Assembly: GCA_945897725.1 (NCBI GenBank) | Contig: CAMDFR010000003.1 | Location: forward strand, 1-64,000 | Length of the DNA: 64,000 nucleotides | Direction of reading: 5' to 3' | DNA from: Chitinophaga pinensis | GTDB taxonomy: Bacteria; Bacteroidota; Bacteroidia; Chitinophagales; CAMDFR01 | In this document: one piece after another, positions 1 through 64,000 of the stretch | Layout: each line of letters opens with the position of its first letter | Position numbering within the stretch: the stretch's first letter is position 1 | Position numbers and translations under genes: made by a program | The notes under the pieces: generated by a model | What the model was told of the DNA's origin: nothing | Seen by the model: only the letters and a program-made list of their open reading frames with translations | The model's database searches: none

Positions 1-1298
1 TTAAAATCATAACCATTAATGACATTCTTTTCTCCCTGCACCCAATTTTGATAAATGATGCAATCTTTATCAAAAATACTTTTTGAGGTGATGATAAAGT
101 TAGCTTGCTTTCCTTTTTCTAAAGATCCAATCATGTCTAATGCTTTTATGAACATGGCTGGATTAAAGGTCAATGCTTTCAGTGCATACTCTTCCGATAA
201 GCCATAGGCAACGGCCTTTCTTACATTCGTCAAAAAATCTTCTCTCTTTTCTAAATCGCTGCTAGTAAAACAAAAATCTATGAGCTCTTTATGCAATAGA
301 AAAGGATTCGCTGGTGCCATTTCCCAATTTTTCATGTCTGCTAAGGAAACCATTAAGGCATCATAAGGATCCTCTACGTCATATGGTTTCGGGAAATTCA
401 ATGGCAAAATAAACTTGCCATTGGTCGCCTTTATTTCTGCGGCTCTTTGATATTCGTCGCCTGAACTCTTAAATAAATATTGTACACCAAATTCATCACC
501 AATCTTATCAGCACGAAGCACATCTAATTTATCGTTCGTCTCAAAAATCTGCACATAATTTTGATTCTTATTCCAGTTTTCTAGACTCAAATTATATTCT
601 CTTTTTTCATTGTCATTTTTATACCACATTGCGTCATAATACGTTTGACGAATCAATGCAATGGTGCCCATTTGCGAACTTGGATAACTAAGCTCGGAAC
701 TTCCCTTTTTAAACGAGAATTGATTAGACGCCATATCTTTTAGAATCACCTCATTTTCTCTCTTATTGTTAAGGTTTACCAAGGTTCCTGTGCCTCTTGC
801 AATGCCGTCCTGAACATGTGTTAACACAACACCAAAACCAATCTTCAAATATTCATCCGCCTTTTTTACATCTACGGCAAAGTTTTCAATGCCTTGTATC
901 TCTGGCTTTATGGCATCATTCCAACCAAAAGCTCCTTTTTTATTGCTGATATACTCGTCAGAGCCAGTATTCTTTTTAGAAATGGGTTGCTCTCCATAAC
1001 TACTATATAAATCGATAAAAGAAGGATATATAAACTGACCGGTCGCATCAATTTTAATAGTACCCGCTGGAATCTCAAAGACGCCTCCACAGTTCAGTAC
1101 CTTTCCATCTTTAATCAATAGATTAGCATGTTCCAGCCTAGTCTTATAATCAAGATAAATGGTAGCATTCATAAATACATACATCCCACTTTTAGGCTCA
1201 TCAACGCCATTTTTTGGGAAACTACTTATTTGTTGCCCCATCATAACGCTAAAACTAATTAGAAGTATGCCGAATAGAATATTTTTTCTCATGACCAT
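1..1298 (-). CDS. Exported amidohydrolase-family protein, partial (3' end beyond window)
   Basis: The reading frame is open from ATG at 1298 (second ATG at 1292) to the window edge, giving 432 codons and no stop. Residues 1-21 form a signal peptide ending MMGQ. After it come an amidohydrolase-type beta segment (MYVFMNATIYLD), a G-K-V turn (LLIKDGKVLNCGG) and PSFIDLYSSYG, the place where metal-dependent amidohydrolases have P-G-x-I-D-x-H-x-H. Here the two metal-binding histidines are replaced, so this half is probably catalytically dead. Near the edge, GSLEKGKQANFII is the usual end of an amidohydrolase domain, yet the frame continues. From memory, Bacteroidota have roughly 1000-residue tandem amidohydrolases with a degenerate first half and an active second half; this would fit (inference). 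A near-consensus -7 element (TACTTTCG, 1311-1318, minus) lies upstream. Confidence 0.75.
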   Translation of the reverse strand, partial: MVMRKNILFGILLISFSVMMGQQISSFPKNGVDEPKSGMYVFMNATIYLDYKTRLEHANLLIKDGKVLNCGGVFEIPAGTIKIDATGQFIYPSFIDLYSSYGEQPISKKNTGSDEYISNKKGAFGWNDAIKPEIQGIENFAVDVKKADEYLKIGFGVVLTHVQDGIARGTGTLVNLNNKRENEVILKDMASNQFSFKKGSSELSYPSSQMGTIALIRQTYYDAMWYKNDNEKREYNLSLENWNKNQNYVQIFETNDKLDVLRADKIGDEFGVQYLFKSSGDEYQRAAEIKATNGKFILPLNFPKPYDVEDPYDALMVSLADMKNWEMAPANPFLLHKELIDFCFTSSDLEKREDFLTNVRKAVAYGLSEEYALKALTFNPAMFIKALDMIGSLEKGKQANFIITSKSIFDKDCIIYQNWVQGEKNVINGYDF

Positions 1299-1347
1299 TT
1301 TTTTTCACTACGAAAGTAAGATAATTTAAATAAAAGCATATAGATGA

Positions 1348-1396
1348 GGCGGTATTGTCGGCTTTCTGAACAACTATTCAACGTCAATAGCCCGCC
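1348..1396. repeat. Imperfect 10-bp inverted repeat in the 1299-1407 gap
   Basis: GGCGGTATTG (1348-1357) pairs with CAATA-gc-CCGCC (1385-1396), a 10-bp stem with a two-base bulge and a 27-base loop. It lies downstream of the hypothetical gene at 1408-1896 and upstream of the amidohydrolase gene, both on the minus strand. No clear T-run follows on the minus strand, so a terminator role is only possible. Confidence 0.5.
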
Positions 1397-1407
1397 GGCA
1401 TTAATTC

Positions 1408-1896
1408 TTAAAAACTAGAGAGCTCCTTAAAATAATCATATTGCAAATCTTCATGCAAGGAGGCAACCAGAGTGTTGATTTTTTTTAGCTGCGATTGAAA
1501 AAGATTATGGAGTGTTTTACTTTTCTCATATTGAATGCCAGAGGCTTTCAATTTCTTCAGAAAATAAATGAGCAAATCAGCCTCCACCTCTTTCTCTCCA
1601 ATGTACTTGCTATATTTATTTACCAAGCGAAGTATTTTTCTGATACTCTTTTTTACAAAATAAAGATTCAAGTCTATATTAATGGCTTCATATAAATCGT
1701 CCACCTCTTGTTTAATTTCTTGCACAAATTTTTGTTTGTCCCCAGATTCGAACAAAAGATAGGTAAGCAATTCTTTGTTTTCTTTTTTGTATTTAATAAG
1801 TTCCAAGCATAATTCGACCAACCTCTTTTCAGGCTGCTCTATCAATTCTTTCTTCAATTCGCTAATGCTGGCTGCTTTCATTTTTCTTAGTTTCAA
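1408..1896 (-). CDS. Hypothetical cytoplasmic helical protein, 162 aa
   Basis: I do not recognise the family. The protein is Lys/Glu/Leu-rich with long predicted helices (residues about 10-75 and 80-160), no signal peptide, no membrane segment and no cysteine-based metal site, so a soluble all-helical protein is the simplest reading. Two starts are possible, at 1896 (MKLRKMKAAS) or at the internal methionine at 1881. It stands alone on the minus strand, 109 bases from the amidohydrolase gene. Upstream of its start lies copy 1 of the structured repeat (1936-2029). Codon use resembles its neighbours, and the long uninterrupted frame with no better overlapping candidate supports it as a real gene. 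Confidence 0.7.
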   Translation of the reverse strand: MKLRKMKAASISELKKELIEQPEKRLVELCLELIKYKKENKELLTYLLFESGDKQKFVQEIKQEVDDLYEAINIDLNLYFVKKSIRKILRLVNKYSKYIGEKEVEADLLIYFLKKLKASGIQYEKSKTLHNLFQSQLKKINTLVASLHEDLQYDYFKELSSF

Positions 1897-1935
1897 AAAT
1901 AGTCATTTGATAGCAAAACACTTCTTATCATTTTG

Positions 1936-2029
1936 GCGTGCCACCGGCAAACAAGAGCCATTGCCGCTGTCAGGCTGTACACTTGTAGGCCACAAATACA
2001 GGTGGCGCTACCGTTGCCATCCTTCACGC
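1936..2029 (+). repeat. Structured intergenic repeat, copy 1 (three-stem element)
   Basis: The closing stem pairs GCGTG (1936-1940) with CACGC (2025-2029). Arm 2 is CGGCAA (1945-1950) with TTGCCG (1961-1966). Arm 3 is TAGGCCAC (1986-1993) with GTGGC-g-CTA (2002-2010), 8 bp with one bulged G at 2007. The linker holds GGCTGTACA, and the 3' strand reads GCTACCGTTGCCATCCTT before the closing stem. The same plan recurs at 24432-24502 and 38011-38152. The short open frame across it on the plus strand is not a credible gene. Confidence 0.7.
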
Positions 2030-2119
2030 TTTACATTCCATGTCAAAAAAAGTGATCACTATAATTCCATAGCGCAACAATTAGCTATTATTCATTTGTT
2101 AAAAAGAACTTAGTTTTAC

Positions 2120-2923
2120 ATGATGGAAAAACAAGTAGTTTATAAGGACATCACTGTCAACTATGAGAAACAAGGCAAGGGTGAAGCAGTGTTTTTTATT
2201 CATGGTTTTTGTGAGGATCATACCATGTGGGAAGCTATCATCCCGAAACTAACAAAGGAATATAGCATCCTATGTCCTGATCTGCCAGGCTTTGGAAAAA
2301 GCAGTTTAGGAAATGAACCATTAAGTATCGTTTGGATGGCCGAAATGATAGATTTTATATTGACGTGCGAAAAGATAGAAACCTGCACCATCATCGGTCA
2401 CTCTCTTGGGGCATATGTAGGTATTCATTTTGCAGAGTTGTATCCAGATAAAATAAAAGCTTTAGGCTTTATCAATTCGCACGTGTTTGATGATGGAGAG
2501 GAAAAGCGAATGAATAGAAAAAAAAGTATTGAATTCATCCGAAACCATACAGCGAAATTATTTATCAGGGAATTAATCAATAATTTATTTTCAGAACGTT
2601 TTAAGAAAGATCATAAGGATACTGTTCTTGCACTGATCAAAGAAGCTCAGTTAAATATCACAGATGAAGCAGTTATTGCAAATCTTCAGGCAATGGCAGC
2701 TAGAGCCGATAAACAAGACGTGTTAAAAAAGTTTAGCAAGCCTGTACTCTTTCTTATCGGAGAAGAGGACGCTACTATCCCTATTGAGCAAAGTATGCGC
2801 CAAGTAAGTTTTCCTATGCAGAGCGACATACATGTCCGACAGCGCGTCGCCCACATGAGTATCTATGAAGATAGGGCCTATTCTATAGAAGCCATTTATA
2901 GCTTCCTACGTAGAAATGATTAA
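2120..2923 (+). CDS. Alpha/beta-fold hydrolase, 267 aa
   Basis: This is a serine hydrolase of the alpha/beta-hydrolase fold. The oxyanion-hole motif HGF is at residues 28-30, the nucleophile elbow GHSLG puts Ser95 in place, the acid is in the GEEDATIP turn (about residue 217), and the catalytic His is in VAHMSIYED near residue 245. Length is typical of esterase/epoxide-hydrolase/MhpC-like members. The substrate cannot be read from the sequence. There is no signal peptide, so it is cytoplasmic. Two tandem ATGs open the frame (2120, 2123). It stands on its own; after the stop, TAACAAT (2927-2933) and ATTGTTA (2945-2951) could form a weak AT-rich hairpin before the next gene. Confidence 0.88.
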   Translation: MMEKQVVYKDITVNYEKQGKGEAVFFIHGFCEDHTMWEAIIPKLTKEYSILCPDLPGFGKSSLGNEPLSIVWMAEMIDFILTCEKIETCTIIGHSLGAYVGIHFAELYPDKIKALGFINSHVFDDGEEKRMNRKKSIEFIRNHTAKLFIRELINNLFSERFKKDHKDTVLALIKEAQLNITDEAVIANLQAMAARADKQDVLKKFSKPVLFLIGEEDATIPIEQSMRQVSFPMQSDIHVRQRVAHMSIYEDRAYSIEAIYSFLRRND

Positions 2924-2988
2924 TTTTAACAATCTTATTATTTAATTGTTAGTATTTTAGCACAGCAAGAAAACAACAACAGGCTCCA

Positions 2989-5900
2989 TTGAAAAACTGG
3001 ATTTATATTTTACTAATGTCCATGTTACTTTATTCAACCAATATGTTCGCAACACATATTGTGGGAGGAGTTATGTATTATAGATATATTGGCAGTAATA
3101 GATATGAAATCACCATGAAAATCTATAGAGATTGTGGAGATCTTATCAATACTGGATTTGATGGCGGTCTCAATAGAGATGGAACTGATGCACCTGCGTT
3201 AATCGTCTCCCTCTTTAAAGAAAGTGATAATTCCCTGCAGCAGGAAATCACAGGAATTACACCTGTCATCACACGTGTGGAACCTGTTATTACCAATCCA
3301 TGTCTTGACCCAACTAATATTTGTGTAGAAGAAGGGGTATATACTTTCACAGTAACCGTACCCAATACCACTGATGCTTTTTATGTCTCCTATTTGAGAT
3401 GCTGCAGAAACAACTCCATCGACAATCTAGTAACACCTGGCGATATAGGTTCAACAGTAACGGTCAGACTCCCTCCCATTGCAACACAATTAAATAATAA
3501 TGCCGTCTATATAAATTTCCCTCCTATATACATCTGTCAAAACTCACCACTTGTTTTTGATCACTCTGCCACCGATATCGACGGAGATTCTTTGTATTAT
3601 GAACTTTGTAATCCGCTCAATGGACTAGACAATATCGTTCCTGTAGCGAGTTCTGGTGATTCGAGATCAGTCGGACCCTATGCCCCTGTAACCTTTCTTG
3701 CTCCCTATTCTTCATCCAATCCGCTTGGCACTCCAATATTACCCGCAACGCCGATTGACATCGACCACAACACTGGTCTAATCACAGGTTCTGCTCCTAA
3801 TCTTGGCCAATTCGTAGTAGGCGTTTGTGTGCATGAGTTTAGGGATGGTGTTGAATTGTGCAATACACTCCGAGACTTTCAATTCAACGTGGTTACTTGT
3901 CCCATACCGGTTTCAAACATACCCAGCTCTCGAATCGACCCATCAACAGGCATTGGAGATTTCATTGTGAATTGCGATAATTTTGACGTCTCTTTCATCA
4001 ACCGAAGTGTAAGAGCCACAAGATACCATTGGGATTTTGGGGTTGCTGGAACAGCACTTGATACTTCTAACATTACGAGTCCTTCATTCACTTATCCAGA
4101 TAGCGGTACTTATTTGGTAACCTTAGTCTCGTATAATGATTTAAATTGCCTTGATACCGCCTCTGCCTTTGTAAAAATCTATCCTTTGACTTTCGATTTT
4201 ACATTTACCAATGAGTGCAAAGATACAGCTGTTAGATTCACCAGTAATGTCGGAAGTATCTCAGGTGGTATTGCTAGTTACTCATGGAATTTTGGAGATG
4301 CCTCTACTTCACCTGCTGCAAATCCATCACATTTGTATGCTTTGCCAGGTACCTATAGTGTTTCTTTAAGAATAAGATCTAGCAAGGGATGTGACAAAAC
4401 TGTTACCAAATCAGTTATCATTAATCCTCTTCCTGTTGCATCCTTTACCGTAGATTCTGCCTGTGTGGGCGTACCCACAGGATTCGTTAATACAAGCACA
4501 GGTTCCATTGTTAGATATAGTTGGAACTTTGGAGATGGAAGTCCTAACAGTACCGCAAGAACACCTATTCATTCTTATGCACTTGCAGGCACATACCCTG
4601 TCACACTTATCGTTTGGACAGATAGTGGATGTAGAAGTAGCATTACTCAAAATGTGATAGTGCATCCCTTGCCTATCATCATCACAAATAATGATACTAA
4701 TATTTGCCCAAGAGATACCGTACGGCTTAACGCAAGTGGTGGCAGTATTTACAAATGGACACCTTCACTTGGCTTATCTTCTACAGTTATCCCAAATCCT
4801 ATTGCAACACCAAGTATAAGTACCGACTATACCTTGCAAGTCATCGATCTCAATCGTTGCCAAAGTTTTGACACGATAAAAATTATTGTTTTTATTCTTC
4901 CATTGGTGGATGCAGGACCAGACACTTCTGTTTGCCTTGCTGCAGGAAGCTTTAGAGACAGCGCACAACTCAATGCTTCAGGTGGAGTTTCATATTTATG
5001 GACACCTTCTTTTTCTTTAAGTAATAATAGTATTGCCAATCCTTGGGCAAGTCCAGACACCAACACTTATTACTATGTAACGATTACCGATACAAATAAT
5101 TGTAAACAAAGAGATAGCGCTAGAGTAGTTGTACTTGATCCACAGATAGATATCATTACTACAAAGGATACAGGTTTATGTATTTATGATAGCATCCTCA
5201 TTAATGTCGCCGACCAAGGACTCATTACCACCTATAATTGGTCACCAACACTTGGCCTCAGCAATGCCAATACTCGACTTCCTTATTTCTTTCCATTAGA
5301 CACAACACTTTATATCCTTACCATCAGCAATTATTGTTATACAAAAAATGACAGTGTATTGGTGAAGGTATATCCGCTACCAACCATTTCAGCAGGCAAT
5401 CTCGACTCTATTTGTTATGGAGATTCGATTCAACTTGTCGCTACTGGAGGGATCATTTATAGATGGGATCCCAATAGCACACTTAGTAACGATACCATAG
5501 CAGATCCAATAGCCACTCCTTTAGTTAACAATCGTTATTTCGTAAATGTAACAGACACACTAGGCTGCTCTAATCGTGATTCCGTAGATATCCTAGTATT
5601 TCTTCCTCCAAATGCAAGAATTTTAACTTTACCGTTGAAAATTTGTCAAGGGGATACCATTACCATGCAAGCTACTGGTGGTATAAAATATGTTTGGCAC
5701 AATGGCCAAACGCTTATCACAGATAGTATTCAAAACAGTTCGGCTGCAATAATAATGGATACGATCATGTACTATGTGGATGTTGAAAATGTTCATGGAT
5801 GTCACAGCAATGATACTGTGATTATAAAACCACAATTACCTGTGCAGGCCATTGCATGGAATGATACCGCAGGCTGTCGTGGACTAGTAACTAGACTCAA

Positions 5901-6573
5901 TGCAAGTGGTGGCTATTACTATCATTGGTCTCCACCAACATATTTAACTGATCCAGACATTCCAAATCCGAATACAAAACCAGACTCAACCATCACCTAT
6001 ACCGTTAACGTTTCCAACGATTGTTTCGATGATGACACAAGTATAACAATTACCATTTATCAGCTTCCTGTGGCGAATGCTGGTCCCGATAATACAATTT
6101 ACAGAAACCAAACGACCACGCTTACTGGAACAGGCGGCGAGACATATACATGGTATCCTGTGAGTGGCTTAAACAATCCCGATGATGCCGTTACCGTGGC
6201 CGCACCACTGACTACAACCAAATATATTCTGACAGTGACTGATTTGGATGGTTGCGTTAACTACGATACAGTAATCGTTTATGTTTTAAAGGATGTGGTG
6301 CTTTTAATTCCAACCGCTTTCTCTCCCAATAATGATGGTGTAAATGACATTTTCCGCATTGCAAAATACCTTAATATTGAAAGATTGATAAACTTCTCTG
6401 TTTTTAATAGATGGGGAAATCTAGTTTTTGAAACAAATGATATTGAAGCCGGATGGGATGGAACATACAAAGGAAGAGAACAGCTTTTAGGCGTTTATGT
6501 CTGGTTTGTAAAAGCATTAGATTATGACGGTAACACCATTATAAGAAAAGGAAATGTAACTTTACTGAGATAA
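2989..6573 (+). CDS. Secreted PKD-repeat protein with type IX secretion C-terminal domain, 1194 aa
   Basis: Large cell-surface or secreted protein. TTG at 2989 is preferred as the start because it gives a complete signal peptide (KNWIYILLM...MFA, cleavage near residue 21); the first ATG would remove most of it. An N-terminal region that begins ATHIVGG leads to PKD-like modules (about residues 310-560, WNFGD and HSYALAGTYPVTL signatures). Six or seven repeats of about 75-90 residues follow (about 560-1100) with the pattern C-x-GD-x5-L-x-A-x-GG-x2-Y-x-W-x-P and an end like YxVxVTDxxGC. Residues 1104-1194 are a type B T9SS sorting domain of the gliding-motility-associated kind (PTAFSPNNDGVND, FNRWGNLVFE, GWDGTYKG, GVYVW). 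It should cross the outer membrane through the T9SS, whose machinery is not in the window. Role is probably adhesion or matrix (inference). Confidence 0.9.
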   Translation: MKNWIYILLMSMLLYSTNMFATHIVGGVMYYRYIGSNRYEITMKIYRDCGDLINTGFDGGLNRDGTDAPALIVSLFKESDNSLQQEITGITPVITRVEPVITNPCLDPTNICVEEGVYTFTVTVPNTTDAFYVSYLRCCRNNSIDNLVTPGDIGSTVTVRLPPIATQLNNNAVYINFPPIYICQNSPLVFDHSATDIDGDSLYYELCNPLNGLDNIVPVASSGDSRSVGPYAPVTFLAPYSSSNPLGTPILPATPIDIDHNTGLITGSAPNLGQFVVGVCVHEFRDGVELCNTLRDFQFNVVTCPIPVSNIPSSRIDPSTGIGDFIVNCDNFDVSFINRSVRATRYHWDFGVAGTALDTSNITSPSFTYPDSGTYLVTLVSYNDLNCLDTASAFVKIYPLTFDFTFTNECKDTAVRFTSNVGSISGGIASYSWNFGDASTSPAANPSHLYALPGTYSVSLRIRSSKGCDKTVTKSVIINPLPVASFTVDSACVGVPTGFVNTSTGSIVRYSWNFGDGSPNSTARTPIHSYALAGTYPVTLIVWTDSGCRSSITQNVIVHPLPIIITNNDTNICPRDTVRLNASGGSIYKWTPSLGLSSTVIPNPIATPSISTDYTLQVIDLNRCQSFDTIKIIVFILPLVDAGPDTSVCLAAGSFRDSAQLNASGGVSYLWTPSFSLSNNSIANPWASPDTNTYYYVTITDTNNCKQRDSARVVVLDPQIDIITTKDTGLCIYDSILINVADQGLITTYNWSPTLGLSNANTRLPYFFPLDTTLYILTISNYCYTKNDSVLVKVYPLPTISAGNLDSICYGDSIQLVATGGIIYRWDPNSTLSNDTIADPIATPLVNNRYFVNVTDTLGCSNRDSVDILVFLPPNARILTLPLKICQGDTITMQATGGIKYVWHNGQTLITDSIQNSSAAIIMDTIMYYVDVENVHGCHSNDTVIIKPQLPVQAIAWNDTAGCRGLVTRLNASGGYYYHWSPPTYLTDPDIPNPNTKPDSTITYTVNVSNDCFDDDTSITITIYQLPVANAGPDNTIYRNQTTTLTGTGGETYTWYPVSGLNNPDDAVTVAAPLTTTKYILTVTDLDGCVNYDTVIVYVLKDVVLLIPTAFSPNNDGVNDIFRIAKYLNIERLINFSVFNRWGNLVFETNDIEAGWDGTYKGREQLLGVYVWFVKALDYDGNTIIRKGNVTLLR

Positions 6574-6624
6574 ACGCTTTCAACAAACTATAACATTTTT
6601 TAATATACGCGAATTGGCATAATC

Positions 6625-6655
6625 ATTGTAAAGATTCAAGTAATTTGTAATTTTG
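6625..6655 (+). promoter_or_regulatory. Bacteroidota-type promoter for the DUF1573 gene
   Basis: ATTG (6625-6628), 19 bases, then TAATTTTG (6648-6655). This matches the Bacteroidota consensus TTTG-N19-TAnnTTTG at all but one position. The start codon is 28 bases downstream of the -7 element. Confidence 0.6.
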
Positions 6656-6683
6656 TATTCAGTTAACCTATAAATCGTCGATT

Positions 6684-7175
6684 ATGAAAAAAATGATTTT
6701 CTCTGCAAGTATTTGCTTGTTTTTTGTAGCAAATAGTTTTGCTCAAAATGCAACAACCACGTCTAATACCCCTTTAGCACCTCCAGTTGTTGTAAATCCG
6801 AACGCACCTAAAATTATGTTTAAAGAAAATGAGTTCGATTTCAAATCAGTGGAAGAAGGTCCTAAAGTAACACATGAGTTTCTATTTACCAACAAGGGAA
6901 AAGAAGCTTTGGTTTTATCGAATGTTAAAGCATCTTGTGGTTGTACCACTCCAGTTTGGCCTAAAGAACCTATCTTACCAGGTCAAGAAGGGAGAATATT
7001 AGTGACTTACAATACAGCGGGTAGACCAGGTCCATTTACTAAAACGATTACGATTACCTCTAATGCTGATGAGCCTAACAAAGTGATTACCATCAGGGGT
7101 GCCGTTACGTCTGTTCCGGAAAAAAATACAGTGCCCATTAAAGAAGGCAATATGTTGAGTCCTGATAACCAATAA
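6684..7175 (+). CDS. DUF1573 exported protein, 163 aa
   Basis: The signal peptide covers residues 1-20 (MKKMIFSAS...NSFAQ), followed by a Thr/Pro-rich linker and one DUF1573 domain (about residues 44-145), an immunoglobulin-like fold. Family marks are FDFKSVEEGPKVTHEF, the Cys pair in KASCGCTTPVWP, and the closing ITITSNADEP. Family members are periplasmic or surface-associated and their function is not known. The gene has its own promoter (6625-6655) and a strong terminator (7196-7226), so it is probably transcribed alone. Confidence 0.88.
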   Translation: MKKMIFSASICLFFVANSFAQNATTTSNTPLAPPVVVNPNAPKIMFKENEFDFKSVEEGPKVTHEFLFTNKGKEALVLSNVKASCGCTTPVWPKEPILPGQEGRILVTYNTAGRPGPFTKTITITSNADEPNKVITIRGAVTSVPEKNTVPIKEGNMLSPDNQ

Positions 7176-7195
7176 GTAGTTTTATTATAATCTTA

Positions 7196-7226
7196 AACGC
7201 TAACCTTCAAGTTGGCGTTTTTTTTT
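7196..7226 (+). terminator. Rho-independent terminator after the DUF1573 gene
   Basis: AACGCTAAC (7196-7204) pairs with GTTGGCGTT (7211-7219) with one T-G wobble around a six-base loop, directly followed by a run of T to 7226. Confidence 0.85.
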
Positions 7227-7382
7227 GCCTAGTGATGCATTCCTACACTTTTAAGTCCTCTTCAAATTTTTAAGCGATGAGAAACAGTAGAATACGCAAA
7301 GTAAGAAGGAACTGGAATTTGAGTTTGTTATAATTCTTGATAGAAATTGGACAGAAAACACCCACAAAAAATACTTTTTCCA

Positions 7383-7390
7383 TACCTTTG
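7383..7390 (+). promoter_or_regulatory. -7 element TACCTTTG, four bases before the aminotransferase ATG
   Basis: Perfect TAnnTTTG match. No TTTG-like -33 box is at the expected spacing. The ATG at 7395 begins four bases after the element, so the transcript would be nearly leaderless. This favours 7395 over the earlier in-frame start at 7347, which lies upstream of the promoter. Confidence 0.5.
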
Positions 7391-7394
7391 CAAC

Positions 7395-8585
7395 ATGCCA
7401 AAAATATCAACAAGAGGAAATCATATGCCATCTTCTCCAATTAGGAAGTTAGTGCCGTATGCAGAAGCAGCAAAAAAAAGAGGAATCAAAGTTTTTCATT
7501 TAAATATTGGACAACCCGATATTAAAACACCTGAAGTAGCTCTAAATGCGGTGAAAAATGCAGATCTTAAAGTGTTGGAATATTCACATAGTGCAGGGAA
7601 CGAAAGTTATCGAAAAAAACTCGCCTTGTATTATCAAAAACATGGAATCAACATTACAGAGAATCAACTCATGATTACAGTTGGAGGTTCTGAGGCTATT
7701 CAGTTCGGGCTTTATTCATGCTTAGACGCTGGTGATGAAGTTATTATTCCAGAGCCGTTTTATGCGAATTATAATGGATTTGCGACAGCCGGAGATATTA
7801 TTGTAAAACCTATCACCTCTACCATTGAAACTGGTTTTGCCTTACCTGCTATTGAAGAATTTGAAAAACTAATCACTCCTAAAACAAAAGCAATCATTAT
7901 TTGCAATCCAAATAATCCAACGGGCTATTTGTACTCAAAAGAAGAATTATTGCACTTGCGTGAAATTGTCTTGAAGCATGATTTGTATTTATTTGCCGAC
8001 GAGGTATATAGAGAATTTTGTTATGATGGACAAACACATACTTCCATATTAAACCTCGACGGGTTGGAAGAAAACGCCATTGTAGTCGATAGTATTTCTA
8101 AAAGATTTAGTGCTTGTGGGGCAAGAATAGGTTGTCTAATCACACGAAATAAAAATGTAATTGATACGGCAATGAAATTTGCTCAGGCCAGATTGAGTCC
8201 TCCGTCATTAGGGCAAATCGTTGGGGAAGCGGCATTAGACACTCCTGCCGACTATTTTGAGGAAGTGTACCAAGAATATATCTCCAGAAGAAATAATATT
8301 GTCGAAAAATTAAATTCCATCCCAGGTGTCAAATGCCCAAACCCAGGTGGCGCTTTTTATGCAATGATAGAACTACCTGTAATGGATGCCGACAAATTCT
8401 GTCAGTGGCTACTAGAAGATTTTAATTTTGAAGGAAAAACAGTGATGATGGCTCCAGGTTCTGGCTTCTATTCTACGCCAGGCATGGGTAAAAACCAGGC
8501 TAGAGTTGCTTATGTACTTAAAAATGAAGATATAAACCAAGCAGTAGAATGTTTGGCAGAAGCGCTAAAAGTATATAAAGACTAA
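7395..8585 (+). CDS. PLP-dependent class I aminotransferase, 396 aa
   Basis: Fold-type I aminotransferase of the AspC/AAT family, transferring an amino group between an amino acid and a 2-oxo acid in the cytoplasm. The PLP-binding lysine is Lys236 in VDSISKRFSACG. NPNNPTG (161-167), ADEVYREF (Asp192, Tyr195) and the C-terminal Arg in GKNQARVAYV complete the active site. A longer frame opens at 7347, but the promoter-like TACCTTTG at 7383-7390 and the usual N-terminus of the family support 7395. The substrate (aspartate, aromatic or branched-chain) cannot be decided here. It stands alone between the DUF1573 terminator and L31. Confidence 0.88.
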   Translation: MPKISTRGNHMPSSPIRKLVPYAEAAKKRGIKVFHLNIGQPDIKTPEVALNAVKNADLKVLEYSHSAGNESYRKKLALYYQKHGINITENQLMITVGGSEAIQFGLYSCLDAGDEVIIPEPFYANYNGFATAGDIIVKPITSTIETGFALPAIEEFEKLITPKTKAIIICNPNNPTGYLYSKEELLHLREIVLKHDLYLFADEVYREFCYDGQTHTSILNLDGLEENAIVVDSISKRFSACGARIGCLITRNKNVIDTAMKFAQARLSPPSLGQIVGEAALDTPADYFEEVYQEYISRRNNIVEKLNSIPGVKCPNPGGAFYAMIELPVMDADKFCQWLLEDFNFEGKTVMMAPGSGFYSTPGMGKNQARVAYVLKNEDINQAVECLAEALKVYKD

Positions 8586-8611
8586 ATTATCATCAAAAAA
8601 ACTGCTAAAAG

Positions 8612-8642
8612 TTTAATAAAAAACAAAAAAGTGGTATCTTTG
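8612..8642 (+). promoter_or_regulatory. Promoter of the L31 gene
   Basis: TTTA (8612-8615), exactly 19 bases, then TATCTTTG (8635-8642), one mismatch from the Bacteroidota consensus. Transcription would begin near 8648 and leave a leader of about 45 bases. Confidence 0.6.
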
Positions 8643-8659
8643 CCATCCGATTTTTAACA

Positions 8660-8675
8660 CACGGCAACATCCGTG
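8660..8675 (+). promoter_or_regulatory. Small hairpin in the L31 5' leader
   Basis: CACGG (8660-8664) pairs with CCGTG (8671-8675) around CAACAT. It sits 18 bases before the L31 ATG. A role in autoregulation, common for ribosomal proteins, is speculation. Confidence 0.35.
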
Positions 8676-8693
8676 ACCAAAAAAAGCAATAAA

Positions 8694-8939
8694 ATGAAAA
8701 AAGACATACATCCAGAAAGCTACAGACAAGTTGTTTTTAAAGACATCTCAAACGATACATCATGGTTAGGTAAATCATGTGCAAACTCTCGTGAAAATGT
8801 AAAGTGGGAAGATGGTAATGAATACCCTGTCATTAAAGTGGAAATTTCTAATACATCACATCCTTTCTTTACAGGTAAAACCAAGTTTGTGGATACTGCA
8901 GGTAGAATTGAAAAATATCAGAAAAAATACAACAAATAA
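8694..8939 (+). CDS. rpmE2: 50S ribosomal protein L31, type B, 81 aa
   Basis: The protein is recognisable by [17 protein letters not shown], the central SWLGKSC and the C-terminal [20 protein letters not shown]. It has one cysteine and lacks the CxxC pair of zinc-binding L31, so it is the type B (zinc-independent) form that Bacteroidota use as their standard L31. It belongs to the central protuberance of the large subunit. The frame extends upstream to a GTG at 8673, but the ATG at 8694 matches the family start. It is single-gene, with its own promoter and terminator. Confidence 0.95.
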
Positions 8940-8964
8940 GCATTTTGCCTTATATCAAATATTA

Positions 8965-8990
8965 AGTCCTCAATTCGAGGACTTTTTTTA
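8965..8990 (+). terminator. Rho-independent terminator after L31
   Basis: AGTCCTC (8965-8971) pairs with GAGGACT (8977-8983), loop AATTC, followed by seven T. Its T-run overlaps the -7 element of the next gene. Confidence 0.85.
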
Positions 8991-8996
8991 TTTTTG
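8989..8996 (+). promoter_or_regulatory. -7 element TATTTTTG overlapping the L31 terminator tail
   Basis: Perfect TAnnTTTG match that begins inside the T-run of the L31 terminator and ends five bases before the ATG at 9002. No -33 match is visible because the expected place lies in the terminator stem. A chance match in a T-run is possible. Confidence 0.4.
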
Positions 8997-9001
8997 TAGA
9001 T

Positions 9002-10177
9002 ATGAATAATTTTTCCTTCACTTTGTTTGACGATAGTAGGATTCGTGAACAACTTTTACCATTCACTTATACCCGCGCTATTGCTGATATTCGAATAGGC
9101 ATTACAACGATTAAAGAAAAATGGGAACAGTATCTGAGCATTGAAAATGTTTCTGTATCTACACTTGCCTATCTTCAACCAAAGTACAAACTAAGCAAGG
9201 ATGATTCTATATTTATCAACGCTTGTATCTTACCTAACGATGCAGTTCTGAAACAAGTTATCGCTTTACAAGCAAATGAATATTTAGTTCATAAAGACCT
9301 TTTTATCGCTGCATGGCATTCCTCAAATCCATCAGGAAAGAAGAAAGTCGATTTTGTGGGTGAGCTTACCCATATTGAAAGACCCTGGGATATTTTCAAG
9401 AAAAATGAAGACGCTCTTACTTCAGATTTTTATACACTTTGCAATAATCGAACATCACAAGCACTCAGTGCCACCAATACTCTAATTGGACCAGCAGATA
9501 GACTTTTTATTGAAGAAGGTGCAAGCATAGAGGCTAGTGTTTTAAATACAAGCAACGGTGTTATCTATATTGGAAAAGATGCAGAAATAATGGAAGGCAG
9601 CTTGGTTCGAGGACCTTTTGCAATGTGTGAACACTCAGCGATTAAATTAGGTGGAAAGATATATGGTGCGACGACGCTTGGGCCACATGTGAAGGTGGGC
9701 GGAGAAGTCAACAACAGTGTTATTTTTGGATATAGCAACAAAGGACATGATGGTTTTCTTGGTAATAGTGTGATTGGAGAATGGTGTAACCTAGGTGCTG
9801 ACACCAATAATTCTAATTTAAAAAACAATTATGGCGAGGTGAAAGTCTGGAGTTATTCAGAACAAAAAGAAATCAACACTGGTCTTCAATTCTGTGGTTT
9901 ATTTATGGGTGATCATTCGAAAAGTGGCATCAACACCATGTTCAATACAGGCACAGTTATCGGAGTGAGTGCCAATATTTTTGGTGCTGGCTTTCCTCCA
10001 AAACATATACCATCATTTAGTTGGGGAGGTTTGGAAACACTCACAGAATTTCAAAAAGAAAAAGCATTTGAAGTAGCTGAAAGAATGATGGATAGAAGAG
10101 GCTTAGTATTTACGCCATTGGACAAAAACATCTTAACAACAGTCTTTGAACAAACAATATTGTATCGAACAAATTAA
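9002..10177 (+). CDS. GlmU-like sugar nucleotidyltransferase/acyltransferase, 391 aa
   Basis: Matches the Bacteroidota GlmU-like family (from memory, TIGR03991). The N-terminal part (residues 1-150) starts with FTLFDDSRIREQLLPFTYTR, which replaces the classical LAAGxGTRM loop. The C-terminal part (about 165-345) is a left-handed beta-helix of hexapeptide repeats, with GPFAMCEHSAIKLGGKIYG and SVIGEWCNLGADTNNSN among the turns. It probably makes UDP-GlcNAc or a related activated sugar for the cell wall and envelope (family-based inference). It leads a tight group with tpiA (five bases apart), prmA and the 1506-aa exported protein. Confidence 0.85.
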   Translation: MNNFSFTLFDDSRIREQLLPFTYTRAIADIRIGITTIKEKWEQYLSIENVSVSTLAYLQPKYKLSKDDSIFINACILPNDAVLKQVIALQANEYLVHKDLFIAAWHSSNPSGKKKVDFVGELTHIERPWDIFKKNEDALTSDFYTLCNNRTSQALSATNTLIGPADRLFIEEGASIEASVLNTSNGVIYIGKDAEIMEGSLVRGPFAMCEHSAIKLGGKIYGATTLGPHVKVGGEVNNSVIFGYSNKGHDGFLGNSVIGEWCNLGADTNNSNLKNNYGEVKVWSYSEQKEINTGLQFCGLFMGDHSKSGINTMFNTGTVIGVSANIFGAGFPPKHIPSFSWGGLETLTEFQKEKAFEVAERMMDRRGLVFTPLDKNILTTVFEQTILYRTN

Positions 10178-10182
10178 CAAGT

Positions 10183-10944
10183 ATGAGAAAAAAAATAGTA
10201 GCTGGAAATTGGAAAATGAATAAGACCTTTGCGGAAGGTATCACCTTAACTAATGAAATTATTGATGGACTTAAAAACAGTCAGCATCAGTGTGATCAAG
10301 TAATTTTATGTACCCCGTTTCTTCATTTACAAAAAGTTAGTGAGCTCTGCAACGAAGAGTATGTCTTACATACTGCAGCACAAAATTGCCATACGGAAAA
10401 TAGCGGGGCTTATACAGGAGAAATTAGTGCATTCATGATACAATCTGTTGGAGCAACGCATGTGTTGGTTGGACATAGCGAACGCAGAATGTACAATGCA
10501 GAAAACAATAGTATGCTTGCCAAAAAAGTAGATATTGCACTAGCCAATCAATTGACAGTTGTTTTTTGCTGCGGGGAAAGTTTAGAAATTAGAAATGCAG
10601 GCAACCACATAGCATTTGTAAATGAACAAATAGAAAGTAGTTTGTTTCATCTAAGTAAAGAAGCATTCAAAAATATAGTGATTGCCTATGAGCCAATTTG
10701 GGCGATTGGCACTGGACTTACTGCATCAAAAGAGCAAGCTCAAGAAATGCATTTTCAAATTAGAGCAAAACTTAATTCTGGCTATGGGGAGGAAATAGCT
10801 AATGAAACAAGTATACTATATGGTGGAAGTTGTAATGCACAAAATGCCAAAGAATTATTTTCTCAGCCGGATGTCGATGGTGGTTTGATAGGCGGAGCTT
10901 CATTAAAGGCTGCTGACTTTTTAACCATTATCCAATCGTTTTAA
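10183..10944 (+). CDS. tpiA: Triosephosphate isomerase, 253 aa
   Basis: Interconverts dihydroxyacetone phosphate and glyceraldehyde 3-phosphate in glycolysis and gluconeogenesis. All catalytic elements are present: Asn9 and Lys11 (AGNWKMNK), His98 (LVGHSERR), Glu170 (AYEPIWAIGTG) and the phosphate-binding YGGS and GGLIGGASL. Full family length. Begins five bases after the GlmU-like gene and is probably co-transcribed with it and with prmA 60 bases downstream. Confidence 0.98.
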   Translation: MRKKIVAGNWKMNKTFAEGITLTNEIIDGLKNSQHQCDQVILCTPFLHLQKVSELCNEEYVLHTAAQNCHTENSGAYTGEISAFMIQSVGATHVLVGHSERRMYNAENNSMLAKKVDIALANQLTVVFCCGESLEIRNAGNHIAFVNEQIESSLFHLSKEAFKNIVIAYEPIWAIGTGLTASKEQAQEMHFQIRAKLNSGYGEEIANETSILYGGSCNAQNAKELFSQPDVDGGLIGGASLKAADFLTIIQSF

Positions 10945-11004
10945 TTTCCTTTGGCCGCACTGCCGCAAAAGACAATTTAATATTCATTTTCAAACCAGCT
11001 TCTG

Positions 11005-11838
11005 ATGCAGTATACTAAGGTATTTATTCCTATCACAGACCAGGATCAACAAGATATTATCGCTGCCTATTTAGCAGAAGGGGATTTTGATGCATTTGAA
11101 AATCACCCAGAAGGCTTGGTGGCATTTATTCCTAGTCAACAATTCAATATTACTTTTTTGAACTCTGTGCTTTCTGAATTTGATGTAGCTCTACTAGATA
11201 TTATCATAGAAAATATAGCTCAACAAAATTGGAATGCAGTTTGGGAAAGCAACTTCGAGCCTATTTATCTCAACAATAAATGTAGCGTTCGTGCGCCTTT
11301 CCATGCTCCATTAAACACAGAAATAGAATTGATCATTGAGCCCAAAATGTCTTTCGGTACCGGACATCATGCCACCACAAGCATGATGATGGAATACATG
11401 TTGGAACTCAATTTCAACAACAAAACAGTCCTTGATTTTGGTAGCGGAACCGGCATATTAGCGATTTTGGCATCCAAATTGAATGCAATGAATATAACGG
11501 CCATCGATAATGAAGAATGGGCTGTAGAGAATAGTAAGGAAAATTGCGAACGAAATAATGTGACGAATGTACAGGCTATTTTGGGCGAAAAAGAAAAGGT
11601 ACTTGGGTCTTTTGATATAGTATTGGCAAATATCAACAGACATATCATTATTGAAAGTGCAGACGTTATATTGCCATGCGTGAAAGAAAATGGCGAGTTA
11701 TTAATTAGTGGTATTTTAAATCAAGACGAAAACGAAATCAAATATTTAATCGAAACAGAAGGATTTAAATTCATCTCAACTAGACAAAAAGAAAATTGGA
11801 GTGCCATGCATTTCATCAAACAAAAAAAAGCATCATGA
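11005..11838 (+). CDS. prmA: Ribosomal protein L11 methyltransferase, 277 aa
   Basis: SAM-dependent methyltransferase that modifies ribosomal protein L11. Visible marks are the family motif MSFGTGHHATT, motif I VLDFGSGTGILAILA, the acidic turn ITAIDNEEWAVENS, and the N-x-N catalytic-loop sequence LANINRH. The N-terminal half (1-110) is the substrate-recognition domain, and total length is normal. Its TGA stop overlaps the ATG of the following 1506-aa gene (ATGA, 11835-11838), so the two are translationally coupled. Confidence 0.95.
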   Translation: MQYTKVFIPITDQDQQDIIAAYLAEGDFDAFENHPEGLVAFIPSQQFNITFLNSVLSEFDVALLDIIIENIAQQNWNAVWESNFEPIYLNNKCSVRAPFHAPLNTEIELIIEPKMSFGTGHHATTSMMMEYMLELNFNNKTVLDFGSGTGILAILASKLNAMNITAIDNEEWAVENSKENCERNNVTNVQAILGEKEKVLGSFDIVLANINRHIIIESADVILPCVKENGELLISGILNQDENEIKYLIETEGFKFISTRQKENWSAMHFIKQKKAS

Positions 11839-14800
11839 AAGGAACCATTCAAACATCGATTATAATCAAAACATTGTCATGCACCATGCTGTGTTTTCTA
11901 TTTTCAATGGCAACTCTAGGGCAGATTCCAACTGCTTTTACACCTGAAGCATTGAAGTATGTTGGTGAAATAAGCAACTACTTAAACAATACGAAGCGTG
12001 ACGATGCAAAATTAGCCGCTGAAAAATTTACTTCATTACAAAAAAGTGGAAAAATCACAAATGAACAAATGCTAAGCATTATTGCCACTTCTAATGTTTT
12101 ATTAAAAAGAAATTTGACAGCATACCCCTATTTTTCTGAATACATAAACACGGTCAATATTGTCTTTAGCAGTGATAAGGATGCAACATTTATCAAAAAT
12201 TGGATGAGTATTTTAGATCAATTAATTGCAAGCCAGAGAGTAGGTGACAATAAAAAATTCATGGAAACACTGAAGCTAACAAATGGACTTGTTGAAAAGA
12301 ATGCTTTATATGCTTCGGACTTTAAAACTTGGGTAGTGGAGAGTAGAAACTATACCATGACTTATGATAATGGTGATATAAAAATTACAGTTCCGAATAC
12401 AAACCTCATTGGATATGTAGCAGGCGATACGATTAAAATTGCGAATACAAACGGAGTATACAGCACCATTAATACTATGTGGGAAGGAATGAATGGCCGA
12501 GTAGATTGGAGTAGAGCCGACATGGATCCGAATGGGGTATATGCTACCTTTAAAGGCTATCACATCAACATGTCGAAACAAGAATATAACGTTGACACCG
12601 TGGACTTTGTTTTTAGCCAATTCTTTACAAAACCTATACAAGGATTTTTAGAAGACAAGCTGATTACAAATGTACGCGCCGACAATGCTACCTATCCTAG
12701 GTTTACCTCATTTAGTTCAAATGTAAAAATCAATAACTTGGCAGAAAATGTGATGTACGAAGGTGCGTTTAACTTGTTTGGATATAAGATTTATGGTGCT
12801 GGAAATAATGGGGAAAAAGCAACATTGACATTCTTTCTGCCCGATGGAAAAACAAAAGCCATGGTAGCCAGAGGCCGAGATATAACCATAAGCAAACCAA
12901 TAGAACTCAATTTTAGAGATGCAGAAATCGCTATTTATTTTGGTGGAGATTCTATTTATCACCCCGACGTAAATGTCAATTATAAGATCAATAAAAAACA
13001 GCTCAATATCTCCAGAGGAAAAGATGGTATGCAGGGTGCTAAGTTTTATGACTCCTACCATAAGTGCGAATTAGAGGCCGACGCATTAAGATGGGATTTG
13101 AATAAACAATCTATTGAGATGATGATGGAAGAAGGCGCCGGTCAAAAGGCAGCAATTATTTCATCAGATAAATCATATAGTCCAGGTGTGATGAGAAATA
13201 TTCAAGGAACCACGGATTATAATCCATTAGCTAAGCTAAGGGCATACAAAGAAAAAAATGGAGAAGATTATATAGACGCTAGCACCTTTGCTAAGCTGAT
13301 GTCTGCAACGCTTACACCAGAACAATGTCTGCCTTTGATTTATCTCCTAGCTCAAGAAGGATTTGTTTTTTATGATAAGGAAACGCAAATGGTAAGGATA
13401 TTACCCAAAGTAAATCATTATGTCATGGCGAGATCTGGTAAAGCAGATTTTGATATTATCAGGTTTGGTGCACTAGCAAAAAACCTTCAAACCCCTATGG
13501 GTGTGATCAATCTCAAAAACTACAATATCGATTTTAATGGCGTACGTGTCATTCCTATTGCCGATTCTTCTGATGTCGCTTTTTTTCCTAAAAACGACAG
13601 CATGAAACTTAGCAAAAATAGAGACATGGAGTTTAGCGGAATGATTCTAGCAGCAAGAATGGATATTCATGGCGAAGGTTTTAGATTTAACTACGATCCA
13701 TTTAATGTCGACCTAAAAAAGGTGGACAGTATGATTATTAATATACCTAGAGGAGACGGTGCATATGACGAAAATAATGAGTTGATTTTACGTCCTATGA
13801 ATTCAAAAATTGAAAAATTTGAAGGTTTATTAAATATAGACCATCCAGCAAACAAATCTGGGAGAAGTCCATTAAAGCAGTTTCCTATGCTTAGCTCTCC
13901 CAAAAACGCTTATGTTTATTATGACAATCCTATCATACTTGACAAAGCCTATCCACGAAAAAACTTCTACTTCGAGTTAGATCCTTTCAAAATGGATAGT
14001 CTAAAGTTTTTTGATGAAGATGCAATGGCTTTTGACGGTACCCTATATAGTGCCAACATCTTTGAACCTTTTAAAGATCAGATAAAAAAAATGTCTGATT
14101 TTTCCTTAGGATTCAAAACCAACAAACCTTTGAGCGGATTTAGTGCTTACCAAAAGAAAGGAACTTACAAAGGAAATCTTACTCTAAACTTAGATGGACT
14201 GAGAGGCACTGGACAGATAGACTATCTATCTTCAAACCTTGCTTGCCCGGAAATTATTTTTTACCCCGATTCTATGTTAACGATCGCGGATCAATTTAAG
14301 ATAACTAAAAATGTGGTTGGTGTAAGCACCCCCGCCACTTCTAGCACTCACAATCATATTAAATGGACGCCTTATCAAGACCAAATGGAAATTTCAAAGG
14401 GTGATAATGCTTTTCAAATGTATGATGACAAGACAACTTTTGATGGTTCTCTATTACTTGGCACTAAAGGATTGTATGGAAATGGGACCTTAGAATGGGA
14501 CGAGGCTGCCCTCACTTCAAATAGGATTAAGTTCCAAGCGGAAGACTTAGAAGCAGACACCGCTAATTTTAGAATGAAAAGCACCACCTTTGGCGACAAA
14601 GTAACATTTAATACCCCGAACGTACATGCTAAAATAGATTTCAAAACGAGATTTGGACGATTTGTGTCCAATGTAAAGGATATCCCTACAGACTTTGCAT
14701 ACAATCAATATCGAACCAATATCAATGAATTTGATTGGGACATGGATAAAAAAATCCTAGATTTTAGATCCCCCAAAGAAAGCGCGGGCTCTTATTTTGT

Positions 14801-16355
14801 ATCTACAAAACCTGAGCAAAATGATTTAAAATTTTTAGCGAAAAGAGCTATTTATGATTTAAAATCATCTATCCTCTATTTCGAACAAGTACCAGAAATC
14901 AGAATTGCTGACTCTCGTATTATTCCAGATAGCGGAAAAGTGGTCGTGGAGCCTGAGGCAAAAATGCGCACCCTCTACAATGCAACAATAATTGGAGACA
15001 CGATCAAGGAATATCAAACAATTACTCAAGTAACTGCCGACATCTTTGGAAGTAGAGTGATTACGGCCAAAGGCACCTATACCTATAAAACCAAAGATGC
15101 GAAAGAAGAAAAAATCAACATCAGTGAGATCAAAGTAAATACCTTAGAAGAAGTTGAAGAAAAAGAAAAATTCACAACATATAAAGTTTTTGCAAAAGGG
15201 AATATTGAGGAAAAAGAAAACTTCTTACTCTACCCAAATGTAAGTTACAAGGGAGCCGCAGAATTTTATCTAAAAGATCCTGAAGTTACTTTTAATGGGT
15301 ATGCGCGCTTTAATTTAAAGAATCCAAAAACCAAAACAGACTGGTTTAGTATTGGAGAACCTATAGATCCAAAGAAAATGATTTTTCATTACAATGAGCC
15401 CAAATCTCCAGAAGGCAATTCTATCCTAGCTGGTATAGCATTGAATAATCGTGACTCTGCGGGCATGTATACGATGATAATGGGCAGCAAGCCAAGCAAA
15501 AGCGATGATAATGTATTTGAAGCCAAAGGGGTGGTGATTCAAAATGAATCCACCGGAGAATATATCTTTGGCGACAGTGCAAGGGTATTAGAGGACGCCA
15601 CAGAAGGCAATATTATGAAATACAATGACAATACAGGTGCGGTTTCATGCGAAGGAAAAATAAAATTAGGTATTGAATTTGGAGCGATAGAAACGACTTC
15701 TGCTGGAACGATTAACACAAATATAAGCGAAGGAAACAACTACAACTTTGACTTAACACTCGGCCTAAACTTGGAGTTCTCGAAAGATATGAATGAGAAA
15801 ATTGCCAGCCTCCTAAAAACAGATTTTGAAAATGGAGATTTAGATATCTCTTCAGATAAATTTACCTCGCAGATGAGTGAGCTTATCACAGATCCAAAAG
15901 ATGAAAGTAAATTTTTTGACGAATTAAATAAATCTGGTAATGCAGTCAAACCAAAAGATTTAAATTATAATATCCTAATTAGCGATACCAAGTTTATCTT
16001 CGATCCTGTAGACATGACGTATCGCTCTAAAGGACAAATAGGAATCGTTTCCTATGGTGAAAGCAGTTTGGCTGTAAAAGTGGATGGATATATTGAATTT
16101 GGAGCTCAAAGAAGCAGCGGCTATTTTAATATATACCTAAAAAGCACATTAGGTGATTGGATTTTTATCTCCTACAAATCAAGTAATGTTCAATTCCTCA
16201 CTTCCTATGACGAGGTAAATGCTTTGATTACCGCAGTAGAACCTGAGAAGAGAAAAATCACTAGAGAAAATGGCAAGTTCTATGTGTTTGCACTCGGCTC
16301 ACAAACAAAAGCGAAAGTCTTTTTAGAAAGAATGAAAGCTATTAATGCTAAATAA
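11835..16355 (+). CDS. Very large exported protein of unknown function, 1506 aa
   Basis: I do not recognise a named domain. ATG at 11835 overlaps the prmA stop and begins a signal peptide (MKGTIQTS...MATLGQ); the frame extends further upstream but only inside prmA. The mature protein is beta-rich with repeated short modules. Recurring shapes such as FDGTLYSANIFEPF, FDGSLLLGTKGLYGNG and FNGYARFNLKNP suggest a long repetitive beta-structure, perhaps a beta-helix or a translocator/LptD-like fold (inference). There is no T9SS C-terminal domain and no C-terminal beta-barrel signature that I can see. Coupling to prmA and closeness to tpiA and the GlmU-like gene make an envelope role plausible. Large proteins like this occur in other Bacteroidota as hypothetical proteins (memory). 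Confidence 0.85.
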   Translation: MKGTIQTSIIIKTLSCTMLCFLFSMATLGQIPTAFTPEALKYVGEISNYLNNTKRDDAKLAAEKFTSLQKSGKITNEQMLSIIATSNVLLKRNLTAYPYFSEYINTVNIVFSSDKDATFIKNWMSILDQLIASQRVGDNKKFMETLKLTNGLVEKNALYASDFKTWVVESRNYTMTYDNGDIKITVPNTNLIGYVAGDTIKIANTNGVYSTINTMWEGMNGRVDWSRADMDPNGVYATFKGYHINMSKQEYNVDTVDFVFSQFFTKPIQGFLEDKLITNVRADNATYPRFTSFSSNVKINNLAENVMYEGAFNLFGYKIYGAGNNGEKATLTFFLPDGKTKAMVARGRDITISKPIELNFRDAEIAIYFGGDSIYHPDVNVNYKINKKQLNISRGKDGMQGAKFYDSYHKCELEADALRWDLNKQSIEMMMEEGAGQKAAIISSDKSYSPGVMRNIQGTTDYNPLAKLRAYKEKNGEDYIDASTFAKLMSATLTPEQCLPLIYLLAQEGFVFYDKETQMVRILPKVNHYVMARSGKADFDIIRFGALAKNLQTPMGVINLKNYNIDFNGVRVIPIADSSDVAFFPKNDSMKLSKNRDMEFSGMILAARMDIHGEGFRFNYDPFNVDLKKVDSMIINIPRGDGAYDENNELILRPMNSKIEKFEGLLNIDHPANKSGRSPLKQFPMLSSPKNAYVYYDNPIILDKAYPRKNFYFELDPFKMDSLKFFDEDAMAFDGTLYSANIFEPFKDQIKKMSDFSLGFKTNKPLSGFSAYQKKGTYKGNLTLNLDGLRGTGQIDYLSSNLACPEIIFYPDSMLTIADQFKITKNVVGVSTPATSSTHNHIKWTPYQDQMEISKGDNAFQMYDDKTTFDGSLLLGTKGLYGNGTLEWDEAALTSNRIKFQAEDLEADTANFRMKSTTFGDKVTFNTPNVHAKIDFKTRFGRFVSNVKDIPTDFAYNQYRTNINEFDWDMDKKILDFRSPKESAGSYFVSTKPEQNDLKFLAKRAIYDLKSSILYFEQVPEIRIADSRIIPDSGKVVVEPEAKMRTLYNATIIGDTIKEYQTITQVTADIFGSRVITAKGTYTYKTKDAKEEKINISEIKVNTLEEVEEKEKFTTYKVFAKGNIEEKENFLLYPNVSYKGAAEFYLKDPEVTFNGYARFNLKNPKTKTDWFSIGEPIDPKKMIFHYNEPKSPEGNSILAGIALNNRDSAGMYTMIMGSKPSKSDDNVFEAKGVVIQNESTGEYIFGDSARVLEDATEGNIMKYNDNTGAVSCEGKIKLGIEFGAIETTSAGTINTNISEGNNYNFDLTLGLNLEFSKDMNEKIASLLKTDFENGDLDISSDKFTSQMSELITDPKDESKFFDELNKSGNAVKPKDLNYNILISDTKFIFDPVDMTYRSKGQIGIVSYGESSLAVKVDGYIEFGAQRSSGYFNIYLKSTLGDWIFISYKSSNVQFLTSYDEVNALITAVEPEKRKITRENGKFYVFALGSQTKAKVFLERMKAINAK

Positions 16356-16459
16356 AAAAATAAATAGAATTAGAAAGCTGCTGCTTTAAATCAACAATGG
16401 GTACCGGCATCTTCAAACACTGAGTTGCCTATTTTTTAATTTAACAAAGAAAAATAAAT

Positions 16460-16467
16460 TAGGTTTG
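16460..16467 (+). promoter_or_regulatory. -7 element TAGGTTTG upstream of the Wzz-like gene
   Basis: Perfect TAnnTTTG match 34 bases before the ATG at 16502. No clear -33 box. The 146-base gap before the Wzz-like gene holds nothing else recognisable. Confidence 0.4.
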
Positions 16468-16501
16468 TGAACGTTATTTATTTTTCGCTAAAATACAATT
16501 T

Positions 16502-17449
16502 ATGGAGGCTACATATAATCTTGTTCATATTCTAAAAATTTGGATCAAATGGAAATGGTACATTCTTGCGGCCATCCTTTTATCTGCTATCATTTCGGCA
16601 TTGGTTTCCGTTTTTGTAATGGATGAATACTTCCTTAGCCGATCTGTGATTTATCCCATCAATCAGAGCATTACAGATAGATCACACCTTTTTAATGAAA
16701 AAGGAAGTGAATCGGAGCTAGAATACTATGGTACCAAAAATGATGTAAACCGTTTATTAGAAATAGCCGGCTCTGCTCAAATCACTGACTTCTTAATTTC
16801 ATATTATCATTTAGCGGATCATTATAAGGTAAATAAAAATAGTAGCTATTGGAAAACCAAAGTGAAGAAAAAATTTCTAAAAAATTACAAGGTCATCAAA
16901 ACCGAAAGAGAAGCTGTCGAGGTGACTATTTTCGATACCAATCCCGATTCTGCGGCCATTATGGTTAATATGGCTGTTGAAAAAATTGATGAAATCAATA
17001 AAATGCCTGTTGTAAAAAACAAACTAAGAATAGCCGAACGATTCAATGAAGATGTCCTTGATAAAAAAATAGAACTAGATTCATTAACAGATAAGTTGAA
17101 TCTATTGGGTAAAGATTATGGCATCACTTTGAAGGCCGATGACAAAGGCAATTCCATCATCAACGGAGCAAGTGCCGAAGGGGTAGAAAAATATAAGCTA
17201 CTGCAGCAAATCCAACAAAGTCGCTTGATTGATTATAATAAATTAGTGATGTTGAAGGATCAATACTCCTTATCAGCCAAAGAAAATGTACCTTCGGTAT
17301 ATATTGTAGAAGAACCTTATCCTGCCGAACGTAGAGAAAAACCAGTAAGAAGTTTAGTGGTATTATCTGCTGTTTTGATCACCACAGTTCTTTCTTTAAT
17401 CATGGTACTGCTTATTGAAAAATGGAACGAAATTAGGCCTCAGTTATAA
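16502..17449 (+). CDS. Wzz-type polysaccharide chain-length/export protein, 315 aa
   Basis: Two-membrane-segment topology of Wzz/PCP proteins: TM1 about residues 18-42 (YILAAILLSAIISALVSVFV), a large extracytoplasmic helical region, and TM2 about residues 286-307 (LVVLSAVLITTVLSLIMVLL) followed by a short cytoplasmic tail. The stretch before TM2, EEPYPAERREKPVRS, is the Pro-rich motif typical of the family. There is no fused tyrosine-kinase domain. It would set the length of, or help export, a surface polysaccharide with the polymerase/ligase gene that starts two bases after it. Confidence 0.85.
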   Translation: MEATYNLVHILKIWIKWKWYILAAILLSAIISALVSVFVMDEYFLSRSVIYPINQSITDRSHLFNEKGSESELEYYGTKNDVNRLLEIAGSAQITDFLISYYHLADHYKVNKNSSYWKTKVKKKFLKNYKVIKTEREAVEVTIFDTNPDSAAIMVNMAVEKIDEINKMPVVKNKLRIAERFNEDVLDKKIELDSLTDKLNLLGKDYGITLKADDKGNSIINGASAEGVEKYKLLQQIQQSRLIDYNKLVMLKDQYSLSAKENVPSVYIVEEPYPAERREKPVRSLVVLSAVLITTVLSLIMVLLIEKWNEIRPQL

Positions 17450-17450
17450 A

Positions 17451-18911
17451 ATGTTTATCAAGGAAATAAACAGGTTCTCCCTATTAAGTTTTGTTGGATT
17501 TACAGCCATTACCATCACCTCATTAATGGTTGCGTGGCAAACGGATTTATATTTTCTAATGGCTATTCCCGCTGTCATTTTAGTAGCCATGCTTGCCATT
17601 CTTAATACCAGAAACATCTTTTATTTACTTCTTTTTGCTATTCCTTGTTCCATCGAATTTAGTTTTTCCGCTTCATTAGCTACAGATATTCCTACAGAAC
17701 CATTGATTGTTGGATTGATGATTTGCTTCTTTGTATTCATGGCATATAGACCTCATTACTTTGATGTGCAATTTTTCAAACATCCAATTATCCTGCTCTT
17801 GGGCATTCAATTTTGCTGGATGATTTTTGCATCCATCTACTCCATCGACCCACAAATGTCACTCAAATACTTATTAGCCAAAATATGGTATCTCTGCGCT
17901 TTCATCGGGATGGGTAGCGTTTTTTTAAGAGAAGAAAAAGATATCAAATCATTCTTCTGGTATATCTACATTCCATTGACGATTCTTATCGTTGTATCGA
18001 TTATTCGCTTTATACCTCTTGGCTTTGCCTTTGATTCGGTAAATAAAACAATGACGCCCTATTTTAGAAACAAAGTGATCTACGGCACTTTCATGAGCAT
18101 TTTTTTACCCTTCATTTTTACTGCCACGCATTGGTATGAGAAGGGTTCATTTAAACGAATGCTATTACAGGTGTCCAAACTTTTTTATATTATCGCTATT
18201 TATTTTACCTATACAAGAGCATGTATACTCTCCCTATTAGCTTGTCTTCTATTCTACTTCGTTATCAAGTATAGAAAAGTAAAACAAACCTTGGTGATGA
18301 TTTTCATCTTTGTGGCAATGATTATTGGATATTTGGTGCATGACAATAAATTTATGGACTACTCTCCTTCCTTTCTGAAGACGATTTATCACGATAACTA
18401 TGAAGACCATTTAACCTCCACAGTTTCGTTTGAAGATGCCTCAAGCATGGAACGCATCTTCATGTGGATTGGTGGCGCTTATTACTTTCTAGAAAGCCCT
18501 ATAGTAGGCAATGGACCAAATACATTTTTCCCAAACTACAAACATTACACAGTAAATAGTTTTAAAACCTATCTAAGCGAGAATGATGAACACCTCACCA
18601 TACACAATTATTTTTTGCTCACCCTCATCGAGCAAGGCTTGGTAGGTATTTTTATTTTTTTATTGATTATTGTTGTCTTACTTCTTTATGCAGAAAAGTA
18701 TTATCACTTAGCCAAACCTTCTTTCAATAAAAATTTATTGATGGCTACAACTCTTTCTTTCGTTTGTATTTTGGTCAATTGCACCTTAAGCGACCTCCTT
18801 GAAACAGATAAGATTGGATCGATTTATTTTTTAAATATTGCCATACTGGTGAATATCATGGTGGTACTATCTAAAGCGAACACACATGGTACTAACATCA
18901 TCCGGAAATAA
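17451..18911 (+). CDS. O-antigen ligase/polymerase-like membrane protein, 486 aa
   Basis: Polytopic inner-membrane protein with about ten to twelve hydrophobic segments and a Wzy_C/WaaL-type periplasmic region that contains SMERIFMWIGGAYYFLESPIVGNGPNTF and HNYFLLTLIEQGLVG, characteristic of O-antigen ligase-like proteins. ATG at 17451, one base after the stop of the Wzz-like gene, is preferred; an earlier frame opening at 17415 would overlap that gene. It would polymerise or ligate surface glycan. Its last 45 bases overlap tail-to-tail with the PP2C gene on the other strand. Confidence 0.85.
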   Translation: MFIKEINRFSLLSFVGFTAITITSLMVAWQTDLYFLMAIPAVILVAMLAILNTRNIFYLLLFAIPCSIEFSFSASLATDIPTEPLIVGLMICFFVFMAYRPHYFDVQFFKHPIILLLGIQFCWMIFASIYSIDPQMSLKYLLAKIWYLCAFIGMGSVFLREEKDIKSFFWYIYIPLTILIVVSIIRFIPLGFAFDSVNKTMTPYFRNKVIYGTFMSIFLPFIFTATHWYEKGSFKRMLLQVSKLFYIIAIYFTYTRACILSLLACLLFYFVIKYRKVKQTLVMIFIFVAMIIGYLVHDNKFMDYSPSFLKTIYHDNYEDHLTSTVSFEDASSMERIFMWIGGAYYFLESPIVGNGPNTFFPNYKHYTVNSFKTYLSENDEHLTIHNYFLLTLIEQGLVGIFIFLLIIVVLLLYAEKYYHLAKPSFNKNLLMATTLSFVCILVNCTLSDLLETDKIGSIYFLNIAILVNIMVVLSKANTHGTNIIRK

Positions 18912-20126
18912 CATATGCTGCTTGAAACTTTGAAGTTCAATATTTAGATTAGAAATAAAATCCATTACCGATTCTGAAGCATGATCTAAAATAAACTGCT
19001 TTAACATGTCTTCATTAAAGTTTGAATCAGTATCATTAAAAACATCTATCAACCCATCTGTATAGTTAAACAGAAGATCACCTGCTTTTATCAGCTCTTC
19101 CCCTACATTAATAAAAAGCAATTCTTCAAACGTTCCTAAAGGAGTCGTTCCTTTAGTCAACTCTGTAAGATTCTTTCCACTTAAAAGGATGGAAGCATTA
19201 TGTCCAGCATTTACGTATTGCAATGTCTTTGTTTGAACATTATAATAGCCGATAAAGGCAGTAATATGTTTCTCACCATTAGAAATATAATAGGTCTTAT
19301 TATTTAGCAAATGAATAAATTCTTCTATTGGCAATTTCTGCTCAGCATAAATTTTAAAGATGGCTTGAAAATTGGCCATTATTAAAGCAGACGCTACGCC
19401 TTTGCCAGCAACATCACACATACAAAAAACATATTCTGTCTCAGATAATTTTAAGAAATCATAATAATCACCTCCAATATCCTTATGTGGAATATAATTG
19501 AAAAACACATTTAAATCTTCATTCTTAATGGCATCACTTGGGAGCAACAGATTCTGTGCTATCACCGCATTATTCATTTCTTTTTGATAAAATTGACGGT
19601 CCATTTGCTCTTTCAGCAATCGCTTATTATCAATACTTGTTACCACCAGGTGTGTTAAGGACTTGATAAAATCTATCTTCTCCTCCTTTGACTCAATTTG
19701 CGATTTGTCTATCCCGCCTAATAGCACATAGGCAATAGTAACTTGTTTTCGCTTGATAGAAATCACAGTGTCAAAGTACTTGCTTAAATCATCATTCTTA
19801 TCTAAAACAGTAATAATATCATGGATGTGAACCAAATCAACTTCAGGTTGAAGAGTTGACTCCAATGAAAAACTATTATGTGAACACACACAATTCCAAA
19901 AATCATCAAAGGTAAATAGCAGTAGGCTTTGTACATTTAACTGAGCCACAAGAATGTTTTGATACATCTGATACAAAGCATTGGCTGGCATATTTTGGTT
20001 TACTGCTTCTGAAACTTGCAACAAACTGCGCAAATGCAATTGTAAGAGAGAGGCCTGTTGCTCCTTCTCTACAAACCGCGATTTTAACACTTCATAGTTT
20101 AATTGTAATTTCTCATTCTCCAACAT
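18867..20126 (-). CDS. PP2C/SpoIIE-type serine phosphatase, 419 aa
   Basis: RsbU/SpoIIE-like protein phosphatase. A short coiled-coil start (residues 1-35) and a GAF-like sensor region (about 35-185) precede a PP2C_SpoIIE domain (about 195-418). Mn/Mg-binding marks are IGGDYYDF, DVAGKGVASALIMA, NAGHN and YTDGLIDVF; the end DDVSTMCVRF is the usual last strand. Such enzymes dephosphorylate anti-sigma-factor antagonists in partner switching; no partner gene is nearby. It reads toward the polysaccharide genes and shares a 45-base 3' overlap with the O-antigen gene. The permease gene is upstream with a 15-base gap. Confidence 0.9.
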   Translation of the reverse strand: MLENEKLQLNYEVLKSRFVEKEQQASLLQLHLRSLLQVSEAVNQNMPANALYQMYQNILVAQLNVQSLLLFTFDDFWNCVCSHNSFSLESTLQPEVDLVHIHDIITVLDKNDDLSKYFDTVISIKRKQVTIAYVLLGGIDKSQIESKEEKIDFIKSLTHLVVTSIDNKRLLKEQMDRQFYQKEMNNAVIAQNLLLPSDAIKNEDLNVFFNYIPHKDIGGDYYDFLKLSETEYVFCMCDVAGKGVASALIMANFQAIFKIYAEQKLPIEEFIHLLNNKTYYISNGEKHITAFIGYYNVQTKTLQYVNAGHNASILLSGKNLTELTKGTTPLGTFEELLFINVGEELIKAGDLLFNYTDGLIDVFNDTDSNFNEDMLKQFILDHASESVMDFISNLNIELQSFKQHMLFPDDVSTMCVRFR

Positions 20127-20141
20127 ATGGCTTGCTTTTTT

Positions 20142-21416
20142 TTAATTTACGCTTGCTCTAACATCCAATGCATCTCTCAAACCATTACCAATTAAATTAA
20201 ACGCTAGAACTAACAACATGATGGCAATTCCTGGAATAATGGTTAGGTATGCTTTATTCGTATTTAAAAAATCCTTGTATTCATTCAACATCTGGCCCCA
20301 CGAAGCTTTGGGTGGCTGCACACCCAAGCCCAAATAACTTAATGCAGACTCCGTTAAAATAGCAGCGGCAAAATCTGCGGCAAGTACCACGATGACAGGT
20401 CCTAAAATATTTGGTAAAATATGCTTTACAATAGTGCGATAATTACTAAAGCCAAGGCTTCTGGCCGCTTCCACATATTCCTTCTCTCTTACGCTCATAA
20501 ACTGACTTCTGACCATACGTGCCATATCCACCCACATCGTCAGTCCCACAGCGATAAAAATAAGTATGTACTTAAAAGAATCCCCCGTATCATATCCAAA
20601 AGTGCTTTTTATAAACTCTGGTGATAAGCTTAATGACAATCCTAATGCAAGTAAAAAGGTAGGTATTGACCAAAAAACCGTAATAAACCACATGACGACA
20701 CTATCGATCCAGCCACCATAATATCCGGCCAAAGAGCCCAAAAGAACACCTATAATAAAGCTAATGATCACACTGACCAAGCCAACAGATAAAGATACAC
20801 GTGTACCCAAAATCATCCTGCTTAAAATATCTCTACCAAATTTATCTGTGCCAAGCCAATAGGTCTTATGCACGATGTTTGAACTTTTTATTTTCGCAAT
20901 GATACTCTCTAAAGGAGCAGTTTGAGCCTTGTTGTCTATGTCCAAAAAGCTTACTTGCCCGGCATTATAAACCACCTTTGCATTGGTTAAAGACTTTGCA
21001 TAAAGAACATCCACCAATTCAATTTTTCTTTCAGCAGCTGGAAAATTTTTTCCTTTATACTCTTGCACAATAATATAATTGCTTTCAAAACGATAATTTA
21101 AAATGGGAACAGACTCATACATGCTCACCTCGCCATCAATAAGCTTATCCCACAAATGAAATAGAACATTCTTTTGCTCTATTTTTTTGTCGCGTCTAAT
21201 TTGCAATATACTTATAGAAAATCCTGGTGGATGTGTCTCTAATTGCAGTATTTGTTCGTCTGCATTAGTCGTTGTATCTGGTGTGATGAAATAAGCAAAT
21301 AAGGCAATGAAAACATTCAGTAAAATAAAACCCAAACCAATCATCGCTGATTTGTTTTTCTTCAAGCGTTGCCATGCTTTGGCAGAAGGTGAATCATTAA
21401 TAGATTTTTTTGTCAT
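20142..21416 (-). CDS. ABC transporter permease, OppC/DppC family, 424 aa
   Basis: Binding-protein-dependent permease for oligopeptide- or dipeptide-type substrates. TM1 is about residues 24-45. A long extracytoplasmic region (about 46-195) has only weak similarity to anything I know and is larger than in OppC (about 300 aa in total). Five more membrane segments follow, with the ATPase-docking EAA motif EAARSLGFSNYRTIVKHILP and ALSYLGLGVQPPKASWG, both classic for OppC/DppC. No OppB, OppD or binding protein is present, so its partners must be elsewhere. It is followed by the PP2C gene and preceded (eight bases) by the glycosyltransferase gene. Confidence 0.9.
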   Translation of the reverse strand: MTKKSINDSPSAKAWQRLKKNKSAMIGLGFILLNVFIALFAYFITPDTTTNADEQILQLETHPPGFSISILQIRRDKKIEQKNVLFHLWDKLIDGEVSMYESVPILNYRFESNYIIVQEYKGKNFPAAERKIELVDVLYAKSLTNAKVVYNAGQVSFLDIDNKAQTAPLESIIAKIKSSNIVHKTYWLGTDKFGRDILSRMILGTRVSLSVGLVSVIISFIIGVLLGSLAGYYGGWIDSVVMWFITVFWSIPTFLLALGLSLSLSPEFIKSTFGYDTGDSFKYILIFIAVGLTMWVDMARMVRSQFMSVREKEYVEAARSLGFSNYRTIVKHILPNILGPVIVVLAADFAAAILTESALSYLGLGVQPPKASWGQMLNEYKDFLNTNKAYLTIIPGIAIMLLVLAFNLIGNGLRDALDVRASVN

Positions 21417-21424
21417 ACGTATGT

Positions 21425-22561
21425 TTAAATACTTCTATTTTTCCAGGTATATTTTCCTCTCCACCCTAATAATCCTATCATTACTACATAAAAAATGTAA
21501 AAGATTTCAAAAATTGGCAGCCATATCAAAAGCTGTTTCTTTTTAAAGTATGAAGATACTGAGTTTAAAAATAATAAATCGAAAGATATTTTCCAAAGAA
21601 AAAAAGCAAGCAATAAATAGCAAGTTGCATCTTTAACCAACATACCACAAACAGCGGAGACCAAAAACAAACTATGGTATACATACATAAAAACTAGTGT
21701 GATGGTCACCTTTTTCGACAGCAAGCTACTGGATTTTGAAACCCACCGAATCCTCTGCTGTATAAATGTTTCTATGCTATAACAAGCCTCTGTAAAAACC
21801 GAAGCGTTTTCATTTTTAATAAAAACACAAGCGTCATCACCATAGCGTTGGATAATTTTATGCATTAAAAAAACATCATCTCCTGTTGGTATTTTATTAA
21901 TCAGTGTATAGCCACCAATATCTAGAAAGGCACTTTTTCTGAAAGCCATGTTCGCCCCATTACTCATGTAAGCCGACTTCATTTTGATGCTCGCAGCAGT
22001 TATTCCTGTCAAGCTAAGTAAATCTAATTGCTGAAATGCTTCAAAAAAATTCTTGTGTTGTGTTATGCTTACTATTCCTGTGGCATACATAATCTTGTTA
22101 TCGGAAAAGGCATTGCTGAAATGCAACAGCCACTCTTCAGAAGCAATGCAATCACCGTCTATCGTTACTATGATATCATACCGCGCTTGATGCACGCCAT
22201 ATTCAATAGCCGCCTTCTTATTCATACTATGCTTTGCATCCTTACTTAAAATTTCTTCCAATCGATAACAACGAATATTAGTCTGGGTATAGGAGCCCAC
22301 TATTTCTGCCGTCTGATCACTTGAAAAATCATCAATCACAATGATCTCCATCTCAGGGTACGCTTGATTCAAAATGCTATCTATACAAGCTTTGATTCCT
22401 ATCGCTTCATTTCTCACGGCAATGACAATAGAAATTGGCCTAGTGCCTTGACTTTTATCTATGACAGAAGTTTTTGTGTCTAGCCAATAATAAAGGTAAC
22501 GAAGAATAAAAATGGCGTAGGCGACGGAAAAAAGGACGAATAATACATTGAAAGTTAACAC
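21425..22561 (-). CDS. Membrane glycosyltransferase, family 2, 378 aa
   Basis: N-terminal membrane segment (about residues 3-24), GT2 catalytic domain (about 40-260), then two or three C-terminal membrane segments. GT-A marks are SIVIAVRNEAIGIKACIDS, VIDDFSSDQT, the metal-binding DxD in TIDGDC, and the acceptor motif QQRIRW. It resembles processive beta-glycosyltransferases; product unknown. The start at 22561 follows a perfect -7 element (22566-22573) by four bases, implying a nearly leaderless mRNA. Eight bases separate it from the permease downstream, so the three minus-strand genes may be co-transcribed. Confidence 0.9.
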   Translation of the reverse strand: MLTFNVLFVLFSVAYAIFILRYLYYWLDTKTSVIDKSQGTRPISIVIAVRNEAIGIKACIDSILNQAYPEMEIIVIDDFSSDQTAEIVGSYTQTNIRCYRLEEILSKDAKHSMNKKAAIEYGVHQARYDIIVTIDGDCIASEEWLLHFSNAFSDNKIMYATGIVSITQHKNFFEAFQQLDLLSLTGITAASIKMKSAYMSNGANMAFRKSAFLDIGGYTLINKIPTGDDVFLMHKIIQRYGDDACVFIKNENASVFTEACYSIETFIQQRIRWVSKSSSLLSKKVTITLVFMYVYHSLFLVSAVCGMLVKDATCYLLLAFFLWKISFDLLFLNSVSSYFKKKQLLIWLPIFEIFYIFYVVMIGLLGWRGKYTWKNRSI

Positions 22562-22565
22562 AAGT

Positions 22566-22573
22566 CAAACATA
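22566..22573 (-). promoter_or_regulatory. -7 element TATGTTTG of the glycosyltransferase gene
   Basis: Perfect TAnnTTTG on the minus strand, four bases from the start codon at 22561. The gap from 22574 to 22789 shows nothing else I can identify. Confidence 0.5.
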
Positions 22574-22789
22574 GGAAAAATAAGGAGTTTCTCCTAATCG
22601 AAAATTTCCTTCAAGATGAAACTAGAGCCAAAGCCAAGATAAGTCTATCAATACCTTGCGGACTCCTCCAATATAGGAATGCAAATAGATATGACTATTG
22701 ATATTGATCAATCACGAAATGGTATTTTTGAAGCCTATGCATACAATAATCAAACCCAGACTTTGCAGCCTAGGTCATGCATTTAAATG

Positions 22790-24184
22790 CTAAATAAACA
22801 GATGAAAAAGAAAGAATAAAGCAGCAGCTAACAAAATAGTTACTGGAAGCGTTAGAACCCATGCCAATGCGATGTTTGAGATCGTTCCTTTCTGTAAATT
22901 TTTGACGCCTTTGGCGGCCACCATGCTACCCGCAATACCACTTGAGAGTACATGTGTAGTGGAAACAGGCAATCCATAATAAGAGCTTAATCCAATCGTT
23001 GCTGCCGCTACTAATTCTGCAGAAGCGCCTTGAGCATAAGTTAAATGCGTCTTACCTATTTTCTCTCCAATCGTTACTACAATTCTTTTCCAGCCTATCA
23101 TGGTACCTAATCCTAAGCAGAACGATATCATCAAAACGGTCCAAAGTGGCGCATAATCTGTATAAGCTTTTAGTGGTTTCAAATCTACTTGAATGGCTTC
23201 AAGTGTTGCGACATTTACCCCACTTTCCTTATCTTTTACAAGTACATCATAACTCTTGCTAAGGGTTCCGATTGATTTTCTGATAGCAAATTTTTGCTTA
23301 GAATCTTTTGGATCCAATGTGGCAATTTGCTCTTTCAGTTTTACAGACGTCTCTAGGCACTTAGCGATTTCTATGTTATCCGTTTTAGTGGCCGCTGCGC
23401 TATAAGTAGCAACCAAATTTTCGACCTTTGGAGTCGCGTCTTTAATGTCTTTTGAAGGATCTATCGCAAATTTCAATGGCAAAAAAGTCATCAAGATAAC
23501 CAACAACAAACCCAAACCTTTTTGACCATCATTTTGACCATGAAAAAAACTCACTAAACCACATGTTGTAAACAAAATGGCTCTTATCCAAAATGGTGGT
23601 TTACTATCTTCTGATGGCTCCGAAAAAAGCACTTTATTCTTTATCACCATTCGTAAAAATATCATCAAAATAACCACCACGGCAAAACCAAAAAGTGGGG
23701 AAAATAATAATGACTTACCAATCTCAATCGCCTTCTCCCAATTAGGTCCTGCTCCTTTATAAAAATATTGAAAAGCTAAACCACCACCAATCAAGGCTCC
23801 AATTAAAGTATGTGAACTAGAACATGGAATACCAAAATACCATGTGATCAAATTCCAAAAGATGGCGGATAATAGAATCGCAAAAATAAGCGCAATGCCT
23901 ACCCCACTCGATTGAGCCATCATATCATTGATAGGCATCAATTTTAAAATTCCCATGGCAACCTTCGGTCCAATGAGATACAAGCTAGTAGTCATTCCTA
24001 AAAAATTAAGGATCCCCGAATAAACAACGGCATGAACCGGTTTCAGCGATTTGGTATAGATGACGGTAGCCACTGCATTGGCCGTGTCATGAAAACCATT
24101 AATGAATTCAAAGGCACAAACAGCTAATAGACAGAGTGCCAAAAGGACAACAGTAATTCCTGAGAATGATTCTAAAAAATCCAT
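22790..24184 (-). CDS. pit: Inorganic phosphate transporter, PiT family, 464 aa
   Basis: Low-affinity phosphate:cation symporter of the inner membrane. Both halves carry the PiT signature: NGFHDTANAVAT (residues 29-40) and GLPVSTTHVLSSG near the end, with SCSSHTLIGALIGG-like packing segments between. About ten membrane segments surround a hydrophilic central loop (about 250-335). A -7 element lies 26 bases upstream (24211-24218). No PhoU-like gene is adjacent. Confidence 0.93.
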   Translation of the reverse strand: MDFLESFSGITVVLLALCLLAVCAFEFINGFHDTANAVATVIYTKSLKPVHAVVYSGILNFLGMTTSLYLIGPKVAMGILKLMPINDMMAQSSGVGIALIFAILLSAIFWNLITWYFGIPCSSSHTLIGALIGGGLAFQYFYKGAGPNWEKAIEIGKSLLFSPLFGFAVVVILMIFLRMVIKNKVLFSEPSEDSKPPFWIRAILFTTCGLVSFFHGQNDGQKGLGLLLVILMTFLPLKFAIDPSKDIKDATPKVENLVATYSAAATKTDNIEIAKCLETSVKLKEQIATLDPKDSKQKFAIRKSIGTLSKSYDVLVKDKESGVNVATLEAIQVDLKPLKAYTDYAPLWTVLMISFCLGLGTMIGWKRIVVTIGEKIGKTHLTYAQGASAELVAAATIGLSSYYGLPVSTTHVLSSGIAGSMVAAKGVKNLQKGTISNIALAWVLTLPVTILLAAALFFLFHLFI

Positions 24185-24210
24185 ATTTGTTCAATTTATG
24201 TTTTGGAATA

Positions 24211-24218
24211 CAAATGTA
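24211..24218 (-). promoter_or_regulatory. -7 element TACATTTG of the phosphate transporter gene
   Basis: Perfect TAnnTTTG on the minus strand, 26 bases from the ATG at 24184; no -33 box at the expected spacing. Confidence 0.45.
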
Positions 24219-24431
24219 GAGATAACATTTACTTCATGTGCCTATTTTAAAATAATTATACATTACCAAATGATGAACTAATTTTTGCTAAATCATTATC
24301 ACGCCCCATTGATGAACATCAAAGGCAATGCAATCACTTACTAAAAACGCCTCCCATAAAGGCTTTGAAGCTCTATGGAAACCAGAATTCTATCCTCCAC
24401 TTCACAATTTGCATCAAATCATTTTTTTGGG

Positions 24432-24502
24432 GCGTACCCGCGGCTAAAATCCCCGCGGTCGTGCTATACGCCTTACTTCGTGCCGGCTACTATCACTTAC
24501 GC
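24432..24502 (+). repeat. Structured intergenic repeat, copy 2 (shortest)
   Basis: The closing stem is GCGTA (24432-24436) with TACGC (24498-24502), against GCGTG/CACGC in the other copies, a compensated change. Arm 2 is CCGCGG (24438-24443) with CCGCGG (24453-24458). Arm 3 is weak (TA-c-GCC with GGC-TA, 24467-24472 and 24485-24489). The shared linker CGTGCTATACG and the 3' strand GGCTACTATCACT are kept. A competing pairing, GGCGTA (24431-24436) with TACGCC (24467-24472), also exists. Confidence 0.65.
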
Positions 24503-24544
24503 AGGCATTTCGTTTCTTTTTAAAACATTTATTCATTTTGTACC

Positions 24545-24606
24545 GCTCCGCTGGAGCTAAATCCTCTTCATATCATGGGTCTATGGATATGTCGCTCCTC
24601 TGGAGC
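24545..24606. repeat. Pair of GCTCC-N3-GGAGC hairpins
   Basis: GCTCC-GCT-GGAGC (24545-24557) and GCTCC-TCT-GGAGC (24594-24606), each preceded by t-c or c-c and followed by TA-rich sequence (GGAGCTAAA, GGAGCTAGA). They are two copies of one short hairpin repeat 49 bases apart. Confidence 0.6.
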
Positions 24607-24704
24607 TAGAAATGCATGAGCATGTAATTCTTCTCCGTGGCGGGTGGCTTCCCGACACAATCTAACACATACCTATTCTGTCATTCATCCCGATGGCTAT
24701 CTTC

Positions 24705-24949
24705 TCTCCGTGGCGGGTGGCGCACCCGACACAATCTCTCAACTCATTTTATTACCAAATATCAATCTGAACGAAAAACCGCGGCAATGGGTGAAGCGTG
24801 TACCATGTACAGCGAAACACATGGTGGCATTGCCTTTGCAGCTTTGGCAATGACAGCCGCCCAAATTATCTTACGAATGGATATTTTACGCGCACCAGAT
24901 GTAAGCCTTGTGCAGGGGCCTTTTGCACCTTTGCAAACTCTCCGACGCT
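24705..24949. repeat. Long unit, copy A
   Basis: 245 bases, about 95% identical by eye to 25104-25348. Positions 24764-24862 (99 bases) are identical to 25164-25262. This copy carries the dead truA end (24866-24949). The identical core can fold: ACCATGT pairs with ACATGGT, and CATTGCC pairs with GGCAATG. Confidence 0.75.
24866..24949 (-). pseudogene. truA 3'-end fragment (27 codons plus stop)
   Basis: Read on the minus strand this gives SVGEFAKVQKAPAQGLHLVR then VKYPFVR and TAA, the same as the end of the intact TruA except Thr to Ala, Ser to Arg and Lys to Arg. Frame and stop are intact but there is no upstream part; similarity ends exactly at the Ser codon, where the next repeat module begins (24951). 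It cannot encode pseudouridine synthase. Confidence 0.75.
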
Positions 24950-25103
24950 CTCTCCGTGGCGGGTGGCGCACCCGACACAAATCAACACATACCTCTTTTG
25001 TCATTCATCCCGATGGCTATCGGGAGGAAACTTCTTGCCTTAAGAGATGAATACAATTGATAAGAAAATTTTAATTGGACGATGAATCTGCTGTAGCTAA
25101 CCT

Positions 25104-25348
25104 TCTCCGTGGCGGGTGGCGCACCCGACACAATCTCTCAACTCGTTTTATTACCAAATTTTTAATCTGAACGAAAAACCGCGGCAATGGGTGAAGCGTG
25201 TACCATGTACAGCGAAACACATGGTGGCATTGCCTTTGCAGCTTTGGCAATGACAGCCGCCCGTTTATTTTACAAATGGATATTTTACGCTCACTAGATG
25301 TAAGCCTTGTGCAGGCGCCTTTTGCACCTTTGTAAACTCTCCGACGCT
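25104..25348. repeat. Long unit, copy B, overlapping the truA 3' end
   Basis: Second copy of the 245-base unit. Its right part (25265-25348) is the functional end of truA; its left part (25104-25264) is the non-coding module that lies immediately after the truA stop. Confidence 0.75.
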
Positions 25349-26056
25349 ATCCATAATTTGAACGAATTCTGCTTTGGTCAATTTACCTTCACCAATAGCA
25401 ATCAAGGTGCCAACAATCCTGCGCACCATATTATGCAAGAATCGATTGGCCGCAATATTTAGTTTGTAGGAAGAGGGACCTGTCTGTATCCACGCACATT
25501 TTGTGAGCAGACAAATCGTGGTTTTATTATCAGGATTGAACTTGCTCAAAGGCTTGAAATCCGTATAGTTCATCAGTAGCGAAGCACATTCATTCATCAG
25601 TGCAACATCTGGTTTTGAAAATCGATATTCAGTGCTAAATTTTCTAAGAAATGGATCCTTTTTAAAATGAAGATGATAATCGTATTCTCTTTCAGTAGCA
25701 TCAAATCGTGCATTGGCATCGGCATGAACCGCCCATATATCAAAGACTACAATATCATTGGGTAACACATTATTAAGCTTAAATAAAAATTGATCTGGCA
25801 AGATTTTAAAGCAATCGAAATGCGCATAATAATTGGTAGCATGAACGCCTGTATCCGTTCTCCCACAACCCACAACACCTGTCTTGTGATTCAAAATTTT
25901 CGAAATGGCTTTCTCTACTTTCTCTTGTACACTGATGACAGAAAGCTGGTTTTGCCAACCAAAATAATTGCTTCCATCATAAGCCATGTGCATAAAATAT
26001 CTTTGTCGATATCCTTGCTCTAAGACTGCTTCTTCAATATTATCTAAGTCGACCAA
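25265..26056 (-). CDS. truA: tRNA pseudouridine(38-40) synthase, 263 aa
   Basis: Converts uridine 38, 39 or 40 in the tRNA anticodon arm to pseudouridine. The catalytic aspartate is Asp68 in GCGRTDTGVHA; MAYDGSNYFGWQ near the N-terminus and NRFLHNMVRRIVGTLI are family motifs. The start is uncertain: 26056 gives about 20 residues before the usual family start, and Met22 or Met24 are alternatives. It follows the thiolase gene by 42-43 bases. Its last 28 codons lie inside a repeat unit that occurs again downstream, so the 3' end has been duplicated. Confidence 0.93.
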   Translation of the reverse strand: MVDLDNIEEAVLEQGYRQRYFMHMAYDGSNYFGWQNQLSVISVQEKVEKAISKILNHKTGVVGCGRTDTGVHATNYYAHFDCFKILPDQFLFKLNNVLPNDIVVFDIWAVHADANARFDATEREYDYHLHFKKDPFLRKFSTEYRFSKPDVALMNECASLLMNYTDFKPLSKFNPDNKTTICLLTKCAWIQTGPSSYKLNIAANRFLHNMVRRIVGTLIAIGEGKLTKAEFVQIMDSVGEFTKVQKAPAQGLHLVSVKYPFVK

Positions 26057-26098
26057 TGTATATTTATTAGCTATGAATATTAATGAAAGCTATATCTA

Positions 26099-27295
26099 CT
26101 AGCACTTTTCGAAGATGATAGCAGCGCCTTGTCCAACCCCAATACACATCGTTGCGAGTCCATATTTTGCAGTTTCTCTCTTTTGCATTTCGTGTAACAA
26201 GGTAGCAGAAATACGACTACCACTGGCTCCTAGCGGATGACCAATAGCTATAGATCCGCCATTCACATTCACTTTCGATGGATCTAGTGATAGTTCTTGC
26301 ATACATGCTAATGCTTGCGAGGCAAAGGCTTCATTCAATTCTATTAAATCGATATCATTCATTTGCAACCCTGCTCTACCCAATGCTTTTTGTGTGGCAG
26401 ACACTGGACCGATGCCCATGATACGTGGCTCTACGCCTGAAATAGCAAATGATTTTACTTTGGCAATTGGTGTTAATTGATATCGTTTCAATATCTCTTC
26501 ATTCACCAACAATAAACAAGCAGCTCCATCATTAATACCCGATGAATTGCCCGCCGTTACGGTACCTCCACTGATAAATGCAGGTTTCAATTCTGCTAAT
26601 TTTGCGATTGAAGAAAGTCGAGGAAATTCATCTTTATCGAATACAGAAAGATCTTTTCCATTTCTTACTTCTATGGGCACGATCTCATTTTGGAATTTAT
26701 TTTTTTCATGCGCATGATGATATTTTTGTTGGGTATCAAAAGCAAAAGCATCTTGTGCCTCACGCGAAATATTCCATTGTTTGGCAACATTTTCAGCTGT
26801 TTCGCCCATGGTATCTACGCCATATAAATCTTTTAATCGAGGATTTGTAAAACGCCATCCCATGGTAGTATCATACACAAGGGGCGCACGTTCAAATGCT
26901 GATGTGGCCTTTGGCATCACAAATGGTGCTCTGCTCATACTTTCTACACCGCCCGCCAAATAAGCATCCCCTTCATTACAAATGATAGCACGCGTGGCAT
27001 CCATGATGGATTGCAAGCCCGAAGCACATAATCGATTCACTGTATAACCTCCTGTTTTAATGCTCAATCCAGCTAATAAAAGCGCCATTCTAGCTACATT
27101 TCTATTGTCTTCACCACTTTGATTCGCTGCTCCTAAAATAACATCCTCAATCTCATTGATATCGAAATTTGGATGTCGAGCCAACAAAGCACGCATCACA
27201 TGTGCTGCCATATCATCAGGACGGGTATTGGACAAGGCACCGCCATATTTTCCAATCGGCGTCCTTACCGCGTCTACAACAAATACTTCTTTCAT
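26099..27295 (-). CDS. Thiolase, acetyl-CoA acetyltransferase or 3-oxoadipyl-CoA thiolase, 398 aa
   Basis: Degradative/biosynthetic thiolase fold with catalytic Cys90 (NRLCASGLQS), His353 (IAIGHPLGASG) and Cys384 (MCIGVGQGAA). GEDNRNVARMALLLAGL and DTTMGWRFTNP are especially like PcaF/PaaJ 3-oxoadipyl-CoA thiolases, but no other aromatic-degradation gene is near, so plain acetoacetyl-CoA thiolase activity is equally possible. ATG at 27295 (MKEVFVVDAVRTPIG) is the family start; an in-frame start at 27316 adds seven residues. It is upstream of truA on the same strand. Confidence 0.9.
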   Translation of the reverse strand: MKEVFVVDAVRTPIGKYGGALSNTRPDDMAAHVMRALLARHPNFDINEIEDVILGAANQSGEDNRNVARMALLLAGLSIKTGGYTVNRLCASGLQSIMDATRAIICNEGDAYLAGGVESMSRAPFVMPKATSAFERAPLVYDTTMGWRFTNPRLKDLYGVDTMGETAENVAKQWNISREAQDAFAFDTQQKYHHAHEKNKFQNEIVPIEVRNGKDLSVFDKDEFPRLSSIAKLAELKPAFISGGTVTAGNSSGINDGAACLLLVNEEILKRYQLTPIAKVKSFAISGVEPRIMGIGPVSATQKALGRAGLQMNDIDLIELNEAFASQALACMQELSLDPSKVNVNGGSIAIGHPLGASGSRISATLLHEMQKRETAKYGLATMCIGVGQGAAIIFEKC

Positions 27296-27357
27296 GAACT
27301 TATTATTTACAAGCAAAATTACGACAAAAAAAAGGCTCAGAAGCTATTCTAATTCAT

Positions 27358-27365
27358 TAATTTTG
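27358..27365 (+). promoter_or_regulatory. -7 element TAATTTTG of the DUF4293 gene
   Basis: Perfect TAnnTTTG match 24 bases before the ATG at 27390; no -33 match. Confidence 0.4.
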
Positions 27366-27389
27366 AACCTTCATTTATCGAATAAAATT

Positions 27390-27797
27390 ATGATACAAAG
27401 AATTCAAACGATTTATCTTACTTTGGTAGTAGCATCAGTGATTGCCTATTTAAATATCGCATTTATAAAAGTGGATGGGCTTGGTATAAAAGCGATTCAA
27501 GAAATTAGTCTGCTGACGGTGTCTTCCATAACAGCCCTCCTTGCTATGGTTTGTATTTTTCTTTATAAAAAAAGAACCCTTCAATTAAAGATATGCTTGG
27601 TAGGTATTGTTTTCAGTACCATTACCACTACCTTAACCATGTTACAATACTACAATTACATTCCTAAAACAGCAGCTGGTAAAAGTATTTTTATAGGAAT
27701 GGTATTCCCGCTATTGATGATTGTATTCTTTGCATTAGCGCAAGCAGGCATTAAAAAAGATGATAAATTAGTAAAGAGCATGGACCGACTTCGATAG
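27390..27797 (+). CDS. DUF4293 four-helix membrane protein, 135 aa
   Basis: Begins MIQRIQTIYLTL, the usual start of the DUF4293 family of Bacteroidota. Four hydrophobic segments (about residues 8-25, 40-60, 67-90, 100-122) and a short charged C-terminus. The frame runs upstream to 27156, but that part is antisense to the thiolase gene, and the promoter-like element at 27358-27365 supports 27390. Function unknown. It ends eight bases from the convergent EnvC-like gene. Confidence 0.8.
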   Translation: MIQRIQTIYLTLVVASVIAYLNIAFIKVDGLGIKAIQEISLLTVSSITALLAMVCIFLYKKRTLQLKICLVGIVFSTITTTLTMLQYYNYIPKTAAGKSIFIGMVFPLLMIVFFALAQAGIKKDDKLVKSMDRLR

Positions 27798-27805
27798 GCC
27801 ATAGC

Positions 27806-29113
27806 TTAGTTACCAGCCAGCCAGGTTTGTGGATCTAGTTTTACTTTACCCTTCCATATTTCAAGATGCACCATGGTATTCCCATCATCGGCGTTCGTAT
27901 AAGCGTTACCCATAGGTTGCTTGGTAGTTATTTTAGCACTCACTTTCACAGATACCGTTTTCATATTCGAGTACACAGAAAAATATTCTCCGTGCTTTAG
28001 AATGATAGAATTTTGATTGAAAGGCATATAGAAAATACTCAGCACACTACCTTCAAACAACGCTCTAACTGAGGCCCCACTTGATGTTTTAATATCTACT
28101 CCATTATTTTCGACATAGACATTCGCTGAAGGATGAAGATGCTTCCCAAACTTAGAAACAATAAAACCTTTTTCAACTGGCCATGGCAAACGCCCGTAGT
28201 TGGACGCAAAGTCTCGTGACAAAGAGGCTTCAGCAGGAGTTAGGCCAAGGGTCTCTTCTGCGGTCTTCTTAGGAACAGGAGTGGTAGTAGTTGTAGTAGA
28301 GGTTGTTTTGTTCGGTGGGGTTGTTTTGACATTCGCCTTTTTCTTCGCCTCTATATCAGCTCTTTTTTTTGCCTCTGCTATTTCCTTCTCAATGATTTTT
28401 TGAATTTGGTTATTCAAATCGCGCGCTTCCTGATTCTTCTTCTGCACCTGTGCTTTCAACTTACTTTCATCCTTGCTCAACTTAGCAATTAACTGATCCT
28501 TTAGTATTTTTTCTTGCACCAATTTCCCTTGTTGTTCTTTTTCCTTCAGTAGCATGTCTGTCTTCTCCTGCTTTACAACATTCAACTCTTTTACCTTTAC
28601 ATTTAGATCTGCAATAGAGTGCATCATATTATCTACTTGACGCTCTCTGTATTCGCTATATCTCTTCAGATACAGATATCGATTATAAGCATCACTAAAA
28701 CTAGAAGCTGTCAAAAGCAAAAGCCAATTTGTTGATTCAAACCTATTCTTATAGGCATATACAAGCGTCTTAGAAAAATCATGCTTGAGCAATGAAATCT
28801 CCTTGCTCATAACAGATATATTGTTATTCTTGAGGAGTATCTCTCCATCCAACATCACAGCTTGTTCATTAATATTTTTGATCAACTTTTCCCTTTTGTC
28901 AATTTTTGCATTGATAGATTGCAATTGATCTATGGATTGTGACTTCTTGGAACTGGTTTCTTTGAGCGAATTTTCAATCTGCTTAATGTCATTCAACAAT
29001 TCATTGAATTTGTTCTGTAACTTTTTCTTGTCTGTGGAGGAGCTAGGCGGACGAGCCGAAATATTGTATGGAATCAAACATATCAACAATAAACTAAAAA
29101 GCAGTAATCTCAT
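27806..29113 (-). CDS. EnvC-like murein hydrolase activator with degenerate LytM domain, 435 aa
   Basis: Signal peptide at residues 1-20 (MRLLLFSLLLICLIPYNISA), long coiled coil (about 25-250), Thr/Pro/Lys linker, then an M23/LytM domain (about 325-435) that starts GRLPWPVEKGFIVSKFGKH. The metal site is lost: the first His of HxxxD is replaced (NNGVDI instead of HxGxDI) and the H-x-H motif is reduced to MVHLEIW with one His. This is the EnvC/NlpD pattern, in which the domain activates amidases instead of cutting peptidoglycan. ATG at 29113 is chosen because it begins the signal peptide; the frame extends to 29266. It overlaps the DUF4292 gene by 20 bases at its start. Confidence 0.88.
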   Translation of the reverse strand: MRLLLFSLLLICLIPYNISARPPSSSTDKKKLQNKFNELLNDIKQIENSLKETSSKKSQSIDQLQSINAKIDKREKLIKNINEQAVMLDGEILLKNNNISVMSKEISLLKHDFSKTLVYAYKNRFESTNWLLLLTASSFSDAYNRYLYLKRYSEYRERQVDNMMHSIADLNVKVKELNVVKQEKTDMLLKEKEQQGKLVQEKILKDQLIAKLSKDESKLKAQVQKKNQEARDLNNQIQKIIEKEIAEAKKRADIEAKKKANVKTTPPNKTTSTTTTTTPVPKKTAEETLGLTPAEASLSRDFASNYGRLPWPVEKGFIVSKFGKHLHPSANVYVENNGVDIKTSSGASVRALFEGSVLSIFYMPFNQNSIILKHGEYFSVYSNMKTVSVKVSAKITTKQPMGNAYTNADDGNTMVHLEIWKGKVKLDPQTWLAGN

Positions 29114-29852
29114 ATTTCTCTGGAATGGAAAATGGAAATTCAAGCTCTTTATCAAAAATGAACTTGCTGAATTGAAGTTGAATGATCGACTTTTCATGGT
29201 GCGTATTGATTTCAATATTTCTATCTCTTGAAAATAATTTTCCTTTAACTTCTGCATAGTTGGCAAAATTAAGCAAGACTTCTCTTTGTGTCAGTCTATC
29301 TTTTAAACCAATTTTATCTACTGTATAGTTTTTTAGATTTATATAAACGTTTTTTGTGTACTCTTTCGTATTTTCCTCAAAAACCTTATAATCATTTTCG
29401 ATTTTATTGGGCATTTTTAAAGTTTGTTCATTGATGACATTACCAACGAGCAGCTCCTGCAACTGAACAAAACTAATTGGCAATTGATATTTCAAACAAA
29501 ACTCAGGATAGGTGCCTGTATAGTATTTTCTATTGATTCGATCGATGACTTGTACAGTATCGGGAGTTATCAAGGCACGAGCTCCTTCAATACTTAAAGG
29601 ACCTGTAAGAGAAACCCAGATGACCTTATCTTTCTTTAAACGAAAATTAGCAACAAAGGACAACTCACTAAAGCCTCCAGCATAGGTAGCATTGCACTTA
29701 CCCTCGAAGCAATCATACTCAATCATGTAAACAGATAATTTCTTTAGGTCGCCTTTCTTGCTTGAATCTGTAACACTTTTTGTGCCTTTACAAGCTTGCA
29801 ACAACACAAATGAACCGAGGCAAATTGCCAAAATGATTAAGTACTTATTCAT
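29094..29852 (-). CDS. DUF4292 lipoprotein, 252 aa
   Basis: Lipoprotein signal with lipobox LLQAC (Cys21) after a hydrophobic stretch. The body resembles LolA/LolB-like barrels used for lipoprotein or lipid carriage, the general proposal for DUF4292 (inference). ATG at 29852 (MNKYLIILA) is preferred to a start at 29870. It overlaps the preceding TPR gene by eight bases and the following EnvC-like gene by 20 bases, so the trio is translated from one message. Envelope maintenance is the likely role. Confidence 0.82.
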   Translation of the reverse strand: MNKYLIILAICLGSFVLLQACKGTKSVTDSSKKGDLKKLSVYMIEYDCFEGKCNATYAGGFSELSFVANFRLKKDKVIWVSLTGPLSIEGARALITPDTVQVIDRINRKYYTGTYPEFCLKYQLPISFVQLQELLVGNVINEQTLKMPNKIENDYKVFEENTKEYTKNVYINLKNYTVDKIGLKDRLTQREVLLNFANYAEVKGKLFSRDRNIEINTHHEKSIIQLQFSKFIFDKELEFPFSIPEKYEITAF

Positions 29853-31599
29853 TGAGCTTTTTATCTGCAATCTTTTTATTCAACTGCTCTGACTTTGCTC
29901 CTTTTTCTTTGGCTTTTATCCAACTTTTTACTGCGTTGTCTATATCCCCCAAGCGGTAGAGTATATCGCCATAATGCTCAAACATTAACGGGTCTGAGAG
30001 ATTGCTGGTTCGCAAAGCTTTTTCTTGCCACTCTTTTGCTGATTTGTATTCCTTCAACTGATATAAAATCCAAGCATAGGTATCCATATAACTAGCATTC
30101 GACTTATCAATGCTATTAGACATAGAACTATATTCCTTTGCCTTTTCCAAATATTCGTTTCTCAAAGAGAGATAATAACTGTAGTTATTCATTGCATAAG
30201 CATTGGATGGATCCAATTTAATGGCTTGCACATAACAATTATCAGAAGCAGCATTTAATTTCATATTGTGATAAGTATCGCCTAAACTGGCTAAAACCTG
30301 AGCTTTTAGAGCATTGTTAGCTGAACAAAGTTTGAGTGCCTTTTGAAAGAAAACAACCGCAGTATCATAGTATTTAAAATGATCACATGCCACTGCATTA
30401 AAAAAATAAGGTAAGGGCTCTGAAGGGAACAATTCAATAGCTTTTTCAGCAGACGACTTTAGCTTTCCATAGGCCTGCAATTCTGATGACACAAAAAACA
30501 ATTGCTGCCATACAGCATACACATTATTTTTGAGCGCTATTGATTTCTCGTAATAAACTAAAGCCATACTATCGTTATTGTTGCTCTGATATAAATCAGC
30601 ATAAATAGCATAAGATTTTGCATCATTTGGATGAGCGGCAACAAGTGCATCGGCTAATTGAAAGGCATCATTAATTTCCGACTTTTTTGTATTAGCAAAC
30701 TGTATATACTGGTATAAAATTTTTATTTTATTATCTATATTCATTTTCTTATTTGCGAACGCCTTCACCGTATAAGCTATGGCTGCAGCCTTATCGCCAC
30801 TTTGATATGAAAAGTCTGCCATTGCTAGCAATGCAAAAGGATAATCAGGAAACTTGACAAGCATTTCTTGATATATTTTTTTCGCCTTTTCCACCTCTTT
30901 GTTGGCAGTATATAATTCCGCAATAGAGTTATAATAATCTGGATTGTTTGGCGCATCATCAATTAACTTCTGAGCCTCACTCACTGCTTTGTCTATTTGA
31001 TTGATAGATAAATAGAGGCGCTTCTTTTGATCTATAGGATACTCATCTATGCCAAATGTACGTTCAATTAAATCATACTCAGCAATAGCAAGTAGTGTTT
31101 GATTGGTTCGCTCATAAAGTTGAGCCTTATCATAGTAATAATCAATTTCATGAGGCTCTAATTCCAAAATTTTGTCGTAGACACCTATGGCTTCTTTGTC
31201 CTGTTCTTTCGCCACTAAAACCTGAGCGTATACCAAATTAAACCAAAGATTATTAGGGCTAATTTTTACGGCTTGCTCAATACACAAAAGTGCTTTATCA
31301 TCGAGCTTTGAAGCATAATAAAGTCGTGCCAACTCAAACAATGCTGCACTATTTTCTGGCTCTGCATTCACACATTCAACAAATAAATCTATGGCACCTT
31401 GGTATTGTCCAAGAATTTTCAATCGCTCCGCGTCGATGAACATTCTTTGATTTTGAGCATAATCAATTGAGTGCAAATCTTTGACTTCTTTTTGAGGAGT
31501 CGTTTGCGTTTTTTTTATTTGCGCATGCGGTTGCCTTTGCCCTTGCGAAGAGAGCGTCAAACCTATAAACGTAAAAAGTAGCAAATTTCGAATACACAT
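29845..31599 (-). CDS. Exported tetratricopeptide-repeat protein, 584 aa
   Basis: Signal peptide (MCIRNLLLFTFIGLTLSSQG) followed by at least ten TPR motifs through nearly the whole length, for example the unit AALFELARLYYASKLDDKAL and its relatives near AIDLFVECVNAEPEN and DTYHNMKLNAASDNCYVQAI. It provides helical protein-binding surfaces in the periplasm or at the inner face of the outer membrane. ATG 31599 is chosen over the TTG at 31611. Between the nucleotidyltransferase gene (five bases) and the DUF4292 gene (overlap). Confidence 0.88.
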   Translation of the reverse strand: MCIRNLLLFTFIGLTLSSQGQRQPHAQIKKTQTTPQKEVKDLHSIDYAQNQRMFIDAERLKILGQYQGAIDLFVECVNAEPENSAALFELARLYYASKLDDKALLCIEQAVKISPNNLWFNLVYAQVLVAKEQDKEAIGVYDKILELEPHEIDYYYDKAQLYERTNQTLLAIAEYDLIERTFGIDEYPIDQKKRLYLSINQIDKAVSEAQKLIDDAPNNPDYYNSIAELYTANKEVEKAKKIYQEMLVKFPDYPFALLAMADFSYQSGDKAAAIAYTVKAFANKKMNIDNKIKILYQYIQFANTKKSEINDAFQLADALVAAHPNDAKSYAIYADLYQSNNNDSMALVYYEKSIALKNNVYAVWQQLFFVSSELQAYGKLKSSAEKAIELFPSEPLPYFFNAVACDHFKYYDTAVVFFQKALKLCSANNALKAQVLASLGDTYHNMKLNAASDNCYVQAIKLDPSNAYAMNNYSYYLSLRNEYLEKAKEYSSMSNSIDKSNASYMDTYAWILYQLKEYKSAKEWQEKALRTSNLSDPLMFEHYGDILYRLGDIDNAVKSWIKAKEKGAKSEQLNKKIADKKLNE

Positions 31600-31604
31600 A
31601 ATTC

Positions 31605-32612
31605 TTAGCAAAATTGATTATAATCTCCCACACTAAAGTCTTCAAATCTTCCTTCCATCAGAACTTTACTGCCAATCATTGAATTTTCAAAAATCTTTTG
31701 CTCTATGATAGAATTAGATTGAATGATGGAGTTTTTAATGATGCAATTTTCAATTTTAGAAGAGGCGCCTATACTAACATATGGACCAACAACAGAGTTT
31801 ATTATGCTTACATTCTCACCAATATAGCAAGGTTCAATGATGGTGCTATTTTCTATCCTTAAATCCTTTGCAACAAGCGCTTCTTGATGTTTAATATGCT
31901 CCAAAATTCTTCCATTCGTGTGAACAGTCGCGTTTTTATTGCCACAATCCAACCATTCATCTACTTTTCCGGGTACAAACTTAGAACCCTTCAATTTCAT
32001 GTTTTCTAGGGCAGAAGTCAATTGATACTCCCCTTTAATCACAATTTCATTGTCTAATAAAAATTGAAGTTCTTCCTTTAGATAAGCGCCGTCTTTAAAA
32101 TAGTAAATCCCAATAATCGCTAAATCTGAAATGAACGTACTTGGCTTCTCAATAAAATCTGTAATCACATTATCATCATTCAATTTGATGACACCAAAAT
32201 TAGAAGGATCATCGATCTTACTCACCCATACCACACCTTCAGCCTCTGTGTTCAATGCAAAATTTGCTTTAAAAAGTGTATCTGCGAAAGCAACAATCAG
32301 ATTGCCGTGCAGACTTTCACTAGCACACATGATGGCATGTGCTGTACCCAAGGGCTCGTTTTGATAACAAATAATGCCCTTCGTATTCAAACTAGCGGCA
32401 ATTTCTAGAAGTGAGGTTTCTATCTCTTTGCCAAAATCTTCACGGATAATGAACGCAATTTCTTCTATTGGCGTTGAAACAGAGGCACTCAAATTTTCTA
32501 CGAGCCTCTGCACAATACTTTTACCAGCTATGCGAATAAGCGGTTTAGGTACCGTCAATGTATGAGGTCTTAATCGAGATCCCCAACCTGCCATCGGAAT
32601 AATAATTCTCAT
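31605..32612 (-). CDS. Sugar-phosphate nucleotidyltransferase, 335 aa
   Basis: Rossmann-like nucleotidyltransferase with GWGSRLRPHTLTVPKPL (residues 9-25, the phosphate-binding loop with Arg13 and Lys23), a central catalytic region containing AFADTLF and IEKPSTF, and a C-terminal left-handed beta-helix (about 245-330) of hexapeptide repeats. This is the mannose-1-phosphate or glucose-1-phosphate nucleotidyltransferase type. Exact sugar and nucleotide not readable. It heads a unit with the TPR, DUF4292 and EnvC-like genes. Confidence 0.88.
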   Translation of the reverse strand: MRIIIPMAGWGSRLRPHTLTVPKPLIRIAGKSIVQRLVENLSASVSTPIEEIAFIIREDFGKEIETSLLEIAASLNTKGIICYQNEPLGTAHAIMCASESLHGNLIVAFADTLFKANFALNTEAEGVVWVSKIDDPSNFGVIKLNDDNVITDFIEKPSTFISDLAIIGIYYFKDGAYLKEELQFLLDNEIVIKGEYQLTSALENMKLKGSKFVPGKVDEWLDCGNKNATVHTNGRILEHIKHQEALVAKDLRIENSTIIEPCYIGENVSIINSVVGPYVSIGASSKIENCIIKNSIIQSNSIIEQKIFENSMIGSKVLMEGRFEDFSVGDYNQFC

Positions 32613-32645
32613 AAATAGTTCTTTTTAATTTCCATTCTATCTAAA

Positions 32646-32653
32646 CAAAGATA
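32646..32653 (-). promoter_or_regulatory. -7 element TATCTTTG of the nucleotidyltransferase unit
   Basis: Perfect TAnnTTTG on the minus strand, 33 bases from the ATG at 32612. It suggests that the four genes 31605-27806 form a unit separate from dut. Confidence 0.45.
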
Positions 32654-32773
32654 AAATTGTTTTCCATATTAGTAATAGACGCACCGCATTATTCACACTC
32701 TATTCATTTTTTTTGACACCTTTCATTTGAAAACGCTCTTACCAACCATCAGAAAAGCAACGTTTTACGATTA

Positions 32774-33211
32774 TTACTGAAGCCCAGTACTCCCAAAACC
32801 TTTGTCACTTCTTTCGCTTTCTGTTATGTTTTCCACGAGTTCCCAAGCTGCCGTTTCATGCTTCGCAATAATCATCTGTGCCATTCGATCGCCACTTCTC
32901 AAGACAAAAACTTCTTGCGAAAGATTAATTAAAGCCACCTTAATTTCACCTCTGTAGTCACTATCTATCGTCGCTGGCGAATTTGGCAATGTGATGCCTG
33001 ACTTAATGGACAAGCCACTTCTTGGTCGCAATTGAGCCTCATAGCCCAGAGGCAATTCAATATACAGACCTGTAGGCACCAATACTCTTTCGAAGGGAAG
33101 GATACTGATGTCTTCTTTGATAAACGCCCTGATGTCCATTCCAGCAGCACCTCTGGTTTCATATTTAGGCAATTCGTTCGTCGACTTATTAATGATTTTT
33201 ATTGAAGTCAT
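32774..33211 (-). CDS. dut: dUTP diphosphatase, 145 aa
   Basis: Hydrolyses dUTP to dUMP and pyrophosphate, keeping uracil out of DNA. All five trimeric dUTPase motifs are present: [30 protein letters not shown]-like [21 protein letters not shown], and the C-terminal arm [10 protein letters not shown]. Normal length. The start overlaps the end of the cation transporter gene by 23 bases, so the two are coupled. Confidence 0.96.
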
Positions 33212-34193
33212 TTTGCAATCCGTGTTTTCTATTTTTCGTTATATTATCCATGGTCCATTCTATCTTTTTTTCAAAAGGATGCCGACGCTTTGTGCACTCA
33301 GCATAACAGCAAATTTTACATTGTGCTTCAATGCATGGGTCAAGGTGTATAAAAAATTCTACCTTCTCCCCATGTAACTGACTAATCGATTTATCAAGTT
33401 CATCGGCCTCATCATGGGCTTTTTCAAGAGAATAATACCAAGGCAAAGTCATATGACAATCGACATGCAATTTGCTGCCATATTGGATAATGCGCATGTT
33501 GTGTATATCTATCCAAGTATCTTTCCGATGTTGATTAATGTATTCCAAGAGAGACACTATAAGGGTTTCATCAGCTTCGTCCATAATGCCCTTTAATGAT
33601 TTTCGGATCAATTGTCCTCCCGAATAAATGATATATAATGAAATTAAAATCGCTATGGTGCTATCTAGCCAAAGCTTATGAGTAACATAGATGACAACGA
33701 TTCCGACAAGGATGCCTAAGGAAGTATATGCATCAGTCTTTAGATGCTTGCCATCTGCAATCAAAATAATTGATCTTGATCGCTCTCCTTCCTTTTCTAA
33801 ATAATGTCCAACAATAAAATTAATAAATCCCGAAACAATGATAAGAACTGCTCCAATTTCTAACTGAGAAATCTCATGTGGGTAAAATAAAGTAAAAATA
33901 GATTTACCCAAAATAATAAGTCCGGCACAAATGATCAAAAACCCTTCTAATCCAGCAGATAAAAATGCAATCTTCCCATGTCCATAAGGATGATCTTCAT
34001 CTTCAGGTTTTGCAGCTAATACAATACTGTATAGGGCAAAAAGAGCCGCAACTATATTAACAATCGACTCTAAAGCATCTGTTAAAATCGTATTTGAATT
34101 AGTAAGCAGGTACGCACCATATTTCACAATCATAAGTACCACACCGATGATCAATGCAAAAAACTGAATGCGAAATAATCTATTTTTAAACAT
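33189..34193 (-). CDS. Cation diffusion facilitator transporter with Cys-rich tail, 334 aa
   Basis: CDF family, exporting divalent metals such as Zn or Fe against protons. Six membrane segments occupy about residues 5-205. The two metal-site motifs are present in degenerate CDF form: [12 protein letters not shown] (Asp in helix 2) and [14 protein letters not shown] (His/Asp in helix 5). A cytoplasmic domain (about 210-300) ends in [20 protein letters not shown], a dense Cys cluster that could bind metal; it is more than I would expect from the classic ZitB/FieF architecture. Overlaps the flippase gene by eight bases and dut by 23. Confidence 0.88.
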
Positions 34194-35673
34194 GGCTGGT
34201 TTTTTTAAGCAAATTCTTTATATCCAACATGAATGCAGTCATTAAAAAAACAAAAAGTAAGCCCGCATTCAGTATTATTAAAAAGATGGAATTACTTATG
34301 AAAGGGGCAATAAAATAATGAGAAAATAAATAAAGTGAAAGTGACAGTATAAAATAAAAACCTATTTTTTTTACATCATAAGGAATTTTATAAATGCGCT
34401 GGCCAGCAAAATAAGATGCCAAACTCATGCTTCCATAGCCTACAATAGTGCCTAATGCACCCGCCAAAATATCAAAACGAGGAATCAACAAATAGGTAGA
34501 GACAATGGTACAAATAGCACCAAAAATCGAAATATAGGTGGCATATCTAGTATTGTCTGTCACCTTATACCAAGTCGATAAATTATAGAAAATTCCAAGT
34601 AAAAAATACGCCACCAATAAATAAGGAACAATGTAAATCCCACTTCGGAAATTTTTACCAATAATCCATCCAAAATAATTCAGATTTAAACTCACCACAA
34701 GAAAAATAATTAGAGTAAAAATCGAAAAGTATAACATCACATCTGCATAGGTTTGCTTTGCATCCTTCTCTTTTGACTGAGAAAAAAAGAATGGTTCCGC
34801 ACCCATTCTGAATGCTTGTACAGCCAGATTCATAAAAATCGCTATTTTATAACAGGCACTATAGACACCTACCTTCGCAGCTACTTCCTTGGCACTTCCT
34901 GGCAAATAATTACTCAACATGATTCGATCAATGACCTCATTAATAATTCCAGCAAATCCAACAATAATCAATGGAGATCCATATCTCCATAATTGCTTGA
35001 GCAATGGCTTATCAATGCCAAAACCTGTTCGAACAATCATAGGAACAAAGACTAAGAAAGTAATAATACTAGCCGCTAAATTGGCTGTAAACACATACAA
35101 TACCACATTTTCGGGATGATACACAAACCCAAAACTTTCAAACAAAGTATAGTCTTTCAAAAAAGCTGGAGCTAAGAATAAAATATTCAAGCTAAAATTA
35201 GTCAACACATTCAACAACTTATAACTCAAGTATTGCAAGGGTTTCGAATCCAACCTAAGCTTTGCAAAAGGAATATTCACTAAAGTATCAAAGGCAATAA
35301 TAAGAGAAAATAAGATGACATACTCAGGATGATCAGGATAATGAATAAATGCAGCTAATGGATTAGCAAAAAGAATCATCAATCCAGTGAACAGAACAGT
35401 CGTCAAGATTAACATGGAGTTCGCTGTCTTAAAAATATATGGCTTATCGTCACTATTGGATGCATAACGAAAAAAAGAAGTCTCCATACCATACATAAAA
35501 ACCACATTTAAAAATGCTACATAAGCATAAATAATGGATATGATACCGAAATCAGCCTGATTCTCTATTACCCGAGTTTGAATAGGAGCCAAGCCATAAT
35601 TGATTAAACGTACCAATAAGGTGCTTAATCCATAAATGGCCGTTTGACTAGCAAGTTTTTTTAATTTACTCAA
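34186..35673 (-). CDS. Polysaccharide flippase, Wzx/MATE-type, 495 aa
   Basis: Polytopic membrane protein with about 12-14 hydrophobic segments. The N-terminus LKKLASQTAIYGLSTLLVRL and conserved ADFGIISIIYAY are typical of the polysaccharide-biosynthesis/oligosaccharide flippase family, which moves lipid-linked sugars across the inner membrane. It heads the flippase-CDF-dut unit, with a -7 element 16 bases upstream. With the nearby nucleotidyltransferase it points to surface glycan synthesis. Confidence 0.88.
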   Translation of the reverse strand: MSKLKKLASQTAIYGLSTLLVRLINYGLAPIQTRVIENQADFGIISIIYAYVAFLNVVFMYGMETSFFRYASNSDDKPYIFKTANSMLILTTVLFTGLMILFANPLAAFIHYPDHPEYVILFSLIIAFDTLVNIPFAKLRLDSKPLQYLSYKLLNVLTNFSLNILFLAPAFLKDYTLFESFGFVYHPENVVLYVFTANLAASIITFLVFVPMIVRTGFGIDKPLLKQLWRYGSPLIIVGFAGIINEVIDRIMLSNYLPGSAKEVAAKVGVYSACYKIAIFMNLAVQAFRMGAEPFFFSQSKEKDAKQTYADVMLYFSIFTLIIFLVVSLNLNYFGWIIGKNFRSGIYIVPYLLVAYFLLGIFYNLSTWYKVTDNTRYATYISIFGAICTIVSTYLLIPRFDILAGALGTIVGYGSMSLASYFAGQRIYKIPYDVKKIGFYFILSLSLYLFSHYFIAPFISNSIFLIILNAGLLFVFLMTAFMLDIKNLLKKTSHV

Positions 35674-35689
35674 AACAGAATTTATACCA

Positions 35690-35697
35690 CAAAGTTA
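35690..35697 (-). promoter_or_regulatory. -7 element TAACTTTG of the flippase unit
   Basis: Perfect TAnnTTTG on the minus strand, 16 bases from the ATG at 35673; leader of roughly ten bases. Confidence 0.5.
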
Positions 35698-35825
35698 CTG
35701 CATAAATATGGAACTTAGCACTTTCGTCCTTCCTGCTCATCAGAGCAAAAAATCGGTTTCGAAAAATCCTTCTACCCTATCTGAACTATTCATATTAGAT
35801 TCGCATTATATTAAAAAATGAAAAA

Positions 35826-36995
35826 ATGAAAATAGGAATTGTTTGTTATCCTACTTTTGGTGGAAGTGGCGTGGTTGCTACAGAACTGGGCAAAGGACTC
35901 GCCGACAAAGGACATCAGGTGCATTTTATCACGTATAGCGAACCTGCTAGGCTAGATGCTTTTCACTCCAACATCTTTTATCATGAAGTTACTTTTCAAA
36001 ACTATGCATTGTTCCAATATGCCCCATACGAAACAGCTTTGGCAAGTAGAATGGTCGATATTATTAAGTTTGAAAAATTAGAACTGTTGCACGTACACTA
36101 TGCCATTCCACACGCTTCTGCTGCTTATCTTGCCCAACAAATACTAAAAGACGAAGGCATTTACATTCCATTTATTACAACGCTTCATGGCACTGATATC
36201 ACCTTAGTAGGTAAGGACCCTACCTATTCACCTGTCGTTACTTTTGCCATCAATCATTCAGATGGTGTCACCACCGTATCTGAAAGCTTAAAGAAAGATA
36301 CCTTCGCTAATTTTAAAATCACCAACGAAATTGAAGTCATTCCCAATTTTATAGATTTCAAAAGATTTACTAAAAAAAACAAAGAACATTTCAGAAAACT
36401 ACTTGCGCCAAATGATGAAAAAATTCTGATGCATATTTCTAACTTTAGAAAAGTAAAAAGAGTCGAAGACGTTGTTTATATGTTTAAAGAGGTAAGAGAT
36501 AAGATGGATTGTAAATTGTTGCTTGTTGGTGATGGACCAGAAAGAAATCATGTAGAGGCCATCTGCAGATCAATAGGCTATTGCGACGATATCCGATTCC
36601 TCGGAAAACAGGAAGCCGTTGAAGAATTATTAGCCATTGCTGATTTGTTTGTACTGCCTTCTGAGAGCGAAAGTTTTGGCTTGGCAGCCCTAGAAGCCAT
36701 GGCTTGCGAAGTGCCAGTAATCTCCTCAAATACAGGAGGAATTCCGGAAATTAATATCAATGGTCAAACTGGCTTTATGAGTGATGTTGGAGATATACAT
36801 GATATGGCTAAAAATGCTTTGTACATTCTCCAAGATGATGAAATATTGAAAAAATTTAAAGCCAATGCACTTGAACAAGCTAAAAAATTTAATATTCATC
36901 AAATCCTTCCTATGTACGAAAACTATTATGTCAAAGTACTAGAAGAAGCTTCCGCAAAAATCAATGAGGCACACAACTTTTCTACATCCATTTGA
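35826..36995 (+). CDS. bshA: N-acetyl-alpha-D-glucosaminyl L-malate synthase BshA, 389 aa
   Basis: GT4 glycosyltransferase that joins UDP-GlcNAc and L-malate, the first step of bacillithiol synthesis. The N-terminus KIGIVCYPTFGGSGVVATEL, LHVHYAIPHASAAYLA and TTLHGTDITLVGKDPTY are specific to BshA; the donor-site motif is PSESESFGLAALEAMA with the EX7E pair. Length is normal. It implies bacillithiol as low-molecular-weight thiol; bshB and bshC are not in the window. It stands alone, between the divergent flippase unit and an orphan lipoprotein. Confidence 0.95.
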   Translation: MKIGIVCYPTFGGSGVVATELGKGLADKGHQVHFITYSEPARLDAFHSNIFYHEVTFQNYALFQYAPYETALASRMVDIIKFEKLELLHVHYAIPHASAAYLAQQILKDEGIYIPFITTLHGTDITLVGKDPTYSPVVTFAINHSDGVTTVSESLKKDTFANFKITNEIEVIPNFIDFKRFTKKNKEHFRKLLAPNDEKILMHISNFRKVKRVEDVVYMFKEVRDKMDCKLLLVGDGPERNHVEAICRSIGYCDDIRFLGKQEAVEELLAIADLFVLPSESESFGLAALEAMACEVPVISSNTGGIPEININGQTGFMSDVGDIHDMAKNALYILQDDEILKKFKANALEQAKKFNIHQILPMYENYYVKVLEEASAKINEAHNFSTSI

Positions 36996-37007
36996 TGGCC
37001 TTAAGTC

Positions 37008-37030
37008 AAGGATAGAAGCGTCCTTTCTTT
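37008..37030 (+). terminator. Weak terminator-like hairpin after bshA
   Basis: AAGGA (37008-37012) pairs with TCCTT (37021-37025) around an eight-base loop, followed by a T-rich stretch. A competing pairing TCAAGGA (37006-37012) with TCCTTGA (37041-37047) spans it. Confidence 0.35.
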
Positions 37031-37051
37031 TTATTTAAGTCCTTGATTATC

Positions 37052-37059
37052 TATATTTG
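37052..37059 (+). promoter_or_regulatory. -7 element TATATTTG of the lipoprotein gene
   Basis: Perfect TAnnTTTG match, 20 bases before the ATG at 37080; only a T-run is present near the -33 position. Confidence 0.45.
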
Positions 37060-37079
37060 TCGACAATAACTAAAGTATT

Positions 37080-37964
37080 ATGAAAAAAAATATAGGCTTC
37101 TTATCCATTCTTGTACTCAGCATCATCGGTATTTCTTCTTCTTGTAAAAAACCTGTGGTTGAGCCAAAATTGATTTTTAAATTTGAAATAGATTCTACCC
37201 AACAGCGGCTAGATAATTTTGGGAATCCATCAAGTATTGCTAGCGGACATGCTGCTCAAACACCACAATTTAACACCATCAGCGCACATTACTTAGAATT
37301 GGCAGCAGACATGTACACTGCTTTAGGCGCTGGGACCATTCTCTATAAAGCAGATCAAACTACCTTAGGTGGTGCAAATGCGATCGACTTTGAAAAAAAC
37401 ACCAAGGTAAAAGACGGCGAAACATTTTTTAGCATGCCCCTCAAGGATGCGAAAGCAGGCACCTATCAATGGATGCGCTTATCGCTCGCTTATCAAAATT
37501 ATGACATTGTATTCAAATACAAAAACCCAAGCGATACTGCTCAAGATCTCATTGGAACAGGAACAGTAGCCTCCTTCGTTGGTTTCAATACCTATATCAA
37601 AACTGTGATGGTTAAATCTCAATCACTTACTGTAAATGCAAATAAACTCCAAGGATATTGGGCGTTTGAAACCTTCGGAATGCTATTCTCAGGCCAAGCA
37701 CCCGCTGGAGCAACCACCGTGCCTAATCCACTCTTCGCCTCCTCTCCCATTCCCGCTGGCAGCTGTGTCGTAACAGCCGAATTCTCTGGGGCACCACTCA
37801 CCATCACAGGCAATGAAACGGAAGACATAGTGGTCATTGTGAAAGTATCTAACAATAAAAGTTTTGAATGGACAGATACCAATGGCGATGGCTACTATCA
37901 ACCAGACAGAGGTGATGTTCCTACAGATATGGGCGTTAGAGGCATTCAGCCCATAGTACAATAG
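37080..37964 (+). CDS. Uncharacterised lipoprotein, 294 aa
   Basis: I do not recognise the family. Lipobox ISSSC puts the lipidated Cys at residue 22. The mature part is beta-rich with no repeats. Near the C-terminus, EWTDTNGDGYYQPDRGD looks like a calcium-binding DxNxDG loop and is followed by a short PTDMGVRG tail. The DxNxDG loop suggests a Ca-stabilised extracellular or outer-membrane lipoprotein (inference). Single gene with its own -7 element. Copy 3 of the structured repeat lies 46 bases after its stop. Confidence 0.75.
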   Translation: MKKNIGFLSILVLSIIGISSSCKKPVVEPKLIFKFEIDSTQQRLDNFGNPSSIASGHAAQTPQFNTISAHYLELAADMYTALGAGTILYKADQTTLGGANAIDFEKNTKVKDGETFFSMPLKDAKAGTYQWMRLSLAYQNYDIVFKYKNPSDTAQDLIGTGTVASFVGFNTYIKTVMVKSQSLTVNANKLQGYWAFETFGMLFSGQAPAGATTVPNPLFASSPIPAGSCVVTAEFSGAPLTITGNETEDIVVIVKVSNNKSFEWTDTNGDGYYQPDRGDVPTDMGVRGIQPIVQ

Positions 37965-38010
37965 CATTCATTAAAGCAATCTCAATGGCATATTTATTCG
38001 ATATTTATTG

Positions 38011-38152
38011 GCGTGTCAACGGCTCATAAGTCAATAAAACACCTTGTTTCATCTTCATACTTCTTGTTGTTAGAAATAAGTCGAAAAGCCGTCGCCGTGC
38101 TGTCCGTTTGTAGTTGCAAAAAGCCGCAAGCTACCACTACCATCACTCACGC
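38011..38152 (+). repeat. Structured intergenic repeat, copy 3 (longest)
   Basis: The closing stem is GCGTG (38011-38015) with CACGC (38148-38152). Arm 2 is ACGGCT (38019-38024) with AGCCGT (38087-38092) and holds a 62-base loop. Arm 3 is TAGTTGC (38111-38117) with GCAA-g-CTA (38126-38133), 7 bp with a bulged G at 38130, the same place as in copy 1. The linker is CGTGCTGTCCG; the 3' strand is GCTACCACTACCATCACT. An 88-codon open frame covers it but has no start support and is rejected. Confidence 0.7.
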
Positions 38153-38303
38153 AAAAAACTCGATATCATTGCTACTATTTGTCTTGAATAGTAAAGATGA
38201 CAATCATTTGGATAGTACCAATGCTCACAACTACAAAAATGAAAAGGCAATATATTGTGAACAAAAAGTGAAATAGTTTATCAAAAAATCAGGTCAAAAA
38301 CTT

Positions 38304-38311
38304 TACTTTTG
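38304..38311 (+). promoter_or_regulatory. -7 element TACTTTTG upstream of carB
   Basis: Perfect TAnnTTTG match, 48 bases before the carB ATG; TTTA at 38277-38280 is the nearest -33-like sequence but the spacing is 23 bases, four more than ideal. Confidence 0.45.
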
Positions 38312-38359
38312 TACGCCGATTCAGTGTTGGCACTTTTTTAACATCACCTTCCATCCAAT

Positions 38360-41176
38360 ATGCCAAAGAATACAACCATTAAATCTGTACTTATCATCGG
38401 TAGCGGACCTATCATCATTGGACAAGCTTGCGAATTCGACTATTCAGGCACTCAAGCTGCTCGTTCTCTTCGAGAAGAAGGCATCAAAGTCATTCTGATA
38501 AATAGCAATCCGGCGACCATCATGACCGACCCGATGACCGCAGACAAAGTATATCTTTTGCCCATCACCATTGAGTCTTTAGAACAAATTCTTAAAGAAA
38601 ATGAAATTGATGCGGTATTGCCTACCATGGGAGGCCAAACAGCACTAAATCTTTGTATCGAGGCAGAAGAAATCGGGCTTTGGAAAGACTATGATGTAAA
38701 AATCATCGGTGTGGACATCAATGCCATCGAGACGACAGAAGACCGTGAAAAATTTAGGTTGCATTGCATCAAACATGAATTACCTATCAATCCAGCCTTC
38801 ACCGCTAACTCTTATTTAGAAGGGAAAGATATCGCACAAAAAATCGGTTTTCCATTGGTGATTAGGCCCTCATTTACTTTGGGCGGCTCTGGTGGAAGCA
38901 TCGTTTTTCATAAAGAAGAATTTGACGAAAAATTAACACGTGGACTAGAGGCTTCGCCTCGACATGAAGTTTTAATTGAAGCAGCAGTATTAGGGTGGAA
39001 GGAATACGAACTTGAATTATTGAGAGATGATGCCGATAATGTGGCTGTCATCTGCACGGTCGAAAACCTTGACCCCATGGGTATCCATACGGGCGATAGC
39101 ATTACGGTAGCTCCTGCGATGACGCTCAGCGATACGGCCTATCAAAAAATGCGAAATCATGCCAAAACACTACTCAGATCCTTAGGACATTTTAGTGGTG
39201 GATGTAATGTTCAGTTCGCTTTGAACCCTATAACAGAAGAGTTAATCACCATCGAAATCAATCCTCGCGTTTCTCGCTCCTCAGCCTTGGCATCAAAAGC
39301 AACGGGTTACCCCATTGCTAAGATTGCTGCCAAATTAGCGATTGGCTATCATTTAGATGAATTAAAAAACCAAGTAACTGGCACCACTTCTGCTTTTTTT
39401 GAACCTTCTTTAGATTATGTAATCGTAAAAATTCCGCGTTGGAATTTTGAAAAATTCAAAGGCTGTGACCAAGAATTAGGTTTGCAAATGAAAAGTGTAG
39501 GAGAGGTAATGGCCATTGGAAGAACCTTCCAAGAAGCCATTCAGAAGGCTTGCCAATCTTTAGAAAACAATAGAATTGGTCTTGGTGCTGATGGAAAACA
39601 TGCGATGAATGTGGACGAAATTCTTCAAGGCATTCAGCACCCTTCATGGGATAGAATATTTCGTATCAAAAAAGCCATTCACCTAGGAGTGCCTTTGAGT
39701 AAGCTTTTCGACATCACAAAAATCGATCCTTGGTTCTTGCATGAAATCGCTGACTTAGTCGCCACTGATAAAGAAATAAAAAAGTATACTCTCGAAACCA
39801 TTCCAACAGATTTCTTTAGAACTGCCAAAGAAAAAGGATATAGCGACGCACAGCTCTCCTATCTTTTGAGAGTAGATGATGAAGAAAAAGTTTATCAAAA
39901 AAGAATAGAACTTGGCATCAAAAGAATTTACAAAATTGTAGATACCTGCGCGGCTGAATTCCCCGCTAAAACACCTTACTATTATAGCACCTTTGACCTT
40001 GAAAATGAAAGCATCGTCACTCCCAAAAAGAAGATTATTGTACTCGGCTCTGGTCCAAACAGAATCGGCCAAGGTATTGAGTTTGACTATTGTTGTGTGC
40101 ATGGAATAGAAGCCATTAAAGAATGTGGCTATGAGGCAATCATGGTGAATTGCAATCCAGAAACAGTATCTACCGACTTTGACACGGCTGACAAATTATA
40201 TTTTGAACCTGTATTTTGGGAGCATGTTCGAGATCTCATCAATCACGAAAAACCCGAAGGTGTAATCGTACAATTAGGTGGGCAAACAGCACTTAAATTA
40301 GCAGAAAAAATACACCAAATGGGTGTGAAAATTATTGGTACATCATATGATAATATGGACATAGCAGAGGACAGAGAAAGATTTTCTGACATGCTGAAAT
40401 CACTTAATATTCCATTCCCTAGATATGGAGCCACTCGAATCGTTGATGATGCCATAAAAGTCGCTCACGAAGTAGGATACCCAGTGCTAGTAAGGCCTTC
40501 ATATGTGCTAGGTGGACAAAGAATGAGAATTGTAATCAATGATGAAGATTTAATGACATCAGTCATAAGTATTTTAAAACATCATCCTGATAATAATATT
40601 TTAATTGATCATTTTTTAGATAGAGCAGAAGAAGCTGAAGTTGATGCCATTTACGATGGTGAACAAGTCAAGATCATGGGAATGATGGAACATATAGAAC
40701 CAGCTGGTATTCATAGCGGCGATTCCAACTCAGTTTTACCTCCCTTCAATCTTTCAGAAAATGTGATGCATAAAATGAGAGACTATACAGATAAAATTGC
40801 CAAAGCTTTAAATATTCTAGGACTCATCAATATTCAATTTGCCATCAAAAACGAAGAAGTCTATGTGATTGAAGCCAATCCAAGAGCATCACGTACGACT
40901 CCTTTTATTTGCAAAGCATATGAAATTCCTTACCTAAATATTGCTACTAAAATCATGTTAGGAGCAGCCAAACTAAAGGACTATACTTTTGAAGAAAAAC
41001 TAACAGGCTATGCAATTAAAGAACCTGTTTTTTCATTCAATAAATTTCCTAATGTAAACAAAGAATTAGGTCCAGAAATGAAAAGTACCGGAGAGACCAT
41101 ACGTTTTATCAAACACTTGAAAGATCCCTACTTCAGAGAATTGGTAAAAATGAAGAGTATGTATTTGAGTAAATAA
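38360..41176 (+). CDS. carB: Carbamoyl-phosphate synthase large subunit lacking the MGS domain, 938 aa
   Basis: Makes carbamoyl phosphate from glutamine-derived ammonia, bicarbonate and two ATP for arginine and pyrimidines. Both ATP-grasp halves are complete: N-terminal SGPIIIGQACEFDYSGTQA and EINPRVSRSSALASKATG, C-terminal GSGPNRIGQGIEFDYCCVH and EANPRASRTTPFICKA. The protein stops at GPEMKSTGE plus about 25 residues, whereas the E. coli enzyme (about 1073 aa) goes on with an MGS-like allosteric domain; that domain is absent. carA is not adjacent. It ends six bases from the convergent dusB. Confidence 0.96.
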   Translation: MPKNTTIKSVLIIGSGPIIIGQACEFDYSGTQAARSLREEGIKVILINSNPATIMTDPMTADKVYLLPITIESLEQILKENEIDAVLPTMGGQTALNLCIEAEEIGLWKDYDVKIIGVDINAIETTEDREKFRLHCIKHELPINPAFTANSYLEGKDIAQKIGFPLVIRPSFTLGGSGGSIVFHKEEFDEKLTRGLEASPRHEVLIEAAVLGWKEYELELLRDDADNVAVICTVENLDPMGIHTGDSITVAPAMTLSDTAYQKMRNHAKTLLRSLGHFSGGCNVQFALNPITEELITIEINPRVSRSSALASKATGYPIAKIAAKLAIGYHLDELKNQVTGTTSAFFEPSLDYVIVKIPRWNFEKFKGCDQELGLQMKSVGEVMAIGRTFQEAIQKACQSLENNRIGLGADGKHAMNVDEILQGIQHPSWDRIFRIKKAIHLGVPLSKLFDITKIDPWFLHEIADLVATDKEIKKYTLETIPTDFFRTAKEKGYSDAQLSYLLRVDDEEKVYQKRIELGIKRIYKIVDTCAAEFPAKTPYYYSTFDLENESIVTPKKKIIVLGSGPNRIGQGIEFDYCCVHGIEAIKECGYEAIMVNCNPETVSTDFDTADKLYFEPVFWEHVRDLINHEKPEGVIVQLGGQTALKLAEKIHQMGVKIIGTSYDNMDIAEDRERFSDMLKSLNIPFPRYGATRIVDDAIKVAHEVGYPVLVRPSYVLGGQRMRIVINDEDLMTSVISILKHHPDNNILIDHFLDRAEEAEVDAIYDGEQVKIMGMMEHIEPAGIHSGDSNSVLPPFNLSENVMHKMRDYTDKIAKALNILGLINIQFAIKNEEVYVIEANPRASRTTPFICKAYEIPYLNIATKIMLGAAKLKDYTFEEKLTGYAIKEPVFSFNKFPNVNKELGPEMKSTGETIRFIKHLKDPYFRELVKMKSMYLSK

Positions 41177-41182
41177 TTTCTT

Positions 41183-42178
41183 TTACGCCTCTATACCAAC
41201 TGAGTTATACTTAACACGTACCTCTTCTAATGTACTCACTAATTCCTCAAAAATATCTGAGGTAACAAGTTTCATTCTATATTCTTTAATATTGCTCAAA
41301 CTCTTGAAATAGCTTGCATAGTGGCGTCTCATTTCTATAATACCAAGATGATTTCCCTTCCACGCAATACTTCTCTTTAAATGTTCCAATGCAGCATCAA
41401 CGCGCTCATCAACACTAGGTGGCGCTAATTCCACACCATACTTTATATAATGCTTTATCTCTCTAAAAATCCAAGGGTAACCAATGGCTGCTCTGCCAAT
41501 CATCACACCGTCTACGCCATAATGATCTCTCATCTCAATGGCCTTCTGGGGCGAATCTACATCACCATTTCCGAAAATTGGAATCTTGATTCTTTGATTG
41601 TTTTTTATTTTACCCAACCATTCCCAATTCGCGTGTCCTTTATACATTTGATTTCTAGTACGTGCATGGATACTTACCGCCTGCACACCCACATCTTGCA
41701 ATTGTTCTACCACATCAACAATAAAAATACTTTCCTCATCCCATCCCAATCTAGTCTTTACCGTTACTGGCAAGGAGGTGCTTTTAATAACGGCCTCCGT
41801 GAGTTTGATCATCTTGGGAATATCTTTCAAAATGGCGGCACCAGCATTTCGACATACAACATTCTTGACCGGGCATCCATAATTAATATCTAGTAAATTC
41901 GGTTTAGCTGCTTCAACAATTTCAGCACTGCGAATCATTGGTTCAAAATCACCGCCAAAAATTTGAATACCAATGGGTCTTTCATCATCAAAAATATCTA
42001 ACTTTTTAATACTCTTTTCGGCATCTCGCATGAGCCCGTCAGACGAAATAAATTCAGTATAAAGCATATCGGCGCCATGCTTTTTACACAGGTGTCTAAA
42101 AGGAGGATCACTAACATCCTCCATCGGCGCCAACAATAATGGAAAGTCACCTAAATCAATATCTGAAATTTTTGCCAT
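41183..42178 (-). CDS. dusB: tRNA-dihydrouridine synthase, 331 aa
   Basis: FMN-dependent reduction of uridines in tRNA D-loops. TIM-barrel marks are LAPMEDVSDPPFR (FMN phosphate region), the catalytic-cysteine motif DINYGCPVKNVVCRNAGAAIL, KTRLGWD and the later SIHARTRNQMYKG and GNGDVDS. Length matches DusB. Follows the TonB-receptor gene by 27 bases on the same strand and may share its transcript; convergent with carB. Confidence 0.94.
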   Translation of the reverse strand: MAKISDIDLGDFPLLLAPMEDVSDPPFRHLCKKHGADMLYTEFISSDGLMRDAEKSIKKLDIFDDERPIGIQIFGGDFEPMIRSAEIVEAAKPNLLDINYGCPVKNVVCRNAGAAILKDIPKMIKLTEAVIKSTSLPVTVKTRLGWDEESIFIVDVVEQLQDVGVQAVSIHARTRNQMYKGHANWEWLGKIKNNQRIKIPIFGNGDVDSPQKAIEMRDHYGVDGVMIGRAAIGYPWIFREIKHYIKYGVELAPPSVDERVDAALEHLKRSIAWKGNHLGIIEMRRHYASYFKSLSNIKEYRMKLVTSDIFEELVSTLEEVRVKYNSVGIEA

Positions 42179-42205
42179 GCTCCTCTCCTTAGGGTTCTCT
42201 TTGTT

Positions 42206-44131
42206 CTAAAATCTATAACTCAATGTAAAATATGCCCATCGGCCAGGCTGCACTGCTCCCAATACTTCTGTATAATTTTTATTGAACAAATTATCGATGT
42301 TAGCATTGATTGAAATTTTATTTTTAAAAACATTCACTCCAAACCTAGCATTGAATATCATATATGTGTTGGAGGTTAATGGCAAGCTAGTAACCGCCTC
42401 TGGCAATCTGTATTTGTACAATCCACTAATACCTATATTAAACCAAGAGATTTTATAGAAGGTATTTAAAGTCACTAAATGACGTGCATGATTGGAAATA
42501 TACTTAGTAATTTTTCCACTACTCATCTTAGAAAACGCATAAATATAGCCAGTATTCACATAGAGCATCCCTTTCTTTCCTATTTCTTGTTCAACGTTAA
42601 AACCTGCCTCAAAGCCGCTCGTATTAACAGATTTGATATTCTGTGCAAAGTAATAATTGGAGTTTGGTTTTAAATTATCAAATTGGGTAAGTGAAGCTGA
42701 ATTCGTAATCTCGTAGTCTATTTGATTCCGTCCCCATCGACTAAAACCTGTCAAAGAAAAAACAATACCCTTTGTTGGTTTTATATCTATACCTCCATCT
42801 ACACTCCAGAATTTTTCGGTGCGTAAATCAGCATTACCTAAATTTCTACCCGCACTTAATGGACCAGCCAAATTGGATGAAATATATCTTTCAGTGAAGT
42901 CTGCAGCTCTAACAGATTCGCCACCATTTACTCTTAATGTAAATCGCTTGTGATTGTATACTAGAGAAAGTTGTGGAGTGTAGACAAGTTTGTAGTTTTG
43001 GTCATAATCAAGTCTGTGGTTAAAGTTAATAATGAATGATTTTATTGGTTTAATCACCATTCCAACAAATACACCAACATGATAGTTTTTATGATTCCCT
43101 CTATCATTGCTCTTGATCGTTTTAATATCCCCCTGAATACCATAATTTAATTTCCAAACCTTCCCAAGACTTAGATTTTGATATGCCTGCAGATTATAAA
43201 AATTAGTATAGTGGACATTTGCCTTGGAGGCTGCATTAAATTTATAATTGTCATAATTATATCTCCAAACAACATCAATCTGCGTATTTGTTTTTTTTCC
43301 TTTGGTATTAAAGGCAAGTTGATTCCATGCATTTTGAGTGATTTCGGATGCATTATCGGCACTGCTTTTTGTATAAAAGTATTTAGCAGCAAAATCTCTG
43401 GAATCAAATGCTGTTCGGTAATATAGTGCTGACGATTTACCAATCTTTAGAGCAATGGCACCGCTTCCTGTAATGACATCAAAACTATTGTTTACACCTT
43501 GTGGTTTAGGACCTTTACTATATGAACCTTCAATTCCAAGATCAAAATCTGCTTTTTTACCTTTCTGAAAACTATTGAATTTACTTGCGTAATAACTATA
43601 ATCACCCGCACTAACATCCAAGTTCGAATGACTTTTAGTTTGGGCATCACTTCTTGTCTTGGTAATAATATTGATCACACCTCCTACGGCATCAGCTCCA
43701 AACTGTGCGGATGCGGGACCTCTCAAAATTTCAATATGGTCTATCTGGTATACTGGTATTGGAATGTTACTGTTAAAATGTCCGGTAAGTGGGTCATTTA
43801 ATTTCATTCCATCTATCAGAATAATCACTTGCGAAAAAGTACTTGCTCTTATACTAATATCGGATTGCACTCCAAAGGGGCCTCTTGGTTGTACCTCAAC
43901 CCCTTGAACATAGCGAAGCAATTGATCAATACTTGTTACTCCTATAGATTCAATTTTCTTTGAGTCAATGATGGTAACATCTTTTCCTGTCTCATATTGA
44001 TCTGACTCGATTCTCGTGGTGCTTATTTTTAGTTCCTTTAGTATGGTTTCTGTTGACTGAGATTCTACCTCAACACCTATACAAAGAAGAAACAATAATA
44101 AAAAAAGTGAATGACTTTTTACAAAATTCAT
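42206..44131 (-). CDS. TonB-dependent outer-membrane receptor, 641 aa
   Basis: Signal peptide (NFVKSHSLFLLLFLLCIGVE), then a plug domain (about residues 40-165; GVTSIDQLLRYVQGVEVQP, DGMKLNDPLTGH, EILRGPASAQFGADAVGGVI), then a 22-strand-type beta-barrel ending FTLSYRF with the usual terminal Phe. It resembles small BtuB-like receptors for cobalamin or siderophores and lacks the N-terminal carboxypeptidase-like domain of SusC. Ligand unknown. The OmpA gene upstream is separated by a strong terminator, so this gene needs its own promoter. Confidence 0.93.
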   Translation of the reverse strand: MNFVKSHSLFLLLFLLCIGVEVESQSTETILKELKISTTRIESDQYETGKDVTIIDSKKIESIGVTSIDQLLRYVQGVEVQPRGPFGVQSDISIRASTFSQVIILIDGMKLNDPLTGHFNSNIPIPVYQIDHIEILRGPASAQFGADAVGGVINIITKTRSDAQTKSHSNLDVSAGDYSYYASKFNSFQKGKKADFDLGIEGSYSKGPKPQGVNNSFDVITGSGAIALKIGKSSALYYRTAFDSRDFAAKYFYTKSSADNASEITQNAWNQLAFNTKGKKTNTQIDVVWRYNYDNYKFNAASKANVHYTNFYNLQAYQNLSLGKVWKLNYGIQGDIKTIKSNDRGNHKNYHVGVFVGMVIKPIKSFIINFNHRLDYDQNYKLVYTPQLSLVYNHKRFTLRVNGGESVRAADFTERYISSNLAGPLSAGRNLGNADLRTEKFWSVDGGIDIKPTKGIVFSLTGFSRWGRNQIDYEITNSASLTQFDNLKPNSNYYFAQNIKSVNTSGFEAGFNVEQEIGKKGMLYVNTGYIYAFSKMSSGKITKYISNHARHLVTLNTFYKISWFNIGISGLYKYRLPEAVTSLPLTSNTYMIFNARFGVNVFKNKISINANIDNLFNKNYTEVLGAVQPGRWAYFTLSYRF

Positions 44132-44161
44132 ATTATTGGTTTTATTGGTTGTAAAACTAAT

Positions 44162-44189
44162 AAAAAAAGGTAGTTCTAAGAACTACCTT
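44162..44189 (-). terminator. Terminator of the OmpA-family gene
   Basis: AAGGTAGTTC (44167-44176) pairs with GAACTACCTT (44180-44189), a 10-bp stem with a three-base loop. On the minus strand it is followed by a T-run (44168-44162), so it stops transcription from the gene at 44214-46133. Confidence 0.88.
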
Positions 44190-44213
44190 ATTTTATCATT
44201 TAGTATATCGACA

Positions 44214-46133
44214 CTAAAAATCTTTTCCTGCTTTTAATCCTGGATGTGGTGCGGGCGGATTGCTCGGGCCTGTTTCACCATCTTGAGCTACTCTAAATTC
44301 AACTCTTCTCTGTTCCATCTTTTGCTGAGGAGTGGTTGCTTTTTCACCAGTAACAAATTTAACGATAAATCGATCGCGAGACACACCATACTTAGAAGTC
44401 ATATAATCAATAGCTTTATTCACTCTACTCCAAGATAATTGCTCACCATACTTGCCATTTACATTTATTCCTGTAACAACTATTTTAGCGTCTGGACACA
44501 TTTGTAATTTGTCTGCTACCTCATGAAGGTGCGCAAAATATTCTGGAGATACATTATACTTATCATCACCAAAGTATATAGAAGGTAATTCAACTTTTGA
44601 ACAATCAAATCCTTTTCCAGTTCCTTCTTGCCCTTTCATCCCTTCTGCACAACATGGCACTTTTGCAACCCCATTAGCATCGATAGGAAATCCTGGAGGA
44701 GAAAAAGGTTCTTTATCATCACAGTCAATAATACCATCCTTATCACTGTCTAATGCCACACCATGAGTATCTACTGGGCAACCTTTCTTAGTTGCAGGCT
44801 CTTTATCTAATTTATTAATTATACCATCCTCATCATCATCTTGCAATAATTCTGCAATGATTCTATCTGGATCCATCTCTCCTAACTTTTTATAAGTATA
44901 ATCCATTGGGTTTAACCACCACAATGGCTCAAGTGCTTTCTTGCCTAAGTGAATATTTACGGTTACAGCATTAAAGTAATAAGTATCATAGTTTCGAGTA
45001 AGTGCACCTCCTATAATACCGGCACCACCGCTCACACTTTGATCATCTTGAAATCTTTGACCATCCAATAAATCATCCCCAGTTATTGAAACTCTAGATT
45101 CTAGGTTTATGGTTACTCTCTTAGAGACGTGAAATCCTAATCCCACTCCGATATTATACAATGGATTAATCGCATAAGACTTAATTTGAGAACGAGTCTG
45201 GTTTGTATTTGTATGAGATTCTGCCTGTGTCTCATAAGTTTTGTCCATAATATTTTTCAACTCTGAATAAACCGCCTTTTTCTTTGGATTTGATAGAAAA
45301 GTTCCTGAGTTCGTTGTGGTGCTATACAGGCGATTTGCCTCACCATAGTTGTACATGTTGCCATTAGCATCGAGCACATTGGTCATTGTTTTGTAGAATT
45401 GCGCACCTACACCTAAAAATGCATATAAGTTAACTAGTGTTCTTTCTCTATGAAACTTAAGATTACCCATAGTAAAAACGCCTTCTAGTGAAGCCTCATG
45501 ACTCAACATTCTATAATTTGGAAGAATCGACTGATTTGTATAATTGATGTTCGAAAACAAACCACCATTCAATACAGGATTTCTAAGGGAATTGGCTTTC
45601 GGCTTATAATCCAAACCTTCCGCATGACCAAATACATATTGTCCTCTTAGAGAAAATACATACCCAAATGACTTTCTAATTGTAAAAGTAGCACCATAAC
45701 TTTTCAAGGGATTTCCTACAGGAGTAACATCTCCACTAACCAAAAAAGAACCAACCCCTAATCCAATCTCCCATTGATTTTTAGGCTTTGCTGGATAATA
45801 GTATTTATGATTGATAAAGGCATCTTGCTGCTTAGATCTTGACCTACCTCCCATATATGCTGCTGAATCAGCTGGCAAATCATAATGAGGCATTTGTGGT
45901 TTATTTACCGCCTTTCTATCATTTAAATTAAAATCTTCTTGTTGAAGGTCTTTTTGTAGATATTGAACCTGATTCTGGTTATCCTTAGGCATTTTGGTCG
46001 AAGATTTCGCTGCTTTCTCAGCTTTAGAGGCCGAGTCAGGAGGAAAAGAATAAAAGCCAGTAGCTGATGAAGACAGGCTAAAACACACCAATAACAAGGC
46101 TACAAAGGGTTTTGCTGAGAATAAATGTTTCAT
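44214..46133 (-). CDS. OmpA-family outer-membrane protein with Ca-binding-type repeats, 639 aa
   Basis: Signal peptide (about residues 1-25), Lys/Gln-rich linker (about 30-110), outer-membrane beta-barrel-like region (about 120-400, starting NQWEIGLGVGSFLVSGD), a thrombospondin type 3-like segment with DxDxDG loops (about 440-490; DDDEDGIINKLDKEP, DSDKDGIIDCDDKEP), and a C-terminal OmpA-like peptidoglycan-binding domain (about 515-615; IVVTGINVNGKYGEQLSWSR, VSRDRFIVKF). It links outer membrane and cell wall. It precedes a terminator and is monocistronic. Confidence 0.9.
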   Translation of the reverse strand: MKHLFSAKPFVALLLVCFSLSSSATGFYSFPPDSASKAEKAAKSSTKMPKDNQNQVQYLQKDLQQEDFNLNDRKAVNKPQMPHYDLPADSAAYMGGRSRSKQQDAFINHKYYYPAKPKNQWEIGLGVGSFLVSGDVTPVGNPLKSYGATFTIRKSFGYVFSLRGQYVFGHAEGLDYKPKANSLRNPVLNGGLFSNINYTNQSILPNYRMLSHEASLEGVFTMGNLKFHRERTLVNLYAFLGVGAQFYKTMTNVLDANGNMYNYGEANRLYSTTTNSGTFLSNPKKKAVYSELKNIMDKTYETQAESHTNTNQTRSQIKSYAINPLYNIGVGLGFHVSKRVTINLESRVSITGDDLLDGQRFQDDQSVSGGAGIIGGALTRNYDTYYFNAVTVNIHLGKKALEPLWWLNPMDYTYKKLGEMDPDRIIAELLQDDDEDGIINKLDKEPATKKGCPVDTHGVALDSDKDGIIDCDDKEPFSPPGFPIDANGVAKVPCCAEGMKGQEGTGKGFDCSKVELPSIYFGDDKYNVSPEYFAHLHEVADKLQMCPDAKIVVTGINVNGKYGEQLSWSRVNKAIDYMTSKYGVSRDRFIVKFVTGEKATTPQQKMEQRRVEFRVAQDGETGPSNPPAPHPGLKAGKDF

Positions 46134-46212
46134 TATAAAAATTTTAATTATACTAGAGTTCTTGGGTATAGGGTGCTAAAGTACATAAAAATAAGTAATC
46201 CACAAAATAAAG

Positions 46213-46283
46213 CACTAAAAAAGTCTCATATGTTAAGCATAAATCATGCTTTTGTTCGGAATTTGTTAATTTATTAACATATG
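46213..46283 (-). terminator. Long-stem terminator candidate after korB
   Basis: CATATGTTAA (46227-46236) and TTAACATATG (46274-46283) form a perfect 10-bp inverted repeat with a 37-base loop that contains AAGCAT/ATGCTT. On the minus strand the stem is followed after AGAC by TTTTTT (46222-46217 region). It lies just past the korB stop. An inner palindrome TGTTAAT-TT-ATTAACA (46264-46279) is also present and could be an operator instead. Confidence 0.5.
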
Positions 46284-46287
46284 CGTT

Positions 46288-47292
46288 TTAGAGAACTGTC
46301 CAATTTTCTTTGCCTCCCAGAAGATGATTGTATTGCTCTACGCTAATTTCTTTATAGGGTTGACTTTGATCGATGTCCCTCTTAGAACTTTTTTGAAAGA
46401 TAATACCGAAAGGCCTTGGGAAAGTTTCAGTCTCAAAAAACAGGGATAAAATATTTGCTTTTATTCCATCTGATTCATCGTGTATCCAAAGGTCATTCAA
46501 TGATTCCTCATGTTTGACATCGACAATCTTGGGTTGATGTCCGTCTAGCTTTATTCCAAATTGATTTTCTTCGCCAAAAAGCAAAGGCTTTCCGTGTTCG
46601 AGAAATAGTGCTGCATTTTTTCTGCTGGCACGATCGGTATACATTGAGAAAGCACCATCATTAAAAATATGACAATTTTGATAAATTTCTACAAATGAAG
46701 CACCGGTATGAGCTTGTCCTGCCTTAAGAATTTCCTGAAGATGTTTCGCCTCTCGATCTATTGATCTTGCGACAAAACTTGCTCCTGCACCGAGGGCAAG
46801 TGTCATTGGATTAAAAGGCTTATCATCTGTGCCAAAAGGACTAGATTTTGTGACTTGATGCTGTGTCGAAGTTGGCGAAAATTGACCTTTCGTAAGGCCA
46901 TAAATTTGGTTATTAAAAAGCAAAATATTTACATTCAAGTCTCTTCGAAGAAGGTGAATAAAATGATTTCCACCAATGGATAAAGCATCTCCGTCGCCTG
47001 TTATAATCCAGACATTTAAATCCGGTCTGGTCAATTTTAGACCTGTTGCAATGGCTGTAGCTCTTCCATGAATTGTATGCATGCCATAAGTATTCATGTA
47101 ATATGGAAATCTAGAAGAACATCCAATGCCGGAGACAAAAACTATTTTTTCCTTGGGTATTCCTAGCGAAGGCAGCAAATTTTGCATCTGTTTCAAAATA
47201 GCCGCATCACCACAACCAGGACACCAACGAATTTCTTGATCTGACTCAAAATCCTTAGCAGTTAAGGTTGGTATGTTTTTTTCTACTTCCAT
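46288..47292 (-). CDS. korB: 2-oxoglutarate:ferredoxin oxidoreductase, beta subunit, 334 aa
   Basis: Thiamine-diphosphate subunit of the CoA-dependent oxidative decarboxylation of 2-oxoglutarate (or a related 2-oxoacid) with ferredoxin. WCPGCGD near residues 23-29, GIGCSSRFPYYM and the later QNCHIFND supply the four [4Fe-4S] cysteines. ITGDGDALSIGGNH and LLFNNQIYGLTKGQ are the TPP/Mg site. Begins one base after korA, so it is in the same operon. Confidence 0.93.
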   Translation of the reverse strand: MEVEKNIPTLTAKDFESDQEIRWCPGCGDAAILKQMQNLLPSLGIPKEKIVFVSGIGCSSRFPYYMNTYGMHTIHGRATAIATGLKLTRPDLNVWIITGDGDALSIGGNHFIHLLRRDLNVNILLFNNQIYGLTKGQFSPTSTQHQVTKSSPFGTDDKPFNPMTLALGAGASFVARSIDREAKHLQEILKAGQAHTGASFVEIYQNCHIFNDGAFSMYTDRASRKNAALFLEHGKPLLFGEENQFGIKLDGHQPKIVDVKHEESLNDLWIHDESDGIKANILSLFFETETFPRPFGIIFQKSSKRDIDQSQPYKEISVEQYNHLLGGKENWTVL

Positions 47293-47293
47293 G

Positions 47294-49135
47294 TTAGCAA
47301 TATTTCAATATTTCATTTTTCAATTCTGCCACATTTAATGGCTGGCCTTGAATTTTATTGTAAGGTATAGCATCAATGAGGTATTTTTCTCGAATCAATT
47401 TAACAAGTTGTCCATTGTTAATCTCCGGAACTAAAACAGTTTTATACTTTTCTAAAATACCTTTTAAATTTTTCGGGAAAGGAAACAAGTATCGTATTTG
47501 AATGTGAGCCACTGATTTTTTTTCTAACAAAAGTTCTTTGACGGCGGTTCTTATCGAGCCGTTTGTCGATCCCCATCCAACGATAAGTACATCAGCGTTT
47601 AGCTCACCTAATGAAAGCTCTTGAAGAGGAATCGTTTCTGCAATATTTGCGACTTTTTCCGCTCTTAATTTTACCATATGGTGGTGGTTATCGCCATCGT
47701 AACAAACATCACCAGTTCCATCTTTTTTTTCCAATCCACCGATTCGATGTTCCATTCCTTCTGTGCCAGGTATCGCCCAATTTCTTACCAAGGCCTCATT
47801 TCTATTATACGGTTCAAACTTTTCTTTTGATTCCTTGAGCAATCGAGTTTTTATTTCAGGAAGTGCATTGTATTCTGGATATTTCCAAGGCTCTGAGCCA
47901 TTCGCTAAATATAGATCACTCAACAAAATGACAGGTGTCATAAACGCTAGTGCAATCCTAACGGCTTCGAATGCTGCAAAAAAACAATCAGATGGTGATG
48001 AAGCCGCAATCACAGGTAGGGGAGCTTCGCCATTTCTACCATACAAAGATTGAAATAAATCTGATTGTTCTGTTTTTGTTGGCATACCAGTAGAAGGACC
48101 AGCACGCTGAATATTGCAAACCACTAAGGGTAACTCCATGGTTACAGCCAAGCCTAATGCTTCTGCTTTTAATGCCATCCCTGGTCCAGAGGTACCGCAA
48201 GCAGAAAGACTTCCTCCAAAAGAAGCTCCAATGGCCGAACAGATAGCAGCAATCTCATCTTCTGCTTGGAAAGTCTGAACATTAAATGTTTTTGTTTGCT
48301 TGGCAAGAAAATGTAAAATATCTGAAGCTGGAGTGATAGGATAGGTTGCATAAAACATAGGGAGACTTGCTTTTGAACTAGCCACCATAAGCCCTAATGC
48401 AATAGCTTCGTTCCCCGAAATGCCTCTATACTTACCTGGAGATTGAACTGCTTTTTTTAATTCGTACTGATTCGTAAATAATTCTGTGGTTTCACCAAAA
48501 TGATATCCCGCTTTAAGCACAAGACTATTAGCATTCTTAACCATGTCATTTTTACTAAATCGCTCTTCGATAAAGGCTAATGTACTCTCGAAACTACGAT
48601 CATAAAGCCAGAACAATAGTCCTAGAACAAACATGTTTTTTGCTCGATCTTTATCTTTAGCATCGAGTGCTACTTCCTTCAAGGATTCAACGGTAAGTTT
48701 TGTAATATCTACCTGAAAAAATGTAAAATTAGTTGAAGCAGAATTGACTAGTAAAACATCTGTCTCCTGATAACCAGCCAGCCTCATATTCTTTTTATCA
48801 AAACCCGAAATATCTGCAATGATGGTGCCGCCAGGCTTTACATTTTTTATATTGGATTTGTATGCCGCCGCATTCATGGCAACCAACACATCGCATAAAT
48901 CACCTGGTGTCTCGATTTCGCTACTACCAAAATGAAGTTGAAAGCCAGAAACACCGGCCACCGTTCCAAGAGGCGCTCTAATCTCAGCTGGAAAATCAGG
49001 AAATGTTGCTAAATCATGTCCCCTAAGGGCAGTATTGGAAGTAAATTGATTCCCTACTAATTGCATACCATCACCTGAGTCGCCTGCAAATTTTATAATA
49101 ACATCGTCTTTATTAACTTTTGTTATTGTTTTCAT
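47294..49135 (-). CDS. korA: 2-oxoglutarate:ferredoxin oxidoreductase, fused gamma-alpha subunit, 613 aa
   Basis: N-terminal gamma domain (about residues 1-190; IKFAGDSGDGMQLVGNQF, FPDFPAEIRAP) fused to the alpha domain (about 225-613; YPITPASDIL, FQAEDEIAAICSAIGAS, TSGPGMALKAEALG). This fused form is common in Bacteroidota. With KorB it gives a reversible 2-oxoacid oxidoreductase that could replace or bypass the 2-oxoglutarate dehydrogenase. Fifteen bases after purF. Confidence 0.94.
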   Translation of the reverse strand: MKTITKVNKDDVIIKFAGDSGDGMQLVGNQFTSNTALRGHDLATFPDFPAEIRAPLGTVAGVSGFQLHFGSSEIETPGDLCDVLVAMNAAAYKSNIKNVKPGGTIIADISGFDKKNMRLAGYQETDVLLVNSASTNFTFFQVDITKLTVESLKEVALDAKDKDRAKNMFVLGLLFWLYDRSFESTLAFIEERFSKNDMVKNANSLVLKAGYHFGETTELFTNQYELKKAVQSPGKYRGISGNEAIALGLMVASSKASLPMFYATYPITPASDILHFLAKQTKTFNVQTFQAEDEIAAICSAIGASFGGSLSACGTSGPGMALKAEALGLAVTMELPLVVCNIQRAGPSTGMPTKTEQSDLFQSLYGRNGEAPLPVIAASSPSDCFFAAFEAVRIALAFMTPVILLSDLYLANGSEPWKYPEYNALPEIKTRLLKESKEKFEPYNRNEALVRNWAIPGTEGMEHRIGGLEKKDGTGDVCYDGDNHHHMVKLRAEKVANIAETIPLQELSLGELNADVLIVGWGSTNGSIRTAVKELLLEKKSVAHIQIRYLFPFPKNLKGILEKYKTVLVPEINNGQLVKLIREKYLIDAIPYNKIQGQPLNVAELKNEILKYC

Positions 49136-49150
49136 TCTTTTGTTTTAATA

Positions 49151-51046
49151 CTAGTATGCTCGAATATCAAGTCCTTCGACAAAATTAATAAATGCTCTAT
49201 TGGCAACTTTGTTTCCTCCCTTGGTTGGATAATCTCCGGTAAAATACCAATCACCTTTATGATTTGGACAAGCATTATGCAGGCCTTCAATAGTTTGATA
49301 AATGACCTCCACTTCGGAAAATATCTCCTTTGGTCGAACAATTTCTGCAACTTTTTTAGAAATTTCATCTGGAGTGAAAGGCTTATAAAACCCTTTTACA
49401 TGGTTCACTGACTCTTCATTAGATAGCTCTTCACTCTTTTTACATTTCTGATACACTTCTTCTATAACATGCTCTGTTTTTCTTTCCTTGTGCAATGCTA
49501 ATGTTGCTTTAAAGGCAATGAATTCGCCCATCTTTGACATGTCAATGCCATAACAATCTGGGTATCGAATCTGAGGAGCAGAAGACACTACAATAATCTT
49601 TTTAGGTTCCAATCTTGCTAAAATGCTAAGAATACTTTTTTGCAATGTTGTTCCTCTAACAATAGAATCATCCACTATCACAAGGCTATCAACAAATGGC
49701 ACAACCGATCCGTAAGTGATATCGTAGACATGCGACACAAGTTCATCGCGACTGGCATCCTCGGTAATAAAAGTTCTTAGCTTAACATCTTTGACTGCTA
49801 TTTTTTCAACTCGAGCCCTTTGATTTAAAAGTTCTAGCAATTTTTCTTCACTTAGATTATTCTTTTTTATCGCCGCTATTTTCTTTTTATTTAAGCTTTC
49901 TTCTACCCCTTTTACCAAACCATAGAAAGCCACTTCAGCTGTATTTGGAACAAAGGAAAACACAGTATTTACATAATCGTCATCCAAGGTTTTCATAACA
50001 GATTTCGCAAGCATATAACCCAAAGCTTTGCGTTCTTTGTAGATTTCGCTGTCTGTTCCTCTAGAAAAATAAATTCGTTCAAAGCTGCAAGATTTTTTGG
50101 CTGTAGCTTTTCTTATCTCTTCCTGTATCACAGTGCCATTCTTTCGAATAATCAATGCCGCACCTGGATCAATTTCTTTGATTGATTTTATATTGACGTT
50201 AAAGGTTGTTTGAATACAAGGTCGTTCAGAAGCCACCACACAAACCTCATCATCAAGATAATAATACGCTGGCCGAATACCTGCTGGGTCGCGGATAACA
50301 AAAGAATCGCCATTACCTATCATACCCATTAAAGCATATCCACCATCAAAGTCTTTTGTCGCTCGAGACAGAATTCTTTTGATATCAAGATTGTCAGCTA
50401 TAATTTGTGTAAGTTCAGTATTAGAATAATTATTCTTTTTGTATACGTTAAACAATCTCTGTACTTCATCATCCAAAAAGTGACCTATTTTTTCTAGTAC
50501 TGTAACTGTGTCGCCCTTTTCAACAGGATTTTGTCCTAATTCAACCAACTTTTCAAAAAGCTCTTTTGCATTCGTCATATTGAAATTACCTGCCATTACA
50601 AGATTTCTAGTCTTCCAATTATTGGCCCTATGGAAGGGGTGGCAGCTATCTATGGTGTTTTTGCCACTAGTTCCATATCGAAGATGTCCCATCAGTACTT
50701 CTCCAGCAAATTCTACATTTTCTTTTAAGTAATCTACACTTTTGAATGCATTAGGATTTATAAGTTTGGCACTGCTATATCCTTCAAAAATTTGGGTAAA
50801 TATCTCCTTAATTGCTGATGGATTAATGTTTCTAACTCTTGAGATATACCTGTATCCAGGCTTCATATCTAATTTTACAGATGCAACCCCCGCTCCATCC
50901 TGTCCTCGATTGTGTTGCTTTTCCATCAACAGATAAAGCTTATTCAACCCATACAGTGGTGTATTATACTTTTCTATATAATAATCTAATGGCTTCAGCA
51001 GCCTTACAAAGGCTATTCCACATTCATGCTTTATAGAATCACTCAT
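49151..51046 (-). CDS. purF: Amidophosphoribosyltransferase-family protein, long form, 631 aa
   Basis: Glutamine-dependent enzyme of the first committed purine step (PRPP to 5-phosphoribosylamine), or a paralogue of it. An eight-residue propeptide MSDSIKHE precedes Cys9 in ECGIAFVRL, the Ntn-type nucleophile that would become the N-terminus. QHNRGQDGAG and MGHLRYGTSG follow. The phosphoribosyltransferase loop VIVDDSIVRGTT is at residues 457-468. At 631 aa it is longer than E. coli PurF (505); a similar long form occurs in Bacteroidota next to a shorter one, so which one makes purines cannot be decided here. It leads purF-korA-korB. Confidence 0.88.
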   Translation of the reverse strand: MSDSIKHECGIAFVRLLKPLDYYIEKYNTPLYGLNKLYLLMEKQHNRGQDGAGVASVKLDMKPGYRYISRVRNINPSAIKEIFTQIFEGYSSAKLINPNAFKSVDYLKENVEFAGEVLMGHLRYGTSGKNTIDSCHPFHRANNWKTRNLVMAGNFNMTNAKELFEKLVELGQNPVEKGDTVTVLEKIGHFLDDEVQRLFNVYKKNNYSNTELTQIIADNLDIKRILSRATKDFDGGYALMGMIGNGDSFVIRDPAGIRPAYYYLDDEVCVVASERPCIQTTFNVNIKSIKEIDPGAALIIRKNGTVIQEEIRKATAKKSCSFERIYFSRGTDSEIYKERKALGYMLAKSVMKTLDDDYVNTVFSFVPNTAEVAFYGLVKGVEESLNKKKIAAIKKNNLSEEKLLELLNQRARVEKIAVKDVKLRTFITEDASRDELVSHVYDITYGSVVPFVDSLVIVDDSIVRGTTLQKSILSILARLEPKKIIVVSSAPQIRYPDCYGIDMSKMGEFIAFKATLALHKERKTEHVIEEVYQKCKKSEELSNEESVNHVKGFYKPFTPDEISKKVAEIVRPKEIFSEVEVIYQTIEGLHNACPNHKGDWYFTGDYPTKGGNKVANRAFINFVEGLDIRAY

Positions 51047-51063
51047 TAAGTTAAATTAAAGTA

Positions 51064-51071
51064 CAAAGTTA
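51064..51071 (-). promoter_or_regulatory. -7 element TAACTTTG of the purF-korAB operon
   Basis: Perfect TAnnTTTG on the minus strand, 17 bases from the ATG at 51046. No -33 match. Confidence 0.5.
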
Positions 51072-51174
51072 GGACAATTCTTGCTTGTTCTGGGTAGAAT
51101 ATTCACCTAAATTGATCAAACAGAATTACCAAAAATGAAGGTTTTGTTTCAGCGTAAAGTATTATTGGCAATGA

Positions 51175-52539
51175 TTAATCCAACCTATCCATCATTTTCA
51201 TGATCAACTCTGTAAAATAGGCACCATTTCCTGGACCGTACCAATTCATCGTTCTTGTTTCGTAGCTATTCATGGAATACCTTCTATCATCGGTAACATA
51301 TCCCATAAAGCAACCATTAAAACTTGTCACCATTAGTTTTTTCTTCATGTTAGATGCTTGCTCATCTAGTTCTTCATTCATTTCTCCCGAAAAATCACAT
51401 GGCATCCCGGCGAATACGATGTCGCCAAGTTGAAGCATATTAATGTAATTATTCTGGCGACCAAAAAACTTAATAAACCAATGTGGTCGAAGCACAAGAA
51501 AAGCATTTACTCTATAGTTTGGCTCTCGTAGCTCAATAGGTTGATGCGTCATGTTTAACTTTGTCACATAAGATGTTTGTATAGCATCCAAACTTTCGAA
51601 TACCACCTTCGTTGCGCCATTAGTTGTATAGGTTAGTTGTTGCCATTTATCCTTCTTGCACTTAAAGGGACCATGACTACCGACCGAACCAGCGCTAAAG
51701 CAAGTGAAATCAGACTTCCCACTACTATCTAATTTATACATCATCATGCCAGGCCAGTCGCCAGAAAGCTCCATCACTCGATCGTGCAAACAGGTGGCAT
51801 GGGCTGTAAATGTTATTAAACAAGCCTTTTCGCCTGTTTCTTTTTCTATCTTAACAATTCTTATATTGGAATCAACCTCACCTCCTTTTTCAAGTAATCT
51901 ATTATACACCAATTTATGTGTGGCAATTGATATATATCCAATCTTAATTTTCGATTGATTTTTTTCAGCACTTAAGATGCTTGTGGCAACTTGTTGAGCA
52001 ATAAAAGGTGGTACTCGAGCATCATATTGTCCGGCAAATATCTCTCCAATAAAACTATTATGCCAAGCACCAATACTACAATGGGTATGTGTTGCAGACA
52101 GATAAATATTTTGAAGATCATATCCTTTTGACTTCAATAAGGTATCTAAAATTTCGGTTACAGTAGGAGGAACAATGAGCAAATCAACAGATACATAAGC
52201 TACTTTTTTGTTTCCTTGAGAGAATACAAAAGATCGAACAAAAATGGAATCATGAATGCCATCAAAAAATTTACCTTGGCGATTTGCATCAATGGCAATA
52301 GGAGTTCCAAAAGGAGGAATCAATGAAGCTCTTGACCAACCAGCCTTTACTGTATCCCCTGACAAACCAAGCTCGAACTGCTTGTTGTTTTCAATGGCTT
52401 TGCTAGTTCTTAAAAAAAAATCGCTTTTGTAATATGGTCGATTGTCTAGTGGTTTCAGAAATACTAAACCAATAATGATCATCGAAAAAATGACAACAAG
52501 TAAAGTACCAAATAAAAAACGAAAAAATTTGAATCGCAT
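51175..52539 (-). CDS. Membrane-anchored neutral/alkaline ceramidase-like protein, 454 aa
   Basis: N-terminal membrane anchor (about residues 8-30, FGTLLVVIFSMIIIGLVFL) and an extracytoplasmic domain like the N-terminal part of neutral ceramidases. Supporting marks are GWSRASLIPPFGTPIAID, VSVDLLIVPPTV, the metal-binding stretch SATHTHCSIGAW, and HATCLHDRVMELSGDWPG. It is shorter than full-length ceramidases (about 650 aa) because the C-terminal domain is missing. The likely activity is hydrolysis of an amide-linked lipid, consistent with sphingolipid synthesis in Bacteroidota, but this is family-level inference. Confidence 0.82.
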   Translation of the reverse strand: MRFKFFRFLFGTLLVVIFSMIIIGLVFLKPLDNRPYYKSDFFLRTSKAIENNKQFELGLSGDTVKAGWSRASLIPPFGTPIAIDANRQGKFFDGIHDSIFVRSFVFSQGNKKVAYVSVDLLIVPPTVTEILDTLLKSKGYDLQNIYLSATHTHCSIGAWHNSFIGEIFAGQYDARVPPFIAQQVATSILSAEKNQSKIKIGYISIATHKLVYNRLLEKGGEVDSNIRIVKIEKETGEKACLITFTAHATCLHDRVMELSGDWPGMMMYKLDSSGKSDFTCFSAGSVGSHGPFKCKKDKWQQLTYTTNGATKVVFESLDAIQTSYVTKLNMTHQPIELREPNYRVNAFLVLRPHWFIKFFGRQNNYINMLQLGDIVFAGMPCDFSGEMNEELDEQASNMKKKLMVTSFNGCFMGYVTDDRRYSMNSYETRTMNWYGPGNGAYFTELIMKMMDRLD

Positions 52540-52553
52540 AGTGAATTATAGAA

Positions 52554-52561
52554 CAAAAGTA
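52554..52561 (-). promoter_or_regulatory. -7 element TACTTTTG of the ceramidase-like gene
   Basis: Perfect TAnnTTTG on the minus strand, 14 bases from the ATG at 52539. Confidence 0.5.
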
Positions 52562-52972
52562 GGAAGATAATTCGACTTGAATCAATATTGTTGAACAAAA
52601 AAAAATACTAAGTCCCGCTTTATTGCCATTTCAATTTGGCGCCTATAAAAGATTTATGGTAGCATGCTTCACCAAGTAATAGTTGACAAGCTTACAAATA
52701 AGCATTTGACTAGGTAAAGAAAATATCTAATTTTATGAGAATGACTGTAGTAGCAATTGGCAATCGCTAATGTAGGAACCATTAACAGCATGCATACGGA
52801 GATTTTAATTACATCCAAATACCATTTGATAGGCGATGTTTTGTACGTCCTTTGCAATCCTTTTTGACATTACATGAGGAGCAAACAACACATATAATTA
52901 TTGCAAAAGCTAATAGAAATGAATGTTTATTGAAATGTTCCATTATTCAAGAACGAAGCAAGATGATTTTTA
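52562..52972. other. Gene-free gap with nothing recognisable
   Basis: About 410 bases of AT-rich sequence between the ceramidase-like gene and the 122-aa hypothetical. A 62-codon open frame (52669-52857, minus) has a membrane-like stretch but no start support or relatives I recognise. No tRNA, terminator or repeat is evident. Confidence 0.5.
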
Positions 52973-53341
52973 TTATTCCTCTCTTTTTTCAGGCTTATAG
53001 GGTTTGAAGATAAAATTACCTTCCTCATTATAAATTAAAAACAAGCACATGAACTCTGCAGGGTCTTTATAAATCTCCTTAAAATGATCTACCATCGCTT
53101 CGTTGACAATATTCGCATTCACAAATTCTTCCAAATGAGAAACGTTTATATGCCAGTTCATATCGAATTCGTGCTTATTAATCACAGGTTTCCCAATTGA
53201 CAATTCATCATTTCTAAATGCCACAAAAACAGGATAATTCGACACTTGTTGCTCGACTATTGCATCCGAAATTTGTTTGAGTAAATGTTTATTTAAGGCT
53301 AAATCTTCATTTAGTGTTTTTAATAACTCATTTAAGTCCAT
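52973..53341 (-). CDS. Conserved hypothetical protein, 122 aa
   Basis: I do not recognise a named family. A soluble alpha/beta protein with an N-terminal helix (NELLKTLNEDLALNKHLLKQ), then beta segments (NYPVFVAFRND, DMNWHINVSHLEEF) and a C-terminal strand GNFIFKPYKPE. No signal or membrane segment. It lies 24 bases downstream of rlmD on the same strand and is probably co-transcribed with it. Similar small proteins occur in other Bacteroidota (memory). Confidence 0.75.
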   Translation of the reverse strand: MDLNELLKTLNEDLALNKHLLKQISDAIVEQQVSNYPVFVAFRNDELSIGKPVINKHEFDMNWHINVSHLEEFVNANIVNEAMVDHFKEIYKDPAEFMCLFLIYNEEGNFIFKPYKPEKREE

Positions 53342-53365
53342 AGTCGTTTATATTATGATGAAAAT

Positions 53366-54772
53366 TTATTTTCTTAGCTTTAATAGTGCCACATTTTCTA
53401 TATGTTTTGTATGAGGAAACATATCTACCGGTTGCATTTTGGTGACATCATACTTTTCGTTTAACAATGCAATATCTCTGGCTTGCGTGGATGGATTGCA
53501 ACTTACATAAACGATAGTTGATGCTTCTAAATGTAATAGCTCCATCACCACTTTTTCATGCATTCCAGATCTTGGAGGATCTGTAATAATTACATCTGGT
53601 CTTCCGTGGGCATCATACAAATCCGAATTGATAATATTCTTTACGTCGCCGGTATAAAATTGACAATTCGTTTGTTGATTTAACAACTTATTTTCATTGG
53701 CATCAATAATCGCTTCTTTCACTTCTTCAACACCAATCATTTGCTTGCAATCATCCGCTAAATAGATCGCAATACTCCCGACACCCGTATATAAATCATA
53801 CACAGTATCTGTTTTTTTCAAAGAGGCAAAATCCTTAATAATATCATATAGATGTTTTCCTTGTCGGCTGTTTGTTTGAAAAAAAGATTTTGCTCCAATT
53901 TTAAATTTCTTGGCACCAAATTCTTCGATGATATAGGCATTTCCTTTATAGGTGATGGCATCTAAATCATAAGTACTGTCGTTTCTTTTAGTGTTTATCA
54001 TATATTGCAATGAATCAATACTTGGGAATTTATCAATAATAAACCGCATCACTTTTTCGATTTTTTCATCGTTATCTTCCCCAACTACAAGCATCACAAG
54101 AACTTGACCTGTAGAGGCTGTTTTAACAACTAAATTACGAAGAAAGCCTTTTTGTTCTCGAATATCATAGAAGCTATAATGTTGATCTATACAAAACGAT
54201 TTAATTGCATTTCTCAAATCATTAGAAATAGATCCTTGGAGGTAACAGTGGTCTACATCTACCACTTTATCAAATAAACCAGGAATATGAAAACCGCATG
54301 CATCCCGAACAATATTTTCGTCGCCACTCTCAACTTGTTCTAGTGTTAACCATTTTTTATTACTAAAAGTATATTCCAATTTGTTTCGATAATACTTGGT
54401 TTCGTCGCAACCAACAATAGGCAAAATATTATCTAAGGAAACTTTTGCAATACGATCAAAAGCTGATTTTACAATTTCTTGCTTATACTTTAACTGAGCT
54501 TCGTACGTCGCATATTGCCATTTACAACCACCACATGTTCCGAAGTGACTACAAAATGGTTCTACCCTATCAGAGGAAGGGCTTTTGATTGCAATAGCCT
54601 TTCCTTCTTCATAGCTAGCTTTGGATTTATAGATTTTCACATCAGCAACATCACCGGGAATACAAGCCTCCGCAAAAATGACTTTACCCTCTATTCTTGC
54701 AATGCCATAGCCTTCACTTGAAATAGCGGTGATGGATATGTTTTCATGTATAATATTTTTCTTGTTTCTCAA
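53366..54772 (-). CDS. rlmD: 23S rRNA (uracil(1939)-C5)-methyltransferase, 468 aa
   Basis: RlmD/RumA family. N-terminal TRAM domain (about residues 5-65), [4Fe-4S] cluster cysteines in PFCSHFGTCGGCKW with the fourth in DHCYLQ, and a SAM methyltransferase domain (about 290-468) with YDLYTGVGSIAIYLAD, ITDPPRSGMHEK and the catalytic-cysteine motif YVSCNPSTQARDI. RlmCD-like double activity cannot be excluded. A -7 element 19 bases upstream suggests a short leader; the glycosyltransferase gene diverges from it. Confidence 0.93.
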   Translation of the reverse strand: MRNKKNIIHENISITAISSEGYGIARIEGKVIFAEACIPGDVADVKIYKSKASYEEGKAIAIKSPSSDRVEPFCSHFGTCGGCKWQYATYEAQLKYKQEIVKSAFDRIAKVSLDNILPIVGCDETKYYRNKLEYTFSNKKWLTLEQVESGDENIVRDACGFHIPGLFDKVVDVDHCYLQGSISNDLRNAIKSFCIDQHYSFYDIREQKGFLRNLVVKTASTGQVLVMLVVGEDNDEKIEKVMRFIIDKFPSIDSLQYMINTKRNDSTYDLDAITYKGNAYIIEEFGAKKFKIGAKSFFQTNSRQGKHLYDIIKDFASLKKTDTVYDLYTGVGSIAIYLADDCKQMIGVEEVKEAIIDANENKLLNQQTNCQFYTGDVKNIINSDLYDAHGRPDVIITDPPRSGMHEKVVMELLHLEASTIVYVSCNPSTQARDIALLNEKYDVTKMQPVDMFPHTKHIENVALLKLRK

Positions 54773-54791
54773 TGCCTGTTTAATTTATCGT

Positions 54792-54799
54792 CAAACATA
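54792..54799 (-). promoter_or_regulatory. -7 element TATGTTTG of rlmD
   Basis: Perfect TAnnTTTG on the minus strand, 19 bases from the ATG at 54772. A 131-base divergent region separates rlmD from the glycosyltransferase gene, where a near match TACTTTTA precedes the ATG at 54904. Confidence 0.45.
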
Positions 54800-54903
54800 A
54801 AAAAAATTAAATGATAGCATGACATTAATTTGAGAATAATCGTATTTGCCTTGATTCAAGTTTTTTTAATCGAAATAATTTACTTTTACCCATCGTAAAA
54901 AGT

Positions 54904-55920
54904 ATGAAGATAGCAGTCACAATTCCTTGTAGAAACGAGGAGAAATATATTATTCCATGTGTACAATCAGTTCTAAACTCAAAAACGAGTGGGCTAGAAA
55001 TTGAAGTTTTGGTATGTGATGGAAAAAGTACAGACAGTACATTGTCTTTATTAGACAAGCATTATGCTTTAGATCCTAGAGTAAAAATATTAATAAATGA
55101 ATCGCAATTCACGCCTCAAGCCTTAAACCTAGGAATCAAGAATACGCATGCAGATTTTATTATGATTCTTGGTGCCCATTCTATTATCTCTGATGACTAT
55201 CTACAGAAATGTGTTGCCGCCTTTGCTTTGGATCCTACAATTGGGTGCACAGGAGGTTTGTTAGTTAACCAACACGAGGATCTTTTGGCAGACAATGTAT
55301 CCTTTTGTATGAGCAGTACTTTCGGTGTAGGTTCCGCCCATTTTAGAACTGGAGCAAGCAGTGGCTATGTTGATACTGTGGCATTTGGCATATACAGAAA
55401 AGAAGTGTTTGAAAAAGTTGGCTTGTTTGATGAAGATCTTGTTAGAAATCAAGATGACGAATTTAACTACAGAGTGGTACAAAAGGGCTACAAAATTTAC
55501 CTCCTCATCGACACCACTATACAATATTTTGTTAGGAGTAGCTTTAGCAAGTTGTGGAATCAATACTTGCAGTATGGATATTGGAAGGTTTATGTTAATA
55601 CGAAGCACAAAACAGTAACATCCATCAGACAACTCATCCCTTTCTTTTGGGTTTGCTATCTTATTTCCATGCTACTGGTCTTGCTGCTCATTCCGATGAT
55701 GCCTTTGAAAATCCTTTCTCTGCTTCCCTTGTTTTCCTATCTTTTGATTGCCTTTTATTTTTCGACAAAGAAAATCCATGCTTTAAAAGACATGATACAA
55801 CGAATGATTATTTATTTAATTCTTCATACAAGCTATGGTTGGGGATATTTAAAAGGCATCTTTCATTTTGTTTTATTAAACAAGAAACCTAGTAACAAAG
55901 CAGGCATGCTCACCCGTTAG
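54904..55920 (+). CDS. Glycosyltransferase family 2, ExoA-like, 338 aa
   Basis: GT2 domain (about residues 1-235) with KIAVTIPCRNEEKYI, VLVCDGKSTDSTL, GAHSIISDDYLQ and NQDDEFNYR, followed by two or three membrane segments near the C-terminus (about 245-325). Organisation resembles succinoglycan ExoA. It would add a sugar to a lipid-linked surface glycan. It diverges from rlmD and has no close downstream gene. Confidence 0.88.
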   Translation: MKIAVTIPCRNEEKYIIPCVQSVLNSKTSGLEIEVLVCDGKSTDSTLSLLDKHYALDPRVKILINESQFTPQALNLGIKNTHADFIMILGAHSIISDDYLQKCVAAFALDPTIGCTGGLLVNQHEDLLADNVSFCMSSTFGVGSAHFRTGASSGYVDTVAFGIYRKEVFEKVGLFDEDLVRNQDDEFNYRVVQKGYKIYLLIDTTIQYFVRSSFSKLWNQYLQYGYWKVYVNTKHKTVTSIRQLIPFFWVCYLISMLLVLLLIPMMPLKILSLLPLFSYLLIAFYFSTKKIHALKDMIQRMIIYLILHTSYGWGYLKGIFHFVLLNKKPSNKAGMLTR

Positions 55921-56048
55921 GTCTTGAAACTAGCATCTAAAGTATTAAAGAGCACCTTTTACCATTAGAAAAGGGAAGTTAGCGCATCAATTCTCCGTCC
56001 CAATATTGCTTACACTCCCTTAACTGAGTGAAATTTGTTAAAAATTGA

Positions 56049-56056
56049 TAACTTTG
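56049..56056 (+). promoter_or_regulatory. -7 element TAACTTTG of the PPIase operon
   Basis: Perfect TAnnTTTG match, 76 bases before the ATG at 56133; TTTG at 56034-56037 is too close to act as the -33 box. The rest of the 55921-56132 gap holds nothing recognisable. Confidence 0.4.
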
Positions 56057-56132
56057 CGACTTATTATCAGTAATGGCAATATTTTCGTGTTACACTAAAC
56101 AGTAATTTAACCAAATTATCATTCAAATCCAT

Positions 56133-58097
56133 ATGAAAAAGTTTTTATTTCTATCCTTTTTGCTAACAATCATTAGCTCCAACTTTTTTGGACAAACTAC
56201 AGATAAAAGAGTTTTATTTACCGTAGCTGGGCAACCAGTGACAGTAGATGAGTTTAAGTATGTTTACACTAAGAACAACATCAATAATCAAGCTGATTTT
56301 AGTGAGAAATCATTAACCGATTATATGGATCTATTCACGAAATTCAGGTTAAAGGTGAAGCAATCCGAAGATATGAAGCTTGATACTATCGATGCCCTTA
56401 AATCAGAATTGGCTACCTACAGAAAACAGCTAGCAAAAGCATACCTTACAGATAAAGAGGTTTTTGATAGATTGGAAAACGAAGCTTATGATAGAATGCA
56501 ATACGAGATAAGTGTAGGTCACCTATTGGTGAAGGTAGCAGAAGATGCTAGCCCTAAAGACACACTTATTGCCTATAACAAAGCAGTGGCATTGCGAAAA
56601 TCGATTTTAAAAAACAACAACTTTGAAGATATTGCAAAACAAAGCTCTGACGATCCTTCTGCAAAAACGAATGGGGGCAAACTAGGCTACCTCACCGCTT
56701 TTCAGACAGTTTATCCATTCGAAAATGCCATGTATGATACTAAAGTAGGTGAGATCTCCATGCCGATTCGTTCTAAATATGGATATCATTTAGTAAAAGT
56801 TTATGACAAAAGAATAGCTCGTGGCTCCGTAAACGTTGCCCATATTGTAATTACGACACCTGAGAAGTTAATGGGCAATGCAGATAGCATCACCTTCGAA
56901 AAAGCGAATAAAATATACAATGATATCAAAAGTGGAAGCATCACTTTTGAAGAAGCCGTAAATCAATATTCTGAAGATAGAAAGTCGAAAGCAAAAGGAG
57001 GCGAACTTGGATTCTTCACGACGGGTAAAATGACCGAAACATTTGAAAACGCTGCATTTGGACTAAAAAACAAAGGTGACATGACCACACCAGTCAAAAC
57101 GAGTTACGGCTATCATATCATCAAATTAATTGACAAAAAACCGGTTCCGCCTTTGTCACAGATAAAAAGCGAAATCAAACAAAAAATTGATAAAGACGCT
57201 CGTTCTGATTTATCTAGAACAGCACTAACGAACAAGGTAAAAAGCAAGTATGGATTTACAGAAAACACAGCTGCCAAGGACGAAATTTTCACTCAAGTAG
57301 ACAGCACGATTTTGGATGGTAAATGGAAACCTACTGACTTGACTTTAAGTAAAAATTTATTCAAGATCAGCGATATCGAAGTGAATCAGAATGATTTCCT
57401 AAACTTCATCATCAAAAATCAAAAGACGAAGAGAACTAGCAACAGCACCAAAGCTGTTTTTAATAATTTGTATGAAGATTTTGTTGAACAAAAATGTTTG
57501 GATGTAGAGGAAAAGCAATTAGAAAATGAATATCCCGACTTTAAAATGCTCATGAGAGAGTATAGAGATGGCATTTTATTGTTTGACTTAACAGATAGAA
57601 TGGTTTGGACAAAAGCTGTAAAAGACACGGCTGGACTTAAAATATTTTATGAAACCGATAAGGAAAAATACAAATGGGGTAATAGAGCTGATGTTGACAT
57701 CTACAATTGTACAGATAAAGGCATCGCCACACCTACCCGAAAAATGTTAGAGAAGAAAAAGTCATCAGAAGCGATCACTGCGCAGCTAAATGTAGCGGAT
57801 TCGAAAAGTAAAGTATCTGTCATCTCTGGCAAATATGAAAAAGGCCAATATGAATTGATTGACAAGACAGATTGGTTGCCAGGTATCAAACCCAATATTA
57901 TCAATGCTGATAGTAGCATTACTATCATCAACATTAAGCAGATTGTTGGCCCAGAACCCAAACTACTGAATGAAGCAAAAGGCTATATTGTTTCTGACTA
58001 TCAAGAGTATCTTGAAAAAAATTGGATTGAAGCATTGAAAGCTAAATATCCTATTGTGGTAAACCAAGACGTATTACGCTCTTTAATTAAGAAATAA
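56133..58097 (+). CDS. Periplasmic parvulin-type peptidyl-prolyl isomerase, two PPIase domains, 654 aa
   Basis: Signal peptide MKKFLFLSFLLTIISSNFFG, N-terminal SurA-like helical region (about residues 25-120), two parvulin domains (about 122-228: VGHLLVKVA, GGKLGYLTAF, YGYHLVKVYD; about 232-335: VNVAHIVI, GGELGFFTTGKMTETFENA, YGYHIIKLID), then a C-terminal region of about 315 residues. It acts in the periplasm on folding of outer-membrane or secreted proteins. First of three genes, with zero spacing to the next. Confidence 0.9.
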   Translation: MKKFLFLSFLLTIISSNFFGQTTDKRVLFTVAGQPVTVDEFKYVYTKNNINNQADFSEKSLTDYMDLFTKFRLKVKQSEDMKLDTIDALKSELATYRKQLAKAYLTDKEVFDRLENEAYDRMQYEISVGHLLVKVAEDASPKDTLIAYNKAVALRKSILKNNNFEDIAKQSSDDPSAKTNGGKLGYLTAFQTVYPFENAMYDTKVGEISMPIRSKYGYHLVKVYDKRIARGSVNVAHIVITTPEKLMGNADSITFEKANKIYNDIKSGSITFEEAVNQYSEDRKSKAKGGELGFFTTGKMTETFENAAFGLKNKGDMTTPVKTSYGYHIIKLIDKKPVPPLSQIKSEIKQKIDKDARSDLSRTALTNKVKSKYGFTENTAAKDEIFTQVDSTILDGKWKPTDLTLSKNLFKISDIEVNQNDFLNFIIKNQKTKRTSNSTKAVFNNLYEDFVEQKCLDVEEKQLENEYPDFKMLMREYRDGILLFDLTDRMVWTKAVKDTAGLKIFYETDKEKYKWGNRADVDIYNCTDKGIATPTRKMLEKKKSSEAITAQLNVADSKSKVSVISGKYEKGQYELIDKTDWLPGIKPNIINADSSITIINIKQIVGPEPKLLNEAKGYIVSDYQEYLEKNWIEALKAKYPIVVNQDVLRSLIKK

Positions 58098-58982
58098 TTG
58101 ATATACAAGAATATTTTTCTTAGTTTTTTTCTTCTAGGACTTTGTCTCATTGGTTTTTCATGTAAAAAATTTTTCACTGAGAAAGGCAAAGAACTTACTG
58201 AGCAACCTTTAGCAAGGGTGAATGAAATTTTTCTATATCCGTCAGATATTGCAGGAATGGGCTCGGGGAATACTAGACAAGACAGCATTAAAATAGTGAA
58301 TGGGTATATACTTGATTGGGTTCAAAGAAATTTGATTATCGACAAAGCAGAAAAAAATCTTCCTAAGGAATTGTTAGACATCGATAAAAAAGTAGACAAC
58401 TATAGACAATCGCTCATTATCTACAACTACGAAAGTGAACTTATCGCACAAAAACTCAATACTAGCATTGCTAAAGAAGAAAAACAAAAATATTACAATC
58501 AGTTCACCGCTAGTTTTATCTGTGAAGATGATATTTTCAATTTACAGTATATTGTATTAAGTCCAAACACACCAAACATAGATAATTGGACCAGGCTGTT
58601 TAAATCGAACATACAAGAGGACCAGGTTCAATTAAGGTCTTTATGCAAGATTAGTTCTTCGAGATATGAAATTGAAAAAAATAAATGGTATACCAGAGGC
58701 GAGATTTTGAAAACACTTGAAGTTCCGATCGAGCTACTTGACAAACTTGGGAAGAATGGTGAAGTCATAAAATACAATAATGGTGCATCAGTAATTTTGA
58801 TTAAAAAACTGGAATTAAAGGCCGTTGGTGAGATAGCTCCTTATGACCGAGTAGAGGCTGACATTAATCAAATTTTACTCACTAAAAACAAAACCATTAT
58901 TCTTGACCAAATCTATAAGGAGATTTACAATGAAGGTGCTGAAAAGAAACAATTCGAAATTTTGACCAATACAAAAAATTAA
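58098..58982 (+). CDS. Lipoprotein in the PPIase operon, SurA-N-like without parvulin domain, 294 aa
   Basis: Lipobox LIGFSC with Cys22. The body is mostly helical (for example LDWVQRNLIIDKAEKNLPKE) with a beta end VILIKKLELKAVGE, reminiscent of SurA-type chaperone folds without the catalytic parvulin signature; family not certain. The start is TTG at 58098, directly after the stop of the preceding gene, because no ATG or GTG gives a complete lipoprotein signal. The last A of its stop is the first base of the next ATG (58982). The tight spacing implies a shared role in outer-membrane protein folding. Confidence 0.75.
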   Translation: MIYKNIFLSFFLLGLCLIGFSCKKFFTEKGKELTEQPLARVNEIFLYPSDIAGMGSGNTRQDSIKIVNGYILDWVQRNLIIDKAEKNLPKELLDIDKKVDNYRQSLIIYNYESELIAQKLNTSIAKEEKQKYYNQFTASFICEDDIFNLQYIVLSPNTPNIDNWTRLFKSNIQEDQVQLRSLCKISSSRYEIEKNKWYTRGEILKTLEVPIELLDKLGKNGEVIKYNNGASVILIKKLELKAVGEIAPYDRVEADINQILLTKNKTIILDQIYKEIYNEGAEKKQFEILTNTKN

Positions 58983-60322
58983 TGCATAAAATACTAGCAA
59001 CCTTAATAGTCCTTTTTCTATTCATACAAGTCTCTGCTCAAGAACAGAAAATGGTAGATAAAATCATTGGTGTAGTAGGTGACAATATCATCTTAATGAG
59101 CGATATTGAATCTCAACTGCAGCAGGCCAAATCACAAGGTGAGAAAATAAATGATGAAATTAAATGTGCGATTTTTGATCAAGCTTTATTAGAAAAATTT
59201 TTTTTAGCACAAGCCCAACTAGACAGTGTTTATGTTGGCGAAGATGATGTGGAAGCTGAATTAGACAAACGAATTAGATACTATATTAGCAATTCTTTTG
59301 GAAGTCAAGAAAAGCTGGAGGAATTTTATGGAAAAAGTATTGAAGACTTGAAGGCTGATTTTAGAAAGGATGTAAAAAACCAGATGCTTGCAGAGAAGAT
59401 GCAGGGGAAAATCTATGGTAATATCAAAACGACTCCTGCCGATGTAAAACAATTTTTTGATGCCATACCAAAAGATAGCTTACCTTATTTTAATGCTGAG
59501 ATAGAACTTTCACAAATAGTGATCTTTCCTAAGGCTAGCCAAGAGGCCAAGGACTACGCCCTTATGAAGATTAAAAAAATTAAGCAAGACATCATCAATG
59601 GAACTGATTTTGGTGCCAAAGCTCAATTGGTTTCTGAAGACCCCGGATCAAAAAAAGAAGGTGGAGATTTAGGATTCATCACCCGCGGTCAAATGGTTTC
59701 GGAATTTGAAGCGGCAGCCTTTCGTCTCGATGAAGGTCAAGTTTCAGATGTCGTTGAAACGAAATATGGATACCACCTCATTCAATGTCTCGAAAAGAAA
59801 GGAGAAAGGATTCATGTTAGGCATATTCTGATTACAGCACCAATCACAAGCTTTGATGAGATAACAGCAAAAACATATCTTGATAGCATCAGAACACTCA
59901 TTGTAAGTGACCAATATACCTTTACAAGTGCGGTCAAAGAGTTTTCGGAAGATGAGCAGTCTAAAAGCAATAGTGGCTCTTTAATTAATCCTCAAACTGG
60001 AAATTCATATTTCGAGATGAACCAAATTGATGGCAGTTTACTTTTCACCATTAGCGACTTAAAGAATGGTCAATTATCACAAACCTCTACTTTCACAACC
60101 GAGGAAGGTAAGAAAGCTTTTAGGATGATTATGATTAAAAGTGAAACAGAAGCTCATCAAGCTAGCTTAAAAGACGATTACTCAAAAATAGCAGCAGCAA
60201 CCAAACAGGCCAAACAACAAGAGGCTCTTGTAAAGTGGATTAAAGACAGAAAAGGCGATACGTATATCATGATTGACGATAGCTTTCAAAGTTGTGACAA
60301 TGTACAGAAATGGCTCAAGTAA
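58982..60322 (+). CDS. surA: SurA-like periplasmic peptidyl-prolyl isomerase, 446 aa
   Basis: Signal peptide (HKILATLIVLFLFIQVSAQ), N-terminal chaperone region (about residues 25-165; DKIIGVVGDNIILMSDIESQ is the usual SurA start), parvulin domain one (about 170-275; GGDLGFITRGQMVSEFEAAAF, YGYHLIQCLEK) and parvulin domain two (about 278-385; HVRHILI) with a degraded core. Escorts outer-membrane proteins. Start codon overlaps the previous stop by one base. The gene symbol is by similarity to SurA. Confidence 0.88.
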   Translation: MHKILATLIVLFLFIQVSAQEQKMVDKIIGVVGDNIILMSDIESQLQQAKSQGEKINDEIKCAIFDQALLEKFFLAQAQLDSVYVGEDDVEAELDKRIRYYISNSFGSQEKLEEFYGKSIEDLKADFRKDVKNQMLAEKMQGKIYGNIKTTPADVKQFFDAIPKDSLPYFNAEIELSQIVIFPKASQEAKDYALMKIKKIKQDIINGTDFGAKAQLVSEDPGSKKEGGDLGFITRGQMVSEFEAAAFRLDEGQVSDVVETKYGYHLIQCLEKKGERIHVRHILITAPITSFDEITAKTYLDSIRTLIVSDQYTFTSAVKEFSEDEQSKSNSGSLINPQTGNSYFEMNQIDGSLLFTISDLKNGQLSQTSTFTTEEGKKAFRMIMIKSETEAHQASLKDDYSKIAAATKQAKQQEALVKWIKDRKGDTYIMIDDSFQSCDNVQKWLK

Positions 60323-60374
60323 TAAGCTTTCTGTAGCGCCTTCTAAAACCTATCATTCTATTACCACAAGATAT

Positions 60375-60596
60375 TTAGCCTGTAAAACCAATCCTATTAT
60401 GACTTCCATCACACATAGGTTGAGACGCAGAATGTCCACATCTACAAATTGAAAAACGTTCTGCTGACTTGATCACTTTACCATTTTCATCAATCAAATC
60501 AAGCTTTTCGCCAGTCACCACCAATGGACCATTGGGACGAGGAAACAATTTAGTAATTACTTTTTCTTCTGTTTTATTATTTTGTTGTTCTGACAT
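60375..60596 (-). CDS. CDGSH iron-sulfur domain protein, 73 aa
   Basis: Exact CDGSH signature C-x-C-x2-S-x3-P-x-C-D-G-S-H in the sequence SICRCGHSASQPMCDGSH (residues about 49-66), which binds a [2Fe-2S] cluster with three Cys and one His. Single short domain, preceded by PNGPLVVTGEKLDLID. Role probably redox or cluster transfer (family knowledge, not shown). Begins 19 bases after the SAM methyltransferase gene and may share its message. Confidence 0.92.
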   Translation of the reverse strand: MSEQQNNKTEEKVITKLFPRPNGPLVVTGEKLDLIDENGKVIKSAERFSICRCGHSASQPMCDGSHNRIGFTG

Positions 60597-60615
60597 ATAT
60601 GTTTAAACATTTAAT

Positions 60616-61500
60616 TTAAAATTTTGCTCTCCAATAGGTACCTAAAGGAAGTTTGTTATGAAAACCATCCTCGACATATAGTTCTCCCATCTGTTTGTGC
60701 ACTGGATTTGACCTATATCTCGTTACCAAATTATCCATGATAAGATAAGACAATCCCATCGAATACATATTGAACACAATAAACGAATCTGTTGGATGAA
60801 GGATTTGCATACAGTGTGAAATCAACTCATCAATCATCTCTTCTAACAACCATTTCTCTCCATCTGGACCCCGACCATATGCAGGTGGATCCAGAATAAT
60901 TCCTTCATACAAGTGACCTCGTTTCGCCTCTCGCTTTACAAATTTTAATGCATCTTCCACTACCCATCTAATATCTTCTAAACCCGAAGACATCATGTTT
61001 TCTTTTCCCCAATGAATGACTTGTTTAACTGAATCAACATGGGTTACATCAGCTCCTGCCGCTTTGGCTGCAAGTGAAGCGCCACCCGTATAGGCGAATA
61101 AATTTAAGACCTTAGGCATGGATTGGTACTTGTTATCTTTGATGGTATGAAAGATATATTTCCAGTTTTCGCTTTGCTCTGGAAACAACCCCAAATGCTT
61201 AAAGGACGTGAATCCTAATCTAAACTTAAGCTGGAGTTGTTGATGTTGGTATCCTATCATCCACTGCTCTTGTGTACCTTTTTTAAAAACCCAATCTCCT
61301 TTATCTGAACTTTGCTTATCCTTTTTAAAGATTGCGGCAGCCCTTTGTGCCCAATCAGTTTCACTCAAACTTTTTTTCCAAACAGCCTGTGGTTCTGGCC
61401 TGGAAATGATATGGGTACCAAATCTTTCTAGCTTTTCAAATTGACCACTATCAATCAATTCATAATCTTTCCAATCATCTGCTCTCAGTAACTCTATCAT
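60616..61500 (-). CDS. Class I SAM-dependent methyltransferase, RlmI/RlmK-like, 294 aa
   Basis: Methyltransferase domain (about residues 120-290) with motif I LNLFAYTGGASLAAKAAGA, the acidic ribose-binding turn VDSVKQVIHWG and the catalytic motif LDPPAYGRGPDGEKW, similar to RNA-base methyltransferases of the RlmI/RlmK superfamily. N-terminal ~110 residues carry a small beta-rich region. Its ATG overlaps the stop of the RlmL-like gene (ATGA, 61497-61500). In E. coli, RlmK and RlmL are one fused protein; here the two functions may be split (inference). Confidence 0.82.
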   Translation of the reverse strand: MIELLRADDWKDYELIDSGQFEKLERFGTHIISRPEPQAVWKKSLSETDWAQRAAAIFKKDKQSSDKGDWVFKKGTQEQWMIGYQHQQLQLKFRLGFTSFKHLGLFPEQSENWKYIFHTIKDNKYQSMPKVLNLFAYTGGASLAAKAAGADVTHVDSVKQVIHWGKENMMSSGLEDIRWVVEDALKFVKREAKRGHLYEGIILDPPAYGRGPDGEKWLLEEMIDELISHCMQILHPTDSFIVFNMYSMGLSYLIMDNLVTRYRSNPVHKQMGELYVEDGFHNKLPLGTYWRAKF

Positions 61501-62669
61501 TGTTCTGGAATATATTTTCTGGTTCCTTCATACATTTCAAACTGCATAAATCTACATTCCAACTTCCCATTCACCAAAGGTATTCTTATGGTAGGCTTGA
61601 GACCCACTTGTTTAAGAGCATCAATATTCGAACTAATTATCCATGCCTCGCAATTGATAAAATGCTGCTTTAATAAGTCACCGATGGTTGCATACATCTC
61701 ATTGATATCGGCTGATTTCATTCTCTCATGATAGGGAGGATTGGTAATGAGCACGACAGATTTTTCTTGCTTTTCATACGTAAAAAAATCTTTGGTTCGA
61801 ATGCTGATATCTTCGTCTAAGCCTGCATTTGAGATATTGACCATTGCTTTACTGATTACTTTTGAATCAATATCAGAGCCTTTTATTTTACATGTCAATG
61901 CTTTTTTAGAGGCCCTCAAAGTTCTCTTTACCTCCATCAATAGTTTGGGATCGAAATCGTTCCAAGTTTTAAAACCAAAATCATTCCTACTAATATTAGG
62001 TGCCATGTTCATGGCGTACATGGCTGCTTCGATGAGAATAGTACCACTTCCACACATAGGGTCTAAAAGGTCCTTATCACCCTGCCAACCACTTAACAAG
62101 ACTAAGCCTGCAGCTAAGCATTCATTGATAGGCGCCTCATTGGTGTCTTGGCGATAGCCCCTTTTAAAAAGCGGTGCGCCACTTGCATTAAAGGAAATAC
62201 AACATTGATCAGTACTGATCCTTACATCAATATAAAGCGTTGGATTTTCGAAATTAACGGAAGGCCTGCTTCCAAATTTTTCTCTAAATCGATCTACAAT
62301 CGCATCTTTAGCTTTGTAGGCAACATACTTCGAATGATTAAAAAATTCAGAATTCACCGCGGTGTCAATCATAAAGGTACTGTTCACGGTCATGTATTTC
62401 TCCCACTCTATTGCTTTCACTGCATTGTATAATTCTTCTTCTGTACTAGCTGTGAAATAATGAATTGGCATGATAATTTTAATGGCAGTTCGCAGCATTA
62501 GATTGGCGGTATATAACAATTTCATATCGCCCGTAAAATCGACTGCGCGTTTGCTTATCACAATATCAGTTGCTCCTATATGATCCAACTCTTTGGCTAA
62601 TACAGGCTCCAAACCTTGAAAGGTTCTTGCGGTAAATTTCATTTTTTCAGACTTCAATGCTTCATCCAT
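61497..62669 (-). CDS. rlmL: 23S rRNA (guanine-N2)-methyltransferase RlmL-like with THUMP domain, 390 aa
   Basis: THUMP domain (about residues 45-165), then a Rossmann methyltransferase (about 170-385) with DLLDPMCGSGTILIEAA, KGSDIDSKVISKA and the N2-guanine motif LITNPPYHERM. Matches the N-terminal half of E. coli RlmKL (m2G2445). ATG at 62669 is supported by the -7 element four bases away; Met10 (KFTARTFQGLEPVL) is an alternative. Confidence 0.9.
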   Translation of the reverse strand: MDEALKSEKMKFTARTFQGLEPVLAKELDHIGATDIVISKRAVDFTGDMKLLYTANLMLRTAIKIIMPIHYFTASTEEELYNAVKAIEWEKYMTVNSTFMIDTAVNSEFFNHSKYVAYKAKDAIVDRFREKFGSRPSVNFENPTLYIDVRISTDQCCISFNASGAPLFKRGYRQDTNEAPINECLAAGLVLLSGWQGDKDLLDPMCGSGTILIEAAMYAMNMAPNISRNDFGFKTWNDFDPKLLMEVKRTLRASKKALTCKIKGSDIDSKVISKAMVNISNAGLDEDISIRTKDFFTYEKQEKSVVLITNPPYHERMKSADINEMYATIGDLLKQHFINCEAWIISSNIDALKQVGLKPTIRIPLVNGKLECRFMQFEMYEGTRKYIPEQ

Positions 62670-62673
62670 TTAG

Positions 62674-62681
62674 CAAAGGTA
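62674..62681 (-). promoter_or_regulatory. -7 element TACCTTTG of the rlmL unit
   Basis: Perfect TAnnTTTG on the minus strand; the ATG at 62669 begins four bases downstream, so the mRNA would be nearly leaderless. Confidence 0.55.
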
Positions 62682-62814
62682 CACAAGATTCCTTGCACAT
62701 AGACGATAAGCTATAAATTGTTTATGACACAGAATAATAAGGCCTTGCGCCTATAGATACATGGACAGAATAGCAAATCTTGGATTCAAAAGAAGATTCA
62801 CTTTGTAAACCATA

Positions 62815-63459
62815 TTATGGCTGAACAAAAAATGGATTGTACTTCATTTCGTGTTCAATGGTCGTTGGACCACCATGTCCCGAATAGACGATAGTGTTTG
62901 AAGGTAAAGTAAAAAGCTTATTAGAAATAGATTGTAGCAAGGTAGACAAATTACCTCCCGGCAAATCAGCCCTACCAATGCTTTCTCTAAACAATACATC
63001 GCCAGCAACAATAAAATGATCGATAGCGGAATAAAATGAGACACTACCTGGAGAATGACCTGGGGTAAAGATGATATCGAGCGAAGACAATCCAAAAACA
63101 AGTTTATCACCCTCTTTCAGAAAGTTGGAAGGCTCTGGAGACGCTTCACATTCCATTCCAAAAACAGAAGCATAACCTGGCGAAGCTTTCAAATTTTTTA
63201 ATTCATTTTCATGAATTTCTAGACCTAATTTATACTTTTCAGCCACATAGGCATTACCCAATACGTGATCTATATGACAATGCGTATTGATTAAACGAGT
63301 GGGGGTTAAATCCTGTTTTTTGATATATTCATCCAGCATTCTTCGCTCATTCATTGTGCCACAACCTGGATCAATGATAATACACTGCTTACTTTCGTCA
63401 GACAAAACATACGTATTTTCTTGAAAACCGTTGAAAGTAAAATATTGAACCTGAATCAT
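62815..63459 (-). CDS. Metallo-beta-lactamase-fold hydrolase, glyoxalase II-like, 214 aa
   Basis: Binuclear metal motif H-x-H-x-D-H in NTHCHIDHVLGN, further ligands in TPGHSPGSVSFY and AGDVLFRESIGRADLPGG, and the last His in VYSGHGGPTTIEHE. Short form without the glyoxalase II C-terminal domain. Likely thioester hydrolase on a glutathione- or bacillithiol-like conjugate; this is plausible because bshA is in the window, but it is inference. Cytoplasmic, alone, 145 bases from the rlmL unit. Confidence 0.88.
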   Translation of the reverse strand: MIQVQYFTFNGFQENTYVLSDESKQCIIIDPGCGTMNERRMLDEYIKKQDLTPTRLINTHCHIDHVLGNAYVAEKYKLGLEIHENELKNLKASPGYASVFGMECEASPEPSNFLKEGDKLVFGLSSLDIIFTPGHSPGSVSFYSAIDHFIVAGDVLFRESIGRADLPGGNLSTLLQSISNKLFTLPSNTIVYSGHGGPTTIEHEMKYNPFFVQP

Positions 63460-63560
63460 ATTTTTATTAATTATAGTAGTGAAATGGCAATAAATTCATA
63501 ATTTTATCATGGAACAAAATTCCTTTGAATAATGTTCAGTTTAGGTCACAAAGTTAGTGT

Positions 63561-64000
63561 ATGTATATTCCTTTTATAAATAAAATATCGTTCAAATTTT
63601 TCATCGCCATTACTTGCTGTGTGATGTCAATTGGAAGTATTATTGGACAAACTACAAGCAGTAATTTTGGACAAAACAGAGTACAGTTTCATGACTTTGA
63701 ATGGTCGTTTTATGAAACAGAGCACTTCGATGTTTATTATTACATTGGGGGACAAGATTTAGGCAAATTTGTAATTTTTGATGCCGAACAGGAATACAAA
63801 GATGTGATGCAAATCCTAGACCTTAGATTACGATCTAAGATTAGCATTTTAGTTTATACAGATATTACAGACGTCAATATGACGAATATTGGTATTCGTC
63901 AAGACATTAAAAATGTTGGAGGAACGATTCCCATTCTAGACAATAAAATGCTCTTATATTTTGATGGCAATCACAATCATTTAAGAGAACAGATTCGTGA
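63561..64000 (+). CDS. Large exported protein, start only (partial)
   Basis: Open from ATG 63561 to the window edge: 146 codons, no stop. Residues 1-29 form a signal peptide ending SIIGQ. The mature start NFGQNRVQFHDFEWSFYETE and DVYYYIGGQDLGKF resemble the N-terminus of large exported PD40/TolB-propeller proteins of Bacteroidota that are annotated as peptidase-like or translocation-related (memory). Function unknown from this part. Diverges from the metallo-hydrolase gene across 101 bases. Confidence 0.7.
   Translation, partial: MYIPFINKISFKFFIAITCCVMSIGSIIGQTTSSNFGQNRVQFHDFEWSFYETEHFDVYYYIGGQDLGKFVIFDAEQEYKDVMQILDLRLRSKISILVYTDITDVNMTNIGIRQDIKNVGGTIPILDNKMLLYFDGNHNHLREQIR

Follow-up and report, generated by a model that had tools for sequence, protein, structure and literature searches.

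The REP sequences and REPINs of RAYT (TnpA_REP) are high-copy intergenic palindromes that are free in orientation, form imperfect hairpins, occur in inverted pairs and are patchily distributed. The family of elements described here, which has three copies in the first 64,000 nucleotides of a Chitinophaga pinensis contig (the window), is like them in all of these respects, but its members are 59–166 nt long with three stems, whereas a REP has 20–40 nt and one stem. The GTAG of a REP (GTAG/CGTC-tagged) is an unpaired 5′ foot, whereas the GTAG present in some subtypes of our family is paired with CTAC inside the third arm, and, unlike REPINs, the family pairs in one orientation only, with no dedicated Y1 gene found. 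Because the defining foot and length of REP are lacking, we keep the family out of REP proper; it is a variant of palindromic mobile repeats. The attC sites of integrons are folded single-stranded sites with a conserved extrahelical base and little conservation of stem sequence, and the family may resemble them in its way of working only, with a folded single strand, an extrahelical base and variable stems. It differs from attC in having no R and L boxes (the GTTRRRY core is absent), in its three-arm fold and in forming inverted facing pairs, whereas attC sites form same-orientation arrays.

The TIRs of TIRYT units (Di Nocera 2013, PMC3733652) are, like the family, long inverted repeats that bound genes and belong to a genomic repeat family; they bound Y1 transposase genes, whereas our facing pairs mostly enclose spacers or unrelated genes. 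Y1 genes of subclass 2.6, mostly from Bacteroidetes, have ‘atypical secondary structures’ on their flanks, of which further copies occur elsewhere (Quentin et al. 2018, PMC6006769). Flavo-1 (RF01705) is an RNA motif of unknown function listed by Weinberg et al. 2010 (PMC2864571) as a likely RNA in Bacteroidetes, and a review ranks it with the small RNA families of highest abundance (PMC9029176). The literature on Bacteroidetes repeats otherwise held mostly nothing on the family, Flavo-1 being the only match: the Flavo-1 part is already on record, and we found no published account of the complete fold, of wobble pairs as a test, of the facing pairs or of where units end.

Materials and Methods

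The genome analysed (C. pinensis GCA_945897725.1, here G000; 2.59 Mb in 50 contigs, 85% complete) was compared with its sister genome G001 and with G002 and G003 as a genus set, with other families of the order, and with 198 genomes of the phylum. A whole-genome motif search of G000 gave 7 copies, and searches around those 7 gave 15 alignable copies, from which, aligned by sequence, the covariance model R1 was built. The helix P3 was first noticed by inspection of these initial 15 copies and is included in R1, and the hits of R1 are therefore biased towards P3. A second covariance model, R2, represents the element core and was used with a core scan for further partners. Pairing counts were controlled with shuffled alignments and with strands slid against each other. 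For arm 3 the sequence-based core alignment A6 replaces the structure-fitted alignments A3–A5, on which arm 3 counts are unreliable (∼50% paired) because the structure-fitting model misaligns arm subtypes.

Results

Three window copies share a three-stem fold

All three intergenic segments that the earlier note had singled out are present in the window, with R1 scores of 58–67 bits and 5′ starts one base earlier than it had placed them (1935, 24431 and 38010, Table 1). Their common layout of closing stem, second arm, linker and third arm is as it described, as are the bulged G at 2007 and 38130 and the change of arm 3 from GGCCAC/GTGGC in copy 1 to TTGC/GCAA in copy 3 with pairing kept. None of 100 shuffles contained the 3′ motif GCTAC-N-ATCNYTNACGC, of which the window itself has two occurrences. 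The helix P3, the frequent facing pairs, the partners of copy 2 and the partial coverage by Rfam Flavo-1 go beyond that account.

Table 1. Family copies, their parts and related features in the window
Feature	Position	Strand	Detail
Copy 1, whole element	1935..2029	+	R1 67.3 bits
Copy 1, P1 closing stem, 5′ strand GCGTG	1936..1940	+	pairs with CACGC 2025-2029
Copy 1, P2 hairpin	1942..1969	+	1942-1949 pairs with 1962-1969
Copy 1, P3 5′ strand AGG-C-TG	1972..1977	+	pairs with CA-T-CCT 2018-2023
Copy 1, arm 3, GTAG-GCCAC ... GTGGC-(bulged G 2007)-CTAC	1985..2011	+	fold
Copy 2	24431..24502	+	R1 62.7 bits
Degenerate facing partner of copy 2, core 24786-24823	24781..24861	-	R1 20.9, R2 25.1 bits
Second degenerate facing partner of copy 2, core 25186-25223	25181..25261	-	R1 20.9, R2 25.1 bits
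Copy 3, extra bases in P2 loop, bulged G 38130	38010..38152	+	R1 58 bits
Rfam Flavo-1 match opposite copy 3	38089..38157	-	25.3 bits (gathering 42), E 0.0024, sub-threshold

The closing stem P1 reads G-GCGTR/YACGC, with compensatory variants present, and the loop of P2 varies greatly in length between copies. The linker GCTRTMC and the 3′ motif ATC-n-Y together make P3, a helix of three plus two base pairs with the form RNG-C-NN...NN-T-CNY. In the 15 copies the order is arm 2, TC and RNG-C-NN, with NN-T-CNY-T near the 3′ end, and the P3 triplets differ from copy to copy (AGG/CCT, GGG/CCC, GTG/CAC, GCG/CGC, GGT/ACC and ATG/CAT). The folding energies of single copies gave no signal (z about −0.5 to +0.4), so the case for the fold rests on comparison between copies.

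Such comparison gives a consistent picture. In the 15 sequence-aligned copies 87.7% of cells pair, against 65% in shuffled alignments and 30–47% with slid strands, and 78 double changes are seen where 24 are expected. Among 109 copies of G000, gathered with a model biased towards P3, P1 is 99.4%, P2 94.8% and P3 98.7% paired, compensatory changes occur at all five pairs of P3, and double changes number 560 where shuffles give 140. In the A6 core alignment 100% of P3 cells and 91.7% of arm 3 cells pair, and 12 of 13 pairs are compensated (7 of 8 in arm 3 alone). The fold statistics were repeated in G001 (51 copies) and again in the phylum-wide copies. Although P3 was found by inspection, R1 contains it and most aligned copies are related to each other, the effect size and the slid controls make a chance origin of the pairing untenable. 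With compensation exceeding every control by a wide margin, the earlier suggestion that selection acts on a folded strand of RNA or DNA is supported.

Immediately 5′ to the 3′ strand of arm 3 stands a G in 94 of 96 copies of G000 and 40 of 43 of G001 (background 0.24), counted in those copies where the basal four-pair stem of the arm could be found. In long arms this G is a one-base bulge, as in the window copies, and in short arms it closes a three-base loop. The unpaired junction bases TC, C/T and T are also conserved, the C, C/T and T being nearly fixed. A fixed unpaired base amid freely changing stems looks like a putative protein contact.

The sequence 3′ of copy 2 carries a tandem duplication of ∼400 bp (window 24637-25261) with one minus-strand degenerate core per unit, each facing copy 2. 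A separate palindromic repeat (CTCCGCTGGAGCTA..., GTCGCTCCTCTGGAGCTA) lies at window 24540-24620, and the GGCGCTCCTACGGAGCAA repeat near the Y1 gene of locus L012 resembles it.

Copy number is patchy and most copies retrieved from the sister genome lie at shared sites

The covariance-model search proposed in the earlier note found more than 100 further copies in G000: R1 gave 105 hits, and 108 distinct copies were recognised once their surroundings were included, about one per 25 kb. Within the genus the count falls from 108 in G000 and at least 60 in G001 to 2 in G003 and 0 in G002, and genomes from other families of the order hold 0–6. Across the phylum 28 of 198 genomes have hits, which agrees with the earlier note's mention of similar elements in other Bacteroidota; copy numbers run from 0 to more than 20, with several genomes at no fewer than 20–22. 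A pattern scan returned, among the matches listed, Flavobacterium, Algibacter, Chitinophagaceae, Tannerellaceae, Sphingobacterium and others.

Similar copies are carried by 56 plasmids of Bacteroidales (Bacteroides, Phocaeicola, Parabacteroides and Butyricimonas), and in the plasmid records inspected the copy comes right after a recombinase gene. On the conjugative Bacteroides plasmids L430 and L432 (3001-3078) the stop codon of a gene of the recombinase family marks the start of the element. The single-stranded-DNA phage genome L431 (MG945641.1, Microviridae) has a shortened element in its non-coding end, at 5600-5666.

Of the 51 copies retrieved from G001, 44 are at sites orthologous to G000 copies, and there has therefore been little visible movement since the two genomes split. 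Window copy 1 has its ortholog in place (L181) with three compensated P2/P3 pairs, the counterpart of copy 2 (L176) is orthologous and decayed, and the ortholog of copy 3 (L175:10350-10490) is visibly better conserved than its surroundings. Differences at the pairs of orthologous copies comprise 31 disruptive changes, 13 compensated ones and 3 to G·T. The excess of disruptive over compensated changes means that pairing is not strictly kept in place, and thus that most of the family-wide compensation is older than the sites now occupied, which would follow if the fold mattered during copying or moving. Three loci, window copy 1 among them, changed three pairs at once, which replacement by another copy would explain.

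Wobble pairs are nearly absent and orientation is random to genes

RNA helices tolerate G·U pairs and evolve through them. In P1–P3, G·T accounts for 0.3% (5 of 1,625), 0.3% and 0.5% of standard pairs in the three copy sets; for 29 tRNAs of G000 (ARAGORN) the figure is 9.9%. All but two of 110 G000 copies are intergenic, and their orientation is random with respect to genes: of the neighbouring genes on the left, 51 are directed at the copy and 55 away from it, and convergent and divergent settings are both common. Near-absent wobble pairs and random orientation together point to folded DNA and not RNA, although both may also be compatible with a structure that must form in both strands. The choice between RNA and DNA that the earlier note had left undecided now leans to DNA, which we take as the probable folded form in the cell.

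Many G000 copies sit just past stop codons. Five copies lie within ∼400 bp of tRNA genes (30 tRNA hits), at G000:C1:98357, C21:36080, C7:4355, C23:5425 and C7:86652.

Close neighbours face each other and enclose spacers or genes

Wherever two copies in G000 lie less than 1.6 kb apart they face each other with their GGCGT ends outward (13 of 13 pairs). The same holds for close pairs in G001 (6 of 6, largely at the same loci as in G000) and at phylum-wide loci (5 of 5), and the further partners recognised with the core scan and R2, including the degenerate ones of copy 2, are facing wherever they look genuine. About 60% of copies have no recognised partner. Spacers between facing copies measure about 90–155 bp in one group and 0.5–1.5 kb in others, and in the larger ones lie genes for a helicase, an amidohydrolase-like protein or Y1 transposases, or other sequence (gene names by sequence likeness).

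A single ∼1.16 kb segment, consisting of a left element, an HNH gene and a right element, recurs at 74% identity in Mesonia (L279:1493-2651) and Flavobacterium micromati (L259:2341-3501), with homology stopping at the outer ends of the elements and differing flanks; this recurrent unit at different sites is one case, a small sample. On contig 38 of Mesonia aestuariivivens (L279 1493-2651) the unit splits a cytosine-5 DNA methylase gene, and part of the methylase is missing between the flanks. A clean empty site was not found, two further G000 regions tried against G001 being either shared or at a contig end.

Across the phylum the outer end of the element abuts TTTG, with G at position −1 in 82–95%. 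Target-specific Y1 elements (IS200/IS605) likewise abut their target sequence. A promoter reading of the T-rich left flank was rejected: the Bacteroidota −7 box is TAnnTTTG, and the TA positions of the flank do not match it.

Flavo-1 is the complement of part of one subtype

The earlier note knew of no assigned function for such elements, and in so far as the function of Flavo-1 is unknown this stands; the family itself is partly on record, as one subtype corresponds to RF01705 on the other strand. In the scanned loci all 18 gathering-level Flavo-1 hits fall on family members, every one on the opposite strand. The Rfam model reproduces P3, the one-base mismatch of P3 and the single-base bulge of arm 3, but it is unlike the family in its strand, in lacking P1 and P2 and in being labelled an sRNA. 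It covers only the (C)TATCTTTTT...AAAAAGGAT / CAAGCTGC arm-3 subtypes: for other subtypes no Flavo-1 hit was obtained in 18 further Bacteroidota loci, and none of the window copies has a match above the gathering score of 42 bits.

Discussion

On balance we think it probable that these elements form a Bacteroidota-wide dispersed family that acts as folded single-stranded DNA, in which facing pairs are the ends of units, and that they are moved or copied in trans. Each element would fold through the P1 closing stem, a P2 of variable loop, and P3 with arm 3 and its extrahelical G; two facing elements, GGCGT outward and abutting TTTG, would be the ends of a unit enclosing a short spacer, a single gene or a few genes; and a DNA enzyme that reads structure and is specific for one strand would act in trans to move or copy units and solo copies alike. 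The elements are probably the ends of mobile, often cargo-carrying units, and would be the recombination ends. The covariation, the conserved G, the near absence of wobble pairs, the random orientation, the facing pairs, the recurrent unit, the TTTG junction, the uneven copy number and the copies on plasmids and in a single-stranded-DNA phage speak for this reading. Against it weigh the 44 of 51 G001 copies at shared sites, the failure to find a clean empty site, the surplus of disruptive changes at the shared sites, the lack of a consistently linked enzyme gene, the HNH homologs elsewhere that have no elements, the ∼60% of copies without a recognised partner, the small sample of one recurrent unit and the filing of part of the family in Rfam as an sRNA. 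That the enzyme is of the HUH/Y1 kind is a guess on our part.

The same fold could be read as that of a transcribed structured RNA, either the Flavo-1 sRNA or a cis-acting element, the DNA copies being its genes. Strong covariation is compatible with this, Weinberg et al. listed Flavo-1 as a likely RNA, and RF01705 models the P3–arm 3 part of one subtype, if on the opposite strand; against it stand the G·U share of 0.3% where tRNAs have 9.9%, the orientation random to transcription and the facing-pair rule. In Flavobacterium psychrophilum, moreover, RNA-seq places Flavo-1 hits sense and antisense to transcripts alike, with many outside transcripts altogether (PMC9723704), a pattern expected if the element is DNA, and we hold the RNA reading to be improbable. 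The elements might instead be binding sites adopted by the host (for a nucleoid protein or gyrase, or with a terminator-like function) and kept for a role in place, which the many copies just after stop codons, the retention of most copies at the same sites in G001 and the conservation of copy 3 beyond its surroundings would fit. Copy numbers of 108, 60, 0 and 2 within one genus, the disruptive changes accumulating in orthologous copies and the orientation random to genes all argue against such a role, which we regard as quite improbable.

Two further readings accept mobility and name the enzyme. The elements could be the atypical REP-like structures of Bacteroidetes Y1 proteins (TnpA_REP subclass 2.6, RAYT group 5), with the Y1 proteins that each genome encodes mobilising them. 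The structures published for subclass 2.6 suit this, a bulged hairpin and a TTTG junction resemble Y1 substrates, and the link to a Y1/HUH transposase that the earlier note had thought worth looking for has some support in G000, where 4 of 7 Y1 genes have an element no more than 1.5 kb away and two are enclosed by a facing pair, but is weak overall. Those two genes gave early support to Y1 as the obvious partner, which G001, the relatives and the phylum-wide scan have since weakened. The Y1 gene of L108 has palindromes of its own and is missing in G001, where that facing pair encloses only a short spacer; Y1 loci from relatives have an element at only 1 of 28; the phylum-wide loci hold two Y1 genes among 554 ORFs, both more than 4 kb from elements; and in G032 and G034 elements occur without any Y1 hit. 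We therefore consider this reading doubtful. An HNH endonuclease moving the unit in the style of a homing element is in our judgement very improbable: at five phylum-wide loci the HNH_2 stop codon lies 4–15 bp from the inner end of the element in constant geometry, but PADLOC reads these genes as type II restriction enzymes, 30 homologous HNH loci elsewhere have no such elements bar one weak hit, G000 has 108 copies and no HNH homolog, and facing pairs with unrelated genes and without a nuclease are the common case. The adjoining HNH genes look like restriction enzymes carried as cargo. Among the 554 ORFs of the phylum-wide loci no enzyme gene was consistently linked to the elements.

Repeats of other kinds also occur in G000, some of them beside Y1 genes. 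At L018 1180-2350 (G000:C9, around 7039-8209) a subclass 2.6-type Y1 gene lies amid numerous repeats of a palindrome that belongs to it, GGTTTGTGNGGACACAAACC; G001 lacks the gene and retains one palindrome in the same facing pair. Beside another Y1 gene, around 1140-1231 of L015 (G000:C8), there is a tandem CAAGCGTCCGCTTGTGATTC array, probably the REP-like repeats of that gene itself. Two copies of another intergenic repeat, CGACYCCRAAGGGGTCGTACATCAACGACTATG...CATGCAATCCTTT.AGGATT, occur at L013 930-1150 (G000:C14).

Taking the family as mobile folded DNA, we would tentatively go one step further, to a proposal that we hold at somewhat less than even chances: Flavo-1 may not be an RNA at all but the complement of one end type of phylum-wide mobile DNA units, with three-armed single-stranded DNA ends that carry an extrahelical G, with restriction or other cargo, borne on conjugative plasmids and single-stranded-DNA phages and processed by some recombinase. 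If so, the many annotations of this ‘small RNA’ mark a piece of a mobile folded-DNA element, taken from the wrong strand, and should be revised. A scarcity of wobble pairs, if our reading of it is right, would offer a simple general test of folded DNA against folded RNA in discoveries based on covariation. Likewise, the facing-pair rule, if it is right, would provide a direct way to delimit many cargo units of Bacteroidota and to seek their enzyme.

Follow-up and report, generated by a model that had tools for sequence, protein, structure and literature searches.

The final 27 codons of truA, together with its stop, lie twice, side by side, in the 64,000-nucleotide stretch of Chitinophaga pinensis DNA analyzed here (contig CAMDFR010000003.1; hereafter the window), once at the end of the intact gene and once as a detached copy, and the intergenic repeats that follow the stop are duplicated with them. 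The nearest relative carries the same region in a single copy. This arrangement is very probably the product of an ordinary tandem duplication that left a dead gene-end fragment beside intact truA.

Layout and extent of the duplication

The features of the region are as follows:

25265–26056, minus strand: intact truA, 263 aa (TIGR00071 hisT_truA, 149.9 bits against a cut-off of 142.85; PF01416 also matched)
25265–25348, minus strand: truA tail B, the intact gene's last 27 codons and stop (pairwise alignment)
24866–24949, minus strand: truA tail A, the detached copy, 92.9% identical with three amino-acid changes, without start or gene body
25164–25272, minus strand: structured repeat R directly after the truA stop (model match, including a few flanking bases)
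24764–24872, minus strand: structured repeat R after the detached tail (model match)
24420–24519, plus strand: weak additional match to the R model, the third in this intergenic region (29.1 bits, E 1e-6)
24632–24950, no strand assigned: duplication unit 1, comprising module b, M, module b, R and tail A (self-alignment)
24951–25350, no strand assigned: duplication unit 2, comprising module b, M, 79 extra bases, module b, R and tail B, which runs on into truA (self-alignment)
25022–25100, no strand assigned: about 79 bases in unit 2 only, without counterpart in unit 1 (alignment)
22790–24184, minus strand: downstream phosphate transporter gene, not part of the duplication (PF01384)

Tails A and B align without gaps over 84 bases, of which 6 differ (E 2e-30 for a search space of this genome's size), and encode SVGEFAKVQKAPAQGLHLVRVKYPFVR and SVGEFTKVQKAPAQGLHLVSVKYPFVK, respectively, each of 27 codons followed by a stop. 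This agrees with an earlier note on this DNA, which had claimed that the gene's end recurs in frame with three amino-acid changes, that the rest of the gene is missing from the copy and that the copy stops at a repeat-module boundary. The truA-internal edge of tail A indeed abuts a dispersed module: the junction reads CGACGCT and then CTCTCCGTGG, the start of module b, where truA itself goes on CGACGCTATCC. Two places in the genome match the tail, the full gene being one, and no further truA tail was found there.

The same note had proposed a partial duplication of the gene end plus its downstream repeat. Collinear units support this proposal, but its extent was understated. Beyond the tail, similarity runs on through a 106-base repeat (24757–24862 versus 25157–25262, 97%), a 56-base module (24705–24760 versus 25104–25159, 98%) and a further 70 bases (24632–24701 versus 24951–25021, about 89–90%), so that the repeats are collinear across the entire unit at a spacing of 399–400, save for the 79-base gap. 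Part of a gene is repeated side by side and the full gene is kept, as in partial tandem gene duplicates, a class that Katju (2012, PMC3449122) describes as common in several eukaryotes. The likeness lies in a copied part, a retained full gene and an incomplete fragment; the difference is that the published account treats mostly eukaryotes, whereas the present case is bacterial and involves only a 3′ end with intergenic repeats.

Module b (CGTGGCGGGTGGCGCACCCGACACAA) forms a small hairpin and occurs in three exact copies in the window (24705–24735, 24951–24981 and 25104–25134), with four relatives carrying 3 mismatches elsewhere in the genome. The two ORFs overlapping the copy (24762–25004 on the minus strand and 24637–25050 on the plus strand) gave no Pfam match, and a coding role for them was rejected. 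A terminator scan returned a single terminator-like site, on the minus strand at 24349–24363 and outside both units, with 1.1 expected.

Relatives and the age of the duplication

Comparison of truA 3′ flanks in relatives, a check that the earlier note suggested for sister strains, places the second tail in this genome only among four of the genus. The three other members (G001, G002 and G003) have one TruA match each, and the locus of the nearest, G002 (CAMBZT010000058.1; TruA 95% identical in protein), has one tail. In this sister genome truA is followed by one R, one b and then the flank shared with the window; module M is absent, and the gap from truA to the transporter gene measures 612 bases versus 1080 in the window, or 468 fewer. 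Analysis with blastn found no self-repeats in the fetched truA loci of the three relatives, that of G003 reaching only 203 bases past its match.

Over 246 aligned columns, the two copies differ from each other in 13 and from the sister in 17 and 22. Both window copies stand together against the sister in 13 columns, the intact copy stands alone in 9 and the detached copy alone in 4, the excess of 9 over 4 being within chance (p 0.27). The corresponding counts for the 84 coding bases are 3, 4 and 2, and a comparison of coding with noncoding differences between the copies gave p 0.38. Because the column counts (9 and 4) show that each copy has mutations of its own, the duplication appears not to be recent on the scale of the two species, contrary to the earlier description of it as recent.

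The preferred reading would tentatively place the duplication after the species split. We consider it improbable that the duplication predates the split, the sister having lost one unit by recombination between the copies and kept a detached-like tail. Such a history would account for the 9 columns at which detached tail and sister agree against the intact gene. It would also suit tail sites 54 and 58, where G001 and G003 carry the intact-gene state and the detached copy and sister carry the other; taken alone, these two coding sites would put the duplication before the split, although the outgroup evidence is weak because the TruA proteins of G001 and G003 are only 58–59% identical. Against such a history stand the 13 columns that join both copies in opposition to the sister, of which 10 are noncoding; an extra loss would be required, and module M is also missing from the sister.

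Less probable still is the suggestion, also made in the earlier note, that the end of a second truA allele was acquired by recombination. In this scenario intact truA would owe its present end to a different allele or to an element that had integrated at the 3′ end; the displaced original would survive as the detached tail, in an attL/attR-like arrangement. The detached tail does keep more sister-shared states (9 versus 4 columns), along with the TTTGGG edge of R seen in the sister and lost from the intact copy. Yet that excess is not significant, and the intact tail does not stand out in its divergence from the sister (7 of 84 bases, with 49 of 263 codons differing over the whole gene). In their noncoding parts the two copies resemble each other more than either resembles the sister, and R and b are common to both units and present at the same place in the sister. 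Furthermore, only ~315 bases separate the tails, Pfam analysis of two ORFs in this interval found no integrase or other element gene, and truA as an integration site was not found in the literature searched.

Junction, route and similar duplications

In the preferred reading, a single tandem duplication of ~400 bases would have occurred between truA and the phosphate transporter gene. One breakpoint would fall within the final tenth of the truA gene, the second in the short dispersed module b, and the copied unit would comprise module b, M, module b, repeat R and the end of truA. Of the two copies, the one adjoining the gene body would have remained the functional gene end, and the distal copy would have become a gene-end fragment without start and, most likely, without role. 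Each copy would afterwards have gained its own mutations, and ~79 bases would later have been deleted from unit 1 or inserted in unit 2.

CTCTCCG-like strings are present at both breakpoints, in truA and in b. The join itself shows only 1–2 bases of clear microhomology and so does not fix the exact recombination path; slippage or illegitimate recombination between short similar sequences in the repeat-rich gap is the probable route. Spontaneous chromosomal duplications in Salmonella are described as frequent and, as proposed here, joined at short similar sequences (PMC3411829). In contrast to the 1–2 bases at this join, the microhomology cut-off deduced in that account for true duplications is 11 or more bases. 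The junction was searched for in viral contigs and found in none, and no description of a truA tail duplication was found in the literature searched, which lay mostly outside subscription journals.

The arrangement might also be an assembly artefact, for example a metagenome contig that merges two strain variants. The genome is a 50-contig, 84.7% complete assembly, and the longest exact run noticed as common to the units is 99 bases, both of which lend the idea some credit. Misassembly needs a shared run at the join, however, where there is almost none. Since the junction is almost without shared sequence and both copies carry private mutations, an artefact seems unlikely, and a similar, more decayed duplication elsewhere in the genome also argues against it.

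That duplication emerged from a self-comparison of 464 kb of the genome, including the window, for pairs of at least 50 bases within 3 kb. On contig C2, an RluF/RsuA-like pseudouridine synthase gene has its end repeated side by side, together with the start of the small gene that follows, at 148020–148264 and 148566–148816 (8020–8264 and 8566–8816 of locus L049) with 77% identity. The remnant is frameshifted, and a satellite match lies at C2 148254/149001. The RluF/RsuA-like gene is present in G001 and G003, and none was found in the sister assembly. Gene-end fragments are therefore not unique to truA in this genome, and this one serves as a precedent for the preferred reading. The comparison also returned intergenic pairs at C2 14997/15378, 156674/157971 and 157864/159313 and one short pair on contig C1; the remaining matches were repeats lying within individual long ORFs and a single pair of similar neighboring ORFs. 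The first of the intergenic pairs (C2 14997–15156 and 15378–15537, locus L042) is a direct repeat of 160 bases with 94% identity; at this site the sister lacks ~540 bases, part of which match dispersed repeats elsewhere in its genome.

The fate of the detached tail is suggested by its substitutions. Private coding changes comprise three synonymous and one amino-acid change in the intact tail and two in the detached tail, both amino-acid changes; these numbers are small, and they would fit a pair of one used and one unused copy. The fragment is presumably without function. Retention for a function, for example to supply gene conversion at the TruA end or to form part of a transcript, is the least credible of the alternatives: frame and stop are intact, but an intact 27-codon frame would be unremarkable at 7% divergence, both private changes alter the protein, the open frame containing the tail has just 44 codons, and the sister has no such tail.

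The structured repeat R

Relatives of the repeat at the truA stop were found elsewhere in the genome. Thirteen copies aligned by sequence alone reveal four helices around a junction, with 96.3% of cells pairing versus 85.0% in shuffles and 32 cells changed on both sides versus 9.5 in shuffles; sliding the partner by 1–3 columns lowers pairing to 25–54%. Among 57 model-fitted copies, 22 of 24 pairs are changed on both sides (346 cells versus 87.5), as are 18 of 24 pairs (120 cells versus 31.4) among 25 copies from other genomes, none of which entered model building. Fitted alignments of this kind lean towards the structure, and slides do not reproduce the pairing. The structure is visible only in many-copy alignment, single-sequence folding giving no excess stability (z −0.06, 0.08 and −0.30). 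A GGGCGTG...GGTCGGGCTATCCGC...CCCTCACGC pattern is seen in R copies from other genera, and we take it to be common in genomes of this phylum.

At matching sites in the window's genome and the sister, 12 R pairs differ at 26 of 569 stem positions (4.6%) and 108 of 786 loop positions (13.7%), compared with 13.5% and 20.7% in the flanks. Among these pairs, both window copies are compared with a single sister copy, and one copy of this genome is compared with two sister loci. Orthologues were taken only from copies already fetched, mostly the best scoring, and the apparent conservation of stems and loops is biased upwards for that reason.

Scoring 150 candidates per genome at an E of up to 0.01 gave at least 86 copies of R in this genome, at least 62 in the sister and none in G001 or G003. 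Matches occur in 6 of 149 genomes of the order, this genome and the sister included, and in at least 32 of 296 sampled genomes of the phylum, where counts are lower bounds because only 13 candidates were scored per genome. Gene context was analyzed for 43 of the 57 matches, the other 14 being 7 matches in further genomes of the order and 7 weak matches in this genome. Two of the 43 had no 5′-side gene; of the remaining 41, 21 follow a same-strand gene (median 15 bases after its stop) and 20 lie beside an opposite-strand gene. With 21 against 20, neither strand is clearly preferred by R, and this argues against a plain terminator.

Rfam gave no match in the window between 24200 and 25500, and none on R at six R loci; one of these loci has a Flavo-1 RNA match (RF01705; L082 1640–1726) directly beside its R copy. 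In REP elements mobilized by RAYT transposases, the repeats flank the transposase gene. Five Y1_Tnp matches exceed the cut-off in this genome, and by coordinate comparison each lies more than 1 kb from every listed R copy. A sub-threshold Y1 transposase match was seen on contig C9 (7360–7596), ~350 bases from the R copy at C9 6909–7010. REP elements of the GTAG or CGTC superfamilies are described as palindromes of 20–40 bases with a GTAG or CGTC end tag, and their tandem clusters as carrying flanking DNA along (PMC3733652). Compared with such clustered elements, R is larger, at about 90–155 bases, has several helices and lacks a GTAG or CGTC end tag. R does not fit these two superfamilies, its model matches spanning 87–155 bases with four helices and beginning, by inspection, with GGGC. 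A description of R was likewise sought in the literature, mostly outside subscription journals, and none was found.

We tentatively propose that R, duplicated here along with the end of truA, is one instance of a large and uncatalogued structured element found in the phylum. In this element several helices surround a junction, stems vary widely yet stay paired, copies often lie just after stop codons, and stems at matching sites of two species hardly differ. Such an element may act at gene ends as a functional structure of DNA or RNA, and small duplications like that of truA may arise in its clusters.

Overall, the truA tail duplication is real and ordinary. In itself it matters little, although it neatly illustrates the origin of gene-end fragments next to repeats and warns that these may be misread as genes or second alleles. 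R, rather than the duplication, deserves further attention. The repeat may matter more, given exceptional covariation across the phylum with no Rfam match, and would be worth describing; its candidate roles, as transcript end, DNA structure or mobile element, are directly testable.
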